A stretch of 59,022 nucleotides of DNA, from NCBI GenBank assembly GCA_020831765.1, contig JAFIFY010000029.1, positions 1 through 59,022 on the forward strand. The letters are read 5' to 3'. Shown piece after piece: positions 1 to 59,022 of the stretch. Origin of the DNA: Phycisphaeraceae bacterium (GTDB lineage: Bacteria > Planctomycetota > Phycisphaerae > Phycisphaerales > Phycisphaeraceae). The translations under genes were made by a program, and so were the position numbers. The stretch's first letter is position 1; every line of letters begins with the position of its first letter. The notes under the pieces are model-generated. The model was given only the letters and a program-made list of their open reading frames with translations, did no database searches and had not been told where the DNA came from.

Positions 1-1
1 A

Positions 2-30
2 GCCCCGACGGCCGGCAAGCCGAGCGGGGC
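2..30. repeat. GC-rich hairpin at the window edge
   Basis: Inverted repeat with outer arms at 2-7 and 25-30 (gccccg/cggggc) and inner arms at 9-12 and 19-22. No T-run follows. It lies about 20 bp before the integrase start and could be the end of a leftward or rightward terminator of the gene outside the window. Function is unknown. Confidence 0.3.
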
Positions 31-51
31 ACGATACGAGGAACACACATC

Positions 52-1335
52 ATGGCAACGCTTGAACGAGTAGGCAAGTCCTTCCGCATCCGCATCAGAC
101 AACCCGACGGCCGAAGGTTTCCGGTCATGCTCGGCATCGTCACCCAGCGGCGCGCCGAGGCGATCCGCGATCACCTGAAGGAACTGGAATCGGCCGCCCG
201 GCGAGGCCATACACTGGACGATTCAACGCGCACCTGGCTGAACAAGATCGGCGATGACCTGAAGGTCAAGCTGGCCAAGGCTGGATTGATCGAGGTTCAC
301 GATGCCGGCGGCGCGACGGTGGGCGCGTTCATTTCGCGATTCATCGATGGCCGGCATGACCTCAAGCCATCGAGCAAGACGGTCATGTTCCGTGCCCGGC
401 GATACCTGGTCGAACACTTCGGCGAGGATCGCCCGATGGCCACCATCACCCGGGCCGATGCCCAGGCTTGGCGGCAGGCCATGCTCAAGCGCGGCTACCG
501 GGAGAACACTGTCCGACGTGCCAGTGGGTTTCTCCGTCAATTCTGGAAGGTGGGACAGGACGCCGAGCTTGTGACGGTCAACCCGTGGGACGCCATCCCC
601 GCAGCGGTTCAGGCGACGCCGGACCGGCTGGTATTCGTCGAGGCGGCGACAATCGAACGCATCATCGAGGCGGTGCCGTGTCCACAATGGCGACTGCTGA
701 TCGCCCTGGCCCGGTATGGTGGGCTTCGCGTTCCATCCGAAGCCCTGGCCCTGAAGTGGAGCGATGTCAACTTCGCCGAAAAGCGGTTCATCGTCCGATC
801 GACCAAGACCGAGCATCACCGGGGCGGCGGCATCCGCGTTGTGCCGATGTTCCCCGAGCTTGAAGCGCGGTTCGTCGATGCGTTCGAAGTGGCGACCGAG
901 GGCGACGAATACACCATCACCCGATACCGGAGCGGCGCTCAGAACCTGCGGACACAATTCCAGCGGTTCATCGAACAGGCCGGCGAGAAACCATGGCCGC
1001 GCTTATGGCAGAACTTGCGGGCATCGAGGGCAACGGAGCTTGCCGACCTGTACCCAGGGCATGTCTGCGCGGCGTGGCTCGGCCACACGGAAGCCATCGC
1101 GGATCGCCACTACCGGCAAGTCACCGATGAACACTTCGCCCGGGCCGTAAGTGAGCAAAACGGACAGGGGCAAAATCAGGGGCACGGAGCGCACGCAAGG
1201 GAGCGCATCGAGGCCGGAAAAGCCCCGATTCAACGCATTGGGACGCACTGTAACCCCTTATTTGACAAGGGGATGGACGGACAGGGACTCGAACCCTGGA
1301 CCCACGGCTTAAAAGGCCGCTGCTCTACCAACTGA
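52..1335 (+). CDS. Tyrosine recombinase (phage-type integrase)
   Basis: Site-specific DNA recombinase of 427 aa, presumably the integrase of a mobile element lying mostly left of this window. The C-terminal catalytic domain (about 195-360) shows Arg225 in GGLR, Lys252 in STKTE, Arg323 in NLRASR, His345 in LGH and nucleophile Tyr354 in DRHYR. The first His of the usual HxxR box is Gln320 here. An N-terminal SAM-like DNA-binding region spans about 85-185. The ATG is preceded by gagga with 9 bp spacing. The last 20 codons and the stop lie inside the tRNA-Lys gene read antisense, so the C-terminal tail (408-427) is a by-product of the insertion site. Active-site integrity argues for a functional enzyme. 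Confidence 0.9.
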   Translation: MATLERVGKSFRIRIRQPDGRRFPVMLGIVTQRRAEAIRDHLKELESAARRGHTLDDSTRTWLNKIGDDLKVKLAKAGLIEVHDAGGATVGAFISRFIDGRHDLKPSSKTVMFRARRYLVEHFGEDRPMATITRADAQAWRQAMLKRGYRENTVRRASGFLRQFWKVGQDAELVTVNPWDAIPAAVQATPDRLVFVEAATIERIIEAVPCPQWRLLIALARYGGLRVPSEALALKWSDVNFAEKRFIVRSTKTEHHRGGGIRVVPMFPELEARFVDAFEVATEGDEYTITRYRSGAQNLRTQFQRFIEQAGEKPWPRLWQNLRASRATELADLYPGHVCAAWLGHTEAIADRHYRQVTDEHFARAVSEQNGQGQNQGHGAHARERIEAGKAPIQRIGTHCNPLFDKGMDGQGLEPWTHGLKGRCSTN

Positions 1336-1346
1336 GCTATCCGTCC
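1274..1346 (-). tRNA. tRNA-Lys (anticodon TTT)
   Basis: Complete 73-nt cloverleaf on the minus strand. The acceptor stem is GGACGGA/TCCGTCC with discriminator A, the D stem GCTC/GAGC, the anticodon stem GCGGC/GCCGT with loop CTTTTAA (anticodon TTT), and the T stem CAGGG/CCCTG with TTCGAGT loop. CCA is not encoded. The 3' end faces the integrase gene and overlaps its last codons, the standard geometry for an element integrated at a tRNA 3' end. The tRNA sequence is intact, so integration would have restored the gene. Confidence 0.96.
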
Positions 1347-1543
1347 CGGGAGGGTATCGGCGCAAAGGTGCGGCCGGAGGCTCGCGGTGCGACGAAGGCG
1401 GGCTAAAGTCAATTAATTCAGCCCGTTATGGGTGCATGGACGATCGGAATCGGGTGTCCGACGCGTCGTGGCGGGGAGAATAATAACAGGCTTGAGCGTC
1501 GAAGCCTACTATCTTCGGCGATTTTCAGCCGAAAGCGGAATCC

Positions 1544-4039
1544 ATGCCCGAAAACACCCCTCAGGATGCTGTAACGCAGACCCGCCGGAGACAGTGGAGA
1601 GGTCCGCCTGGGAGATTCCCGCTCGGCCCGATGCCGGCGCTGTTGTGGAATGCCGAGGGATCAGGCTGGAGACTGGCCAGGGGCGGGGGCCTGGCGGCGC
1701 TCCTGACCCGGGCATGTCGGGGGCGAGCACAACGCTTGCTCGGGTTGGCTATTCTGCTTGCGGTGATTCTGCCTGCAGGGGCCTGCTCGATGTTCCTTGG
1801 TCCGACCCGATTCACACCCAAGACGGCTGATGATCGGCTGGCGGCCTTCGCTCATGATGGTCTGCCGCTGGCCGGGCGGGTGGAAGTGCTCTGGAATGAG
1901 CATCACGTTCCTTACATTCTGGCCGAGCATGATGAGGATGTGCCGCTTGTGTTGGGCATGATTCACGCTCACCTTCGTCTTGGACAGATCGAACTGCTTC
2001 GCCGGGGAGTGCGCGGGCGCTTGAGCGAGATGTTCGGTCCCCCGGCCACGAAGTTTGACCAGGCTCTTCGCAGTCTTCAGGTCGATCGCGCCGCTCCGGA
2101 GATACTCTCAGCGCTTCCGGAAGCATCCCGCCGCTGGTTGGATCGATACGTCGAAGGTGTTAACGCCTACATCGCTCTGCCGATCGAAAGGCCGCCGGAG
2201 TTTGGCATGTTGGACATCCGGGATGAGCCGTGGACGGCTGAGGATGTGGTGGCGATCGGTCGGCTGGTCAGCGTCGATGTCAACTGGTTCCATGCGTTGT
2301 CGATGCTTCGGCTCCGCCATGAACCTGGCTTTGACCGTCTCATGGCCCGACTGAGGGCACACGCCGAATCGGGTACGCCTAGTTTCGGGGCGGCCGAGAC
2401 GATGCCGCTTGAAGTGCTGATGGGCATGGGCCGGACCGGAAGCAACGCCTTCGCCGTGGGGGGTGATCGAACCGCCGCCGGTGCCGCGATTCTCGGCTCG
2501 GACCCGCATCTAGGGCTTTCGCTGCCCAATTTCTGGGTGCTGGTCGGAATCCGGTCTCCGGGCGTCCGGGTCGTTGGCTTGACCTATCCGGGTGTGCCGG
2601 CGGTACTGGTGGGCCGCAACGAACACATCGCCTGGGGCGCAACCAACATGCGCTCGATCAACAGCACGCTTTATGACCTGACGGACATGCCCGAGGATTC
2701 GATCCGCCGCCGCAGCGAGCGGGTCAAGGTTCGCTGGTGGTTCAATCGCGATGTGGTGCTGGCCGAATCGGACCATGGGCCTGTACTCAGTGAGTTGACC
2801 GCGCTCAAGGAAATGAATCTTCCCCCGATCGCCCTGAATTGGCGCGGGCATGAAGTCAGCGATGAACTGACACCATTTCTGAAGTTGCCGCGCATTGATA
2901 ATTTCGACGATTTTCGCAGGGCGTTCACGAGCTATGCCGTCAGCGGCCAGAACTTCCTCTACGCCGATCGAGAGGGCAATATCGGTCAGATTCTCGCCGT
3001 GGAAATCGAGCCCGATCGCATCGCGAACGCCGCCCAAGGTCTGCTGACCCGACCGTCGAGCGCGGCCAGCCTAAATGCAGCGCCGCTTCGGAGCGTGGAC
3101 CTGCCCCATGCTTACAACCCCCAAGCCGGGTACATCGTCACCACGAACAACACACCGTTCGCCCTGAATCCGCCCATGGTGGTGGCGGGCAACGCCGATG
3201 ACCGCTACGTGCGAATTCGTGATCTGATCGGCTCGGTCGAGGTCTTTGCGCTGGACGATGTCCGGCGGATTCACACCGATGTTTATTCGGCAAGCGCTCA
3301 TCGTGTGGCGCGGGAACTGGCTCAGAGACTGGGTCGTGCAAAGCCCGAGGCGGCACAGGCCAGCGCAACATCGGGCGACGCGGATGTCGGCGAACTGATC
3401 AGCCATATCTCCAACTGGGACGGCCATTACCACACTGACAGCCGCGGCGCCGCGGCCTACCAGTTAATGGCGCATCATCTGGGGCGGGCGCATTTTCAGG
3501 CTGCATTCAGTCGTCGGATCGCCGAGTATCTGCTGGGCGCGGCGGTGTTTCACGATCTGCTCTACGATGACCTGGTGAGTGGTGGGATGGATGAACGGCT
3601 CGCGGAAGCGGCGAGGCGCGCGGCGGCGGACCACCGTTCATACTCGACATGGGGCGAGCTTCACTCGATCCGCCTCGGCCACATCCTGGCCAACGTTCCG
3701 CTGATCGGCAATCGCTTTCGCTTCGGGGAGTATCCGATCGGCGGTTCCTCGACCACGGTGATGAAGTCGGCTCATCCGATCACCAATCGACCGCATCAGC
3801 TTTCCTATGGTCAGCAATCGCGCTTCATGGCGGATCTGGCCGATCCCGATCAGACCTGGGCCGTGCTGCTCGGTGGCCAGGATGGGTGGCTGGGCAGTGA
3901 GACGTTTCTTGATCAGTGGCCGCTGTGGCAGAAGGGGGAGTACATCCAACTCCCACTTCGGGAATCGACGATTCGCCAACGGTTTACTCATCGAGTGGTA
4001 CTTCAGCCCGGGTCATCCAGCGCGGCGTTTCCGCGATGA
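1544..4039 (+). CDS. Penicillin acylase family Ntn-hydrolase (putative lipoprotein)
   Basis: Secreted N-terminal-nucleophile amidohydrolase of 831 aa. Family members hydrolyse amide bonds of penicillins, acyl-homoserine lactones or other N-acyl compounds; the substrate here cannot be read from sequence. A hydrophobic segment at 64-79 ends in AGAC, a possible lipobox (Cys81). The alpha region (about 100-298) precedes the autocatalytic site Gly299-Ser300 in TGSNAF, where Ser300 would become the beta-subunit nucleophile. A TTNNTPF segment further on matches the beta-subunit Asn region of the family. Length is normal. The ATG follows a weak GGA. The N-terminal 60 residues are basic and unlike a signal peptide, so an internal start such as Met30 is possible. 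It ends 39 bp before the convergent methyltransferase gene. Confidence 0.85.
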   Translation: MPENTPQDAVTQTRRRQWRGPPGRFPLGPMPALLWNAEGSGWRLARGGGLAALLTRACRGRAQRLLGLAILLAVILPAGACSMFLGPTRFTPKTADDRLAAFAHDGLPLAGRVEVLWNEHHVPYILAEHDEDVPLVLGMIHAHLRLGQIELLRRGVRGRLSEMFGPPATKFDQALRSLQVDRAAPEILSALPEASRRWLDRYVEGVNAYIALPIERPPEFGMLDIRDEPWTAEDVVAIGRLVSVDVNWFHALSMLRLRHEPGFDRLMARLRAHAESGTPSFGAAETMPLEVLMGMGRTGSNAFAVGGDRTAAGAAILGSDPHLGLSLPNFWVLVGIRSPGVRVVGLTYPGVPAVLVGRNEHIAWGATNMRSINSTLYDLTDMPEDSIRRRSERVKVRWWFNRDVVLAESDHGPVLSELTALKEMNLPPIALNWRGHEVSDELTPFLKLPRIDNFDDFRRAFTSYAVSGQNFLYADREGNIGQILAVEIEPDRIANAAQGLLTRPSSAASLNAAPLRSVDLPHAYNPQAGYIVTTNNTPFALNPPMVVAGNADDRYVRIRDLIGSVEVFALDDVRRIHTDVYSASAHRVARELAQRLGRAKPEAAQASATSGDADVGELISHISNWDGHYHTDSRGAAAYQLMAHHLGRAHFQAAFSRRIAEYLLGAAVFHDLLYDDLVSGGMDERLAEAARRAAADHRSYSTWGELHSIRLGHILANVPLIGNRFRFGEYPIGGSSTTVMKSAHPITNRPHQLSYGQQSRFMADLADPDQTWAVLLGGQDGWLGSETFLDQWPLWQKGEYIQLPLRESTIRQRFTHRVVLQPGSSSAAFPR

Positions 4040-4078
4040 GCGGCGGATCGATGGCCGCATCCCATCCGACCATGCGCC

Positions 4079-4879
4079 TCAGCTCGACCCCGCGGCCCAG
4101 AAGAGGAATATGGACGCGGCGACGATCACGTTGAGTGAGTCCATCCCGCCGCGCATTGGAATGGTGATGCGCTGGTCGCAATGGGCCAGGAGTTCGTCGC
4201 CCAGGCCGTGGTCTTCCGGGCCGATGATCAGGGCCAGTCGATGGGGTGGGCGCATGGTGTGAATCGGCTTGGCATCCGATCGAACCACCGTGGCCCATCG
4301 CTTCACATCGTAAAGTTGGGCCAGGTCATCCAGGTCTCTGTGCATATCCGTGCTTCGTATTACTGGCAGGTTGAACACCGCGCCCATCGAGAGGCGTACC
4401 GACTGCCGGTAGAAGGGCTCGCAGCATTCCGGGCCGAGCACCACCGCATCAGCGCCCAGTGCCGCCGCGCTTCGGATGATCGCACCGAGATTGGCCGGAT
4501 TGATGATCTTGGGGAAAACCAGCAACCGCGCGGGCCGTTCCAGATCAGCCATCGCCGGAATCTGGTCCAATCGAGGCGATTCGGGCACGAATCCGCAGGC
4601 GAGGATGCCCGCGTGGAAACGGAAGCCGAGGAGTTGATTGATCCGATCGGGCGAAAGGATGTAGACCGGGCAGCGCTCACCGACTTTGGCCGATACCTCA
4701 TCGGCCCGGCGCGGCGAAGCCAGGATCGACTCAACCTTCAGGGAACTCGCCAGCAGGCGACGTACGATCCAGAGTCCCTCGGCGATGAACCGGCCCTCGC
4801 GAGTCAGGTCGCGATCCTTGAGCCGGCGGTAAGCATCCAGTCGCGGGTCTTCCAGGGAATCGACAACGTGAAGGGTCAT
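4079..4879 (-). CDS. TrmH/SpoU-family RNA 2'-O-methyltransferase
   Basis: SAM-dependent SPOUT methyltransferase that methylates a ribose 2'-OH in rRNA or tRNA; the target nucleotide is unknown. Residues 1-100 form an L30e-like substrate-binding domain. The SPOUT domain carries motif 1 (NPANLGAIIRSAAALGAD), motif 2 (IIGPEDHGL) and motif 3 (IPMRGGMDSLNVIVAAS), which build the trefoil knot that binds SAM. At 266 aa it has normal length. It is the last gene of the leftward array, 44 bp after the flavoprotein gene, and has no clear Shine-Dalgarno sequence. Confidence 0.88.
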   Translation of the reverse strand: MTLHVVDSLEDPRLDAYRRLKDRDLTREGRFIAEGLWIVRRLLASSLKVESILASPRRADEVSAKVGERCPVYILSPDRINQLLGFRFHAGILACGFVPESPRLDQIPAMADLERPARLLVFPKIINPANLGAIIRSAAALGADAVVLGPECCEPFYRQSVRLSMGAVFNLPVIRSTDMHRDLDDLAQLYDVKRWATVVRSDAKPIHTMRPPHRLALIIGPEDHGLGDELLAHCDQRITIPMRGGMDSLNVIVAASIFLFWAAGSS

Positions 4880-4923
4880 GGCTTCAGGTGGGGGTTGGGG
4901 CTTGTGCGCGGGCCGGCGACGGG

Positions 4924-5985
4924 CTAGCTCTCGGGTGCCTGTTTGATGCGCTGGGCCAGCGCGGCGTTGGTGCGATTGCCCGCATCGAACGGTGGTGGCT
5001 CGCCGGTGATGACACGACAGATGCGATCGACGTGCTCGTGGCAGTTTTCGATGAAGAGGCGAAAGCGGAGTTGGGTGCCGGCCGCCGCGGTTCCCGCGAC
5101 GAACAGGCCCGGGACCGTGGTCATCATCGTCGATTCATCAAGCAGTGGCGCCTTGTTCTCGCCGACCAGCTTCGCGCCGGCCATTTCCAGCAGAGTGTTA
5201 TCCATCTCATAGCCGGTCAGTAAAAGCACATGCTGGGCCTCGATCGAAACTTCGCGTTTGTCGGCATTGGACCGAAGCGTGACTTGATCGGGCGTGATGC
5301 GAACGGGAACGGTGTCTGGAACGAAGGCGATCCGGCCTGTATCGATGAGCATTTGAATCTCGGGCATCAGCCAGTACTTGATCGATTGGCGGTCGAGCTG
5401 ATGCCTCCGGTAGCTGAGGGTGACTTCGGTTCCGATTCGATGGCAGCGGATCGCCGCTTCCACGGCCGAGTTTCTTCCGCCGACGATGAGGAGCTTACGC
5501 TGAAAGTATCGATGTGGGTCATCGAAGTAGTGACTGACGTGGTCCAACTCCTCGCCGGGGATGTGCAGGAGGCGCGGGCGGTGCATGTCGCCAACGGCCA
5601 GGACGACGTTTGAAGCGCGGTATTCGGTCTGGTCGAGGCCGCGACGCCCGGTCAGTTCAAACATGCCATCATCGCGCTTATGAATGGATTCGATACGCTC
5701 GTAGGTTTGAATTGACAGGCCGTAGTGTTGGACGACACCGCGCAGGTAAGCCAGATACTCCTCGCGCGTGGCTTTGGATTGATCAACCGTATTCAGGGGA
5801 AGCCCGGCGATGGCGATGCGCTCAGGGGAGGAAAAAAACTTTACCTGTCTTGGGTACCAGCCGATGGTCTGGCCGATCTGTCCGGCATCAACATGCACAT
5901 AGTCGGCCCCCAGCGATCGGAGAGCGCAGGCCAGTTCGATTCCAATCGGCCCGGCTCCGACGATGATGGTCGGTGTTTGAATCAT
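4924..5985 (-). CDS. YpdA-like FAD-dependent pyridine nucleotide oxidoreductase
   Basis: Flavoprotein of 353 aa with an N-terminal FAD Rossmann motif (IIVGAGPIGIELA) and a central NAD(P)H Rossmann motif (LIVGGRNSAVEAA). The thioredoxin-reductase CxxC is absent. The blocks FFSSPERIAIAGLP, VSHYFDDPHRYF and the C-terminal FVAGTAAAG follow the YpdA family, which in Firmicutes reduces bacillithiol disulfide. Whether this organism makes bacillithiol is unknown, so the substrate is inferred from homology. I chose the ATG at 5985 because it has GGGGATGG upstream. An ATG nine codons earlier (6012) has GGAG abutting it, too close to serve. It lies 42 bp after the lipoprotein gene in the same leftward array. 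Confidence 0.8.
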   Translation of the reverse strand: MIQTPTIIVGAGPIGIELACALRSLGADYVHVDAGQIGQTIGWYPRQVKFFSSPERIAIAGLPLNTVDQSKATREEYLAYLRGVVQHYGLSIQTYERIESIHKRDDGMFELTGRRGLDQTEYRASNVVLAVGDMHRPRLLHIPGEELDHVSHYFDDPHRYFQRKLLIVGGRNSAVEAAIRCHRIGTEVTLSYRRHQLDRQSIKYWLMPEIQMLIDTGRIAFVPDTVPVRITPDQVTLRSNADKREVSIEAQHVLLLTGYEMDNTLLEMAGAKLVGENKAPLLDESTMMTTVPGLFVAGTAAAGTQLRFRLFIENCHEHVDRICRVITGEPPPFDAGNRTNAALAQRIKQAPES

Positions 5986-6027
5986 GCCGCACCCATCCCC
6001 AAAATGGCCCATCTCCGCGGCCGGCGG

Positions 6028-6543
6028 CTAGTAGCGGTCCCAGTAGCGCAGCATCTCATCAACATCATCCGATGTGGGGATCGGCCTGAGCAGGCCCGCC
6101 TGTCCCCGGGGAACGTTGATGACCATGATCCCTCGACGCGATGGGAAGGGGATTTCATCATAGAAATCACCCCAGCCGGGCACGCGCACCAACACCCCAA
6201 GATCATATTCCAGAAAGCCGGCGCCCGGGGCTCGAACGGGAATGCTGAACCGCCCGGTGTCGTCGGTGTAGACGGGCCCACTTCGCTCCGGTCGGCCTGA
6301 GCGCGGATCGACCAGCATCGTGACCTGGGCGCGTGGCAACACATCCAGATCATCGGTCCTTTGATCGGCCGGCAACATCGTCAGGCCGGGTCGCTCCGCG
6401 CGCACGACCACGCCCTCGATTCGCCCGGAAGCACATCCGCCCGCCCAGGCCAGCGAAAGGGCAAGCAGCCACACCCCCGAAACGCGCGGCCCTCGCCGAT
6501 CAATTTCCAGCGCGGGCCGCCTGATTCTTGAACTCTTCCACAC
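6028..6543 (-). CDS. Putative lipoprotein with carboxypeptidase-regulatory-like fold
   Basis: A 171-aa protein of unknown function. A basic N-terminus and hydrophobic stretch (about 22-36) end in AGGC, a plausible lipobox at Cys37. The remainder (GRIEGVVVRAE, then YTDDTGRFSIPV) resembles a carboxypeptidase regulatory-like (CNA_B/prealbumin-type) beta-sandwich, in which a polar strand ends with DxxGxF. The gene overlaps the end of scpB by 44 bp, so it is probably co-transcribed and translationally coupled to it. No catalytic motif was seen. Confidence 0.6.
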   Translation of the reverse strand: MWKSSRIRRPALEIDRRGPRVSGVWLLALSLAWAGGCASGRIEGVVVRAERPGLTMLPADQRTDDLDVLPRAQVTMLVDPRSGRPERSGPVYTDDTGRFSIPVRAPGAGFLEYDLGVLVRVPGWGDFYDEIPFPSRRGIMVINVPRGQAGLLRPIPTSDDVDEMLRYWDRY

Positions 6544-7306
6544 TGGGCAACTCCTTCAGACTGCTCAAGCCGAATACCTCAAGAAACTGGCGCGTGGTTC
6601 CGTAGAGCATCGGTCGGCCGAGGGTTTCCGCCCGCCCGGCGATCCGAACCAGACGCATATCCATGAGCGATCGAATGGTCTCGCCGCACGCCACACCACG
6701 GATGGCTTCAAGATCCGCCCGGAGGATGGGTTGCCGATAGGCAATGATGGCCAGGGTCTCCAATGTGGCCGGCGTCAGACGTGTCTGCTGACGAGCGCGG
6801 TGAAGCTGGCCGACCATCTGGCCATACTCGGCCAGACAGAACATCCGCCATCCGCCGGCGACCTCTTCAATACGAAAGGCGCGGCCGGTTCGCTCGTACA
6901 CTTCGTTCAATTCCAGGATCGCCCGGGCGATGATCCGGTTGCCAGGACCGCCCAGCAGGTCCGAAAGCCGCCCGGCCGAAAGCGACCGATCGGCCGAAAT
7001 CAGGAGCGCTTCGATCTGGGGCATGAGAGCCTCGAGCGCAAAGGTGGTTCCCGTATCATCTTCCGGGTTCGCCCCATCGGGGGCATCAGCGGACTTATCC
7101 CCGGCGGCTTGTTCCCGGGTGGGATCATCGGTCGTCATATCCTCGGCCGCCGTTCCCTCGCCCTCGATAGGCCGGGGTTCGGATCGGTCTGAAACTTCCG
7201 TGTTTGCTGTTTCCGGGGCTTCGTGCATGTCTGCATTGTAACGCCGATGGCATACCTCCGGTTTTCCCGGATTGGGTGTTGGGCCGCTAGCGCTGATGGC
7301 CGTCAA
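6500..7306 (-). CDS. scpB: Segregation and condensation protein ScpB
   Basis: Kleisin-associated subunit that joins SMC and ScpA in the bacterial condensin and dimerises through winged-helix domains. The conserved core runs from ALMPQIEALLISADRSLS through the winged helices, including TLETLAIIAYRQPI and GRPMLYGTTRQFLEVFGL, to ELPSVEEF. The first 70 residues are an acidic, low-complexity extension. The TTG at 7306 overlaps the stop of the upstream permease as TTGA. An ATG at 7228 would give 242 aa and is the alternative; neither has a strong ribosome-binding site. No scpA or smc lies nearby, which is unusual because scpA and scpB are often adjacent. Confidence 0.9.
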   Translation of the reverse strand: MTAISASGPTPNPGKPEVCHRRYNADMHEAPETANTEVSDRSEPRPIEGEGTAAEDMTTDDPTREQAAGDKSADAPDGANPEDDTGTTFALEALMPQIEALLISADRSLSAGRLSDLLGGPGNRIIARAILELNEVYERTGRAFRIEEVAGGWRMFCLAEYGQMVGQLHRARQQTRLTPATLETLAIIAYRQPILRADLEAIRGVACGETIRSLMDMRLVRIAGRAETLGRPMLYGTTRQFLEVFGLSSLKELPSVEEFKNQAARAGN

Positions 7307-8667
7307 GTGCCGTCGGGTCTTGGAACGGTCCGTCCGTGCGGGTCGAGCCGGGGTCGGCTCAATTCATCATCCAATCGGCCCCGCATCGTCTGGGTGGTGA
7401 TGTGCTCGAGCTTCTCTGCCGCGCTATGCTGGCGGGGGCCGATGAGCCCGTAGTGGTGATTGAGATACGTTTCCCAGAGCCGATGGGACTGGAGCAGTTG
7501 GGCCGCTCGGGCGCGACCGGCATCGGTCATGCGCCAACCGCGGTCGGGTTCGTCGCGGATCAAGCCCCGCCGAGCCAGGCCGCGCAGGGCCAGCCAGGTC
7601 AGGACTCTTGAGGTTCCCAACGATTTTCGCAAGACATCGTAAGCCAGGCGCGCGTGATCCTCGAAGCCGGACTCGGCCCGCTCCTCCAGGCGATAGAGCA
7701 GAGCCAGAACATCCTCACGGCAGATTCGCAGCGTCAGCAGAGCCCGATCCAGCGCGCGGCTGATCAGACCCCGGCGCGGCGCTGCCAGCATCGCCACGAC
7801 GAACATGCCCCCGGTACAGACGGCCATCATGCCGCTGGTGCTCAGGTCATGCACATTGGCGAATGCCGGGGAATCGGCCGGCAGCAGTGAGGGAATGGTC
7901 AGCGCCCCGACGTGTCCGAGGATGCCCGCAGCGGCGGCGAGCAGCATCGAGAGAATCAGCATCCAGCCGAAGCGGTCTGTCAGGAGGTGGGCCGTGGCGG
8001 CGGGGACGACCAGCATCGCGATCACCAAGATGCTGCCGACGCTGGTGAAGGAAGCGACGGTGGTGATCGCGACCATGGCCATGAGGGCGTAGTGCATGAA
8101 TTGCGAGGGAATACCCTGGCCCTGGGCCAGCGCGGGATCGAAGGCGCAGATTTTCAGTTCCTTGTAGAACAATGCCACGAAAGCGATGTTCATCGCCAGC
8201 ACCACGGTCAGCCACACCACCGCGCTGGGCACCAGCCAGGGTCCGACCTGAACCAGGTGCAGAGGGATATATTCGATCGCCCCGAAGAGGACGCATCGCG
8301 CATCGAGCTCGACATGTCGATGCCGTGCGGATTGCTCGATCATCACCAGCCCCAGGGCGAAGAGGATGGTGAAGACCGCACCCATGGATGCCGATTCCTC
8401 CACACGACCATACCTCACCAGCCATTGGGTGAAGACGGCGGTCAGTACGCCCACCACCGCGGCGCCGATGAACATCGGCAGGCTTTCACGGCTGGCCGTC
8501 AGAAGAAAACCGATCGCCAAGCCGGGCAGCACGGCATGGCTGATCGCATCGCCCATCAGGCTGAGCCGACGCAGGACCAGGAAGCAGCCCACCAAGGCAC
8601 AGGCGACACTGCTGAGCACGGCGGCGATGACGATCCAGGTATCAAGCTCGTGTACCCATTGGATCAT
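7303..8667 (-). CDS. Metal ABC transporter permease fused to a DtxR/MntR-like regulator domain
   Basis: Fusion of 454 aa. Residues 1-296 are an ABC-3 family manganese/zinc/iron permease with about eight membrane segments and the family blocks LMGDAISHAVLPGLA and GSILVIAMLVVPAATA. After a linker, residues 315-393 form a winged helix and 394-450 a DtxR-type dimerisation segment (HRLWETYL, then AAEKLEH, then DPHG). Relative to MntR, the metal ligands His395, Glu418, Glu421 and His422 are kept. At the two N-terminal ligand positions Asp319 is kept and the Glu position is Ala322. It overlaps the upstream permease by ATGA. The cytosolic tail could sense metal, bind DNA after release, or only gate transport; sequence does not decide. 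Confidence 0.9.
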   Translation of the reverse strand: MIQWVHELDTWIVIAAVLSSVACALVGCFLVLRRLSLMGDAISHAVLPGLAIGFLLTASRESLPMFIGAAVVGVLTAVFTQWLVRYGRVEESASMGAVFTILFALGLVMIEQSARHRHVELDARCVLFGAIEYIPLHLVQVGPWLVPSAVVWLTVVLAMNIAFVALFYKELKICAFDPALAQGQGIPSQFMHYALMAMVAITTVASFTSVGSILVIAMLVVPAATAHLLTDRFGWMLILSMLLAAAAGILGHVGALTIPSLLPADSPAFANVHDLSTSGMMAVCTGGMFVVAMLAAPRRGLISRALDRALLTLRICREDVLALLYRLEERAESGFEDHARLAYDVLRKSLGTSRVLTWLALRGLARRGLIRDEPDRGWRMTDAGRARAAQLLQSHRLWETYLNHHYGLIGPRQHSAAEKLEHITTQTMRGRLDDELSRPRLDPHGRTVPRPDGT

Positions 8668-10193
8668 GGTGCGCCCCCTTCGGAATCGGGCTCCAGGATG
8701 CCAGGGCCATGGGGACTTCGCGGAACCGGTGGCCGGGCTGGTTGGGCATCGAGGAGCGATTCAAGCTTCTCGACCATCTCCGCACCGAGGATGTGTTCGA
8801 TCTGGTCGGCATCGCGATCGACGTGGCTGGGCGCGATGTCGGCGTGCGTGATCAGAAACATCTCCCAGAGCCGGTGCCGACGCGTCAACTGTGCCGCCTC
8901 AACACGGCCGGCGGCGGTCAGGCTGATTCGCTCATCGCCGTGCCCGCGGATCAATCCGCCGCGTTGCGCGCGGGCGATGAGTCGATTGAGCTGGTGGTGT
9001 GACCAGCTTCGCATGGTGAGCAGTTGTGGCACATCAACACCTTGTTCAGCCCGTCCCGGGTTCGTTTCGATCTGTTCATACAGGGCGCGAAGGAGATTCT
9101 GCCCGCTGATGCGAAGGCGCAGATTCCGACGTCGGATCCAGGCCGGTAGAAGCCCGCGTGCGCGGCCAAACCCCACGCTGATGAGGAAGCATCCACCGGT
9201 ACAAAGAACGATGATCGCGCCGGTGGGCAGATCCGCGTAGTGACTGCTCAGCAGCACGCCGACGATTCCACCGATGGTGCCGATCGCGGCCGAGAGCATC
9301 ACAAGGACGGGCAAGCGGTCGGTCCAGAACCGGGCCGCGGCCGGAGGAATGATGAGCATGGCGATGATCAGAATCATGCCCACCGCTTTCAATCCCACCA
9401 TGGTGACGGCGATCACCAGCATCATCATGGTGGCATCGACCCATGTCGCGTGCATGCCCTGCGAGACGGCGAAACCCCGATCGAAACAGAGCAGGGTCAT
9501 CTCCTTGAAGAGGAGCGCCGCGGTCCAGATGGTGATGGCACTGACGACAGCCACCATCCGCAGGTCTTCCATCCGCAGTGAGGCCGCGCGGCCGAGCAGG
9601 AGATGCTCCAGGCCCGCGACGCCCGCCTCGGGCATTCTCCCGGCGATACCCAGCAGGACCACCCCGCCGCCGTAGAAGACGCTGAGCACGATGCCCAACG
9701 CCGCATCTTCCTTGATCCGCGTCTGAGAGCGGATCAGCATGATGGCCACCATGGCCAGGAGCGCGGCGATCACCGCGCCGGTCATCAGAGCGCCCAGTGA
9801 ACGGGCCTGGGTCGCGCCATGGAGCAGCGATACGACTATGAACGCCCCGGCGACACCCGGCAACATGGCATGGGCCAGCGCATCGGTCACCAGTGACCGC
9901 TTACGCAGGAGAAGAAACGAGCCGACCACGCCTCCGGCACAACCCAGAAGGCCGGCGGCCATGACCACGATCCGCGTGTTGTAGCGGCCAAGTCCGATGG
10001 CCTTGCGAAGGGGATCGAGCGCTGCCTCGGTATTGATCCATACCACCAGGGCATCGGCCGCCACGGCAAGCAGGACCGCCGGTACGATGAACAGCAGGAT
10101 CACCCGCGCGGTCATGGCAGCGCGATACCCGATGACCGGGCGAGGGGATTCGCCCCGGATCGGAGAGTGATCGGCGGCGGTGCGCTGGTTCAA
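8664..10193 (-). CDS. Second metal ABC transporter permease fused to a DtxR/MntR-like regulator domain
   Basis: Fusion of 509 aa and paralogue of the neighbouring permease. The ABC-3 permease part (about 28-350) contains [18 protein letters not shown] and [17 protein letters not shown]. The tail has a winged-helix region (about 360-436) and a dimerisation helix region (HRLWEMFL with His440; DADQIEH with Asp463, Glu466, His467). The N-terminal Asp ligand of MntR is Asn366 here, so metal binding may differ from the sister protein. The TTG at 10193 overlaps the ATPase stop as TTGA; an ATG at 10115 is an alternative start. Together with the sister gene it supplies the two membrane subunits of one transporter. 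Confidence 0.9.
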
Positions 10194-11077
10194 GGCGGGG
10201 ACGTTTCTCCAACCAATGCCTGGGCGGCTTCATCCAACAGTGTCAGTCGGCCGCCATAGGTCTTTTGAAGGTTTTCAGGCGTGAACACATCATCGACCGG
10301 GCCGGCGGCCACGATCCGCATGTTCAGGAGGATGACGTGGTCGAAATATTCGGTGACGGTCGGCAGATCGTGATGCACCACGATGACGGTGCGGCCGGTC
10401 GCGCGGAAGCGGCGCAGCAGCTCGATAATCGCCTGTTCCGTCGCCGCATCCACGCCGCTGAGAGGTTCATCCATCAGGTAGAGCCGGGCCTGCTGGACCA
10501 GGGCTCGTGCCAGGAAGACTCTCTGCTGCTGACCGCCGGAAAGCTGGCTGATCTGCCGGTCGGCGTAATCGGCCATGCCCAGTTGGTCCAGCGATTCCCG
10601 GGCCAGTTCCCGATCTCGGCGGCGAACCGGGCGGAGCCAACCGATGCGGCCGTAGAGCCCCATGGTGACCACATCAAGAGCGCTGACGGGGAAATCCCAG
10701 TCCACGCTCTCACGCTGGGGCACATAGCCCACCATGGAGCGCGCACGGGCGAACGGCAGACCGAAGAAGCGGATGCGGCCGGATGCTCGCGGAACCAGAT
10801 CCATACATGCCTTGATCAGTGTGCTCTTGCCCGCGCCGTTGGGGCCGACGACCGCGATCAGTTTTCCCTCGGGAGCGTCGTAATCGATATCCCACAGTAC
10901 CGGCCGACGGTGATAGGCCACGGTCATGTCATGAATGGACAGGGGCGGTGCGGAAAGGTTCCCGTCCACGCTGGCGGTCGGATCGTTCCCGGGTACGGAT
11001 ACATTGCAGGGCGCAGGTCCGCCGGGTGCTTTGCCTTCTGACGCTTGGTATCCGTGGTTTCCGCGAGTTGTGGTCAT
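10190..11077 (-). CDS. Metal ABC transporter ATP-binding protein
   Basis: ATPase subunit (295 aa) of the TroB/MntB/ZnuC type that powers import of Mn, Zn or Fe. It has Walker [11 protein letters not shown]-loop VPQRE, signature LSGGQQQR, Walker B LYLMDEP and the switch His in VVHHD. About 45 N-terminal residues precede the ABC domain. The ATG overlaps the stop of the substrate-binding protein gene as ATGA and the gene overlaps the next permease, indicating one translationally coupled unit. Metal specificity cannot be read from this subunit. Confidence 0.95.
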
Positions 11078-12135
11078 GGGTGGTTGTTGTTCGGGGTTGA
11101 TGCGGGCTTGAGCTTATCGCGAAATCCGCGCGGCGGGGCATTGCCGCCGAGTTGCCGGGTGATCGTGGTGGCGTTGTGGTCGATCATGCCGATGTAGGTC
11201 CCCTCATAGGTGCCGTCGGGTCCCATGGCATCGGAGAACAGGGCTTGGCCGGCGATCAAGGTGTAACCTTGCGCCGCCGCGCCCTGAATGATGGCGACGA
11301 TGTTGTCTTCGCTGACGCTGGTTTCCGGGAAGATGGCGGCGATCCGCCGCTCGACCACGAGGTCCACCAGTTCCTCGATCCGCCTCATGCCCGCTTCGGA
11401 TTCGGTGGAGATGCCCTGGATACCCATCACCTCGATGCCGTAAGCCCTCCCGAAATAGCCGAAGGCATCATGGGCGGTGATGAGAAAGCGACGGGCTTCA
11501 GGAATAGTGGCGATGACTTCCTGGACATAACGGTGAAGCTCAGCCAGTTCCTGCTGGTAAGCCGCCGCGCGGCTGCGATAGTCATTGGCGTGTTCCGGGT
11601 CCATTTCGGCCAGTTGTTTGGCGATGACATCAACCACTTGAGACCACAACGACACATCCATCCACAAATGGGGATCGTATTCGGTCGGGTCGTCCTCATC
11701 GGGAAGGCGTCGTTGCTCATCGACGGCTTCGGCCACGGCGATGACCGGCTTGCCGCGGCGTCTGATGGACTCAAGCGAATCACCCATGCGACCTTCAAGC
11801 AGCAGCCCATTATAGAAGACCACATCAGCGTTCATCAGCTTGCGGACATCGGCTCGGGTCGGCACGTAATCGTGCGGGTCGCCTTCGGATGGGATCAGGT
11901 GGGTAACCTCGGCTCGGTCACCGGCGACCTGCCGGGCGACATCGGCGATCATGCCGGTGGTGGTGACGATGCGGATCGTGCCCGTGCCATCACCGGATGG
12001 AGTGTCGCCGCAGCCCGCGGCGGCCATGAAAAAGCTCAGGATCGCCATGGTGGCCAAGGCGACGAACAGGCCAGCGCGGCAAGGATCAGGGCTTGGGAAG
12101 AATGCGACGAGGTGCTTGACGGCGTTGAGGTCCAT
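11074..12135 (-). CDS. TroA/ZnuA-type metal-binding lipoprotein (ABC transporter)
   Basis: Extracytoplasmic solute-binding protein (353 aa) that captures a divalent metal for the downstream permeases. A membrane segment ends in MAAAGC (lipidated Cys42). The four ligands match the Treponema TroA set of three His and one Asp: His88 in GDPHDYVP, His156 in DPHLWMD, His222 in [10 protein letters not shown] and Asp319 in MIDHN. PsaA has Glu at the third position, so this is the TroA/ZnuA pattern (Zn or Mn). I chose the ATG at 12135, which follows CTGGAG, over an ATG 18 codons upstream that would sit on the -10 region. It is the first gene of the leftward array, expressed from the promoter at 12168-12196. 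Confidence 0.93.
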
Positions 12136-12152
12136 GATCGAACTGCTCCAGG

Positions 12153-12170
12153 TTTTAGGGATAACTAAAA
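12153..12170. promoter_or_regulatory. Palindromic candidate operator for the metal-uptake operon
   Basis: 18-bp imperfect palindrome, on the minus strand TTTTAGTTATCCCTAAAA, with 6-bp perfect arms. It overlaps the -10 box of the leftward promoter and sits outside the rightward mntR promoter. An MntR/DtxR-type repressor bound here would block the transporter operon. Assignment to the adjacent repressor is inference from position and symmetry. Confidence 0.55.
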
Positions 12171-12196
12171 ATACCAGAAGGCTTGGCAAAAGTCAA
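12168..12196 (-). promoter_or_regulatory. Sigma-70-type promoter of the metal-uptake operon
   Basis: On the minus strand, -35 TTGACT (12191-12196), a 17-bp spacer and -10 TATTTT (12168-12173). Transcription would start about 25 bp before the ATG of the metal-binding lipoprotein. Confidence 0.6.
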
Positions 12197-12211
12197 GATG
12201 TGGGGTAGACT
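12183..12211 (+). promoter_or_regulatory. Divergent promoter of the mntR-like gene
   Basis: -35 TTGGCA (12183-12188), a 17-bp spacer and -10 TAGACT (12206-12211). It interleaves with the opposite promoter and predicts a short leader of about 10-12 nt before the GTG at 12230. Confidence 0.5.
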
Positions 12212-12229
12212 CAACCAGCCCGACGCCCC

Positions 12230-12928
12230 GTGTACGCGCCTAAAGCCCCGTGGAATTTCGCCTTGCACAATGTCAGCCAGGAAGATTATCTGAAGCGCAT
12301 TCTGCTCCTGGAGCAGGCTGAGCCGGGGCAGTCGGTCTCGATGGGCGCTCTGGCTGGATCGCTGTCGGTCGCCCCGGCCAGTGTGACCGGCATGGTCAAG
12401 ACGCTGGTTCGGCGGAACTGGGTGGATTACGAGCCTTACGTCGGCGTACGCCTTACCGATGAGGGGCGGGGGCAGGCCATGCGGGTGCTGCGACGGCACC
12501 GATTGATCGAGCTCTTTCTTGTCCGCACGCTCGACATGGACTGGTCGCTGGTTCACAAGGAAGCCGAAGCGATCGAGCACGTGGTTTCCGATGACCTGCT
12601 CGAACGGATCGATGCCTTTCTGGGATACCCGACCGTCGATCCACATGGCGATCCGATTCCCGATGCGAGGCTTCGGATCACGAGTAACGATTCCGAATGC
12701 CTGGCTGACTGCGAGGCCGGACGAAGGCTATGCGTGGCCAGGATCATTGATCAGGATTCGGATTTTCTTCAGTACATCGAAAAGGTGGGCCTCAAGCCAG
12801 GCACGAACCTGAAGGTCGTCAGTCGCGATGACGGCGGGCAGGTGATGGAAGTGCGGCTTCAGCGAGGCGGCTCGACGATGCTGGCCTTCACCGCGGCATC
12901 CCGGGTTCTGGTCGAATCGCGCGATTAA
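12230..12928 (+). CDS. MntR/DtxR-family metal-dependent transcriptional repressor
   Basis: Stand-alone repressor of 232 aa. It has an N-terminal winged helix (about 15-85), a dimerisation domain (about 86-150; RHRLIELF, EAEAIEH, VDPHGDPIP) and a C-terminal SH3-like FeoA domain (about 165-232). MntR ligands Asp (in QEDYL) and the dimer-domain His, Glu, Glu, His are kept; the second N-terminal Glu is Lys. The FeoA-like domain is typical of the long DtxR/IdeR form, whereas MntR lacks it, so the metal could be Fe or Mn. The GTG start has no Shine-Dalgarno sequence. It is divergent from the transporter genes and is their probable regulator through the palindrome at 12153-12170. Confidence 0.88.
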   Translation: MYAPKAPWNFALHNVSQEDYLKRILLLEQAEPGQSVSMGALAGSLSVAPASVTGMVKTLVRRNWVDYEPYVGVRLTDEGRGQAMRVLRRHRLIELFLVRTLDMDWSLVHKEAEAIEHVVSDDLLERIDAFLGYPTVDPHGDPIPDARLRITSNDSECLADCEAGRRLCVARIIDQDSDFLQYIEKVGLKPGTNLKVVSRDDGGQVMEVRLQRGGSTMLAFTAASRVLVESRD

Positions 12929-13096
12929 GCCCGGGGGCGATCGACGTTCTGCGCGGCCTGTAACGTTTCTGCCGACCCGGCGAGCGGGCGACCGTTATCC
13001 ATCGTGATGACGGGTGGACCAACGTGGGGTTTGAATTCGATACTTTCCGGGTAGGACGGGTCCGCTCACCCGCGGCACCGGTCCGGGAGTAATGCC

Positions 13097-13654
13097 ATGC
13101 GTCGCGTTGGATTACGAAGTCGCGCGTTTACCCTGGTCGAGATTCTCGTCGCCCTGGCGATCATGGGCATCGCCACGGCGATCGTGATTCCTTCGATGAT
13201 GTCGGCCGGTCAGATGGGGGTGCAGGCCGCCGCGCGGATGGTGATCGCGGACCTGCTGGTTGCCCAGAACGACGCGGTCGCCGCTCAGAGGTCGCGCCGG
13301 GTGGTCTTCGAGCCCGGCTTTAACCGTTACCGATTGACCGACGCGGCGGGGATCAACCTGCAACGAAGCTGGAAGGGGCATGGTGGTCACGGCTCCAGTT
13401 ACATCGTGGACTTCACGCTGGACTCGCGCTTCCGTGGGGTTCGCCTGGTCGAAGCCGAGTTCGGCGATGATTCTTTTGTCGAGTTCGATGACCTGGGTAC
13501 GCCGGATAAGGGTGGCCATGTCATCCTCGAATCCGAGGGTGGTCGTTTTCGAGTCCGCGTGGCCAATCTCACCGGGCGGGTGACCGTCGAGCGTGTGACC
13601 CTCGAGCCTGTCGTTCCCGCGGTCATCGATCCGGACGATCCGGGCGGTCTCTGA
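13097..13654 (+). CDS. GspH/FimT-like type II pseudopilin
   Basis: 185-aa prepilin-like protein with a short basic leader ending in the methylation/cleavage motif RAF/TLVEILVALAIMGIA (Phe would be residue 1 of the mature form), followed by one hydrophobic helix and a beta-rich GspH-like domain. Such proteins are processed by prepilin peptidase and sit at the tip of type II secretion or type IV pilus fibres. GGGAG lies 8 bp before the ATG. No secretion ATPase or peptidase lies nearby, so it is an orphan pseudopilin, as is common in planctomycetes. It faces alanine dehydrogenase convergently. Confidence 0.82.
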   Translation: MRRVGLRSRAFTLVEILVALAIMGIATAIVIPSMMSAGQMGVQAAARMVIADLLVAQNDAVAAQRSRRVVFEPGFNRYRLTDAAGINLQRSWKGHGGHGSSYIVDFTLDSRFRGVRLVEAEFGDDSFVEFDDLGTPDKGGHVILESEGGRFRVRVANLTGRVTVERVTLEPVVPAVIDPDDPGGL

Positions 13655-13725
13655 TTCACCTTGGCCAAGTGGTCCGGAAGCCCATTCAGCCGGGATCGGG
13701 TATTGGTGCCGATCGGTTGGCCTGA

Positions 13726-14811
13726 TCAGGATGCGTGCGCCCGGGCCACCGCATCGTGAGTAATCCGTCCATCCTTCATGTTCAGAGCCGAACGGAATGC
13801 CGAATCGCTCTGGATCAATTTCTCGATATCGCCGCCGGCCAATCGCAGGACATAAGGCTGGGTGGCGTGGCAGAGCGCCTGGGTGCTTGTCCGGCCGACC
13901 GCGCCGGGCATGTTGCCCACGCAGTAATGCACGACATCATCGATGACGTAGGTCGGGTTGGAGTGGGTCGTGACACGGCTGGTTTCCGTACATCCGCCCT
14001 GGTCGATTCCGACATCGACGATCACGGCGCCGGGCTTCATGGTCTTGAGCATGTCGGCACTGATCAGCCTCGGCGCGCGGCCACCCGGAATCAGTACCGC
14101 CCCGATGACCAGGTCCGCTTCGCCAAGGTGTTCAGCGATCGCGTATGGTTCGGAATAAATTTCCTCGACGTTGGGCGGCATGACTTCATCGATGTAGCGC
14201 AGGCGATCGAGGTTGATATCCATGACCACCACCCGCGCTCCCAGACCCGCGGCGACCCGCGCGGCATTGAAGCCCACCACACCGCCGCCGAGGATCAGCA
14301 CCTTGCCCGGCTCGACGCCCGTGACGCCACCCAGCAGGATGCCCCTGCCCATCAGCGGCCGCTCAAGATACTTAGCACCCTCCTGGATGCTCATCCGCCC
14401 GGCCACCTCGCTCATGGGCGTCAGCAGCGGAAGCCGGCCATGGTGATCGGTCAGGGTTTCGTAAGCTAGCGCGGTGATGCCCGCGTTCAGGCAGCGTTCG
14501 GTCAGTTCACGACTCGCGGCGAAATGGAAGTAGGTGAAGATCGTCTGGCCGCGCCGCAAGAGACCGATCTCATCCGGCTGCGGCTCTTTGACCTTGATGA
14601 TCAACTCCGATTGGCTGAAGACCTCAGCCGCATCATCGATCAATTCCGCGCCGGCATTGCGGTAATCCTCATCGCCGTAACCGCTGCCCGCCCCGGCGCT
14701 GCGCTCCACCAGCACTCGGTGTCCGGCTTCGACCAGCAGGCGAACGCCCACCGGTAACATCGCCACACGGTATTCATCGGGCTTGGTTTCCCTGGGAACG
14801 CCGACAATCAT
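13726..14811 (-). CDS. ald: Alanine dehydrogenase
   Basis: NAD-dependent interconversion of L-alanine and pyruvate plus ammonia (361 aa, usual length). The N-terminal block MIVGVPRETKPDEYRVA matches the family. The catalytic Lys/His region is represented by IIKVKEPQ and FTYFHFAAS, the NAD-binding glycine motif by VLILGGGVVGFNAARVA, and the signature NMPGAVGRTSTQAL follows. A GGAG lies 8 bp before the ATG. It is monocistronic by position, divergent from the SAM hydroxide adenosyltransferase gene. Confidence 0.95.
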   Translation of the reverse strand: MIVGVPRETKPDEYRVAMLPVGVRLLVEAGHRVLVERSAGAGSGYGDEDYRNAGAELIDDAAEVFSQSELIIKVKEPQPDEIGLLRRGQTIFTYFHFAASRELTERCLNAGITALAYETLTDHHGRLPLLTPMSEVAGRMSIQEGAKYLERPLMGRGILLGGVTGVEPGKVLILGGGVVGFNAARVAAGLGARVVVMDINLDRLRYIDEVMPPNVEEIYSEPYAIAEHLGEADLVIGAVLIPGGRAPRLISADMLKTMKPGAVIVDVGIDQGGCTETSRVTTHSNPTYVIDDVVHYCVGNMPGAVGRTSTQALCHATQPYVLRLAGGDIEKLIQSDSAFRSALNMKDGRITHDAVARAHAS

Positions 14812-14970
14812 GATTTCAGCTCCATATCCGCGACAGCCAAAGGCGCATGGCGAGGAAGACCAGCGACCGGGCTTTACGCGCCGGTCCCGGTAGAGGATAC
14901 GATCTATCGGCCGCCGCGTCCCGGAACGGCAGGGCGAAAACTATGGCGTGCTTGCCCGAAAGGTAGATCC

Positions 14971-15798
14971 ATGCGCCAGTCGATCATCGGATTGCTGACG
15001 GATTTTGGTTGCGGCGATAGCTGGGTTGGACAGATGAAGGCGGTGATGCTTTCGATCGTGCCCGAGGCGCGGCTGGTCGATATCACGCATCAGATCCCGC
15101 CATTCGATGTCGCCGGCGGTGCGTTTCAACTGATGACGGCCGCGGCTGCGTTCGGTGATGATTCGGTCCTGCTGGCGGTGGTCGATCCGGGTGTGGGGTC
15201 GGCCCGCCGGGCATTGGCGATACGGACCAGGCGAAGATGGCTTGTGGGGCCGGACAACGGGTTGTTGGAACCATTGGCCGCGTGGGAGGGTATCGAACAG
15301 GCGATCGAGTTGGCTCCTGACCGTGTCGCACGAGGGATGGTGAGTCAGACGTTTCACGGACGGGACATCTTCGCCCCCGCGGCGGCGCATCTCGCGGCGG
15401 GCACAGCGATGGAGAAGCTCGGATCGAGCGTGGGTCTTATCGAGCCGTGTCCGGTTCCACTGTCGTTACCATGGCCGGCGGATGATGGGCACGATGGGGA
15501 ATTGGTCACGCGGGTCATCTGGATCGACCGTTTCGGCAATCTCGTGCTCAATCTTCGCGCGGAGCATGCGGGTGATGTCCAGGCGAGCAAGCTCCCGCCG
15601 ATGATCTTCGAGGCTGGTGACCATCGTATCCACGGGCTCAGGCGAACGTTCAGCGATGTGGCCGAAGGCGAGCCGGTGGCTTACGTTGGCAGTTCGGGTT
15701 GGCTGGAGATCGCCATGCGGAATGAAGACGCCGCGCTCCGTCTTGGAGTGAAGCGAGGCGATACGGTGCGGATACAACTCGGCGGTCACGATCCCTGA
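14971..15798 (+). CDS. SAM hydroxide adenosyltransferase (DUF62 family)
   Basis: 275-aa enzyme of the fluorinase/chlorinase superfamily. The hydrolytic members convert S-adenosylmethionine and water to adenosine and methionine. Seen here are LTDFGCGDSWVGQMK near the N-terminus, VVDPGVGSARR, the conserved FHGRDIFAPAAA and a C-terminal beta-barrel with IDRFGNLVLN. The Asp, Arg and His of the water-activating triad are present, and nothing suggests a halogenase-specific insertion. AAGG precedes the ATG. It ends 13 bp from the convergent GH94 gene. Confidence 0.88.
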   Translation: MRQSIIGLLTDFGCGDSWVGQMKAVMLSIVPEARLVDITHQIPPFDVAGGAFQLMTAAAAFGDDSVLLAVVDPGVGSARRALAIRTRRRWLVGPDNGLLEPLAAWEGIEQAIELAPDRVARGMVSQTFHGRDIFAPAAAHLAAGTAMEKLGSSVGLIEPCPVPLSLPWPADDGHDGELVTRVIWIDRFGNLVLNLRAEHAGDVQASKLPPMIFEAGDHRIHGLRRTFSDVAEGEPVAYVGSSGWLEIAMRNEDAALRLGVKRGDTVRIQLGGHDP

Positions 15799-15811
15799 AC
15801 CGCTTGACTGG

Positions 15812-18259
15812 TCAGGAAACGTTGACAATGACCGTATGCACCCGGCCATCGTTGCACGGGGGAATGACTTGGCCCTTGATCGGCTCGCCATCGAGTTCGA
15901 TCTTGACCCGGCCCTTCTGGATGCCCGGTTTCTTGCGGATCTCGATCAGGTAGCGATCGCCCCGATAGTCGCGGGTCATCTTGGCCCAGGTCCATTTCGA
16001 AGGCAGGCACGGGTTGATCTTCAGGCCGTCCAGTTCCGCCGTGACGCCGAGGATGTGCTCCCAGGCGTTGATCAGCGACCAGCATGCCGTGCCGGTGGCC
16101 CAACTGTGGGAGCCTTCGCCGGGCCTGCCGGATTCGGGGGCATAGATGAACTGGCAGGCGGCGTAGGGCTCGATGCGATAGAGCTCGGGGTCCGCTTCGT
16201 GGCGGCGGATGGGGCTCATCTTGTCAAAAATCTCGTAAGCCTTGTCGCCCCGGCCGGCGTGGCATTCGGCCCAGATGCGCCATCGTGAAGAGTGGCCGAA
16301 GATCGCGCCGTTCTCCTTGGTGCCGGGATAGAAGCGGCTGATGATGCCCGCTCGGGGCTCTGGCTCGGCGAATGGAGGAAAGAACGTGTAGCTGCCCAGT
16401 TCATGATCCAGATACTTATCAAAGCTCTTGAGAATCTTGCGCACCCGGTCAGGCGGGGCCACATCGCTGACAATGGCGAAGCTGTTGGGATTGGCCCAGA
16501 TCTTGCCATACTTGCTTGATCGCGTGCCCAGGAGGGTGCCATCGTCGTGCATGGCGCGCTGATACCAGTTGCCGTCCCAGGTCACCTCATTGAGCACCTT
16601 CTTCAGCCGCGTCAGGCGCCGCTTGAATTCACCCAGCTTCCGGGTGTCTTTCATGTGCTCCATGCAGGGGTAGAACTGCTCGAGGCAGTAGATCGCCCAG
16701 AAGCCGAGCATGACCGAATCGCCCTTCTTCTGGTTGCCGACCTGGTCCAGCGCATCGTTCCAGTCGGCCTTGAGGATCAGCGGCAGGCCGCGCTTGGAGA
16801 ACATGCGGAAGAAATAATCCATGCCCTTGATGATGTGGGCGTAGACGGTGTCCTTCTTCTTGCCATTGGTATGGGCATACTCGGTTTTCTCCTTGAGTAT
16901 GGAGAAATCGCCGGTCTCGCGGACGTAACGGGCGAGAATGAACAGCGGATTGATCGGATCATCGCTGTGGAAGGTTCTGGTGCCCGTCATGCTGACGAAA
17001 TTACCGCCGTGAGCGTAATCGCCGTCTTCGAACTGCCAGATCATGATCCGCTTGACGATATGGTCGCGAACCCACTTGGGGTCCTGGGGAAGCCGGCTGG
17101 CGGTGTCCTGGCATGCGTCGCGCACGCCGAAGTTGTAGATGCCAAAGTAGCAGTAACCGGTGTTGCGGTTCCACCAGGAGAGGTTGGCGCCCTGGTACTT
17201 GAACCAATAGTTGATGAGGCAGTCGAAATCGTTGTCCGGCGTCTCGATGTGGGGTGTTGAGCAGACGTTCTCCCAGTAGGCCTTGCAGTTGTCCAGTGCC
17301 TTCTTCGCCTTGGCGACGGTGAGATACTTGCCCGTGAGGTTTTTGGCGTTTCTGGCTTCGCGCGGCACGGCCCCGAGCATCAGGACGAACTCCACCGATT
17401 CGCCTGGCGGGATGGTGAACTTGTGGCGCACGGCCGCGCAGGCATCGCGACCCTCTCCGACCTTGCCGCGCAGCGCGGCGGCATCCATGGCCCGCGGCGA
17501 GGTCAGGTCACGGTAGCTTCCGACGAATTCGTACCGGTCGCCCTCGTAGCTTTCGACCTTTTCCGACGAAGTCAGAAACACCGCGTGATCGAAGGGGATG
17601 TTGTTGGCATCGCTGTTGGCCGCCTGCCATCCGCCGATGTACTTCACCCACTGGGTTGAACGTGTGAAGAGCGTGTTATCCTTGAATTCCTGACGATTGA
17701 AGAGGATGTAGAACTCCCGCCAGGAAGTGTCCTCATGCCAGTTTCCCAGGGCCAACTCGACAAAGGGCGTGGCGGTGATCGTCTTGGGACGATCGCCGTG
17801 GTTGGTGAGCTTGACCAGCCACAGCAGGCAAGGGTCGCCGACATCCTCGCCGCTGGAACTGGCGGCATCAGGCATGGGCGTGAACCAGGTCATCTCCGAT
17901 TCAATCGCGCCCTTGCGGCTGCGGATGGTGTTGTAGCCCAGTCCGATGTGGCACGCCCATTCGTCAAGCTTGCGGGTCGGCGGATAGCCATTGGCGCACC
18001 ACCAGTCATCGGGCTGCTCCTCATCGCGAAGAAAGAGCAGCTTACCGTTGCTGTCACGCGGAACCCCATCGATGTGCCAGCGAGTGATGCGGCCGACCGT
18101 CGGGTTGTCCAGGAACGAGTATCCGCCGCCCAGATGGCTGGCCACGTAGCACCATCGCCCGTTGCTCAGGACGTTCATCCAGGGCCTGTCAAGCAGGGGA
18201 TTGGTCAGGATGAACTCTTTGCCATCTGGAGAAAAGTTGCCGCAGGACGTGGTTTTCAT
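15812..18259 (-). CDS. GH94 family glycoside phosphorylase (cellobiose-phosphorylase-like)
   Basis: 815-aa cytosolic phosphorylase that splits a beta-linked disaccharide with phosphate to give a sugar 1-phosphate. An N-terminal beta-sandwich (about 1-300), a linker helix region and an alpha/alpha barrel (about 340-740) are followed by a C-terminal beta domain. The ADWND motif at 498-502 holds the predicted general acid Asp. The phosphate-site block is RFYPGTKENGAIFGHSSRW. No signal peptide is present. KENGAIFGH resembles cellobiose and chitobiose phosphorylases, so the exact disaccharide is open. It probably has its own promoter (18311-18338). Confidence 0.87.
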   Translation of the reverse strand: MKTTSCGNFSPDGKEFILTNPLLDRPWMNVLSNGRWCYVASHLGGGYSFLDNPTVGRITRWHIDGVPRDSNGKLLFLRDEEQPDDWWCANGYPPTRKLDEWACHIGLGYNTIRSRKGAIESEMTWFTPMPDAASSSGEDVGDPCLLWLVKLTNHGDRPKTITATPFVELALGNWHEDTSWREFYILFNRQEFKDNTLFTRSTQWVKYIGGWQAANSDANNIPFDHAVFLTSSEKVESYEGDRYEFVGSYRDLTSPRAMDAAALRGKVGEGRDACAAVRHKFTIPPGESVEFVLMLGAVPREARNAKNLTGKYLTVAKAKKALDNCKAYWENVCSTPHIETPDNDFDCLINYWFKYQGANLSWWNRNTGYCYFGIYNFGVRDACQDTASRLPQDPKWVRDHIVKRIMIWQFEDGDYAHGGNFVSMTGTRTFHSDDPINPLFILARYVRETGDFSILKEKTEYAHTNGKKKDTVYAHIIKGMDYFFRMFSKRGLPLILKADWNDALDQVGNQKKGDSVMLGFWAIYCLEQFYPCMEHMKDTRKLGEFKRRLTRLKKVLNEVTWDGNWYQRAMHDDGTLLGTRSSKYGKIWANPNSFAIVSDVAPPDRVRKILKSFDKYLDHELGSYTFFPPFAEPEPRAGIISRFYPGTKENGAIFGHSSRWRIWAECHAGRGDKAYEIFDKMSPIRRHEADPELYRIEPYAACQFIYAPESGRPGEGSHSWATGTACWSLINAWEHILGVTAELDGLKINPCLPSKWTWAKMTRDYRGDRYLIEIRKKPGIQKGRVKIELDGEPIKGQVIPPCNDGRVHTVIVNVS

Positions 18260-18310
18260 GGTCCGGGATTCCGATAACGGGGGCTGGGAAACAGGGTAAT
18301 GGAGCGCAGC

Positions 18311-18338
18311 AATCTACGGCAACGCGAACACGGGTCAA
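18311..18338 (-). promoter_or_regulatory. Candidate promoter of the GH94 gene
   Basis: On the minus strand, -35 TTGACC (18333-18338), a 16-bp spacer and -10 TAGATT (18311-18316), about 50 bp before the ATG of the phosphorylase. Confidence 0.45.
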
Positions 18339-18439
18339 GTCAGGCGGGGTTGGAGACGGGTGAATCGGCCGGTCCACCGGAAGGTGGGTTGGGGCGTGCT
18401 CGGCCGGGCGGTGGGGAGGTGAAGCGGTGGGGCGGGCGT

Positions 18440-21400
18440 TCAGCGTTGGCCCTGTCCGCCCCGCGGGGCCACGGTGGTCGGGCCGGGTTCGATCAGTTCC
18501 AGGCGGTCACGGTCCATGTCCCACCGGACTCGACGGGCGGTGAGCATGGTTGGATCGTCCCGGGGTACGACCTGGACATAGCGGGTCGGCTCGCTGCTCA
18601 ATTCGACCTGCCGGGATATCGCGTTGTAGATCATGCGATCGGCCCAGATTTCCCGGCTCGGCCAGGTCAGCCGAACGCGGCTGGCCCCGTCCTGGCCCTC
18701 AGCGCGAACCAGCATCAGCCGGGGCAACTCACGCGCGGGGGGCGCGGCCGACGCGGACTGGCCACTTTCGGAACCGGAATCCGCCTTCTTCTCAAAGTCG
18801 GCATGAACCGTGTGGGCGTAAAGATGCATCACCTCACCATCGCCCGACGGCCGATGGCTCATCACCACATCGCGCCGAACCATCAGGTCGTTGGCTCTGA
18901 AATCGGCGCGCAGCCCGCCGCGCCAGGTCCAGAGCGTGTCACCGCTTCCGGTAATGTTCAGCTCGGTTCCCGGCGCTCGGTCCCGGGCGGTGTCCGCCGC
19001 GGACCTTTCTTCCGCCTGGTCGGGGGTTTCAAGATCCTGGTAGAGCATTGAGCCTCGACCTTCGACGTTCAGCAGTTCGGTGCGCGTGTCCAGTTGAATC
19101 GAGGTGCCGCGCAGGTTGAACCTTCGCAGCAGTTCACCCTCGGGCTTGATCGGCTCCAGTGACCGCTCGACGACCGGTTCAACCCGATCGCCTTCGGCCG
19201 GGCGGAACAGTTCGAAACTGAACCCGGCATCCGGCTGATCCTCCAGCCGGCTATGGGCTTCGATTCGCAGCACCTGTCGGCCGTCGGTCCGCGCAAGGGA
19301 TTGAGGATTGAACCGGACAACGGCTGTCGCATCTTCGGCCGTGGCGGTCGGCGATGCTGAGCCGCCGGGCCTGGTGTCCCCGGGCTCGGCCGCCTGAGCG
19401 CGTGGCGAGAGCTGCACCAGAACGCGGTCGCCCCTCATGGCATGTGTCCGATCGCGCGAACCGGCCTGGTATCTGACCTCTCCATCCAACTCGACACGGC
19501 CGGAGAGATCGTCATATCGCATCGAGCGCTGCCAGGTGGCTTCGTGCAGCATGGGCGAGGACGGTGCCGCCGCAACCGGCTCAGTCGATGCTTCATCGTT
19601 ACCGGCATTCACGGTGGCGCTGTCCCCGGGGGCGTGGGCATCGGGCATCTGAAGCAGCCGGATGCGCCCCGGCCCATCGACCACCACCCGGTCTTCACCT
19701 TCGACCATTCGAATGTGATGACCCTCCAACTCACTGTAAGACTGGCTGATCCGCGCCGGCTGGGCGTTGGCGACTCCGAGAACATCCACGCGGTTGTGTT
19801 CGCCGGACTGGTCTATTCGCAGTTGATCGCCGCGCACTCGTGTCCCTCCCGCTTCAAGATCGAGTTTGACGTTCCGGCGTGCTTCGAGCGTCACCAGCTT
19901 CCATGAAGAGCCTCCGGCCGGATCGGTTTCCGGTCCCGGGTCATCGCGGTTGGTCGGGGCCGATTCAGCGGTGGGGGGCAGGTCAAGTTGTGTCCAGACC
20001 TGATCGAAGGCGGCCATCGGATCGCTGGGCGGGGTTTGATGCGGCTCAATATCGCCGGCGACGGTGGGTTTGGCCGCGCCATCATCCTCCGCTTCTGAAA
20101 GCCGCGCAAGTCCGAATCGAAGCTCTTCGGCTTCCAGCCGGCTGTCAGGCAGAACCGCCACGGCCTGTCCCGAGGCGAGCACCTGGAGTTGGTCGGGTAT
20201 CGCCGCGTCGCCACGTCCAGCGGGGCGGAGGTCAAGCGTTCGGGCTGAAAGCTGAATGCCGGGCTGCGTGGGCGAATCCCGCGTAACGAGCCGCGTATTG
20301 CCCTTTGCGAGAATGGATTGGACCGAAGCCACGCCCGGCCGGCCCTCCCGGATGTCGATGTCGAGCCGGTCGGTGTCGAGACGAAAGTCGATATGCCGGG
20401 CGCGAACATCACCGTCAAAGCGAATGATCCTCGTGTCGCCGGCTTCGTCGGCCTGAGCCCTGGCGTCCGGGTCCGTGGAGATCGATTCGATATGCGCCTG
20501 GTTGCTCCAGTTGATGCGCATGGTTCCGGGCGCGCCGATGGTGTCACTGGTTCCGGCGGTCTGTAACCGGCCCGCGCCCAGCCAGCGGGCCTGGCTGCCA
20601 TCCCGGGCCAGTTCAATTCTCACTTCAGGACTCTCAGGCACACCTTCGATCAGCCCGACCTGGGGATCGAGCAGTCGCAGCGGGTTTTCCGGTTCGCCGT
20701 GGAGGGTGAGTTGTCCGGCTTCCATCGAATAGGACATGCCGCCGCCGAGTACGCGTCTTCGAATCTTCCCATCTTCGAGCAACGATACTTCAACCGGCCA
20801 GAGGTTGGCCACGACATCGCTGGCATTGACCGCCCGGGCCGGCCCCTCATCGAGCGGATCGATCCGCAGATGGCCGTCCCATGTCACCACCAGGTCATTA
20901 TCTTGAGGCTCAAACGCCATCATCCGCCCTTCGGGTGCCAGAATCTTGGCGTACAGCGGCTTGTCCGGCGAGGGTGCCGTGGTCACGGTGCCAGGGGAGA
21001 CGCCATTGCCTTCCTGTGATTCAACTTTCCGGGGGTCGGGACGGTGTGCATCCGGGGCCGATCCGCCCACGAGGTCCGAGAAGAATAGCTCAAGCTCCCG
21101 GGCGTTTTCAGCCAGGACCGTCGGCCCGGAGATGCGGATATTGTCGTGGAACCGGGCTCGGTACCATTGGGCGGGCGTCGAGGCATCGGGCTGGGCCTCG
21201 GCCCCGGCCCCGGCTTGGGTTGGTGGGGTTGTCCGCCTGGGCGGTGCCGACGCGACGGGTTCGTCGCCGGGTTCACTTTCGCGTTCGGCGTCCGATGCAT
21301 GTTGATCGCGGATTCGAAGCTCCCGACCCTTCTGGACGACGAGCCGTTCGATCCGATTTCTCAGCGTGTTGACGGTCAGGTTCAATCCCTTGCCGACAAA

Positions 21401-21988
21401 CAATGTCTGGTCGGTGATGATTCGGATTTCGTCGACGGAGACGATCTGGCCGAGTTCGAAGTCCAGATCGGCGCTCTGAAGTTCGACCTGAACCGTGGGA
21501 TTGAGCCGGGCATGCCGTCCATCGGCATCAGGCGTGATTTGATACCAGGTCAGCGTTACGGGTTGGTCGGGTTCGCCGCTGAGTTGGGCGCGGGTCGGCT
21601 GGTTTTCAGGCGCATCAATTCGGCCGCTCGCGGCGTGAATGGCCAGGATATCGAGATTGCCTCGCCTGAAGAGGATCAGGGGGTCGTCGAAGCTGAACTG
21701 GCCATTGGGCAGCGGGTTCATCCGCTTGCCGCGCACCTCGACGACCCGCAGGTCATCGATCTTGCGGATCAGCAGCGGGTCATGGACCCAGCCCGGTCGG
21801 GTGGATATGCCCGCCATATGGCGCATCTCGCCGGTTTCGATCGGCGCGGGAAACCTTTGGCGTAGTTCATCCGGGTCGAGGGCCGACGATTGATCGTCTG
21901 AACTCCCGCCGCCCCAGAGCAACATCGCGGCAACGAAACCCGCTGTCAGAACCATCAAAGCCGCCGTAAGCATGTATTTTGATCGCAT
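18440..21988 (-). CDS. Giant LptC/OstA-like beta-jellyroll protein
   Basis: 1182-aa protein anchored by one N-terminal membrane helix (about 6-26), with the rest predicted periplasmic. Its N-terminal third (RIITDQTLFVGKGLNLTV, RIERLVVQKG) resembles the LptC fold. Later segments such as VKLDLEAGGTRVRGDQLRID and the C-terminal ADRMIYNAISRQVELSS resemble repeated OstA/LptA strands, with acidic, Pro-rich linkers between them. LptC and LptA normally have about 190 aa each and form the bridge that carries lipopolysaccharide across the periplasm. This protein could build a longer bridge alone. No Lpt ABC genes are adjacent; an lptE-like gene lies at 37840. The fold call rests on pattern recognition, not on a profile search. 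Confidence 0.65.
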   Translation of the reverse strand: MRSKYMLTAALMVLTAGFVAAMLLWGGGSSDDQSSALDPDELRQRFPAPIETGEMRHMAGISTRPGWVHDPLLIRKIDDLRVVEVRGKRMNPLPNGQFSFDDPLILFRRGNLDILAIHAASGRIDAPENQPTRAQLSGEPDQPVTLTWYQITPDADGRHARLNPTVQVELQSADLDFELGQIVSVDEIRIITDQTLFVGKGLNLTVNTLRNRIERLVVQKGRELRIRDQHASDAERESEPGDEPVASAPPRRTTPPTQAGAGAEAQPDASTPAQWYRARFHDNIRISGPTVLAENARELELFFSDLVGGSAPDAHRPDPRKVESQEGNGVSPGTVTTAPSPDKPLYAKILAPEGRMMAFEPQDNDLVVTWDGHLRIDPLDEGPARAVNASDVVANLWPVEVSLLEDGKIRRRVLGGGMSYSMEAGQLTLHGEPENPLRLLDPQVGLIEGVPESPEVRIELARDGSQARWLGAGRLQTAGTSDTIGAPGTMRINWSNQAHIESISTDPDARAQADEAGDTRIIRFDGDVRARHIDFRLDTDRLDIDIREGRPGVASVQSILAKGNTRLVTRDSPTQPGIQLSARTLDLRPAGRGDAAIPDQLQVLASGQAVAVLPDSRLEAEELRFGLARLSEAEDDGAAKPTVAGDIEPHQTPPSDPMAAFDQVWTQLDLPPTAESAPTNRDDPGPETDPAGGSSWKLVTLEARRNVKLDLEAGGTRVRGDQLRIDQSGEHNRVDVLGVANAQPARISQSYSELEGHHIRMVEGEDRVVVDGPGRIRLLQMPDAHAPGDSATVNAGNDEASTEPVAAAPSSPMLHEATWQRSMRYDDLSGRVELDGEVRYQAGSRDRTHAMRGDRVLVQLSPRAQAAEPGDTRPGGSASPTATAEDATAVVRFNPQSLARTDGRQVLRIEAHSRLEDQPDAGFSFELFRPAEGDRVEPVVERSLEPIKPEGELLRRFNLRGTSIQLDTRTELLNVEGRGSMLYQDLETPDQAEERSAADTARDRAPGTELNITGSGDTLWTWRGGLRADFRANDLMVRRDVVMSHRPSGDGEVMHLYAHTVHADFEKKADSGSESGQSASAAPPARELPRLMLVRAEGQDGASRVRLTWPSREIWADRMIYNAISRQVELSSEPTRYVQVVPRDDPTMLTARRVRWDMDRDRLELIEPGPTTVAPRGGQGQR

Positions 21989-22123
21989 GTCCTAACAGTT
22001 TAGTCATCCGGGTCCATCGTCGCCGTATGGTGCAACTGCATGGGGGCGGGCGACTGGCGGCGGCACAGCGCGGCGAAAGTGGCATAATGCCCCGAGATCA
22101 GAGGCTTTGCCGGAGCAGGAACC

Positions 22124-23008
22124 ATGTGTCAGACAACCGGCCCGGTGACCGTCGGGCTTCTGCAGCATCGAACCTGCCCAACGGCCGAGGCCGCATGGGA
22201 GCGGGTCGGCGTCATGGCCCAAGAGGCGCGGCAGCGCGGTGCGCGGCTTGTCGTGACGCCCGAACTGTTCACCACGCCGTATTTTCCACGCACCGAAGAC
22301 CCCGGTCATTTCGACCATGCCGAGCCGATTCCCGGCCCCACCACCGAGGCCATGGGACGACTGGCCAGGAAACTTGAAATCCACCTGAGCGCTTCGATCT
22401 TCGAGCGCCGCGCTTCGGGCGTCTATCACAATTCCACAGCGCTCCTCGGGCCGGATGGAAAGATTCTGGCGGTCTACCGCAAGATGCACATTCCCGATGA
22501 CCCGGCGTTTTATGAAAAGTTCTACTTTACACCCGGCGATGCCGGTTCCGAATGCTGGCGTGTGGCGCCGATCGGCGGATTGAAGATCGGCCTGTTGATC
22601 TGCTGGGACCAGTGGTTTCCTGAAGCGGCGCGCCTCAACGCGCTGCGCGGCGCGGAACTGCTGCTCTATCCCACGGCGATCGCCTGGGATCGCGGCGAGC
22701 CGGAAGCCGAGCAGCTTCGCCAGCGCGATGCGTGGCGGGTGGTTCAGCGGGCGCACGCGATCGCCAACGGTGTTTATGTCGCGGCGGTGAACAGGGTGGG
22801 CGATGAGGGTGGTCTGACCTTCTGGGGCGGGAGCTTCATCGCCGGGCCGGGCGGCGAGGTGCTGGCCGAGGCCGCTTCCGATCGTGAAGAGGTGCTCGTG
22901 GCCCACTGCGATCCGGCGCGGATCGAGGAAGTCCGCCGCATGTGGCCGTTCTTCCGCGATCGGCGACTGGACGCTTATGGCGGGCTGATGCATCGGTGGT
23001 CCACATGA
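22124..23008 (+). CDS. aguB: N-carbamoylputrescine amidase
   Basis: Nitrilase-superfamily hydrolase (294 aa) that converts N-carbamoylputrescine to putrescine, CO2 and ammonia. The catalytic triad is visible: Glu in VVTPELF, Lys in YRKMHIPDD and Cys in LLICWDQWFPE. The block FYEKFYFTPGD is characteristic of AguB. GGAGCAGGA precedes the ATG. Its stop overlaps the next gene as ATGA, and that gene encodes agmatine deiminase, the preceding step of the pathway. Confidence 0.94.
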   Translation: MCQTTGPVTVGLLQHRTCPTAEAAWERVGVMAQEARQRGARLVVTPELFTTPYFPRTEDPGHFDHAEPIPGPTTEAMGRLARKLEIHLSASIFERRASGVYHNSTALLGPDGKILAVYRKMHIPDDPAFYEKFYFTPGDAGSECWRVAPIGGLKIGLLICWDQWFPEAARLNALRGAELLLYPTAIAWDRGEPEAEQLRQRDAWRVVQRAHAIANGVYVAAVNRVGDEGGLTFWGGSFIAGPGGEVLAEAASDREEVLVAHCDPARIEEVRRMWPFFRDRRLDAYGGLMHRWST

Positions 23009-24147
23009 ACGCGAAGCGCAGAACGGTGAAGAAGCTGGTCTCGCCGGTTCCGCTGCCGGGAATGGACGCGGCCGATCTGGGCTACCGAATGCCCGCGGAA
23101 TGGGAGCCGCAGGCGGCGGTGTGGGTGACCCTGCCGCACAACGAGGCGACGTGGCCGGGCTGCCTCGACCAGGCCAGGGTGCAGTTCGAGCGTTTCATTG
23201 CCCGGCTAAGCGCCCATGTCGTGGTCAGATCGACCCAGCGATTGGGCATTCCCACCAACGATTCATGGATTCGTGATTACGGGGCCATCTTCGTGGTCCG
23301 TGATCAAGGGCGGCCGCCATCGCAGGAGGACCCGGCGCTGTGCGGGGGACGGTACCCGGTGGCGGCGCACAGCTACACCTACAACGCATGGGGAGGGAAG
23401 TATCCGCCCTGGCAGGATGATGATGCCGTGCCGGCCCGCATGGCCCTGGCGCTGAAGGTTCCGTTGTGGCGGCATGATTTTGTCCTCGAAGGCGGTTCGA
23501 TCGATGTCAACGGCAAAGGTCTTCTGCTGACCACCGCCCAGTGCCTGCTCAATCGCAACCGCAATCCTCATTGCGATCGCAAGGCTATTGAAAGGAAGCT
23601 CGCTCGAACGCTCAACGTGTCGCGGGTCATCTGGCTTGCCGGCGGTGTGCGCGGCGACGACACCGATGGTCATATCGATGATGTGGCCCGTTTCATCAGC
23701 CCGGATACCATCGCGGCCGTCAGGGTGGGGCGGAACCATCCGGATTTCGACATGCTCGAAGCCAACTGGCGGCGTTTGCTGGAAGCTCGCGACCTGACAG
23801 GCCGTCGCCTGAACCTCGTCGAACTGCCGGCCCCGGAACCGGTGCGATACCAATACCCGACTCACGCCGATTACGATGTCGGCCGCCAAGGCCTGCCGGC
23901 CAGCTACGCCAACTTTCTGATCAGCAACGGTGCTGTTTTTGTGCCCGTCTTCGGCCAGAAGAACGATGATCTGGCCGTTCGGCAATTGGAAGGGGCCATG
24001 CCTGGTATTCAGGTCGTGCCCATCCGAAGCGAATACCTGATCGTGGGGATGGGCGCGATTCATTGCATGACCATGCAGGAACCGGAAGCGCCGGGGGCCA
24101 AACTGGCCACTCGGGGTCTGGAGAATGTTGAAGCCCTCTCATCCTGA
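23005..24147 (+). CDS. aguA: Agmatine deiminase
   Basis: Hydrolyses agmatine to N-carbamoylputrescine and ammonia (380 aa). Guanidine-modifying-enzyme residues are present: Asp in SWIRDYG, Glu in LEGGSID, His in TDGHIDDVARF and the nucleophile Cys in MGAIHCMTMQEP. The ATG at 23005 overlaps the aguB stop (ATGA), which fixes the start; a longer reading frame into aguB is not needed. With aguB it forms a two-gene putrescine route. No arginine decarboxylase is in the window, so agmatine must be made elsewhere or imported. Confidence 0.94.
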   Translation: MNAKRRTVKKLVSPVPLPGMDAADLGYRMPAEWEPQAAVWVTLPHNEATWPGCLDQARVQFERFIARLSAHVVVRSTQRLGIPTNDSWIRDYGAIFVVRDQGRPPSQEDPALCGGRYPVAAHSYTYNAWGGKYPPWQDDDAVPARMALALKVPLWRHDFVLEGGSIDVNGKGLLLTTAQCLLNRNRNPHCDRKAIERKLARTLNVSRVIWLAGGVRGDDTDGHIDDVARFISPDTIAAVRVGRNHPDFDMLEANWRRLLEARDLTGRRLNLVELPAPEPVRYQYPTHADYDVGRQGLPASYANFLISNGAVFVPVFGQKNDDLAVRQLEGAMPGIQVVPIRSEYLIVGMGAIHCMTMQEPEAPGAKLATRGLENVEALSS

Positions 24148-24308
24148 AAGCCGACCTTATCAGTACCCGCATGGCTGCTTGCCGGGATGATGTTCCCGGG
24201 GCTTTGCCTTGGCCAACCGGTTTGGCGGCCGTCAAGGCCGGCGGACGTCGGCCCGGGCACGCACGGTCGGAAGTCTCGCCCGACACTACGGTTAAGGAAT
24301 CCAATTTC

Positions 24309-25997
24309 ATGTCCAAAGTTGCCGTGGTCGTGCTGGCTGACCTTGAAGAGGGGGGTCTTGGTCTACCCTCGGCGATTGACCATTCGCTGGATGGCCGGCC
24401 GGTGTTGGCCTGGACGCTCGATCGTGCCCGTCAGGTCCGCTCGGCCTCGCAATGTGCGATCGTGTATCCATCGACCCAGGATGAGGCCAGGATTATCGGA
24501 CTTGCCGGTGAGGCGGGCGCTAAGTGCCCGCTGTTTCCCTTCGAGAGGGTGGAGGATTCCTACAAGCCATCACGCCTGATGACGCGGCGATGGTCCATGA
24601 GACATTGGCGAGGCGGTCTGGGCGGCGCGTGCATCTTCGATGAACTGCTGCCGGCCAAGCCGCTTTTGGATGCGGCTGACCATCTCAAGGTTGATGCCCT
24701 GCTGGTGGTCCGCGGCGACTGGTGTCTCATGGACCCGGCCATCAGCGACGCGGTCATCGAACGGTATCGAACGGCCCCGGACCACTTCGGCATGGTCTTT
24801 ACCCAGGCACCGCCCGGGCTCTGCGGCATGCTCATCCGCAGGGATGTGATTGAGAACCTGGTCAAGGAGCCGTCCGGCACGGTCGGCTCGATGTTGACCT
24901 TTCGTCCGGCCAGTGGCCGGGGCGACCCCATCGGGCTGGATGTCTGCGTGCATATTGATGCCCAGGTCCGATCCAACACCGAGCGCTGGATTTACGATGC
25001 GGCCCGCGGTCGCGAACAGATCGAGCGGCTGATCGCCGCGCGACCCGAGGACTGGTCGAAGCTCAGCACTCTTGAACTTGCGCGTGTCCATCGCGGCGTT
25101 GCCTTGAATCACCCGCCCCGCGCGCCAAGCCATGTCACGTTTGAACTGACCACACGTCGGCGGGTACGGGGCATTGCCGCCGGCTTGTACGATTCAACGC
25201 CGTCTGAAGCCGAACAACTTCTGGAAGCCGCCCCCATCGAGGCTTCGCCGAGGGTGATCGAGCGCATCCTCACGGAGCTTGCCCGCATTCCCGATGCGGT
25301 GCTGGTTCTGGGCGGTCGCGGTGATCCTCTCCTCCATTCCGATGTCGGTGGTGTCATTGAACGCGCCAGGCGCCTGGGACTGACTCGGATCGGCATCGAG
25401 ACCGACCTGCTGGATATTGAGCCGGGCCGTCTCGAGCAATTGATCGAGCTTGCCCCCGATGTGGTTCTGGTACGTCTGAACGCCGACAGGGCAGGGACAT
25501 ATACGCAGATGGCCGGCGTGGACCGGTTTGCGGAAGCCATGGGTGGTCTGGAAAAGCTGGTCAAGCTCCGCAACCAGGCCTGGAATGCCGGCCGACTGGA
25601 CCGCGGGGTGCCCTGGATCGTGCCCCGTTGCATCCGTGTCCGCGACACGATGGCTGATATCGAGCACTTCTTCGACCGTTGGACCCACTACCTGGGTCAC
25701 GCCGTCATCGATCCGGCACCGGTTCGCTTTGAAGACGGCGATGTCCACGGATGGGATGAGATCGAGCGGGGCGGAGTGATTCACGTCAGCCCGCCGGAAT
25801 CCGTTCGCCTCGCCTCGGCGACCGATCGGCTCACAGTCCTGGCCGACGGCTCACTCCCGCTCTGGTCGCCCACCGGCCCTTGTCGCCCGGCGATTTCGCT
25901 GCTGAAAAGCTCGTTTTCCGCCGCATGGCCGGACCTGGTTTCCGCGCGTCATCAGGCGTGCCGGGCCGCAGCCGAGCCGATTTGTCGGGTTGCCTGA
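24309..25997 (+). CDS. NTP-transferase-like protein with a degenerate radical SAM/SPASM region
   Basis: 562-aa protein. Residues 1-230 resemble a nucleotidyltransferase-type fold (SKVAVVVLADLEEGG, SLDGRPVLAWTLDRA, then LLVVRGDWCLMDP). Residues 270-520 follow the plan of radical SAM/SPASM proteins of the spirochaete-type (Spiro-SPASM) architecture, but the iron-sulfur ligands are missing: VTFELTTRRRVRG (276-288) stands where a CxxxCxxC site is expected, and LTVLADGSLPLWS where SPASM has its DGxVxPC. The GGEPLLH-like turn is GGRGDPLLHSD (335-345). It is therefore probably inactive as a radical SAM enzyme. The start at 24309 follows aagga; an upstream ATG at 24171 lacks support. Role unknown. 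Confidence 0.7.
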   Translation: MSKVAVVVLADLEEGGLGLPSAIDHSLDGRPVLAWTLDRARQVRSASQCAIVYPSTQDEARIIGLAGEAGAKCPLFPFERVEDSYKPSRLMTRRWSMRHWRGGLGGACIFDELLPAKPLLDAADHLKVDALLVVRGDWCLMDPAISDAVIERYRTAPDHFGMVFTQAPPGLCGMLIRRDVIENLVKEPSGTVGSMLTFRPASGRGDPIGLDVCVHIDAQVRSNTERWIYDAARGREQIERLIAARPEDWSKLSTLELARVHRGVALNHPPRAPSHVTFELTTRRRVRGIAAGLYDSTPSEAEQLLEAAPIEASPRVIERILTELARIPDAVLVLGGRGDPLLHSDVGGVIERARRLGLTRIGIETDLLDIEPGRLEQLIELAPDVVLVRLNADRAGTYTQMAGVDRFAEAMGGLEKLVKLRNQAWNAGRLDRGVPWIVPRCIRVRDTMADIEHFFDRWTHYLGHAVIDPAPVRFEDGDVHGWDEIERGGVIHVSPPESVRLASATDRLTVLADGSLPLWSPTGPCRPAISLLKSSFSAAWPDLVSARHQACRAAAEPICRVA

Positions 25998-26081
25998 TCC
26001 CGGGTTCACCTGCCGAGTTTATTGATGGGTCAAGTCATATGTTTTAGGTGTCGGATCATATCACAAATACGGGCATAATCG

Positions 26082-26113
26082 CCTGAAGTCCGCCGATTCA
26101 TTTCAGGTTTTCC
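26082..26113 (+). terminator. Hairpin followed by TTTT upstream of metK
   Basis: CCTGAA (26082-26087) pairs with TTCAGG (26102-26107) across a short loop, with one extra G-T pair inside, followed directly by TTTTCCC. It lies 85 bp after the 24309-25997 gene and about 100 bp before metK. It most simply ends the upstream transcript; an attenuator in a metK leader is the alternative. The stem is weak. Confidence 0.4.
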
Positions 26114-26211
26114 CGGGGCGGGCCTGCCGGGGCGATCTTGCATTGGTATCGCCAGTCGCTACATTACTCGACTCGGCTTCTGACAAAAGATAAGAAAAGA
26201 GGAAAAGAATC

Positions 26212-27432
<1,221 letters not shown>

Positions 27433-27469
27433 GTTCCCGCTGATCCAGGCATCATGATCCCGCTCGATT

Positions 27470-27515
27470 CATCAGGCCGTCATCGGCGCTTCTGAGCGTC
27501 GATGGCGGCCTGATG
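27470..27515. repeat. Near-perfect 21-bp hairpin between metK and ptsI
   Basis: The 46-nt stretch folds into one uninterrupted stem. Outer arms are ATCAGGCCG (27471-27479) and CGGCCTGAT (27506-27514), the inner arms pair fully apart from two G-U wobbles, and the tetraloop is TCTG (27491-27494). No T-run follows, so a classical intrinsic terminator is not complete. It begins 38 bp after the metK stop and may protect or end the metK mRNA, or be a mobile REP-like unit. Confidence 0.8.
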
Positions 27516-27687
27516 CTGATTAAGCCTGTGCGGCGTCGCGATGGGCCGATTCAGGGTGTAGCTCCCGGTCGCGCGGCCACAGGCGGGATTGTGTATCCTG
27601 CCAACGGGAGTCGTCGGTCCGGAAAGCGGGCGGTGGCTGACGCCCCGCGGCCAGTGTTTGGTCAATATTTTGGACGAGGCTTGCGGT

Positions 27688-29448
27688 ATGGAAATCAGGC
27701 GAGGCATCGCGGTCAGCCCGGGGGTGGCGATCCATCGCGCGGTCGTGGTTGATGCCGAAGACCGGCCCGTGCCGCGGCGCTCGATCACGCCCGATGCCGT
27801 CGAAGGGGAGATCAAGCGCCTGGAAAAGGCGCTTCAGGCCAGTGTCGATGAACTGAGCCAACTGCAGAAAAGCTCCGAGGAGCGATTCGGCAGTGAAATG
27901 GCGCGGATTTTTGTTTTCCATGCCGGTCTGCTCCGCGATCAGCATCTGCTCGAGCAGCTCCAATCCACAATTCGTAATGAACACGTGACCGCCGAGTATG
28001 CGGTCTACTCGGTCTTGCGGCGTGAAGTCCGCAAGCTTCAGCAGGTTGAAAGCCAGTTTTTCCGCGAACGTTCCCGCGATTTCTGGGATGTGGAGCGACG
28101 GATTCTCAGTCAACTCATCGGGCCGGCCGCCGAGGGACTCGGCGACATGAAGACCGATTCGGTGCTGATCGCGGTGGACCTGACGCCCAGTCAGACCGCC
28201 GGCCTGGACAAGACCCGGGTCAAAGGTCTGGCCACGGATGCGGGCGGCCGAACCAGCCACACGGCCATCCTCGCCCATGCCCTGGGCATTCCGGCGATCG
28301 TGGGCCTTGAAGATATCACCAGCGCGGTGAACCCCGGCGACACCGTCATCATCGACGGCAACCGCGGTCTGGTCATCGTCCACCCCGATGCCGCCCAACT
28401 CCTCGAATATCGAAGTGAACTGGCCCGGCAGGCCGAAACGAAGATCACCCTGGCCGAGGTTGCGCGGCAACCGGCGATCACCACCGACGGGGTGGAAATC
28501 TCGCTGATGGCCAACATCGAGTTTCCCCACGAGGTCAAGCACGCCGTGGAGCAGGGTGCCGAGGGGATCGGCCTCTACCGCAGTGAGTTCATCTACCTGT
28601 CCTCGTCCGTCGAGCCCACCGAAGAGGAGCACTACGAGGCGTATATTTCGACGGTCCGCCAGCTTGATGGCCGGCCGCTGGTCATCCGCACGCTGGACCT
28701 TGGCGCTGACAAGATCAACGCGAATATCGACCTCAGTCATGAGCGCAACCCGTTCCTGGGCTGCCGGTCCATTCGGCTTTGCCTGCAGAACCTGCCTTTG
28801 CTCAAGACCCAGTTGCGGGCCATTCTCCGAGCCAGCGTCGAGGGCCAAGTGTCGCTCATGTTCCCCCTGATCTGCAGCGTGATGGAGATTCGCCAGGCCA
28901 AAATGGTCCTGACCGATGTCATGGAAGACTTGCAGGAAGAGGGGATACCGTTCCAGCAGGACATTCCGGTGGGCATGATGGTGGAGGTTCCGGCGGCGGC
29001 GCTGCAAGTCAGAACGTTTTGTCAGGAAGTTGACTTTCTGAGCATTGGAACGAATGACCTGATTCAATACACGGTGGCGGTGGACCGGGGCAATGAACGA
29101 ATTGCCAACCTCTACTCCGCAGCCCACCCGGCGGTGTTACAATTGGTAAGGGATGTGACCCGCGCGGCGAATCGACACCGCAAAGGGGTGAGCATCTGTG
29201 GGGAAATGGCCGGGGATCCGGAGTTCACGATGTTGTTGTTGGGACTGGGTTTACGTAGCCTGTCCATGACGCCGCCCGCCCTTACGGCGGTCAAGCGGAT
29301 CATCCGGGCGGTCAGCGTGAACCAGTGCCAGCGGGTGGCTCGAAAAGCAGCCACCTTCGATTCGGACCGAGAAGTCCAGAATTATCTGCGAGAAGAACTC
29401 AGAAGAATAGTTCCCGATGCCCTCGATGGACGGTCCATTGTTGGCTGA
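27688..29448 (+). CDS. ptsI: Phosphoenolpyruvate-protein phosphotransferase (PTS enzyme I)
   Basis: Transfers phosphate from PEP to HPr (586 aa). The phospho-His lies in GGRTSHTAILA. The C-terminal PEP-binding barrel shows GIGLYRSEF, the metal/PEP region MMVEVPAAAL, IGTNDLIQYT and catalytic Cys in VSICGEMAG. I chose the ATG at 27688 because GAGG precedes it by 8 bp and the protein then begins MEIRRGIAVSPG as the family does; a start 33 codons earlier is unlikely. No HPr or sugar-specific enzyme II gene is adjacent, so it may serve a regulatory (nitrogen- or HPr-kinase-type) PTS. Confidence 0.95.
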   Translation: MEIRRGIAVSPGVAIHRAVVVDAEDRPVPRRSITPDAVEGEIKRLEKALQASVDELSQLQKSSEERFGSEMARIFVFHAGLLRDQHLLEQLQSTIRNEHVTAEYAVYSVLRREVRKLQQVESQFFRERSRDFWDVERRILSQLIGPAAEGLGDMKTDSVLIAVDLTPSQTAGLDKTRVKGLATDAGGRTSHTAILAHALGIPAIVGLEDITSAVNPGDTVIIDGNRGLVIVHPDAAQLLEYRSELARQAETKITLAEVARQPAITTDGVEISLMANIEFPHEVKHAVEQGAEGIGLYRSEFIYLSSSVEPTEEEHYEAYISTVRQLDGRPLVIRTLDLGADKINANIDLSHERNPFLGCRSIRLCLQNLPLLKTQLRAILRASVEGQVSLMFPLICSVMEIRQAKMVLTDVMEDLQEEGIPFQQDIPVGMMVEVPAAALQVRTFCQEVDFLSIGTNDLIQYTVAVDRGNERIANLYSAAHPAVLQLVRDVTRAANRHRKGVSICGEMAGDPEFTMLLLGLGLRSLSMTPPALTAVKRIIRAVSVNQCQRVARKAATFDSDREVQNYLREELRRIVPDALDGRSIVG

Positions 29449-29639
29449 GCATTGGGAAGAATGAAACAGCGACCCGCCGATCGATTTCGATACCCGCCAC
29501 GATCGAGCGAGTCTCGGGCCTCGGGCCCACGATGCCCGCCGCGAACAACCAGGCGAAACGGCTGGAACAGGAACCCGATGATCGATCGAGTTTCTCCGCC
29601 GGATCGCACCGGCTTGCGGTGTGGAGCAGCGCCCCTTCG

Positions 29640-29667
29640 CGCCGAGGATGGACGAATTCCCTCGGCG
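29640..29667 (+). promoter_or_regulatory. Hairpin in the leader of the RNase E/G gene
   Basis: Perfect 8-bp stem CGCCGAGG (29640-29647) with CCTCGGCG (29660-29667) and a 12-nt loop, followed by a smaller stem CCGGA/TCCGG at 29686-29702. Both lie within 90 bp of the rne/rng start. E. coli rne has leader hairpins that mediate autoregulation; whether these do the same is inference. Confidence 0.35.
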
Positions 29668-29727
29668 GGTTGGTTGGCGGTGGAACCGGAGCCGGCTTCC
29701 GGCCGGTATCGGCCCTGAAAGGAACGG

Positions 29728-32421
29728 ATGTCCAAACGTTTGATGCTGATCAACTATGTTCCGGGCGAGGAATCTCGAATCGCGATTGCTGAAGACGGCC
29801 GGCTGGAAGAGCTTTACCAGGAGCGTGCCGGCAGTGAATCGCATGTCGGCAACATTTACAAGGGCCGAGTAACGAACGTCGAGCCGGCGATTCAGGCCGT
29901 GTTCGTCGATTTCGGTCTCGAGCGAAACGGCTTCCTGCACATTTCCGACCTGCACCCGATGTATTTTCCCGCCGAGGCGCGTGAAGAGCTTGAGGCGGTC
30001 GGGAAGAAGACGCCGCGCCGTGAGCGACCGCCGATTCAACAGTGCCTTCGCCGCGGCCAGGAGATACTCGTTCAGGTACTCAAGGAAGGCATCGGGTCCA
30101 AGGGGCCGACGCTGACCAGCTACCTCTCGATTCCCGGCCGGTACCTGGTGATGATGCCCTTCATGGAGCGCCTGGGCGTCAGTCGCAAGATCGAGGACGA
30201 TGAACAGCGGCGGACGGTACGCAAGATGCTGGATGAACTCGATCCGCCTGACGGATTCGGTTTCATCATCCGTACGGCGGGCCTGGACCGGACCAAGACC
30301 GATCTGAAGCGGGACATGGCGTATCTGCAGCGCCTCTGGAAGGCACTGGAAAAAAGGCGAGGTGCCATACGCGTTGGCGAGCTGTATGCCGAGAGCGATC
30401 TGGTGATCCGTACGCTCCGCGATGTTTACAGTTCGGACATCGACAAGGTGATCGTCGATGATGTCGAGGCCGCGCAACGCGCCGCGGAGTTTCTGGCGAT
30501 CAGCAATCCGCGTTCCGGTTCGGCGGTGATGGTTTATGACGATCCGGTGCCGTTGTTTCACCGGTACGACATCGAGCGTCAGATCGAGAACATCCACGCC
30601 CGCGAAGTGCCGCTGCCCTCGGGTGGTTCGCTGGTCATCGAGGCCACCGAGGCACTGGTCGCCATCGACGTCAACAGTGGCCGGATGCGCAACAACAGCG
30701 ATGCGGAGACGACGGCGTATCGAACCAACGTCGAGGCGTGTGATGAAATCTGCCGTCAGTTGCGGCTTCGCGATCTTGGCGGTGTGGTGGTGCTGGACCT
30801 GATCGACATGCGGGCCACCAAGAACCGCCGCGCGATCGAACAGCGGTTCCGCGAGAACCTGAAGAAAGACCGGGCCCGAACGCGAATCCTGGCCATCAGC
30901 CAGTTCGGCATCATGGAGATGACCCGGCAGCGAATGCGCCCTTCATTGCAGAAGAGCGTTTATATCGAATGTGCCGCCTGCCATGCGGAAGGGTACGTGC
31001 GCAGCAGCGAGTCGGTGGTGCTGGATGTCATGCGGAGGCTGGCCCTGGCGATGCAGCCGGAACGGGTGGTCAGCATTGAATTGACGGTCAGCCCGGATGT
31101 GGCGTTCCTGCTGCTCAATCAGAAGCGGGCCGGGCTTGTGGCGCTCGAGCAGCAGTTTGGCAAGCATGTCGTGGTGCGTGTGAACGCCTCGGGCACGATC
31201 GATTTCATCCAGATCGTGGCCCGTGATGAGCGGGGTGGTGAAGTGCCGCCGCCACCTATCGCATCGCTCCCGCAAAGCAATCTAAAGGCCATTGAGCACG
31301 TCATCGGTGACATCGATGACGTAGCGTGGCATGAGGAGCCGGTGGCGGCCGACTCGAGCTCCGACGATCCGGCCGATTCAACGGAGGCGGATGAGGCCGA
31401 AAGCGGGCCGCGCAAGAAGCGCCGTCGCCGTAGACGCCGCGGTCGAGGCAAGTTCAAGAACCTCGCCGAAGGTGAAACGGGGGAGGAATCGACCGACGAT
31501 CCATCCGGCCAGTCGGAGGCGATGAAGCGCGATCCGGATTCGGAAGCGGCGGGCGGGCAGGTTCCACGTGAAACCTCTTCGGATCAGATCGAGGCGCAAC
31601 TCGCCGAAGCATCCGATGCACCGGAAGAGGACGATTCGCGGGACACCCGCGAGCCGGCCGCGCACGGCCTGATGCTCGAGGGGCTTGAAGGGACCGCGGC
31701 CCTGGAGCAGACGCCGGCCGTCGGCGAGCCGGTTGGCGCGAAGGCCGATTCGGCCGACGAATCCCAATCCACGAATCAGCCGCCGCCTGAGGCGCCCTCG
31801 AAGCCCTCGACACCGCCGCGCAGCCGCCTGATGCAGCATCGCAAACCGGCCAATCGTCTGGTTTCCTACGAATCACCCCTGACACCCCGGCCGAGAGTGG
31901 AAGGGCCTTTGGCCGGTTCAGCACGTTCCAACGGTGTGCAGAAAGCGGATCATCCCTCGCCAACGCCCAAGGTCGCGCCGACGGAATCCGGTCATTCCGC
32001 GGGATCGGCGGCAGGTGAAGCGGACGATCAGCCCATCGAACCGCGCCAGAGCCAAACGCCGGTTCCAGACGATGCGTCGGCGGAGCCGGCGACAAGGAAG
32101 AAGCCGTCTCGCCGACGGCGTGGCAAGAAGAAGGCCGGCTCGGTCCCGGCCGCCGCCGATGACACGCCCACCGACTCGAGCAAGGCCGGCGCGGCCGCTT
32201 CCGATGCACCGGCCGATTCTGGTTCAGGATCGGGCGGCGGTGCAAGGCCTCGAAAGCGTTCAGCCAAGGCACCCAGGAAGCGGGCGGTCAAGACCGCGGC
32301 CGGTAGCCAACAGAGTGAGGGCCAGACCCCATCGGCCGATCGGGTCGGCCAGGGTTATCGAAACCAATACCGGGATGGCAACAAGGAAGCCGCCGACGAG
32401 CGCGGGACGGAGAAAGTCTAG
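29728..32421 (+). CDS. Ribonuclease E/G with a long charged C-terminal tail
   Basis: Endoribonuclease for mRNA decay and rRNA/tRNA maturation (897 aa). An S1 RNA-binding domain lies at about 38-125. Catalytic Mg-binding acidic residues are in IDVNSG (Asp314) and DLIDM (357-361). The zinc-link CxxC is Cys415 and Cys418. The catalytic core ends near residue 515. The remaining 380 residues are disordered, acidic and Pro-rich, with arginine- and lysine-rich patches (near 565, 790 and 850) that could bind RNA or other degradosome proteins. Length is closer to RNase E than RNase G, and the N-terminus lacks a long extension. The Shine-Dalgarno sequence is aaagga. It ends 3 bp before dxr. Confidence 0.95.
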   Translation: MSKRLMLINYVPGEESRIAIAEDGRLEELYQERAGSESHVGNIYKGRVTNVEPAIQAVFVDFGLERNGFLHISDLHPMYFPAEAREELEAVGKKTPRRERPPIQQCLRRGQEILVQVLKEGIGSKGPTLTSYLSIPGRYLVMMPFMERLGVSRKIEDDEQRRTVRKMLDELDPPDGFGFIIRTAGLDRTKTDLKRDMAYLQRLWKALEKRRGAIRVGELYAESDLVIRTLRDVYSSDIDKVIVDDVEAAQRAAEFLAISNPRSGSAVMVYDDPVPLFHRYDIERQIENIHAREVPLPSGGSLVIEATEALVAIDVNSGRMRNNSDAETTAYRTNVEACDEICRQLRLRDLGGVVVLDLIDMRATKNRRAIEQRFRENLKKDRARTRILAISQFGIMEMTRQRMRPSLQKSVYIECAACHAEGYVRSSESVVLDVMRRLALAMQPERVVSIELTVSPDVAFLLLNQKRAGLVALEQQFGKHVVVRVNASGTIDFIQIVARDERGGEVPPPPIASLPQSNLKAIEHVIGDIDDVAWHEEPVAADSSSDDPADSTEADEAESGPRKKRRRRRRRGRGKFKNLAEGETGEESTDDPSGQSEAMKRDPDSEAAGGQVPRETSSDQIEAQLAEASDAPEEDDSRDTREPAAHGLMLEGLEGTAALEQTPAVGEPVGAKADSADESQSTNQPPPEAPSKPSTPPRSRLMQHRKPANRLVSYESPLTPRPRVEGPLAGSARSNGVQKADHPSPTPKVAPTESGHSAGSAAGEADDQPIEPRQSQTPVPDDASAEPATRKKPSRRRRGKKKAGSVPAAADDTPTDSSKAGAAASDAPADSGSGSGGGARPRKRSAKAPRKRAVKTAAGSQQSEGQTPSADRVGQGYRNQYRDGNKEAADERGTEKV

Positions 32422-32424
32422 CCG

Positions 32425-33660
32425 ATGAATCCCGCGATCAGACTTCAGCCTTCGGCTTCGATCGACCTGGCGCCGACCGGTGCGCAACAGCGCAGGCTGG
32501 TTGTGCTGGGTTCGACCGGAAGCATCGGAAGCAACACCCTCGAAGTGGTTGAACACCTCAATGATCAGGCCCAGTCCTGTGGCCTTCCGCCGATCGACGT
32601 GGTGGGTCTTGCCGCGGGCAATCGGGTCGACCGATTGGTGGAGCAGGCTCTGGCATGTGGCTGCCGCATGGTTGCGGTGGCCGATGTGGACAAGGCGAGT
32701 TACCTGCGCGAGCATCTTCCGGGCGTGGAGGTTCTGGCGGGGGCTGACGCGGCTGAACGACTGGTACGCACGGCCGGAGCCACGGATGTCTGCGCCGCCG
32801 TGGTGGGCAGCGCGGGCCTTGGCGGCACGCTGGCGGCGATTGAAATGGGCTTGACCGTGCATCTGGCCAACAAGGAAACGCTGGTCGCGGCCGGGGCATT
32901 GGTCCAGGAACTGCTCGAACGCACGCACGCTCACATTATCCCCGTCGACAGTGAGCATTCGGCGATCTTTCAATGTCTGCAAAGCCGCGGAACCGAGGCG
33001 GTGCGTCGCGTGGTCTTGACGGCTTCGGGCGGTCCGTTTCGAACCTGGAGCCGTCAGGCAATACGCGCCGCGACGGTGGAACAGGCTCTGTGCCATCCGA
33101 CCTGGAACATGGGGCCCAAGATCACGATCGACTCGGCGACCATGATGAACAAGGCGCTGGAGATCATCGAGGCCCACTGGCTCTTCGGGCTGGATGCCTC
33201 GTGCATCGATGTGATCATCCACCCGCAATCGATCGTGCACAGTTTCGTGGAATTCGCCGATCACTCGGTCCTGGCCCAGATCGGACCGCCGGATATGAAG
33301 ACGCCGATTCAATACGCGTTGACCTGGCCCCGACGGGTGGCCGGCTCCGGTCCGGAGTTGGACTGGTCATCCCTGAGACAGTTGGTATTCGAACCGCTGG
33401 ATCGCGACAGGTTCCCCTCGATCGAATTGGCCTATGATGTGGTCCGGGCCGGAGGCACGGCCGGAGCGGTGATGAACGCGGCCAACGAAGCCGCCGTCGG
33501 GGCCTTCCTGGAGCGACGCATCGAATTTGGCGCTGTTTTCGATCTGGTGGCCCAGGCTCTGGATACGATTCCCATCCAGCCAGCGCGGTCCCTCGAGGCG
33601 GTTCTGGCCGCCGATCAGGCATCCCGCCGATGGGTGGAGCAGCGGATTGCGTCCCGATGA
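32425..33660 (+). CDS. dxr: 1-deoxy-D-xylulose 5-phosphate reductoisomerase
   Basis: Second step of the MEP isoprenoid pathway, NADPH-dependent (411 aa). Signatures: LGSTGSIGSNTLEVV (NADPH site), NKETLVAAG, PVDSEHSAIFQCL (metal and substrate residues), HPTWNMGPKITIDSATMMNK and IHPQSIVHSFVEF. An N-terminal 24-residue extension precedes the Rossmann fold. It follows the RNase gene after 3 bp and precedes rseP by 68 bp; the dxr-rseP pairing is common in bacteria. Confidence 0.97.
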   Translation: MNPAIRLQPSASIDLAPTGAQQRRLVVLGSTGSIGSNTLEVVEHLNDQAQSCGLPPIDVVGLAAGNRVDRLVEQALACGCRMVAVADVDKASYLREHLPGVEVLAGADAAERLVRTAGATDVCAAVVGSAGLGGTLAAIEMGLTVHLANKETLVAAGALVQELLERTHAHIIPVDSEHSAIFQCLQSRGTEAVRRVVLTASGGPFRTWSRQAIRAATVEQALCHPTWNMGPKITIDSATMMNKALEIIEAHWLFGLDASCIDVIIHPQSIVHSFVEFADHSVLAQIGPPDMKTPIQYALTWPRRVAGSGPELDWSSLRQLVFEPLDRDRFPSIELAYDVVRAGGTAGAVMNAANEAAVGAFLERRIEFGAVFDLVAQALDTIPIQPARSLEAVLAADQASRRWVEQRIASR

Positions 33661-33728
33661 ATGAGTTCGGTCAGCGGGCATGGCTGGAGTCCGCCCCGCT
33701 GATCATCAAAGCAATAAGTGAGTGATTC

Positions 33729-35840
33729 ATGCCGGAACTGGAAACGATTTTCGCCCTTGTCCTGATCTTGCTGGGCTTTGGTTTTGTCATCTTTGTCCAC
33801 GAACTGGGCCATTTCGCCGTGGCCAAGGCCGTTGGCATCAAGGTTACGCAATTCGCCATCGGCTTTGGACAGGCTCTGTTCGCCTATCGCAAGGGCATGG
33901 GCTTTCGACGCGGCACGACCGAGGCCGAATATGCCCGGCGGATCACCGAGTACCTTCAGTCCAAGGGCATCTCGCCAAAGGCCAAGCCCGACCAGGAGCC
34001 GGAGTTCGGCCAGGATCAGATCGCCGAGGCGAGCGAAGCGCTGGGTTTGAGTGAAACCGAGTATCGCTGGAACTGGATGCCTCTGGGTGGGTATGTGAAG
34101 ATGCTGGGGCAGGAGGACATGGACCCGACAGCGACCAGTCCCGACCCTCGAGCATTCAACAACAAGCCGGTGTGGGCTCGGGCGTGTGTCATCAGCGCGG
34201 GCGTGGTCATGAACATCATCTTCGGCCTGGTGTTCTTCACCATCTGCTTCCTCAAGGGCGTGGATTTTCCGCCGGCGATCGTCGGCGCGGTGGTGCCCGA
34301 CAGCCCGGCGGCGACGGCTTCAGCCATTGATGCTCCGGAAGATGAGCAACTGGTGGGGCTTCAGCCGGGCGACAAGATTCTCAAACTCAACCGTCGGGAG
34401 GTGGATGATTTTGTCGGGGTGAGCGTGGGCGTGGCCCTGGCGTCACGTGATGCCCCGGTGGATTTGAAAATTGAACGGGATGGGCAGCCATTGACCTTCC
34501 GCATGGTGCCGCGACCGGGGGATCAGGGCCTACTGAATATCGGCATCTTTCCGCCCACCTCGACGCAACTGATCTCCAAACGCGCTCTGGACCGCGCCGG
34601 CAGCCGATTGGATGGCCGCCTGGCCGACTCGGGGGTCGAGCCCGGCATGAAGCTTGTACGCGCTGGTACCCGCGAGGTCGAGCGAATGGACCAGGTTGAT
34701 CGGGTGTTTGCCCGGAGTGATGGGCAGCCGGTCGAATTGGTTTTCGACGCCCCGCGTCGTGATGAGGTGGTGATGAGTGTCCGGCCGGTGCCCGAGACCC
34801 GTGCCGCGGGCGATGAGGTCGAAGAGGCGCGGAGTTGGTTGCGGCACTGGATGGGATTGATCCCGGTGGTTGAGGTTCGCCAGGTGCTTGCCGGTTCGGG
34901 AGCCGAGGAAGCGGGCGTCCGGTCCGGCGATGTGATCGCTTCGATCGATGGTGCGCCGTTTCCGGATCAGGCCGCTTTGGTGGAAAAAGTGTCCGCCCGC
35001 GCGGGTCGGACGGTCCAGATCGAAGTGATCCGCGGTGAAGAACGCTTGGTGCTTCAGTCGCGTGTCGGGCGTGACGGCCGGATCGGCATCATCCAGGGCT
35101 TGGCCACCGGCTCAAACCGCTTCGCGACGGTCTTGGATCGGTCGCCGATGGCTTCGCTGCGCTGGGAACCGGGGTCGCGGCTTGTCGAAGTGGACGGCCG
35201 GCCGGTGACAACACTCGCCGAGATTCAGGAAGCGTTCGTGCAGGCTCTGGCCGAAGATGGATCGAGATCGGTTCCGGTCACGGTGGAGTTGAACCTGGGT
35301 GCGGATGAGACGACGATCCAGACCCGGGTGGAGTTCGATGAAGAATCCCGTTCGAAAGTTCTGGCCAAGGGCTGGACCGCGCCGGACTGGCTTGCGATGG
35401 CCGGATTCGAGACCCTGCGTGTACCGCTTCGCCGCGACAACCCCATTTCAGCGGCCATTCTCGGGATCGAGAAGACCCATGATTTCATGATCCAGGTCTA
35501 TATCACCATCGCGCGGCTCTTCCAGGGCACGGTCAAGCCCTCGCACATGCGTGGTCCCCTGGGCATCGCCGATGAAGGCACACGAATCGCCCGCCAGGGT
35601 TGGCCTTACCTGTTGTTTTTCCTCGGGCTGATCAGCGTCAACCTGGCGGTGATCAATTTCCTGCCCATTCCGATCGTGGATGGCGGCTTGATGGTGTTTC
35701 TGCTTGTGGAGAAGATCAAAGGCAGTCCGGTGCATCCGAGGGTGCTTAACGCCGCCAATATCATTGGTCTGGCGTTGATCGTGACGCTGTTCCTGGTGGT
35801 GACGTTCCACGATGCCGTCCGGCTTTTCGGGGGACGATGA
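33729..35840 (+). CDS. rseP: RseP-like site-2 membrane metalloprotease with PDZ domains
   Basis: Intramembrane zinc protease (703 aa) that cleaves membrane-bound anti-sigma factors or signal-peptide remnants. Zinc ligands are in HELGH (His24, Glu25, His28), with the third ligand in the C-terminal NFLPIPIVDGG. Conserved PLGGYVKMLGQED follows the first helix, but about 50 residues (52-105, rich in Glu and Lys) are inserted between the first helix and that block. At least two PDZ-like regions (about 170-265 and 385-450), and perhaps a third, lie between the membrane segments, making the protein about 250 aa longer than E. coli RseP. The stop overlaps pgl (ATGATG). Confidence 0.93.
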   Translation: MPELETIFALVLILLGFGFVIFVHELGHFAVAKAVGIKVTQFAIGFGQALFAYRKGMGFRRGTTEAEYARRITEYLQSKGISPKAKPDQEPEFGQDQIAEASEALGLSETEYRWNWMPLGGYVKMLGQEDMDPTATSPDPRAFNNKPVWARACVISAGVVMNIIFGLVFFTICFLKGVDFPPAIVGAVVPDSPAATASAIDAPEDEQLVGLQPGDKILKLNRREVDDFVGVSVGVALASRDAPVDLKIERDGQPLTFRMVPRPGDQGLLNIGIFPPTSTQLISKRALDRAGSRLDGRLADSGVEPGMKLVRAGTREVERMDQVDRVFARSDGQPVELVFDAPRRDEVVMSVRPVPETRAAGDEVEEARSWLRHWMGLIPVVEVRQVLAGSGAEEAGVRSGDVIASIDGAPFPDQAALVEKVSARAGRTVQIEVIRGEERLVLQSRVGRDGRIGIIQGLATGSNRFATVLDRSPMASLRWEPGSRLVEVDGRPVTTLAEIQEAFVQALAEDGSRSVPVTVELNLGADETTIQTRVEFDEESRSKVLAKGWTAPDWLAMAGFETLRVPLRRDNPISAAILGIEKTHDFMIQVYITIARLFQGTVKPSHMRGPLGIADEGTRIARQGWPYLLFFLGLISVNLAVINFLPIPIVDGGLMVFLLVEKIKGSPVHPRVLNAANIIGLALIVTLFLVVTFHDAVRLFGGR

Positions 35841-36604
35841 TGTCTGGCGATTCGAACGTCGGGGGTCTACCCGGCACTGCAATGGTCGCGTCGGATGCCG
35901 ACAAGGCTGTTGCGCATCTGGCTGAAGCGTTTGCCGGAGCGGTGAGCGAGGCCGTTGAATCGCGAGGCCAGGCCCATGTGGCGTTCTCGGGAGGCAGCAC
36001 GCCCAAGCCGTTGCTCCTTCTCCTGGGCACGAGTAAAAAGTTCGCCAGGTTGCCGTGGAGTCAACTTCAGGTGTGGCTGGTCGATGAGCGGTGGGTATCG
36101 CTGGAGGATGAGCGGAGCAATTACCGGATGATCCGCCATTGCCTGCTGGATCGGGTTCCGGTCCGCGAGAATCATTGCCACCCGGTGCCGGTGGAGTTCG
36201 AAGATGCACCGGTGCGATATGAGGCGGAACTTCGCTTGGCACTGGGCGTTGACCAAGGTTTTCCAAGCCTGGACATGGTCGTGCTGGGCATGGGTGACGA
36301 TGCCCACACGGCGAGCCTGTTTCCCGGTTCGTCGGCGTTGGAGGTGGAGGATCGCTGTTTTGTGAAGAGCAGCGGGCCGACGGTGACGCCGCCGGATCGT
36401 GTGACGATGACCTACCCGCTGATCAACCATGCCCGCCAAGTGGCGGCGCTGGTGCTGGGTGCCGGCAAGCACGCGACTTTGCGGCGCGTGGCCGATGCCG
36501 CGGATCGTCCCGATGCCTTTCGGGGACTGCCCATCCTCGGCGTGCGGCCCGTGGCCAGCCCGATGGTCTGGTATCTGGACCGCCCGGCCGCCGATGGATC
36601 ATGA
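35837..36604 (+). CDS. pgl: 6-phosphogluconolactonase
   Basis: Hydrolyses 6-phosphogluconolactone in the oxidative pentose phosphate pathway (255 aa, DevB type). Seen are VAFSGGSTPKPLL, the conserved VWLVDERWVSLEDERSN, VLGMGDDAHTASLFPG with the catalytic Asp/His region, and MTYPLINHARQV. The start overlaps the rseP stop. No glucose-6-phosphate dehydrogenase gene is nearby, so here it travels with envelope genes. Confidence 0.93.
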   Translation: MMSGDSNVGGLPGTAMVASDADKAVAHLAEAFAGAVSEAVESRGQAHVAFSGGSTPKPLLLLLGTSKKFARLPWSQLQVWLVDERWVSLEDERSNYRMIRHCLLDRVPVRENHCHPVPVEFEDAPVRYEAELRLALGVDQGFPSLDMVVLGMGDDAHTASLFPGSSALEVEDRCFVKSSGPTVTPPDRVTMTYPLINHARQVAALVLGAGKHATLRRVADAADRPDAFRGLPILGVRPVASPMVWYLDRPAADGS

Positions 36605-36659
36605 TTTCCCTCGGCCGCGCGGAATTGTGACCGCTCGCCGATCGAATTAGGATACAGTC

Positions 36660-37766
36660 ATGTTTCGATCCAACGATGCGATGGTCGGGCGTTCACGGTC
36701 ATGGCCGATTCGGGCTTTTGTCCTTGCTTTGGCTGTGTTTGCGATGCCGGGTGCCTGGCTTGCCGCGGCCCAAGCCGGCGTTGACAGCACACGTCCTGTC
36801 CGGGATTTCGATCCCGGAGCGACCGAACCATGGGTGCAACAGCAGGTTGCTCCGCCGGATTCCCCCGAGGGTCGCCTGCAGGCCGTCCGCAAGCTGTTGG
36901 CCGAGGATCAGCCCCGCGATGCGATTCGCGAGCTTGGACAGTGGGAATCGGTGTATTCTGATCATCCGTTGATGGCCGAAGCGAGGCTGCTTCGGGGCGA
37001 TGCGAAGGTGGCCAGGGGTGACTACTACGGGTCCCTTTACGATTATGAGTACGTCGCGCGACGATTTCCGGGGACCGAGCAATTCGAGATCGCCCTGGAA
37101 CGGCTCTACGAAGTGGGCAAGCTTTTTCTGCATGGAAAGCTCAGGAGCACATGGCTGGTGCCGTTCAGGATCTTCCCGGCTCGTTCTGAAGCTGAAGAGG
37201 TCATGATTCGCATTCAAGTACGTGCCCCGGGCAGCGAGATCGCCGAGCGCGCGGCGTTCACACTGGCCGAATACTACTTTGATCGTGGGCGGATGCGTCT
37301 GGCCGCGGAGATGTACGACATATTCCTGATCAATTTCCCCCGAAGCGAAAAGCGCGAGTTGGCCATGCGTCGATTGATCCAGGCCAGCCTCGCCTCATTC
37401 AAAGGGCCGCGCTTCGATGCCTCGGGATTGATCGAGGCCCGCGAACGCTTGATCGCCTACGAGTCCGAGTTTCCCGCGGCCGCCGAGCGCCTCGGCGTCA
37501 AGGCGCTGATGGTGCGCATTGAAGAAAGTCTGGCGCTGAAACTGATGGACACCGCCCAGTGGTATGAACGGCGGGGAAAGGACTTCAGTGCCGTCTATCT
37601 TTATGAGCGACTGGTTCACGAGTATCCCGCGACCGCCGCGGCCCGCGACGCCGAGCGAAGGCTTGAACGCCTTCGCCCGTCACCTCCCTCCGCCGAGCCC
37701 GCTGAGCGGCCCGCGACGGACAACGGAGCCCAGCCACCGGAAAATGTGGAGCGGGATGCCGATTAG
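36660..37766 (+). CDS. BamD-like TPR protein
   Basis: 368-aa secreted protein with a signal segment (about 15-38) and tetratricopeptide-type repeats (about 60-340). The pattern of DDPRDAIREL-type helices, RRFPGTEQFEIAL, FPRSEKRELAMRRL and YPATAAARDAERRL matches BamD, the outer-membrane assembly lipoprotein that works with BamA. The usual lipidation Cys is not evident, so it may be periplasmic or anchored otherwise. AGGA lies 7 bp before the ATG. The next gene, lptE-like, suggests an outer-membrane biogenesis cluster. Confidence 0.75.
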   Translation: MFRSNDAMVGRSRSWPIRAFVLALAVFAMPGAWLAAAQAGVDSTRPVRDFDPGATEPWVQQQVAPPDSPEGRLQAVRKLLAEDQPRDAIRELGQWESVYSDHPLMAEARLLRGDAKVARGDYYGSLYDYEYVARRFPGTEQFEIALERLYEVGKLFLHGKLRSTWLVPFRIFPARSEAEEVMIRIQVRAPGSEIAERAAFTLAEYYFDRGRMRLAAEMYDIFLINFPRSEKRELAMRRLIQASLASFKGPRFDASGLIEARERLIAYESEFPAAAERLGVKALMVRIEESLALKLMDTAQWYERRGKDFSAVYLYERLVHEYPATAAARDAERRLERLRPSPPSAEPAERPATDNGAQPPENVERDAD

Positions 37767-37839
37767 TGCCGCACGCCCGGGCGACACCCATGGGTCGGTG
37801 GTTCGGCCCGATGGTTGTGCGGAATTTACAGGGAACATC

Positions 37840-38403
37840 ATGCCTACGGCCGGAAAGGAGCAATGGGTAACCGCCACGCGACTTGTTCGTGGAGTCCGCG
37901 GTGTGTTGCTTGCCGGCCTGTTGATTCTGGCTCTTCCGGCGGGCTGCGGGTACTCCGCCCGATCGCTTTATTTCGAGGATGTGGACACGGTGGTGGTGAT
38001 GAGTTTCACCAGCCGCGCGGTGATGTATCCCGATGCCGAGTTTCGCCTGACTGAGGCGATCAAGAAGAAGATCGAGCGTCAGACGCCGTACAAGGTGACG
38101 GATTCGAGGAACGCCGACACGATTCTTGAGGGTCAGATCACCGATGTCCGCCAGGCGGTGCTATCCCGCGCCCGGACGGTGGGCACGGTTCGCGAGACGG
38201 AGGTCGAACTGACCATCGATTTTGTGTGGAGGGATCGACGCTCGGGCGAGGTACTTCGCGAGCGCCGGGGCCTGGTCCAGGTCGGCCGCTATTTGCCGAC
38301 GCGGGAGACCGCGCAGACCCTGGATTTCGGGTTGGACATGGCGGTGGATCGAATGGCGGACACGGTGGTCTCTTTGATGCGGAGGGATTGGGAGCGTCCC
38401 TGA
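37840..38403 (+). CDS. LptE-like LPS assembly lipoprotein
   Basis: 187-aa lipoprotein. The signal segment ends in LALPAGC. The conserved GCGYSARSLYFEDVDTVVV start and the sandwich fold that follows (TDSRNADTILEGQITDV, RRGLVQVGRY) fit planctomycete LptE-type proteins, which plug the LptD barrel in the outer membrane. The ATG at 37840 has GGGA 5 bp upstream; longer readings into the bamD-like gene lack support. Distance to that gene is 73 bp. Function rests on family resemblance. Confidence 0.7.
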   Translation: MPTAGKEQWVTATRLVRGVRGVLLAGLLILALPAGCGYSARSLYFEDVDTVVVMSFTSRAVMYPDAEFRLTEAIKKKIERQTPYKVTDSRNADTILEGQITDVRQAVLSRARTVGTVRETEVELTIDFVWRDRRSGEVLRERRGLVQVGRYLPTRETAQTLDFGLDMAVDRMADTVVSLMRRDWERP

Positions 38404-38521
38404 AGGAGAGTCCGAGTGGCCGCGCGGCGATCGTCGATGGGTTTGCCGGGTCGGCGACGGCTACAATTGGCTTGTCACATGCCGCCGATCTGTGCGGTGA
38501 TGACGACCGACCGGAATCTGA

Positions 38522-40609
38522 GTGAACTCCATGGCAGAACAAGGTCCCGAAAACGAAGAGAAATCCCGGCGTGATTCCTCCGGGCGCGATTCCTCCGAGC
38601 CCGAGAAACGCGAGGGCCCGGACAACCAGCAGAAGCCGCCGCAGAACTTCATCTCCAAGACCGCCATGGGCTGGATTCTGCTCGGCGGATTGGTGATTCT
38701 GCTGTTCGTGCTGATGAGCAACGCCCAGAATCGGGCCGAGTCGGTCCCATGGCAGACGTTTCTGCACCACGCCCAGAGCGGCGATTTCCAGGAGCCGGTC
38801 CTGGTCGAGAACACCCGGATCACCGGCATTCTCAAGCCCGAGACCCGCGGCGTCGAGGCGACGCGCTCAGCGTCCCCGCGCCGGGTTTCCTTTGAGATCG
38901 ATCGGCAGAGCAAGGTCTGGTATCTGGATCAGCTCAACCGCGCCAATCAGGACCACGTGGCGCGCAGCGGCGATTCGATCCTCATGCCGTTTCTTCTCCA
39001 CTGGGGACCGCTGATTCTGATCGCGTTCCTCATCTGGTTCTTCCTTTTCCGCGGTCTTCGCAATGCCGGGGGTGGCGCGGGCATGCTGGGCAATTTCGGA
39101 CGAAGCCGCCACAAGGTGACGAACAAGGAGCACTCCAACGTCACGCTCAACGATGTGGCCGGCATCGACGAGGCCAAGGACGAAGTCAACGAGATCGTTG
39201 AATTCCTCAAGAGCCCCAAAAAGTTTCAGCGGTTGGGCGGTCGCGTGCCGCGCGGCGTGCTGCTGATCGGCGAGCCGGGTTGCGGCAAGACCCTGCTGGC
39301 CAAGGCCGTCGCCGGCGAGGCCGATGTGCCGTTCTTCTCGATCTCCGGGTCCGATTTCGTCGAGATGTTCGTCGGCGTTGGCGCCAGTCGCGTCCGTGAC
39401 CTGTTCAAGCAAGCCAAGGATAACTCGCCCTGCATCATTTTCCTCGATGAGATCGATGCGGTCGGGCGCAAGCGTGGCAGCGGCTTTTCCAGCGGCGGCC
39501 ATGATGAGCGTGAGCAGACGCTCAACGCCATCCTCGTCGAGATGGATGGCTTTGATTCCAGCGACCAGGTGATCGTGATGGCGGCGACCAACCGCAACGA
39601 TGTCCTGGATCCGGCCTTGACGCGCCCGGGGCGGTTCGATCGACAGATCCATGTTCCGCTCCCGGACCTGCGAGGCCGTGCCGAGATTCTTTCAGTTCAC
39701 GCCAAGCGCGTGAAGATGGGCCCGAATGTCGATCTTGAGAAACTGGCCCGAGGCACGCCGATGTTCAGTGGTGCGGACCTGGCGGCGATCATCAACGAGG
39801 CGGCGATCGGCGCGACCCTTCAGGGCAAGGACTATGTCGAGCAGGCCGATCTGGAAGAGGCACGCGACAAGGTCAAGTGGGGCCGCGCCCGCAAGAGCCA
39901 CCGGGTTGATGAGGATGAAAAGCGGGTCATCGCCTTCCACGAGGCGGGTCATGCCCTTGTGATGTGCTTCGATGAGGACTCTGAACCCCTGCACAAGGTG
40001 ACCATCATTCCGCGCGGCATGGGGCTGGGCGTCACTTTCTCGCTGCCGGAAAAGGATCGCCATATCTGGACTCGGCGGCAACTGCTGGCCAAACTTCGGG
40101 TCACCTTCGGCGGGCGTATCGCCGAGGAAATGGAGTGCGGCGACATCTCCAGCGGCGCGGCCATGGATATCCGCCAGGCCACCAGCATCGCCCGCGCCAT
40201 GGTCATGCAATGGGGCATGAGCGAGAAATTGGGCTTTCAGTTGCTGGGCTCGGACGAAACCAAGAACCCGTGGGAACAGCCGGACAAGTACTACAGCGAG
40301 GAAACCGCCCGGCTGATCGATGATGAGGTCGGCAGGCTGATCCAGGAGACCTACCAGCAGACCCGCACGATGCTCGAGAATCATCGTGAGGAACTGGTGC
40401 GCCTGGCCGAGGCCCTGCTCAAGTACGAGACCCTGTCGCGCGAGGAAGTGGACCGCCTGCTCAAGGGCGAGTTGCTGGACAAGCCGACGGTGGGTGATCT
40501 GCTGCGGGCCGAGCGGGAGAAGATGAAGGACGCCGGCGGCAAGGATCGTGCCCAGTCGCCGCGCTCCGAATCCGATGATTCGCCCGGCGTCGTGCCTTCA
40601 CCGGCCTGA
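38522..40609 (+). CDS. ftsH: ATP-dependent zinc metalloprotease FtsH
   Basis: Membrane AAA+ protease (695 aa) degrading membrane and regulatory proteins. An acidic, low-complexity N-terminus (1-45) is followed by two membrane helices (about 50-66 and 155-175) around a periplasmic domain. Walker A GEPGCGKT (about 250), Walker [14 protein letters not shown], the second region of homology [19 protein letters not shown] and protease HEAGH (about 472) are all intact. The GTG at 38522 has GGAA upstream; an ATG at 38531 is equally possible. About 118 bp separates it from the lptE-like gene, so a separate promoter is likely. Confidence 0.96.
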
Positions 40610-40683
40610 TCCTCGACACCTTTTTGCCGATTCCGTTTGAAAAAAGCCCGATTTTCCGGCGCTGAACTTTTCATGGACGGATT

Positions 40684-40923
40684 ATGGGTTATACTTTCGC
40701 AAGCATGGTTCGGATGATGACAATTCTGGCTTTCGGATCCTTGCTGAGCTTGGCTCTCTTGAGCCAGGGCTGTACGGACAAGCTGTTTGTCGATGATCGC
40801 GAGGTCTCGCAGTACGATCGATACCGTATTCTGCGAGGCGAGGAGCCGCAGCGATTTCGCCGCGATCCATTCGGTCGCCAGGAGCCGGCCCTTCGCGAGC
40901 GCTTGCTGACTCAGGAGCGGTGA
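40684..40923 (+). CDS. Small putative lipoprotein
   Basis: 79-aa protein with a hydrophobic segment (about 13-27) ending in LLSQGC, a plausible lipobox, then a 48-residue charged tail rich in Arg, Asp and Gln. No known family is recognised. It lies 74 bp after ftsH in the same direction. A TATACT-like -10 sequence overlaps its first codons (40693-40698), so the true start could be the ATG at 40705, which would then be almost leaderless. Confidence 0.5.
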   Translation: MGYTFASMVRMMTILAFGSLLSLALLSQGCTDKLFVDDREVSQYDRYRILRGEEPQRFRRDPFGRQEPALRERLLTQER

Positions 40924-41198
40924 CCCGTTCCCCCGCGGTGGTGGCCGGCCGATCCGTGCTTGGGTCCTGATGGGCTTGCCAGATGGAACGCGGCCCTGGA
41001 GGGCGAATCCGGGGTCGGGCCGTCGCCGGCAATGTTGACCGGAGTTGATGGGTCAGTGGAGCCCGTGACACGGGTTGATGGGTTGGCTGAAAGGTAAGGG
41101 TTGCTTTAATTAATCTTAGTGGCCCAATAATGCCGATAACCTGAACAGGGTGTTTTGGATTGGACCGGCCGTAACCGACGAGAGGAACAGGTTCGGGA

Positions 41199-41819
41199 AT
41201 GCTGACAGTCTCCAGGCGAACCATCCTGGTGCTCGGCTCGCTGACGATGGCGATGACGCTGACGTCGCTACTGTTGCTCGTTCTTGAGCCCAGCGGCCGG
41301 GCCCTGGGCCAGATCGGCAACCTGCGATCCCTTATGGTGGCCACGCCCGACGGTCAGGAAGTGCCGATCGTCCGGGATACTTCGGTTCCTCTCAAGCCCG
41401 AGCAATGGCGGGAGATTCACATCGGATTCACCGGTTCGGGGTCTGGCACGGCTGAGGATATGGACCGGCACCATCGTTCCATGGGGCTTCAAGGTCTCGC
41501 CGACCATTTTGTCTTGCTCAACGGCCGGCCGACGGGCGATGGTCATGTCGCCGTGGGGTACCGCTGGAAAGATCAGATCGCCGCCGCACGGATCAGTGCG
41601 CAAGGGTCAACATCACTGGGTTCGGCGGTCAAGGTGGCGATCGTAGGCGATCCCCGGCGCAGTCCGATGACCGAAGCCCAGTTCGAGTCGCTCGTGGAAC
41701 TGGTCCGTCAACTGCAGGCCGCGCTTTCGATTCCACCCGAGCATGTACTTGTCGAAGAGGGTTGGCACTTCGCCGAAGAGGGCAAGTTCCGAAGCCAGTT
41801 GCTGCGTCCGGCCTATTGA
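41199..41819 (+). CDS. Amidase_2/PGRP-like protein lacking zinc ligands
   Basis: 206-aa protein with an N-terminal signal or anchor helix (about 8-28). The rest follows the N-acetylmuramoyl-L-alanine amidase (amidase_2) fold as found in planctomycetes: WREIHIGFT, DRHHRSMGLQGLADHFVLL, GDGHVAVGYRWKDQ, then MTEAQFESLVELVRQLQ with IPPEHVLV. The zinc ligands are missing: the His of the IxxH strand is Gly76, the GAH loop reads AAR, and neither the GHR strand nor the final Cys is recognisable. It is probably a catalytically inactive, perhaps peptidoglycan-binding, relative. The following lipoprotein gene is convergent. Confidence 0.6.
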   Translation: MLTVSRRTILVLGSLTMAMTLTSLLLLVLEPSGRALGQIGNLRSLMVATPDGQEVPIVRDTSVPLKPEQWREIHIGFTGSGSGTAEDMDRHHRSMGLQGLADHFVLLNGRPTGDGHVAVGYRWKDQIAAARISAQGSTSLGSAVKVAIVGDPRRSPMTEAQFESLVELVRQLQAALSIPPEHVLVEEGWHFAEEGKFRSQLLRPAY

Positions 41820-41937
41820 TCGAGCGGGTTCCCGACATCCAATTTCGAATCGGGGAATGGCACCTTGTGATGCGCGCCTGTCGACCGGCGGCTCCGATGG
41901 GCGGCTGGCTGGCCCATGGCCGCGCCACGCTTGCGGC

Positions 41938-43113
41938 TCATGATCGATCCCGCTCGATGATGGTGATGGGGATCGACGCCACATCGGTGGTCTGATTGGC
42001 CTGATCGGTGATTCTAATTTTGAGTACATAGTGGCCCACGGCCAGGGAAGGCAGCCGCACGACCTGCACGGTGAAGAAGTCGCGTCGCCGGTTGCGGCTC
42101 TCGTCGACCAGTCGGGCCGATTCGGTTCGCCAGATGGGCTCATGTCCCGCGGACTGGCTGTATAACTCTATTTCCTGAAGCAGATTGACCACATGTAGTT
42201 CGCCCCGGCGAACGGTCTCGAAGCGGTCAAGCTCCAGATAGGTGACCAAGGAATGAGATCGTCCGGCGGTGAACCGGGTGTGGGGCAACGCCTCGTAGAT
42301 GCCGAATCCGCCGACCTGCCGGGTCAGCCGGGCTTTACTGATTCGAACCGGGGCATTCGGCTCCGGCTCGGGTTCTCGGGCGGCCTGTGTCCCGGCGGGC
42401 GGTGAGTCGCCGGTCGGACGCAGTTCGGCAACAAGCTGCCGCCAGTCGGCGCGGCGTAGCGTGGGCTTGAGCAACTCCAGAGCGCGCCGCTGCTCGTCGT
42501 TCAGGCGCGAATGGGCATTGCCCTTTTGCGCTCCGCCGGCCTCGGTCCGGACGACTTCAAGAAGTGCCGCGGCCATGTGCGGATCTTTGAACTGTTCGGA
42601 CAGCCACTCCAGAGCCAGTTTTCGAAGCTCCTCTTCATCCAGCGCGGCGTTCTCCACGGTGGCGGGCGGTGCATCATCGCTCGTTGCCCGCTCGATCGGT
42701 TCGTCGGCGTGCCCTGTCCGGTCCGAGCCGCTGTTCGGAGGATTTCGTCGAAGCACGGTGCTGCCATGCGCTGATGGTTCGGGCATGGGCAGGCCTTCCT
42801 CGTCGCCTGCCTTGTCCTCAAGATTTCCGGGTGCCGCCGTGGGCGTGAGGCCGAATTCGGCCAGCATCCGGCGGTATGCGGTGGCCGCGTCAGATTCCTC
42901 ATCACCGTTATCGGACGAACTGCCCAGCCTGCTCGGGACGGGTTCGTCGGGCTCGGTCAGGGCATCCAGCCCCCGGTTTCGAGCATCTTCGGACTGCATC
43001 CGCTGGCCGGTTGCACACCCTGCCAGGAAAAGCACAACGGCAACCCCCAGAAGGATGGGAATACGTAAGTATAGTGATAAGACGATTTTATGTGACTTAC
43101 TTCGGGCCGGCAC
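41938..43113 (-). CDS. Putative lipoprotein of unknown function
   Basis: 391-aa protein starting at a GTG with GAGGA 8 bp upstream. A membrane segment ends in FLAGC (lipobox). Residues 40-240 are low complexity, acidic and Pro/Ser-rich. Residues 245-385 form a more ordered C-terminal domain (GFGIYEALP, RSHSLVTYLELDRF, AVGHYVLKIRITDQAN) of beta-strand character. I do not recognise a family. It is encoded opposite to the amidase-like gene. Confidence 0.6.
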   Translation of the reverse strand: MPARSKSHKIVLSLYLRIPILLGVAVVLFLAGCATGQRMQSEDARNRGLDALTEPDEPVPSRLGSSSDNGDEESDAATAYRRMLAEFGLTPTAAPGNLEDKAGDEEGLPMPEPSAHGSTVLRRNPPNSGSDRTGHADEPIERATSDDAPPATVENAALDEEELRKLALEWLSEQFKDPHMAAALLEVVRTEAGGAQKGNAHSRLNDEQRRALELLKPTLRRADWRQLVAELRPTGDSPPAGTQAAREPEPEPNAPVRISKARLTRQVGGFGIYEALPHTRFTAGRSHSLVTYLELDRFETVRRGELHVVNLLQEIELYSQSAGHEPIWRTESARLVDESRNRRRDFFTVQVVRLPSLAVGHYVLKIRITDQANQTTDVASIPITIIERDRS

Positions 43114-43206
43114 GTTGACGATCCTCGTCGTGGCCCGGGGCCCGGAGCCGACGCGACCCGTCCATCAGGCCGTCATCAGGTCGGCGATCCGTTGCTCAGG
43201 CCGGCT

Positions 43207-44304
43207 TCAGCCCATCTCATCGACCATTTTGATGCACAGACATTCGAGGTTGCTCAGCGGCGTCCCGTAACCGGATTTCGAGCGACGGTCGCCCTCGATG
43301 CACTGATCGAACATTCGCACCAGTTGATGGCGGTTGAGGCGTCGCATCAGACGCAGGAACGTCGCACGGCCAGGCCCGAACAACTTCAGCTTCGCGCCGA
43401 TCTCGCTGTCCGGTACCCCCCGGTGCTGAAGGTTGGCGCCCAGCCAGAGACGTCGGACCAGATCCGATACCGCATAACTGACCAGAACTTCGCTCTGGCC
43501 GGACAGATCGATGATCTCATGCAGCTTTTCGATCACCATGCCGGCATGCGACCTCGATCCGGTTGGCCGGTCGGCGGCCAGGGCATTGAGCAGGGCATCC
43601 TGAAGCGCCCAGACCTGTTCATCGCTGGTGCGGGACACCAGCTCATCGACCAGTTCCGGCTCGATCGACCGACTGTCTCCGGCGGCGGTTGCCAGTTTGG
43701 CCAATTCCACATCCAGACGCATCAGGTCCGTGCCTCGGCGACGAACCAGTCGCTCGGCCGACTCGCGTGGGAGCTTGGCCTGCCAATGCTCCGAAGCGCG
43801 GCGGGTGACCCAAGCGATGGCTTCGGGTTGCTTGACCGGCTCGCATTTGATCTTGGCACCGATACGGGCGACGGCCTTGTCGAGATTGCCCGGTCGCCAG
43901 GTCGAGGCTTGAAGCACCAGGCACGAGTTGTCGGCCGGTGCCGCGGCATAGCGCTCCAGCAGTTCACGGTGGCGGCCGGCGAACTCCTCGGCCTGCTCAA
44001 CCACCACCAGATTGAATGGGCTGAACATCGAGGGGGTGCGAAGGTGGTCGAATAGCTCAGCCGGTTCGGCCGAAGCGCCATCAAAAACTTTGGGTTCGAC
44101 CTCACCGACCTCCTGGGCGATGGCGCGTCGAAGTTCCGTCAGGACTTCCCGCTTGCGCATCTCCTCCGGACCGTGCAGGATCACCATCCGCCAAGCCGCG
44201 GTGGGCTCCGGATCGCGGGTGGATCTTGATGCGGCGGATCGCTTGGCCATGGTCGGGCGACATTGTAACCATGCCTCGCGGTCGGAGATGGAACGATCAA
44301 TCAT
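43207..44304 (-). CDS. holA: DNA polymerase III subunit delta
   Basis: Clamp-loader subunit that opens the beta sliding clamp (365 aa). The pattern WRMVILHGPEEMRKREV near the N-terminus, VVVEQAEEF, LRVFE-type LDVELAKLA, then SDEQVWALQDALLNALA and the C-terminal collar helices (LRRLNRHQLVRMFDQC) match the family. Like other delta subunits it has no functional Walker A. The start may be the ATG at 44304 (overlapping the PTPS gene) or Met19. The gene follows the PTPS gene with an 8-bp overlap. Confidence 0.88.
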   Translation of the reverse strand: MIDRSISDREAWLQCRPTMAKRSAASRSTRDPEPTAAWRMVILHGPEEMRKREVLTELRRAIAQEVGEVEPKVFDGASAEPAELFDHLRTPSMFSPFNLVVVEQAEEFAGRHRELLERYAAAPADNSCLVLQASTWRPGNLDKAVARIGAKIKCEPVKQPEAIAWVTRRASEHWQAKLPRESAERLVRRRGTDLMRLDVELAKLATAAGDSRSIEPELVDELVSRTSDEQVWALQDALLNALAADRPTGSRSHAGMVIEKLHEIIDLSGQSEVLVSYAVSDLVRRLWLGANLQHRGVPDSEIGAKLKLFGPGRATFLRLMRRLNRHQLVRMFDQCIEGDRRSKSGYGTPLSNLECLCIKMVDEMG

Positions 44305-45142
44305 CGCCGCGATAAGTGCAGGAAGTCTTGCCGGTCTCCCAGACCGTCACCGCCTCAAGCTCGGCCCGCCCCGCATCGTCCAGATTCCGGATCGGCGATT
44401 CGAGAAGGCTGAAGATGATGCGGGCGATGTTCTCGACACTCGGGTTGAGATTGGCAAAGTGTTCGACATCACTGTTCAGGTGCTTGTGATCCAGCACATC
44501 AACAACGTGTTGATCGATGATCCGATCCAGCCGCGACACTTCGGGAAGGCCCCCGCGCTCATCGACCGGCGTCCGCACGCTGACCTCGAGGCGATAGTTG
44601 TGACCGTGTCCCGCCGGATTGTTGCACTTGCCGAAGATCGCAACGTTCTCCCGATCGCTCAATTCGGGAACATGCAGGCGATGGGATGCGGAGAACTCGT
44701 ATTGGTGCGCGATGGTGACGTATGGCATGGATTCCCCTCTTGAAGTGAATCGAAGATAAGGCGTCAGCTCAAGGTGAAGCTCGACAAGCCGACCTTCCAG
44801 TTCCTCGTCAACCGCCTGGAACATGTCCTGGAGCAGGCGGCCAAGCGCAACGGTTCGGCCCTGATGCGGATCATCGCCGATCGCCTGGCGCATCAGCGGC
44901 AAGGCGCGCAAGCGCGCCGCACGGTCGATCACGGTGATGTTGATGAAATAGCCTGTTCGGGGGTCAGGTTCGCCCCTCGCCAGCAAGTGAATCTGATAGA
45001 ACCGGCCCAGACCCCGCATCGGGGGCCATGCCGCGAAACTGTTGTCAACCGGCGCGGATTCTTCATCCTCATCGCCACCGATGCAAAATCGAACGGTGCG
45101 ACTCAGTTCGACCACGGGACGTGGTTTCTGTTTTCCGCTCAT
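44297..45142 (-). CDS. 6-pyruvoyl-tetrahydropterin synthase-type protein with a duplicated, degenerate N-domain
   Basis: 281-aa protein. The C-terminal half (140-281) is an intact PTPS/QueD fold: zinc ligands His154, His179 and His181, catalytic Cys173 in CNNPAGHGH, Asp218-His219 and Glu269. The CX5HGH spacing matches the animal-type 6-pyruvoyl-tetrahydropterin synthase rather than E. coli QueD (CxxxHGH). The N-terminal half (10-130) aligns with the same fold but has lost the ligands: GLGRFYQIHL stands where the active half has GHGHNYRLEV. Product could be a tetrahydrobiopterin or deazapurine precursor. It overlaps holA by 8 bp. Confidence 0.82.
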   Translation of the reverse strand: MSGKQKPRPVVELSRTVRFCIGGDEDEESAPVDNSFAAWPPMRGLGRFYQIHLLARGEPDPRTGYFINITVIDRAARLRALPLMRQAIGDDPHQGRTVALGRLLQDMFQAVDEELEGRLVELHLELTPYLRFTSRGESMPYVTIAHQYEFSASHRLHVPELSDRENVAIFGKCNNPAGHGHNYRLEVSVRTPVDERGGLPEVSRLDRIIDQHVVDVLDHKHLNSDVEHFANLNPSVENIARIIFSLLESPIRNLDDAGRAELEAVTVWETGKTSCTYRGDD

Positions 45143-45222
45143 GGGCCGATTATAGACGGCTTAGGCGCTGCGTCTCGCGGCTTGGAGACGCCATGCCAAG
45201 CGGGTGTGGATTCGTCGTCGGG

Positions 45223-45750
45223 TCATGCTCCGCAATCGGCGGGGTCCGAGCCGGTCGCGTTTTCGCCCAGGTCGTTCTCGCAGACGAGGGTAAACAGCTT
45301 GCGCCGCAATAACTGACCGGCGAGGATTTGGTCGTCGGTATGAACCACCATGACCGGCCGCCCTCGGGGACGTGACAGAAGGGGGTAGGAATACTCGATA
45401 CTGACCTCGGCCGAGAGCAGCGCTTTGCAGATGTCGCTGAAGCTTTTGCCGGAAGGAATCTCCACGGCCAGCACCTCGGCCTCGCTGAAGGGAATGTTGT
45501 TGCGGCGCAGCAGCCGACGCGCCAACTCGGCTCGCGAGGTGATCAGCCGGACCACGGCATGATCGGATGCCTCCAGGACGGTGAGCGCGGCGACTTCCAG
45601 ATACTGACCCTCGAACACGCCGACCAGCTCCAGCAGCTTGCCGACACGATTGGCCAGAAAGCAACTTAGCTGGGTGAGCGTGGGGGCCTCGAAGCCGTTG
45701 AGGGTCAATAGATCGCCCTCGTCACCCATGTCGTCATCAAACTCGCCCAT
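45223..45750 (-). CDS. Tandem ACT-domain protein
   Basis: 175-aa protein of two beta-alpha-beta-beta-alpha-beta units (about 25-90 and 95-165). TLTQLSCFLANRVGKLLELVG and VAALTVLEASDHAVVRLI resemble amino-acid-binding ACT domains such as the acetolactate synthase small subunit, here without an enzyme partner next to it. An acidic N-terminal leader precedes. The ligand and partner are unknown. It lies 80 bp upstream of the PTPS gene. Confidence 0.65.
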   Translation of the reverse strand: MGEFDDDMGDEGDLLTLNGFEAPTLTQLSCFLANRVGKLLELVGVFEGQYLEVAALTVLEASDHAVVRLITSRAELARRLLRRNNIPFSEAEVLAVEIPSGKSFSDICKALLSAEVSIEYSYPLLSRPRGRPVMVVHTDDQILAGQLLRRKLFTLVCENDLGENATGSDPADCGA

Positions 45751-46025
45751 TACATCATCTTATCGCACCCAGGCGATGAATCGAGGATAAACCGCCGGTC
45801 GTCCGCACGGAAGCCATCTCGCCGCGAGAAGGCCGCCTTGCCATGGAAGGGTTCGGCCCAGGTGTCGCCGGCGGGCGGCAAAACCCCATCCGGAAGGCGC
45901 CGTCGGTTCAAAAAGTGCCACGCGGCCTGGGGTGGCTGCGTGGCAGCAGAGGTACTTCTGGGGATTGTTGCGTGATGATCGTTCAAGGCTCGCCCTCGAA
46001 TCGAGTCGGCAACCGTGGATTTCAG

Positions 46026-46343
46026 TTACAGATCAGCCAACAGCCGATCGATGGCGGCATCGAGTTTCTCGGGGGTCTCGTATCGTCCCTCGGCGATTTC
46101 CGCCCGGACTCTGCCGACAAGGTCAAAGCGAATCGTCCCCTGCGACTCTCCGCGGCTTCGGTTCAGTCCCTCCTCAGAGAGATCAGCCCGGTCCACCGGC
46201 TCCCGATTCCCGGGACCGCCGGGCGTAGGACTTGCGGGGGTGGAAGCTCCGGGGGTATGACTTCCGGGGTTGGTTCGATTTCTCTCGGTGCCATTGACAC
46301 TTGGCGGAGTCAACGGGCGACCCAGCGGGGTAATCTCACTCAT
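46026..46343 (-). CDS. FlgM-like anti-sigma factor
   Basis: 105-aa protein. The C-terminal 35 residues (RFDLVGRVRAEIAEGRYET, then EKLDAAIDRLLADL) fit the sigma-28-binding helices of FlgM; the N-terminal half is disordered and rich in Pro, Gly and Thr. FlgM holds sigma-28 inactive until it is exported through the flagellar hook. I chose the ATG at 46343, with GAGGAG about 10 bp upstream. No flagellar gene lies nearby. It is a short match, so an unrelated small regulator is possible. Confidence 0.6.
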   Translation of the reverse strand: MSEITPLGRPLTPPSVNGTERNRTNPGSHTPGASTPASPTPGGPGNREPVDRADLSEEGLNRSRGESQGTIRFDLVGRVRAEIAEGRYETPEKLDAAIDRLLADL

Positions 46344-46727
46344 GAAAGCTGCGCTCCTCTGGTCTGGCCAAATTCTAATCGCCGGGCCGTTTTCCACATC
46401 CTGTCAACATTATCGACCTTCGCCTTCGGATTCCCTTAGGAAACCGATTTTCGGCCGATCATCGGCAACGGGGTGATGGGTAACCCACCCTGGCACGTCC
46501 TTCGGTTTGTTTCGACTGGGAGATGGGGGGGACTTAACCCGACTCAGGCGATTTTTTCGATTATTCTCAGAGCGAGGAGAAGACGCAAAAAAATACCAGT
46601 GTTCCCAGCAGCCAGACTCAAGTGATGCGTTGGTCCGGCATCGGAGGTCCGAGGCAGAGTCAACTCCGCAAAATGTTGACAAAAAGAGGCTTAGGCGGTT
46701 TCATCGCCGTGTCGTGCTGCGATGGCT
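46344..46727. other. 384-bp intergenic region between the flgM-like and xylR-like genes
   Basis: No convincing gene was found. On the minus strand, GTCGATAA (46411-46418) resembles a sigma-28 -10 box and lies 68 bp before the FlgM-like start, with TAAG 17 bp upstream (the consensus spacer is 15). A TTGACA also occurs in the region on both strands (near 46405 and 46677). Several poly-T and poly-A runs make it more A+T rich than its surroundings. Confidence 0.4.
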
Positions 46728-47957
46728 TCAATTTCCGGGGCGAACGGCCCGGCGGAACTCGGCGGCGGTCACGCCGGTCCACTTTTCGAAGACGGCGTTC
46801 AGACGTTTGACCGATCGGAAGCCGCAGGCCTGAGCGATGGCCTTGAGGGTCAGGTTTGACTGCGCCAGAAACTTCTGGGCCCTCTCGACGCGGATGCGGT
46901 GCAATTCCTGGAGAGGGGTGCGGCCCAGGGCCTCACGAAAGTGATTTTCCAGCGATCGGCGTGAGGTACCCAGTTGCGAAAGCACCGTGTCGATGGTGAT
47001 CGGCTCGTGGCAGTGATTGCGAATGAAGCTTGTCGCCTCGCGAACCAAGGGGTCGGTGACCGCAAGCCCTTCGGTCGATTGACGGGCGACCACGTGCCTG
47101 GGGGGAATCAGAATCGGCTCGACCGGGGGAGGATCGCCGTTCATCAACTGGTCGAGAATCTCGCCGATCTTGTATCCGACCTGCTCAAACGGCATGGCCA
47201 CACTCGATGCGGCTGGAAAGCAGATTTCGCAGAACGTCTCATCGTTGTCCACGCCGATCAGGGCGATCTGGTTGGGAATGTTGAGCCCGGATTCGTGACA
47301 ACTTTCCATCACCCGGGGAAGCAAGGTGTCATGCCAGCAGAAGACGCCGCACGGTTTGGGTAATTCCAACAGCCATTCGATGATCCGACGGTCCACATCG
47401 AAGCCCGTCAGGCCGGCCAAGCTGCGGCCGCTGGCTGATTGATCACTCAGGTCGAAAACTTCACAATCAAAGCCGAGATACTTCAGCTCCTGCTCGAATG
47501 CGATTTTTCTCCGCCAGGAGACAATGTTTGTCTGATCGGCCATAACACGGAAATGGCGATAGCCCCGATCCATCAAATGCCGCGCCGCCAGTCTTCCTGC
47601 TTCAGCGCCATCGGTGGCGACCGTCACCAGACCGGGATGGTTGCACCGCTCACTGACGCAGATGACTGGAACGTTGAGCGACTGTAAGGCGACGATCTGC
47701 TCTTCGTTGAACGGATAGGCAATGATGCCGTGCGGTTGCCACGCGTTGACGATTTCCAGATCATCGACATAGGCTTTGAGTCGAAACGTCCAGGGTCGAT
47801 GCGGCCGGGCGTAGTGGAATATCCCGCGCATGATCTTGCCCGTGGATGTATACCCCTGAGGCACCATGACCACCACGCGCTTAAGCTCCGGGTAGGGAAT
47901 CGCCTGAGCGACGACCTGCGCGGCTTTCGTCTCATTGTCGGTCGCAACAGGCTTCAT
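46728..47957 (-). CDS. XylR-type transcriptional regulator (LacI-like sensor plus AraC domain)
   Basis: 409-aa regulator. Residues 25-295 form a periplasmic-binding-protein-like ligand domain (VVVMVPQGYTSTGKIMRGI, PHGIIAYPF, ALIGVDNDETFCEICFPA). Residues 310-405 are an AraC-type double helix-turn-helix (ITIDTVLSQLGTSRRSLENHF and KAIAQACGFRSVKRLNAVFEKWTG). This order is that of E. coli XylR, which activates xylose genes. No sugar-catabolic gene is adjacent, so the ligand is unknown. AGGA lies 7 bp before the ATG. Confidence 0.9.
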   Translation of the reverse strand: MKPVATDNETKAAQVVAQAIPYPELKRVVVMVPQGYTSTGKIMRGIFHYARPHRPWTFRLKAYVDDLEIVNAWQPHGIIAYPFNEEQIVALQSLNVPVICVSERCNHPGLVTVATDGAEAGRLAARHLMDRGYRHFRVMADQTNIVSWRRKIAFEQELKYLGFDCEVFDLSDQSASGRSLAGLTGFDVDRRIIEWLLELPKPCGVFCWHDTLLPRVMESCHESGLNIPNQIALIGVDNDETFCEICFPAASSVAMPFEQVGYKIGEILDQLMNGDPPPVEPILIPPRHVVARQSTEGLAVTDPLVREATSFIRNHCHEPITIDTVLSQLGTSRRSLENHFREALGRTPLQELHRIRVERAQKFLAQSNLTLKAIAQACGFRSVKRLNAVFEKWTGVTAAEFRRAVRPGN

Positions 47958-48220
47958 GACATCGTCCTGCCCAGTGAGTTAGGGGGAAGCCGGAACGGTC
48001 TCGGGTCATGTCCCGATTGGCCGATTTTATCCTGATCGCCGCACCTTTGCGTTCGCTGAATATGCCCCCATGCTTTTCGGACGTACGGTCGGCCACATCA
48101 TCGTCGTGGCCCATGCCGCAAGGGAAAGGCATCCTTCCGGATCCCGCGGCAATGGCGACCCAGGCCAGTGCCTCCGGATAATAGCGCCACGGCTACGGAC
48201 TGGCCGAATGCCCCGGATAA

Positions 48221-48604
48221 TCAGTGGAAATAGTAGAGCACCAGTTGCACGGTCGCGGCCACGACCGGGAAGGCGGTGATCGCCACGGCCAGCCCAGACA
48301 CCATTCTGCCCAGGTGCTCCTTGAGCCGACCGATCATCTCGCAGAGGACGATGACCAGAAGCACAAGGGAAAACTTGTAGATGGTCAGACCCAGGAGATC
48401 CCATTGCATCAGGACGGCATTGGCGATGACATTGACTTCCCTTCCGCCCAAGTGCAGGATCAGCGATGTCAGGAGCAGATCGAACGCCGAGAGGACGACG
48501 AACCATGTGTAAGCCGTCGGAAACATCGCCGGCTCATGGATCGTCGCGTACCAGTCGGCTACCGTCGGTCGGGCCGTGTGATGGGCGGCGTGCTGAACGT
48601 GCAT
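48221..48604 (-). CDS. DUF5658-family membrane protein
   Basis: 127-aa integral membrane protein with about three hydrophobic segments. FVVLSAFDLLLTSLILHLGG followed by EVNVIANAVL is the DUF5658 pattern, of unknown function. I chose the ATG at 48604 because GCAGGAG lies 8 bp upstream; an ATG 13 codons earlier lacks support. His-rich residues at the N-terminus may bind metal, which is speculation. It follows the acylphosphatase gene in the same direction. Confidence 0.6.
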   Translation of the reverse strand: MHVQHAAHHTARPTVADWYATIHEPAMFPTAYTWFVVLSAFDLLLTSLILHLGGREVNVIANAVLMQWDLLGLTIYKFSLVLLVIVLCEMIGRLKEHLGRMVSGLAVAITAFPVVAATVQLVLYYFH

Positions 48605-48652
48605 GCCCACATCTCCTGCAAGACATACGAAAAACCTGGCCATGGACAGCCG

Positions 48653-48964
48653 TCAGTAGTATCGGATTTCGATACCCGACGGTTGAGCCCTGGGCTCATG
48701 TCCGGCAATCGGCTGAATGTCGATTTCCCGGCTCCCGATGTAATCGGCCATCGCGTTCTGGATACTTTGGAGAAATGGTTCGACTTCAGATGGGCGGCCC
48801 TGAACAACCAGCTCCACTCGGCCGTCAGGCAGGTTCATCACATGGCCACTCAGCGGCAACCCACGGCCCAATCGCACGACCGTGTACCTGAAGCCGACGC
48901 CCTGCACGTGCCCGGAATAGCGCACCGTCCACCGCCGTCTGGAATCGTCTTTGAAACGTGTCAT
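48653..48964 (-). CDS. acyP: Acylphosphatase
   Basis: Small enzyme (103 aa) hydrolysing acyl phosphates. The signature YSGHVQGVGFRYTV contains the catalytic Arg, and GHVMNLPDGRVELVVQG contains the catalytic Asn. Fold and length are typical. The start is weakly supported by GCGGA. It lies 30 bp after the yebC gene and before the DUF5658 gene, all leftward. Confidence 0.93.
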   Translation of the reverse strand: MTRFKDDSRRRWTVRYSGHVQGVGFRYTVVRLGRGLPLSGHVMNLPDGRVELVVQGRPSEVEPFLQSIQNAMADYIGSREIDIQPIAGHEPRAQPSGIEIRYY

Positions 48965-48994
48965 GATGTCCGCTCGGTTTGTCCACCCGGCGCA

Positions 48995-49741
48995 TCATTG
49001 GAGTTGGGCGAGTTCGGACTCGGGAATATCGAAGTTGGCGTGGACCTTCTGCACATCATCATGGTCTTCCAGGGCCTCGACCATCGCCAGGACCTTTTGG
49101 GCGGTGTCACCGGCGCATTGAACGGTCGTGCTCGGCGTCATGGTCATTTCAGCGGTCTCGATGGTGATTCCGGCGGCTTCGATGGCCTCGCGCACGGCGA
49201 TGAACGCCGCCGGCTCGCAGACGACGATCCACGCATCCTCCTCATCCCGCACATCCTCGGCCCCGGCTTCCAGGGCCGCGTTCATCAGTGATTCTTCATC
49301 GCAGGCGGACTTGGCGACGTAGCAGATGCCCTGGGGCTGGAAGATGTAAGACACGCATCCGCTTGTTCCAAGATTGCCGCCTCGCCGTTCAAAAATCTTT
49401 CGCAGCTCACCGGCGGTTCGATTGCGATTGTCGGTCAGAATCTCGAGCATGACGGCCACACCGTTGGGTCCATATCCCTCATAAACCACGCTCTCGTAAT
49501 CGGCGCCGCCTGCCTCGCCCGAGCCTTTGCGGATGGCGTTTTCGATGGTGTCCTTGGGCATGTTCTCCGCTTTGGCCTCATCAATGGCGTAGCGGAGTGT
49601 GAGGTTCGCCGCCGGGTCGGGACCGCCGTTCTTCGCGGCAACGATGATGGCCTTGGCGCACTTGCTCCAGATTTTGCTTCGCCTGGAATCCTGCCGCGCC
49701 TTGCGATGCTTGATATTCGCCCATTTGCTGTGGCCCGCCAT
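48995..49741 (-). CDS. yebC: YebC/PmpR-family protein
   Basis: 248-aa member of the YebC/TACO1 family, known as a transcriptional regulator in some bacteria and linked to translation of proline stretches. The N-terminus MAGHSKWANIKHRKARQD and the block ADYESVVYEGYGPNGVAVML are diagnostic. Acidic regions in the third domain follow the family. GGAG lies upstream of the ATG. No neighbouring Holliday-junction genes (ruvCAB) are present, although they are often adjacent elsewhere. Confidence 0.95.
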   Translation of the reverse strand: MAGHSKWANIKHRKARQDSRRSKIWSKCAKAIIVAAKNGGPDPAANLTLRYAIDEAKAENMPKDTIENAIRKGSGEAGGADYESVVYEGYGPNGVAVMLEILTDNRNRTAGELRKIFERRGGNLGTSGCVSYIFQPQGICYVAKSACDEESLMNAALEAGAEDVRDEEDAWIVVCEPAAFIAVREAIEAAGITIETAEMTMTPSTTVQCAGDTAQKVLAMVEALEDHDDVQKVHANFDIPESELAQLQ

Positions 49742-49919
49742 CGATCATCTCCATGTAGGTTCAAGCTGATTTTAGTCCGGCCCGATGTCCAGCTTCACCT
49801 CAGGGCCGCCGCGCATGGGCGATCCTGCTGGATTGGTCCGGGCATGGCCAGTGTTCGACCCCACGAGTAGGTACTCGATGGGCGAACTTGGCTGGCGATA
49901 TTGGCGGTGGGCCAACCGA

Positions 49920-51365
49920 TTACCCCGCGGGCGACGATGGACGCACGGGCGGTGGCGGTGGACGAGGAGTGGGGGGAGTCGGCCGCGCGTCATTACCGTC
50001 GGCCGGCTGCTCATCCTCTTCTTCCGCCCGCTCCCAGGGTGGAACGTAGGTGAACCCGTAACCGACGCGCGGCACGATCAGATGGTTTCCGATGAACTCC
50101 AGCAACTGCCGGTACTCGCGATGGTTTTCGTAGTTTCTCGGAAGTCTCCCCCGGAACTGGGGTACATCCGGGTGCGGGAACCGTGCTTCTTCCCTGGGCA
50201 GGAGATATTGCACAAGGAGCGAGTCGGCCGGCCGGTTCCGGTCGATCATCAGCCCGGTGTTGTTCTCGAAACGATCCACAAGGTAAAAATTGGTGTAGGC
50301 GGTCCGCAGATCCCGCGCATCGGTCGTGTGGAAGACTCGGAATCCGCCGCGCGGCAGACCATCTTCGTCCATGCCGCCATGGCATTCGGTCGTCCCACAG
50401 CCGTTGAGGATGTACCGGGGATGAATCTGGCTGCGCCAGGTCAGAAGGGCGGGCGGATCATCGACGACCTGAATCTGGCTGTAGAACTCACGCGCTCGAA
50501 CCCTGAAGAAAAGCTGCACCTGTTCATGGGCGGGCAGGCGGCGGAATCTGTTCATCTCCTCCCGGCTTCGCGGCACCTCTTCCTCACTCCGATATGCCTG
50601 CAGGAAGCGGTCAATCGTCTCCCGGGGAATGATCAGGCGTGGCCGAAGCGGTCGTGGGGGATCGACCGTAAAGTCGAACAGGCGGAGTTCATAAACCCGG
50701 ATCAAATTGATCTGTTCATCGGTCAGCATCTCCTCGGGCGCTGTCTGGGGCTGAGCCGCCGCACGTCCGTTCCCGTCCGGTCTGTCCGGTCGCGGTCGAG
50801 CCGTTTCATCTCGTTCGCGAATTCGAGCCTCGACAACGCGAGCCAGCAATGAGATCCGCTCTCGCAGCTCCCGATCTTCGATCCGATTCCGAACGTCGGT
50901 CAGATCGTTGACCTCAACGCGAGCCAGATCGAGCAGCCCGCGCTCATAGCCCCATTGGGCAAGCTGAAATCGCGCGGCGTAGTCTCCGTCATCGATGGCC
51001 CGGCGCCGCTGCGCGAATTGCGACGCAGGATCGGTCGTCGCACCCCGTTCGTCTATAAACCACGCAATAGAATCTATTTCGGATCGGGGGATGGTCAGGC
51101 GTCGCCCTTCGGATTCGATCACCAGCCATTCCGAGGTCTGGGCCACCACATGCCCGAACAGTTCGCCGCCGTCGCTAAGCACCACCATGCCTTCGAAGTA
51201 ATCCATGTCAGGCGAAGGCTGCTGGGCCGACATCGATGACGGTGCCGCGGCCGGCTGAGGAAGATTGACCGCGCCGATCGCGAAGGCCGATATCCCCAGC
51301 GCGACGAAAAGGCCGGTTCGACCGGTGAACCATTGACGAAGTTGGCAGAGCGCTGGGTTCGGCAT
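49920..51365 (-). CDS. Secreted protein with a CX4CH (possible heme c) motif
   Basis: 481-aa protein with a signal segment (about 17-41). The middle region carries a beta-rich domain (VVLSDGGELFGHVVAQ, then helical 120-180). Residues 320-331 contain NGCGTTECHGG, i.e. Cys323, Cys328 and His329, a CX4CH spacing as used for some multi-heme cytochromes c rather than the usual CXXCH. The C-terminal tail is Pro-rich and acidic. AAGGAG precedes the ATG. Heme binding is possible but not shown; a zinc site or a simple disulfide is an alternative. Confidence 0.6.
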   Translation of the reverse strand: MPNPALCQLRQWFTGRTGLFVALGISAFAIGAVNLPQPAAAPSSMSAQQPSPDMDYFEGMVVLSDGGELFGHVVAQTSEWLVIESEGRRLTIPRSEIDSIAWFIDERGATTDPASQFAQRRRAIDDGDYAARFQLAQWGYERGLLDLARVEVNDLTDVRNRIEDRELRERISLLARVVEARIRERDETARPRPDRPDGNGRAAAQPQTAPEEMLTDEQINLIRVYELRLFDFTVDPPRPLRPRLIIPRETIDRFLQAYRSEEEVPRSREEMNRFRRLPAHEQVQLFFRVRAREFYSQIQVVDDPPALLTWRSQIHPRYILNGCGTTECHGGMDEDGLPRGGFRVFHTTDARDLRTAYTNFYLVDRFENNTGLMIDRNRPADSLLVQYLLPREEARFPHPDVPQFRGRLPRNYENHREYRQLLEFIGNHLIVPRVGYGFTYVPPWERAEEEDEQPADGNDARPTPPTPRPPPPPVRPSSPAG

Positions 51366-51748
51366 GGGCGAAACTCCTTCCAGACCTTGGATTCATCAGC
51401 GGCCCCGGCCCCCGGCCACAGGAGCCATCGTGGGCATTGACCACTTCCTGCACCATCTTCGCTGATCATCGGCCCGCGGACCGTGACACGTTTGCCGACT
51501 GCCCACCCCCGCCTGTCGCCGCTAATCAGCGAATTTTTGCACCGAAAGCGGATCGGCGTCGGGATTCCCGCAAGCGCCCATCGTTCATGCGCTTGGGCGG
51601 CCATCTAACACTCGTCTGCCTGATTCTAACGCATGAACCAGCGGAAATAATCCGCCGGAGTGCGAAGAATGCAGGGTTTCAAACATCTCCGGTCAGGTGC
51701 GGGCCCTCGGAGCATCGCCGCGCGATCCCGGCAGGGGGCGGGCACCGA
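51366..51748. other. 383-bp intergenic region between the CX4CH protein and the receiver protein
   Basis: No gene was recognised. On the plus strand, a short palindrome CGCTAATCAGCG near 51520-51532 is followed by AATTTTT; it could be a weak terminator but no plus-strand gene ends here. On the minus strand, a TAGAAT hexamer near 51620 lacks a good -35 partner. Otherwise nothing stands out. Confidence 0.3.
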
Positions 51749-52153
51749 TCAGGCTTTGTCCGCCTTGGCGAATAATTCCTGCGCGTGGGTAATCAGTCGT
51801 TCGAGCCGGACCGGCTTGAGCATGTACCCATCCACCCCAAGAGCTTCGGCATACTGCTGATGGCGCCTGCCCTCGTTGGCGGTCACCATGATGACCAACG
51901 GGTGCTGTTCCTGCTTCTTGATTTTTTCAAGGACCAGAAAGCCACTTCGGCGGGGCAGCATCATGTCCAGGACCACGAGGTCCGGCGGATCGCTCTCGCA
52001 GATGCGTACAGCGGTGTTGCCGTCACTGCACGTCTGGGTCAATGCCCCTTCGGCCTGCAAAGCCTGGTCAATGCTGGCCAGAACCTCCGGATCGTCATCC
52101 ACCACCAGAATTTTTCGGTCCTGGAGGCGCGGCTCCTCATTCACTTCGTTCAT
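51749..52153 (-). CDS. Receiver-only response regulator
   Basis: 134-aa CheY-like protein without an output domain. KILVVDDDPEVLAS gives the acidic pocket, VVLDMMLPRRSG the phospho-Asp, VMVTAN-type strand the Thr, and YMLKPVR the conserved Lys. I chose the ATG at 52153 because AGAGGA lies 7 bp upstream; an ATG 19 codons earlier has no such signal. No kinase is adjacent, so the partner is unknown. Confidence 0.9.
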   Translation of the reverse strand: MNEVNEEPRLQDRKILVVDDDPEVLASIDQALQAEGALTQTCSDGNTAVRICESDPPDLVVLDMMLPRRSGFLVLEKIKKQEQHPLVIMVTANEGRRHQQYAEALGVDGYMLKPVRLERLITHAQELFAKADKA

Positions 52154-52334
52154 GGATAATCCTCTTGGGGGGTCGTTCCGCCGGGCTTCGGTCCGGTTCG
52201 CAGCCGACATTCAAGCGGTCGGACGGGAACCAACCCATTGTTCATCGCGCGGCGTCAGCGGTCAAGCCCGTCTTTTCCCCAGCTTGACGGCCCCCGGAGG
52301 GAACGCTGGGGTGCCCGATGCCGAATCCATCGGC

Positions 52335-53273
52335 TCACCGCCCTTCCAGAACCCGGCGAATTTGCTCAAGTTCCGACTCGGAAAGGTGATCGCGGCCCGC
52401 CTGAGCGTTGGCCGCCGCCTGCTCGGGGGACTTGGCTCCGGGGATCGCAACCGAGACCGCCGGGTGGTGAACCGCGAACCGCAGGGCGGCCTGGGCGAGC
52501 GTTCGCCGCTCGTTTTCAAGGAAACGCAACTTTTCAATGGCCCGGAGCTGGGCCAGAAACCGTTCCCGGCCCTCGCCCTCGTTCCACCGTCGCCGAACCC
52601 AGTCGGTAAACCGGCTCTCAGGCGTGAACTTGCCCGCGCAGACGCCCTGCGCCAGGGGGCCGCGCACGATCACCCCGACGTTGTTTTCCAGGCACCACGG
52701 CAACAGATCCTGCTCCGGTGCGGTATTGAGCAGGCTGTAATCCAACTGGACGGAGGCGAGCTTGCCGTCTCGGTTGAGCGCCTGGCAGCCCTCCACGGAC
52801 CGCGTGCTCAGCCCGAATGCGCGAATCTTGCCCTTTTCCAGCAGTCGATCGAAACCTTCAAGAAGTACCTCGGCCGTGGTTTCGTCAGGTCGTTCGATGT
52901 GAGACTGATACAGGTCGATCGCATCGATTTTCATGCGGTAGAGGCTGGCGTCGCAGCAGAGCTCGACATGGCTCCAGTGTGTGTAGGGCAGCGGATGGCC
53001 GATGCGGCGTCCCCAGTTGCCGACCTTGGTGGCGATGATCACTTTGTCCCGATGGGGTCGAAGCGCTTCGCCCATCCATATCTCGCTGATGCCCATGGGC
53101 TCGCCATAGGCATCGGCGGTGTCGAAGAAGGTCATCCCACTGTCCAGCGCCTGATTCATGGAGGCCATCGCTTGATCGCGCGACACCTCGCCCCATTGGC
53201 CCCCGATGCCCCAGGCACCGAATCCGATCACGCCAACCTTCCAGCCGGTCTTGCCCAATACTCGTGCTTCCAA
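52335..53273 (-). CDS. Aldo/keto reductase
   Basis: 312-aa NADPH-dependent oxidoreductase of the AKR superfamily (TIM barrel). The catalytic tetrad Asp-Tyr-Lys-His is visible in DTADAYG, IATKVG and YQSHIERP. AIPGAKSPEQAAANA near the C-terminus is the cofactor-binding loop. I chose the TTG at 53273 because AGGAG lies 8 bp upstream and the protein then begins MEARVLGKTGW like its relatives; a TTG eight codons earlier is less likely. Substrate unknown. It is divergent from the histidine phosphatase gene. Confidence 0.9.
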   Translation of the reverse strand: MEARVLGKTGWKVGVIGFGAWGIGGQWGEVSRDQAMASMNQALDSGMTFFDTADAYGEPMGISEIWMGEALRPHRDKVIIATKVGNWGRRIGHPLPYTHWSHVELCCDASLYRMKIDAIDLYQSHIERPDETTAEVLLEGFDRLLEKGKIRAFGLSTRSVEGCQALNRDGKLASVQLDYSLLNTAPEQDLLPWCLENNVGVIVRGPLAQGVCAGKFTPESRFTDWVRRRWNEGEGRERFLAQLRAIEKLRFLENERRTLAQAALRFAVHHPAVSVAIPGAKSPEQAAANAQAGRDHLSESELEQIRRVLEGR

Positions 53274-53419
53274 TGCGCAAACTCCTGAATCGAACAATCA
53301 AAAAAACGGGTTTCGTGCCCGACCCACACGGTCGAGTGTCCTTACAACGTCGATCATCGTGATTCAATGCCCATACGGTACCTGATAAATTGCCAGCCAT
53401 TCACCCCACGGAGATGTGT

Positions 53420-54127
53420 ATGCGGATATTCCTGATTCGACACGCCGATCCCGATTACGCCCTCGATTCCATCACGCTCCAGGGTCATCGCGAGGCCAAG
53501 GCGCTGGCCGTTCGCATGCAGTCGATCGGCCTGGATCGAATCTTCTGTTCGCCCATGGGACGGGCCAAGGCCACGATGCGGTATACCGCCGATCGCCTGA
53601 AGATCGAGCCGGTGATCGAAGACTGGACGGCCGAGATGAGCACTTTACGCTTCGAGGGAGAGAAAGGTTCCACGCTCATGGCCTGGGATATCAACGGTCA
53701 CCAGCTTCGTGCGATGGAACCGGCGCCGAATCTGGAAAACTGGCACACCTATCCGCCGCTTGATGTTCCGGAGTTCAAAGAAGCCATTGATGCGGTATTC
53801 GATGCCAGCGATCAGTTCATGGCCAAGCTGGGATACAGAAGGCAGGGCACGCACTACCAGGTGACCCGGCCGGGCAATGAGGAGAAAGTGGCGCTGTTCT
53901 GTCACGGCGGATTCGGCCTGACCTGGCTGAGTCACCTGTTGCGCATTCCCCTTCCGCAGATGTGGAGCAGCTTTTTCCTCTGGCCAAGTTCCGTGACGAC
54001 GATTCTGATGGATGAGCGAAGCAAGGGAATCGCCACACCCCGATGCATCGGCCTGAGCGATGTCTCCCATCTTTACGCCACCGGCCTCCAGCCCCAGCCG
54101 CGCGGCATCAAGGCCAACACCCGCTGA
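53420..54127 (+). CDS. Histidine phosphatase family protein
   Basis: 235-aa phosphoglycerate mutase-like phosphatase. The catalytic phospho-His is in IRHADPD, followed by IFCSPMGRAKATM (Arg of the phosphate pocket) and ALFCHGGFGL (second His). I chose the ATG at 53420 because GGAG lies 6 bp upstream; an ATG six bp earlier abuts the GGAG. The substrate (sugar phosphate, phosphoprotein or nucleotide) is not evident. It faces a membrane-protein gene convergently. Confidence 0.9.
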   Translation: MRIFLIRHADPDYALDSITLQGHREAKALAVRMQSIGLDRIFCSPMGRAKATMRYTADRLKIEPVIEDWTAEMSTLRFEGEKGSTLMAWDINGHQLRAMEPAPNLENWHTYPPLDVPEFKEAIDAVFDASDQFMAKLGYRRQGTHYQVTRPGNEEKVALFCHGGFGLTWLSHLLRIPLPQMWSSFFLWPSSVTTILMDERSKGIATPRCIGLSDVSHLYATGLQPQPRGIKANTR

Positions 54128-54231
54128 TCGCAGACGGGGTCGGGGTTCATCCCCGGGACTGGCGCGGATTGCTATACGACCCGAATCCAGGGCGTTTGTC
54201 GGTCGTGGGGATCGACGCTGGGCCAGGCCGG

Positions 54232-54879
54232 CTAAGCGAAGCGATCATCGCGCCGGCGCGGCAGTGCGCTGACATCCCTGACCGGCTCGGTTTCCGGAAT
54301 CAACGAAGCCAGAGGCTCCCAGCCGGTGGGTTCGTGGTCGCTGAATCCATCACGAATCTTGATGGGCAGGGGGGTAGGGCTGGATTGGGCTTGGTTCATC
54401 AGCAGTCCACGGATCAACTCGTCGGCCTCGGCTTCAGTGATGTGTTTGAAGTGGAGCTCCAGCAGTACTCGTTCGATGTCCGGAAGCTCAATCCAGTCGG
54501 CCAGTTGGGTCGCTCGCTCATAGCGGGCCAGGCGCAGACTGGGTGCTCGATAAAGCAGGAGAAGCGTCACCATGCACGAGAGGGCCATGGAGGTCGAGAT
54601 GATGTACTGCGGATGGCCAATACCCCAGTGGACCAGGGCCAGCACGCCGAAGACATAGCTGCCGATCCACATCACCGCCCGCGCCCACGCCAAAAGCCAG
54701 GACTTGAATGAGGGGCGGATGGTGACGTCCGTCCAGCCGAGCCGGTTGCGCCGAACGCGGACCACCGAGCAGATGGGAAAAATCGGAAAGAACCAGCAGT
54801 GGCCGAACAGCGTCCGCACATGGAACAGCCCGGGCACTTCATCGGTGCGGCCATAGCATTGCTTGCCCGTCCAAAGCAT
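54232..54879 (-). CDS. Membrane protein of unknown function
   Basis: 215-aa protein. The N-terminal block LWTGKQCYGRTDEVPG with FHVRTLFGHCWFFPIFP recalls a widespread planctomycete membrane-protein family with two hydrophobic segments; the second segment is near 80-125. The C-terminal half is helical and charged (ERVLLELHFKHITEAEADE). The ATG at 54879 has AGGTG upstream, and an ATG 20 codons earlier lacks one. Function unknown. It is divergent from apt. Confidence 0.6.
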   Translation of the reverse strand: MLWTGKQCYGRTDEVPGLFHVRTLFGHCWFFPIFPICSVVRVRRNRLGWTDVTIRPSFKSWLLAWARAVMWIGSYVFGVLALVHWGIGHPQYIISTSMALSCMVTLLLLYRAPSLRLARYERATQLADWIELPDIERVLLELHFKHITEAEADELIRGLLMNQAQSSPTPLPIKIRDGFSDHEPTGWEPLASLIPETEPVRDVSALPRRRDDRFA

Positions 54880-55035
54880 GGGTTCACCTGCGTCCGTGAG
54901 ACCACTGGGTTTGTGACGGGGTATTCTATCCCGACCCACGGCCCGGACGACCCGCCACCCCCGGTGTCGGCCCCTGATGCCGATCGACTACACTGCGGCG
55001 TCTGGCCATCGCGCGACCCCCCACGGAGCCGAAAC

Positions 55036-55554
55036 TTGGACTTGAATCCCCTGATCCAGGATGTACCGGACTGGCCCAAGCCCGGCATTGTCTTCAAGGA
55101 CATCACGCCACTGCTTCGCGATCCGGCGGGCCTGGCCATGGCCGTCGAGCAGATGGCCAATCCCTTTCGTGGCAAGCAGATCGAACTGGTCGCCGGCGCC
55201 GAGAGCCGCGGGTTCATCTTCGGCACGGCGATCGCCCAGGCGCTATCGGCGGGCTTCGTGCCGATTCGCAAGCCCAGGAAGCTGCCGCGCCGCGTTCACG
55301 CCATCGAGTATGAACTGGAATACGGCACGGACCGGTTGGAAGTGCATGCCGATGCGATCGCCCGGGGACAGCGGGTGCTGCTGGTGGATGATCTGCTGGC
55401 GACGGGGGGCACCATGGAGGCGTGCTGTCGCCTGATGCAGAACCTGGGCGCCGATCTGGTGGGCATCACGGTTCTGATCGAATTGGCGTTTCTCACCGGT
55501 CGCCGCAAGCTGGACCAGTATGGCGAACTCCACGCCGTGCTTCAGTATTCATGA
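55036..55554 (+). CDS. apt: Adenine phosphoribosyltransferase
   Basis: Salvages adenine to AMP with PRPP (172 aa, the usual length). The PRPP motif is VLLVDDLLATGGT, and GAESRGFIFG and RKPRKLPRRVHA match the family. I chose the TTG at 55036, which has ACGGAG 8 bp upstream and starts the protein LNPLIQDVPDWPKPGI; longer readings upstream are not supported. Its stop overlaps the next gene as ATGA. Confidence 0.93.
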   Translation: MDLNPLIQDVPDWPKPGIVFKDITPLLRDPAGLAMAVEQMANPFRGKQIELVAGAESRGFIFGTAIAQALSAGFVPIRKPRKLPRRVHAIEYELEYGTDRLEVHADAIARGQRVLLVDDLLATGGTMEACCRLMQNLGADLVGITVLIELAFLTGRRKLDQYGELHAVLQYS

Positions 55555-56384
55555 ATCGAGAGGTCACAACAGCCCGTCGCCGGCAGCCGCGCACGCCCGG
55601 CTATGTCGAGCTTTCGCGCCGGCCTTGGCATGTGCTGATGTTCATCCTGCCGCTGGTCGTGGCGTATGAGATCGCGCTGCCGCTCTTGCGCCGCCATCAC
55701 GAGGTGCCGGCGACAATCGATATTCACTCCAGGCGGTTGGTCTACACGTTCTTTGATTACATCGGCCTCAGCCCCAGCCACTTGCCGCTACTGTTGATTC
55801 CGGTGATTTTCATCGTCTGGCATCTGGTTCGAGGCGATTCCTGGCGGGTCAAGCCCTCGCTTTATGGTTTGATGCTTCTTGAGACCATCTGTTGGACATT
55901 GCCGCTCCTGGTTCTGGGGCTGACGTGGTTCGCCGTGGTGGGTCTTCCGGCGGGCGAGCCGGCGTCGCCCACGGCGCTGCTCTGGGCCGCGCCGTGGGGA
56001 TTGCTGGATGCATCTTCCTCAACGACGGTGAGTGTGAACTGGGCACTGGGGGCGACCCTGGCGATCGGGGCCGGGCTTTACGAGGAACTGATGTTCCGAC
56101 TCGGGTGCCTCACGCTGGTTCATTTTCTGGCCGCCGATTGTCTGAAGCTGTCGGCGGGCTGGGCGTTTGCCCTGGCCGTCGGAGTCAGTTCGGTGTTGTT
56201 TGCGCTTTATCACTTCTCGCCGACAAATCCGTTCTCGTGGCCGGCGTTCGGCTTTTACTTCGTGGCGGGTCTGTACCTCGGCGTGGTCTTTGCGCTTCGG
56301 GGGTTTGGAATTGTGGCCATGACTCATGCCCTTTACGACATCGCCTATGTGGGTATTGCCTGGTCGGCAGCTCCGTCGGCGTGA
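55551..56384 (+). CDS. CPBP-family intramembrane metalloprotease
   Basis: 277-aa protein with about seven membrane helices. Metal-binding and catalytic motifs are present: YEELMFR (EExxxR), FALYHF and MTHALYD. Such Rce1/CPBP proteins cleave within membranes; the substrate is unknown. The ATG overlaps the apt stop, which fixes the start and suggests translational coupling, though a functional link to purine salvage is not obvious. Confidence 0.88.
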   Translation: MNREVTTARRRQPRTPGYVELSRRPWHVLMFILPLVVAYEIALPLLRRHHEVPATIDIHSRRLVYTFFDYIGLSPSHLPLLLIPVIFIVWHLVRGDSWRVKPSLYGLMLLETICWTLPLLVLGLTWFAVVGLPAGEPASPTALLWAAPWGLLDASSSTTVSVNWALGATLAIGAGLYEELMFRLGCLTLVHFLAADCLKLSAGWAFALAVGVSSVLFALYHFSPTNPFSWPAFGFYFVAGLYLGVVFALRGFGIVAMTHALYDIAYVGIAWSAAPSA

Positions 56385-56574
56385 TATGCCGCTGCAACTC
56401 GATGGGCTGATCGATAAGCGTCGGCTTCGGCGAGCCGCCTTGGGGGCAGGTCGGTTTCACCGATTATTGGGTTTAAGAAGTGCTCGTCGCGGCGGCAACA
56501 GGTTGGCGGATCCGGATTTTTGACTGTCGCCTGAGATGCCCCTACCGTCGAGGGTCTCTTTGAGGTCCGGTTCA

Positions 56575-58017
56575 ATGACCAATCATCCCAGCCCCGCTAC
56601 TCTGGCCCAGTTACGCAGTACCGGATATCGATATCGATCGGTCAAGCAGGAACTGCGGGAGAATCTGATCGCCCGACTTCGAGCCGGCGATGAGATTTTC
56701 CCCGGGGTGTTGGGATATCGCGAAACCGTCCTGCCGCAGGTGATCCACGCGATCCTTTCGAGACACGACATGCTTTTTCTGGGTCTGCGCGGCCAGGCGA
56801 AGACACGCATGCTGAGAATGCTGCCCCAGTTCCTGGATGAATGGATACCGGTGCTCGCCGATGCCGAGATTCCCGACGATCCGCTCCATCCGGTGACGAC
56901 GCTGGGCCGGCGTTCGGTCGCCGAGAAGGGGGATGATGCTCCGTTGCGCTGGATGCATCGCGATGAGCGGTATCACGAAAAGCTTGCCACGCCGGATGTG
57001 ACCATCGCCGATCTGATCGGTGAGGTTGATATCGTCAAGTACGCCGAGGGCCGATACCTTGCCGATGAATCGACGATGCACTTCGGCCTGATCCCCAGAA
57101 CCAACCGAGGCATCTTCGCGATCAACGAGCTGCCCGATCTTGCCCCGCGGATTCAGGTCGGGCTGTTCAATGTTCTGGAAGAGCGGGATATTCAGATTCG
57201 TGGCTATCCCATTCGCCTGAGCCTGGATGTCTGCCTGGCGTTCAGCGCCAATCCCGAGGATTACACCAACCGGGGCCGGATCGTCACCCCGCTGAAGGAT
57301 CGCATCGGCAGCGTCATCCGCACCCACTACCCCCAGACCACCGAAGAGGCCATGGCCGTCACCAGCCTCAACGCATGGGTGCAGCGCCAAGCGGCCGAAG
57401 GCGGCGATCCGACACCGGATGTCATCGTTCCCGAGTTCATGCACCGCATCATCGAGACGGCGGTCGCCCGGGCCAGGAGCAGCACACACATCAACCAGTC
57501 TTCCGGCGTCAGCGTTCGTGCATCGGTCGCCTGTCTGGAGAACATGGTGTCAAGCGCTGAACGCCGAGGCATTCTTGCCGGGGAGAAGTCGGTGGTGCCG
57601 CGGATGTGCGATCTGGCGCATCTTGTGGCATCGACGCGCGGCAAGATCGAACTGATGATGGCCGAGGATGGTTCGGCCGGGGAGGACCGGGTCGTGCTGA
57701 GCCTGATCGGCGAGGCGGTCAAGGATGTCTTCAACCATTACGCCCAGGTCGAGGAGTTTGAAGCGATCATCGAGACGTTCGAGGATGGGCTGACTCTGGT
57801 GATCAACGATCAGTCGCCGGCCGGCGAGATCATCGAGAACGCGAAACTGGTCAAGGGCCTGAAAGATGCGGCCGTCGAGATGGCCCAGCGTATGGAGCTT
57901 GATCCGAAGAATCCCCAGATGCTGGCATGTGCGGTGGAGTTCATTCTCGAGGGGTTGTTCGTCAACAATCGTTTGAGCAAGAAGGAAACGTCCCACGGAA
58001 TCGGGTATCGGCGGTGA
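56575..58017 (+). CDS. MoxR/ChlI-like AAA+ ATPase
   Basis: 480-aa ATPase resembling the magnesium chelatase ChlI subunit. The P-loop reads GLRGQAKT, with Ala in place of the usual Gly before the Lys. Walker B and the pre-sensor region are in RGIFAINELPDLAPRIQVGL and LAFSANPEDYTNRGRIVTP. A C-terminal helical domain follows. No von Willebrand A-domain partner is adjacent, as it often is in MoxR operons. The ATG at 56575 is chosen over one at 56536 by GAGG spacing. It ends near a convergent terminator. Confidence 0.85.
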   Translation: MTNHPSPATLAQLRSTGYRYRSVKQELRENLIARLRAGDEIFPGVLGYRETVLPQVIHAILSRHDMLFLGLRGQAKTRMLRMLPQFLDEWIPVLADAEIPDDPLHPVTTLGRRSVAEKGDDAPLRWMHRDERYHEKLATPDVTIADLIGEVDIVKYAEGRYLADESTMHFGLIPRTNRGIFAINELPDLAPRIQVGLFNVLEERDIQIRGYPIRLSLDVCLAFSANPEDYTNRGRIVTPLKDRIGSVIRTHYPQTTEEAMAVTSLNAWVQRQAAEGGDPTPDVIVPEFMHRIIETAVARARSSTHINQSSGVSVRASVACLENMVSSAERRGILAGEKSVVPRMCDLAHLVASTRGKIELMMAEDGSAGEDRVVLSLIGEAVKDVFNHYAQVEEFEAIIETFEDGLTLVINDQSPAGEIIENAKLVKGLKDAAVEMAQRMELDPKNPQMLACAVEFILEGLFVNNRLSKKETSHGIGYRR

Positions 58018-58046
58018 ATTGGACCACTTGGGCTCTTCCACGAAAA

Positions 58047-58077
58047 CAGCAGGCCGCGCGACTTGCACGGCCTGCTG
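58047..58077 (-). terminator. Rho-independent terminator of the lipoprotein gene
   Basis: Perfect 10-bp stem CAGCAGGCCG/CGGCCTGCTG (58047-58056 and 58068-58077) with an 11-nt loop. On the minus strand it is followed by TTTT (58043-58046). It ends the lipoprotein gene at 58123-58383 and may also act on the ATPase mRNA from the other side. Confidence 0.75.
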
Positions 58078-58122
58078 GTGGTTCGGTACCCGAATCGCGC
58101 GACTTTCTCGCGCGGGTTGGCA

Positions 58123-58383
58123 CTAATCGTTGATGCGTTCGCGGATGTCCTCAGCGCCGTCGCGAATGGCCTCCTCGGCGTCCTCAGCGGCATCACGAGC
58201 CCTCTCGGCGGCCTCCTCGGCTGTATCGCGGGCTTTTTCCGCGGCCTCCCGGGCGGCTTCCTCGGTCTTTTCGGCCGCGTCCTCGGGCGTGGTATTGTCG
58301 TTGCCGCAACCCGTGGTCATGCCCAGGGCAAACACCAGGCAGCCCACGGCCGCCACGAATCCAAAACGAGCTAAGAAGTTCAT
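58123..58383 (-). CDS. Lipoprotein made of 11-residue LEA-like repeats
   Basis: 86-aa protein. The signal segment ends in MTTGC (Cys26), and the linker NDNTTPED leads to four 11-residue units starting at Ala36: AAEKTEEAARE, AAEKARDTAEE, AAERARDAAED, AEEAIRDGAED. The 11-mer period is typical of LEA (late-embryogenesis-abundant) and apolipoprotein-like amphipathic helices. The role is unknown but may be envelope-bound and protective. I chose the ATG at 58383 with GGAG 8 bp upstream; an ATG 15 codons earlier lacks one. Confidence 0.75.
   Translation of the reverse strand: MNFLARFGFVAAVGCLVFALGMTTGCGNDNTTPEDAAEKTEEAAREAAEKARDTAEEAAERARDAAEDAEEAIRDGAEDIRERIND
58147..58278 (-). repeat. Four 33-bp coding repeats
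   Basis: Imperfect tandem repeats within the lipoprotein gene encode the four 11-residue units. The DNA is dominated by GCC and GAG-type codons (read here as ggcctcct-like on the plus strand), and could expand or contract by slippage. Confidence 0.7.
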
Positions 58384-58712
58384 CGTGTTGACTCCATCAC
58401 CGGATCGTCGAGCCCAGTTCCGATGCACATGCCCGGTGGGTACTCGACGTGTTTCTCTCTTTTTGTTGTATACGACCGGTCAGGCAAGATCAAACCACAA
58501 GAAACGATATAATGATCTGGATATACAGAAATGCGCCCCTGCCCGCTTGATCTCGGGCACTGGGTGATCCAGATTCAGCCTTGCGCGCCGCTCACCATTT
58601 TGTCCCGTCGAATTTGTAGCATCAGCGCCCAACCGGCGGTCTGATGGTTGATCGGGTCGGCTCGGGCGTCGGGCACGCTCCGAAGCATGTTTGAAAGTGA
58701 AAGGGCATGTTG
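58384..58712. other. 329-bp intergenic region between two lipoprotein genes
   Basis: The region is divergent-promoter space. On the minus strand, TTGATC (58488-58493) and TATACA (58467-58472) with a 15-bp spacer could drive the repeat lipoprotein. On the plus strand, a perfect TATAAT (58508-58513) has no good -35 partner. The rest shows no gene. Confidence 0.35.
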
Positions 58713-59022
58713 ATGCGAGGTTTTGCGCGTGTACCGGGGACGATTGACTCCAGTCTCGGTCTTCGTCTGATGGCAGCGAGCGACGGTCCGTGGTGGTCTG
58801 CGCTGGCGGCGCGGCTGCCGCTGGCGGCGTTGCTCATCTTGGTCACCGCCGCCCTGGCGTTTATTGCCGGATGCTCGGAACATGGTTCCAGCGCCGGTGA
58901 GGTCAAAGATATCGGGACGGGCGACCGGATCATGATCGACGGCGATTTTCAGGATTGGGCCGGTCAGCCCAACATCGTCGCCGATGAGCACTTCCTCTAC
59001 ATTCTTCTGGACCTGGGTTATC
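58713..59022 (+). CDS. Partial putative lipoprotein with an IDGDFxDW-type domain
   Basis: Coding region running off the right edge of the window (103 codons seen). A basic N-terminus and hydrophobic segment end in AFIAGC (lipobox), followed by a short linker and then IMIDGDFQDW, the start of a carbohydrate-binding, DOMON-like beta-sandwich as in the DUF1083/CBM9 group of planctomycetes. The ATG at 58713 is chosen because AAAGGG lies 7 bp upstream; an ATG six bp earlier is too close. Function is open because the C-terminal part lies outside the window. Confidence 0.6.
   Translation, partial: MRGFARVPGTIDSSLGLRLMAASDGPWWSALAARLPLAALLILVTAALAFIAGCSEHGSSAGEVKDIGTGDRIMIDGDFQDWAGQPNIVADEHFLYILLDLGY

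Follow-up and report, generated by a model that had tools for sequence, protein, structure and literature searches.

The gene considered here lies on the forward strand of the window, i.e., the whole analyzed stretch of 59,022 nucleotides from a Phycisphaeraceae bacterium. Its frame is open from the ATG at 24309 to the stop codon at 25995-25997 and encodes 562 amino acids, within a longer mechanically listed open reading frame (ORF) beginning at 24171. Its neighbours on the two sides are an agmatine-deiminase-like gene (PF04371) and metK; the surroundings comprise a carbon-nitrogen hydrolase and the agmatine-deiminase-like (PAD_porph) gene upstream (22124-24147), metK downstream (26212-27432), and, at 18440-21988, a 1182-aa ORF with no Pfam match at E 0.001. 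The following features, all on the plus strand, are distinguished:

24309-25997, plus strand: whole gene, 562 aa plus stop (ORF, profile searches, predicted structure, kept columns)
24309-25103, plus strand: degenerate cytidylyltransferase-like domain of SpsF/KdsB/NeuA fold, residues 1-265, boundary approximate (Z 22.6 to 6oew)
24333-24374, plus strand: residues 9-22, LADLEEGGLGLPSA, aligned by HMMER to 6oew at the place of the ARxGSxRLPxK of active members
24585-24644, plus strand: residues 93-112, the family-conserved R-x-W...WRGGxGG...DE segment (column counts)
25104-25718, plus strand: pseudo-radical SAM barrel, residues 266-470, boundary approximate (Z 19.6 to ChlB, 19.4 to MoaA and anSME; 17/17 conserved columns kept)
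25143-25172, plus strand: ELTTRRRVRG, residues 279-288, site of the missing CxxxCxxC (alignment)
25311-25337, plus strand: GGRGDPLLH, residues 335-343, retained GGE-type turn (column counts)
25791-25994, plus strand: twitch-like tail, residues 495-562, cluster ligands lost (L, W, C, and A at the ligand columns)

The best family match of the protein among the NCBIfam profiles is spiro-SPASM (TIGR04321; E 2.9e-12, 46 bits, cut-off 250 bits), and, judged by sequence, it is a distant relative of this family lying under its cut-off. The Pfam models Radical_SAM (6.3e-6, 26.9 bits, gathering threshold 29.5, model positions 26-139 only) and NTP_transf_3 (0.0018, 19 bits, gathering threshold 27) score under gathering, and therefore both assignments are sub-threshold by sequence alone. 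A PDB sequence search with the window protein alone gave no match. When 294 planctomycete genomes were searched with TIGR04321, 33 matched at 1e-20 and none exceeded the cut-off. The name spiro-SPASM presumably refers to spirochaetes; in two plasmid records from a spirochaete search, no match was found. An outgroup homologue, L041, aligns to model positions 75-506 of 510, and therefore the NTP-transferase part is common to TIGR04321. The model was also probed with a planctomycete radical SAM protein, L046, in which cysteines were replaced by serine. Each radical SAM Cys cost 2.9-3.0 bits (8.7 for all three), as compared to 6.2 bits each (18.6 for all three) in TIGR04317, and the loss of each of the four tail Cys cost 7.4-7.6 bits. 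This probe, an indirect one, gives a hint that the four tail Cys are general among TIGR04321 members and that conservation of the radical SAM Cys is partial.

The structure of the window protein was predicted by AlphaFold with 81 sequences (pLDDT 91.0, pTM 0.92) and compared to the PDB with VIA-align. The segment starting at residue 1 has the nucleotidyltransferase fold of NeuA, KdsB, and SpsF, matching the Leptospira cytidylyltransferase 6oew over 224 of 238 residues; CMP-Kdo synthetases score far lower (1h7e, Z 16.0, the others below). The rest of the protein (about residue 266 to residue 562) has the partial TIM barrel of radical SAM enzymes and aligns with members of that group that end in a SPASM or twitch domain. 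Besides the scores listed above, Z reaches 19.3 for SuiB, 18.9 for BlsE, and 17.5 for PqqE, and the alignments to ChlB, MoaA, and anSME span 255-262 residues, tail included. A viral structure library returned radical SAM and glycosyltransferase-type matches and nothing beyond the folds already shared. All three folds of the architecture that a preliminary description had read from the letters (an NTP-transferase-like domain, a radical SAM plan, and a tail) are thus supported by prediction and PDB comparison. The motifs named in it stand where it had placed them (ELTTRRRVRG, GGRGDPLLH, and ADGSLPLWS at 512-520), and the radical SAM barrel, whose absence would have spoken against a retained fold, is predicted.

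Relatives were drawn from 35 of 41 genomes of the family and order, from other classes of the phylum, and from 80 loci on named contigs, these being the best 80 of 103 relatives that match one peptide pattern. The 127 sequences were reduced to 114 by removing 13 duplicates and then to 109 rows, window included, by leaving out L071, L109, and L137 (same genomes), L150 (truncated), and L067, a true radical SAM enzyme of 364 aa and the sole aligned row with a radical SAM motif. The quick tree, in which several outgroup branches are long, was built from 108 sequences, with L135 also left out.

The radical SAM motif segment of the window protein holds no Cys, and a CxxxCxxC-like motif is absent from this segment in all 109 planctomycete rows; a loose CxxxCxxC pattern matches two rows only, L023 and L124, in both cases within the tail. 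The loss therefore dates back to the origin of the planctomycete family as sampled, and the suspicion that it might be a single-strain anomaly can be dismissed. The GGE-type turn, which in radical SAM enzymes takes part in SAM binding, is retained: G336 is found in 107/109 rows, G338 in 106/109, and Asp or Glu at position 339 in 107/109. The most reduced members, L032-L035, have the barrel segment largely deleted and the tail shortened, and yet they are fused to a Maf glycosyltransferase and followed by NeuA.

The second catalytic signature is lost as well. A profile of outgroup homologues aligned by HMMER places QARMGSTRLPGK of 6oew opposite a family stretch devoid of the Arg and Lys residues of the ARxGSxRLPxK signature, which serve in CTP binding. 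None of the 109 rows carries a signature of this type: the first Arg is Asp in 85 (D11 of the window protein) and Arg in 2, the second is Gly in 86 (G18), and the Lys column (22) holds Lys in 1. As a control, NeuA-like neighbours match the loose signature at 78/85 loci, some genomes being counted twice. The NTP-transferase domain, which the preliminary description had taken for the intact part of the protein, is thus degenerate family-wide. The domain could still be an enzyme, with a re-made active site on the cytidylyltransferase fold (R93, W100-R101, D111-E112, D137, R226, D230) for the activation or modification of a rare sugar; the remainder of the protein would then be scaffold. Such a site would be in line with the near-fixed positions R93 (109/109), R101 and R226 (107/109 each), E112 (106/109), and D111 and D230 (104/109 each), with the Asp of a GDxPL-type loop kept in 85/109 rows, and with an operon that makes activated sugar. 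G170 of the same domain is present in 109/109 rows. However, since the signature is absent in every row, with its Arg mostly turned into Asp, and many loci already possess a NeuA with the motif, we consider an enzyme of this kind unlikely.

To judge by the match of the outgroup-homologue profile to the BtrN tail (E 2.5e-15), in which the tail Cys are aligned, the tail is closer to a twitch domain with one cluster than to a SPASM domain with seven Cys. According to PMC6231123, a twitch domain is a shortened SPASM domain holding a single cluster, and the four Cys of BtrN fully ligate one [4Fe-4S] cluster. The window protein retains at most one of these four ligands, the Cys (C559) of its terminal 'ICRVA', which falls in the column of the third ligand, perhaps as a remnant, perhaps by an accident of the alignment. 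The statement that every expected cluster Cys is replaced accordingly stands for the first cluster, of which none is left, and for at least three of the four ligands of the second, with C559 as a possible exception. The alignment speaks against a frameshift or sequencing error as the source of the tail loss, and this reading was rejected: the frame remains in register as far as W540, and L003 and L024 have lost the same four ligands.

Among 107 relatives, four tail Cys are found in 51, three in 5, one in 5, and none in 46, and at least four losses are required on the tree. As the tail Cys are intact in 51/107 and three remain in another 5, the tail loss is secondary and lineage-specific. The sister clade of the window protein, placed with support of only 87 (not starred), mostly retains all four. 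The radical SAM loss and the tail loss are thus separate events. The preliminary description had treated them as a single argument, and had asked whether planctomycete orthologues share them; the single argument falls, as they share the radical SAM loss in all rows but the tail loss only in part.

The gene context of the relatives links the family to flagellin. Frames of about 1,100-1,500 aa carry an additional N-terminal half that both profile and fold matches identify as a Maf flagellin glycosyltransferase: L037 matches PF01973 with E 1.2e-31 and Maf_flag10_N with 2e-5, L032 matches PF01973 with 1.7e-36, and L128 matches FlagModPseD with 8.5e-19, under its cut-off; the solved Maf 5mu5 is the top fold match of the Maf half (E 2.3e-18). 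With a Maf profile built from the N-terminal halves of the fusions, 48 of the 107 relatives have a fused Maf, 53 have it as a separate neighbour, and 6 show none in their flanks, which are short or cut by a contig end. At the named loci (the best 80 of 103 relatives), Maf is found at 77/80, NeuA at 65/80, and NeuB at 44/80, and the three loci devoid of Maf (L110, L139, and L149) all begin at a contig edge. In L124, from the cultured planctomycete strain ZRK32 (complete genome, CP066225.1), the gene has a four-Cys tail and lies next to Maf and NeuA. The spacing between Maf and the gene, with starts estimated from the profile, has a median of -4 bases over 33 pairs, a set that includes the second Maf on the other side of the gene in L043, and is -7 for most outgroup pairs. 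In L043, Maf matches flank the pseudo-radical SAM gene on both sides. In L120 (5872-9689), the Maf and pseudo-radical SAM parts occupy two overlapping frames, as if a fusion had been frameshifted; its close relatives L107, L111, and L121 are open fusions.

The recurrent fusion and the near-overlap of separate genes suggest that the window-family protein works with Maf as one body. In the predicted structure of a natural 1192-aa fusion, the two halves form a single placed unit despite a linker of low confidence (646-661); the pTM of 0.86, which is not an interface score, would exceed what is expected for two freely hinged halves. Maf and the window-family protein are both present in the same 35/41 genomes and both missing from the same 6/41. 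This agreement should not be overrated: as the two genes are neighbours in most cases, their joint absence is not independent evidence, and four of the six genomes are 51-83% complete. Flagellin matches are present in 36/41 genomes: G002 and G018 have flagellin and neither protein, and G031 has both proteins and no flagellin match.

The state of the tail follows the Maf arrangement by count. Of the 48 fused relatives, 42 have no tail Cys, 5 have one, and 1 (L057) has four, and of the 53 Maf-adjacent ones, 46 have four, 5 have three, and 2 have none. Fusion was considered as a cause of the tail loss and set aside, as the association, strong by count, is largely that of one clade (the fused no-Cys clade, support 98, starred, with the window protein outside it); an independent-pairs test, with 3 pairs only, was not significant. 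L057 appears to be a separate Maf fusion of a distant lineage (Maf match 1.2e-6, locus cut).

Since the expected catalytic residues of both enzymes are absent and the relatives mostly stand beside or joined to Maf, the window protein is probably a helper part of a machine that glycosylates flagellin with a sialic-acid-like sugar rather than an enzyme. As both signatures are gone, the role we predict, and favour over its rivals, is that of a non-catalytic subunit of a Maf-dependent flagellin glycosylation machine in the cytoplasm. The computed basis of this reading consists of three retained folds, the family-wide loss of both signatures, fusion or adjacency to Maf, usually with NeuA/NeuB, and joint presence or absence with Maf. 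The fold retained with its clusters lost, as the preliminary description had proposed, agrees with the predicted structure, the PDB comparison, and the kept columns; we infer from it binding rather than catalysis, and the gene context would tie such a protein to Maf-dependent flagellin glycosylation.

A rival possibility is that the protein is an adaptor for flagellin itself, the pseudo-barrel and tail holding flagellin, as radical SAM/SPASM enzymes hold their peptides, and presenting it to Maf. The nearest solved barrels include the peptide-modifying ChlB, anSME, and SuiB, and none of the 17 conserved barrel columns has changed in the window protein. However, MoaA, BlsE, and BtrN, whose substrates are small molecules, reach equal or almost equal scores, L032-L035 lack much of the barrel segment, and Maf1 of Aeromonas interacts with flagellin directly (PMC4065374). 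The adaptor reading is accordingly held to be quite unlikely. In Aeromonas, according to the same source, glycosylation of flagellin precedes chaperone binding and export (PMC4065374).

The window copy stands apart from its relatives, of which 101/107 have the gene fused or adjacent to Maf, as it is neither. Its own genome is 98.4% complete. Profile searches of the contigs gave a single Maf match, on C71, NeuB matches on C2 and C118, flagellin matches on C3, C170, and C60 with a fragment on C176, and four CTP_transf_3 matches, and none of these on the contig of the window; the gene set is thus dispersed in this genome. Near the Maf match (C71, i.e., L154, 1612-3819), ORFs judged by eye to be ClpC-type ATPase-like and GGDEF-type-like are located, and C71 carries no spiro-SPASM and no CTP_transf_3 match. 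On C2 (L164:2491-3696), an ORF with a radical SAM-like CDLTCPHC motif overlaps, on the opposite strand, the N-terminal extension of the NeuB frame. One could assume a lineage in which the operon fell apart, leaving the window protein as a drifting relic, given Maf on another contig, the lost tail ligands, and the long terminal branch (1.34). However, the frame is intact, Maf, NeuB, and flagellins are still in the genome, the codon-position G+C is like that of neighbouring genes, and, of the 41 columns with a conservation of 85% or more among the other 108 rows, the protein keeps 39 (19/20, 17/17 in the barrel, and 3/4 by domain; rank 49/109 from the lowest). With so many conserved columns kept, the copy looks maintained rather than decaying, though its branch is long, and a relic seems very improbable.

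For the preferred reading, a non-catalytic partner of Maf, the following mechanism may be proposed. Maf would transfer a nonulosonic (sialic-acid-like) sugar to flagellin in the cytoplasm, and the window-family protein would bind Maf. The degenerate cytidylyltransferase pocket, which holds the most conserved columns, may bind the product of the NeuA/NeuB pathway, a CMP-sugar or a sugar, the conserved side of the pocket being the first candidate for binding nonulosonate or CMP-nonulosonate. The bound sugar might then be handed to Maf, or Maf might be gated by it. Maf or flagellin would dock on the pseudo-barrel and tail. Where relatives have the one-cluster tail, as many do, it may be a structural or redox (or redox-tuning) element, dispensable as in the window protein. 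A wider picture, tentative and given somewhat less than an even chance, is that a protein made of two retired enzymes is a standing part of planctomycete flagellin sialylation, working in cis (in the fusions) or in trans with Maf as a sensor or loader of the donor sugar. Its ancestor would have been a two-domain sugar-modifying radical enzyme, whose cluster-bearing tail would still serve in half of the family as sampled and would have been dropped by the other lineages.

As a rule, a protein with a radical SAM or cytidylyltransferase fold is annotated as an enzyme. Here one family appears to have lost both chemistries, and yet it shows strong conservation and a tie to Maf. A concrete, testable function in flagellin glycosylation is thereby offered for a distant relative of spiro-SPASM, and the tails, from four Cys to none, form a natural series for the role of an auxiliary iron-sulfur cluster once the catalytic cluster is gone. 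The search of the open-licence literature returned no paper on spiro-SPASM, none on planctomycete flagellin glycosylation with nonulosonic sugars, nothing relevant on SPASM together with flagellin glycosylation, and, judged from titles, nothing on point for radical SAM pseudoenzymes.

Among known systems, spiro-SPASM proteins (TIGR04321) share with the window protein the N-terminal NTP-transferase-like part, the radical SAM-like part, and the SPASM-like tail, but the window protein does not reach the curated whole-protein cut-off. Pseudo-radical SAM proteins as a kind are not new to NCBI, which has named another family of them, the pseudo-SAM/SPASM proteins TIGR04347. This family, to judge by its name, is haloarchaeal; L041 matches it weakly (29.3 bits), whereas the window protein does not match it at E up to 10. 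BtrN and other twitch radical SAM enzymes have the same barrel and one-cluster tail, and many relatives keep the BtrN-type ligand columns. In contrast to these enzymes, the window family has no radical SAM cluster motif and has an extra N-terminal domain, and the window protein also lacks the tail ligands. That domain has the fold of SpsF/KdsB/NeuA-type cytidylyltransferases such as 6oew and 1h7e but has lost their catalytic signature. The Maf/PseD flagellin nonulosonate transferases (5mu5, NF050051) are partners of the window family and not homologous to the window protein. For the Aeromonas caviae island, PMC4065374 describes five sugar genes together with a single maf; Maf of other organisms accordingly can do without a partner of this kind, which weighs against the preferred reading.
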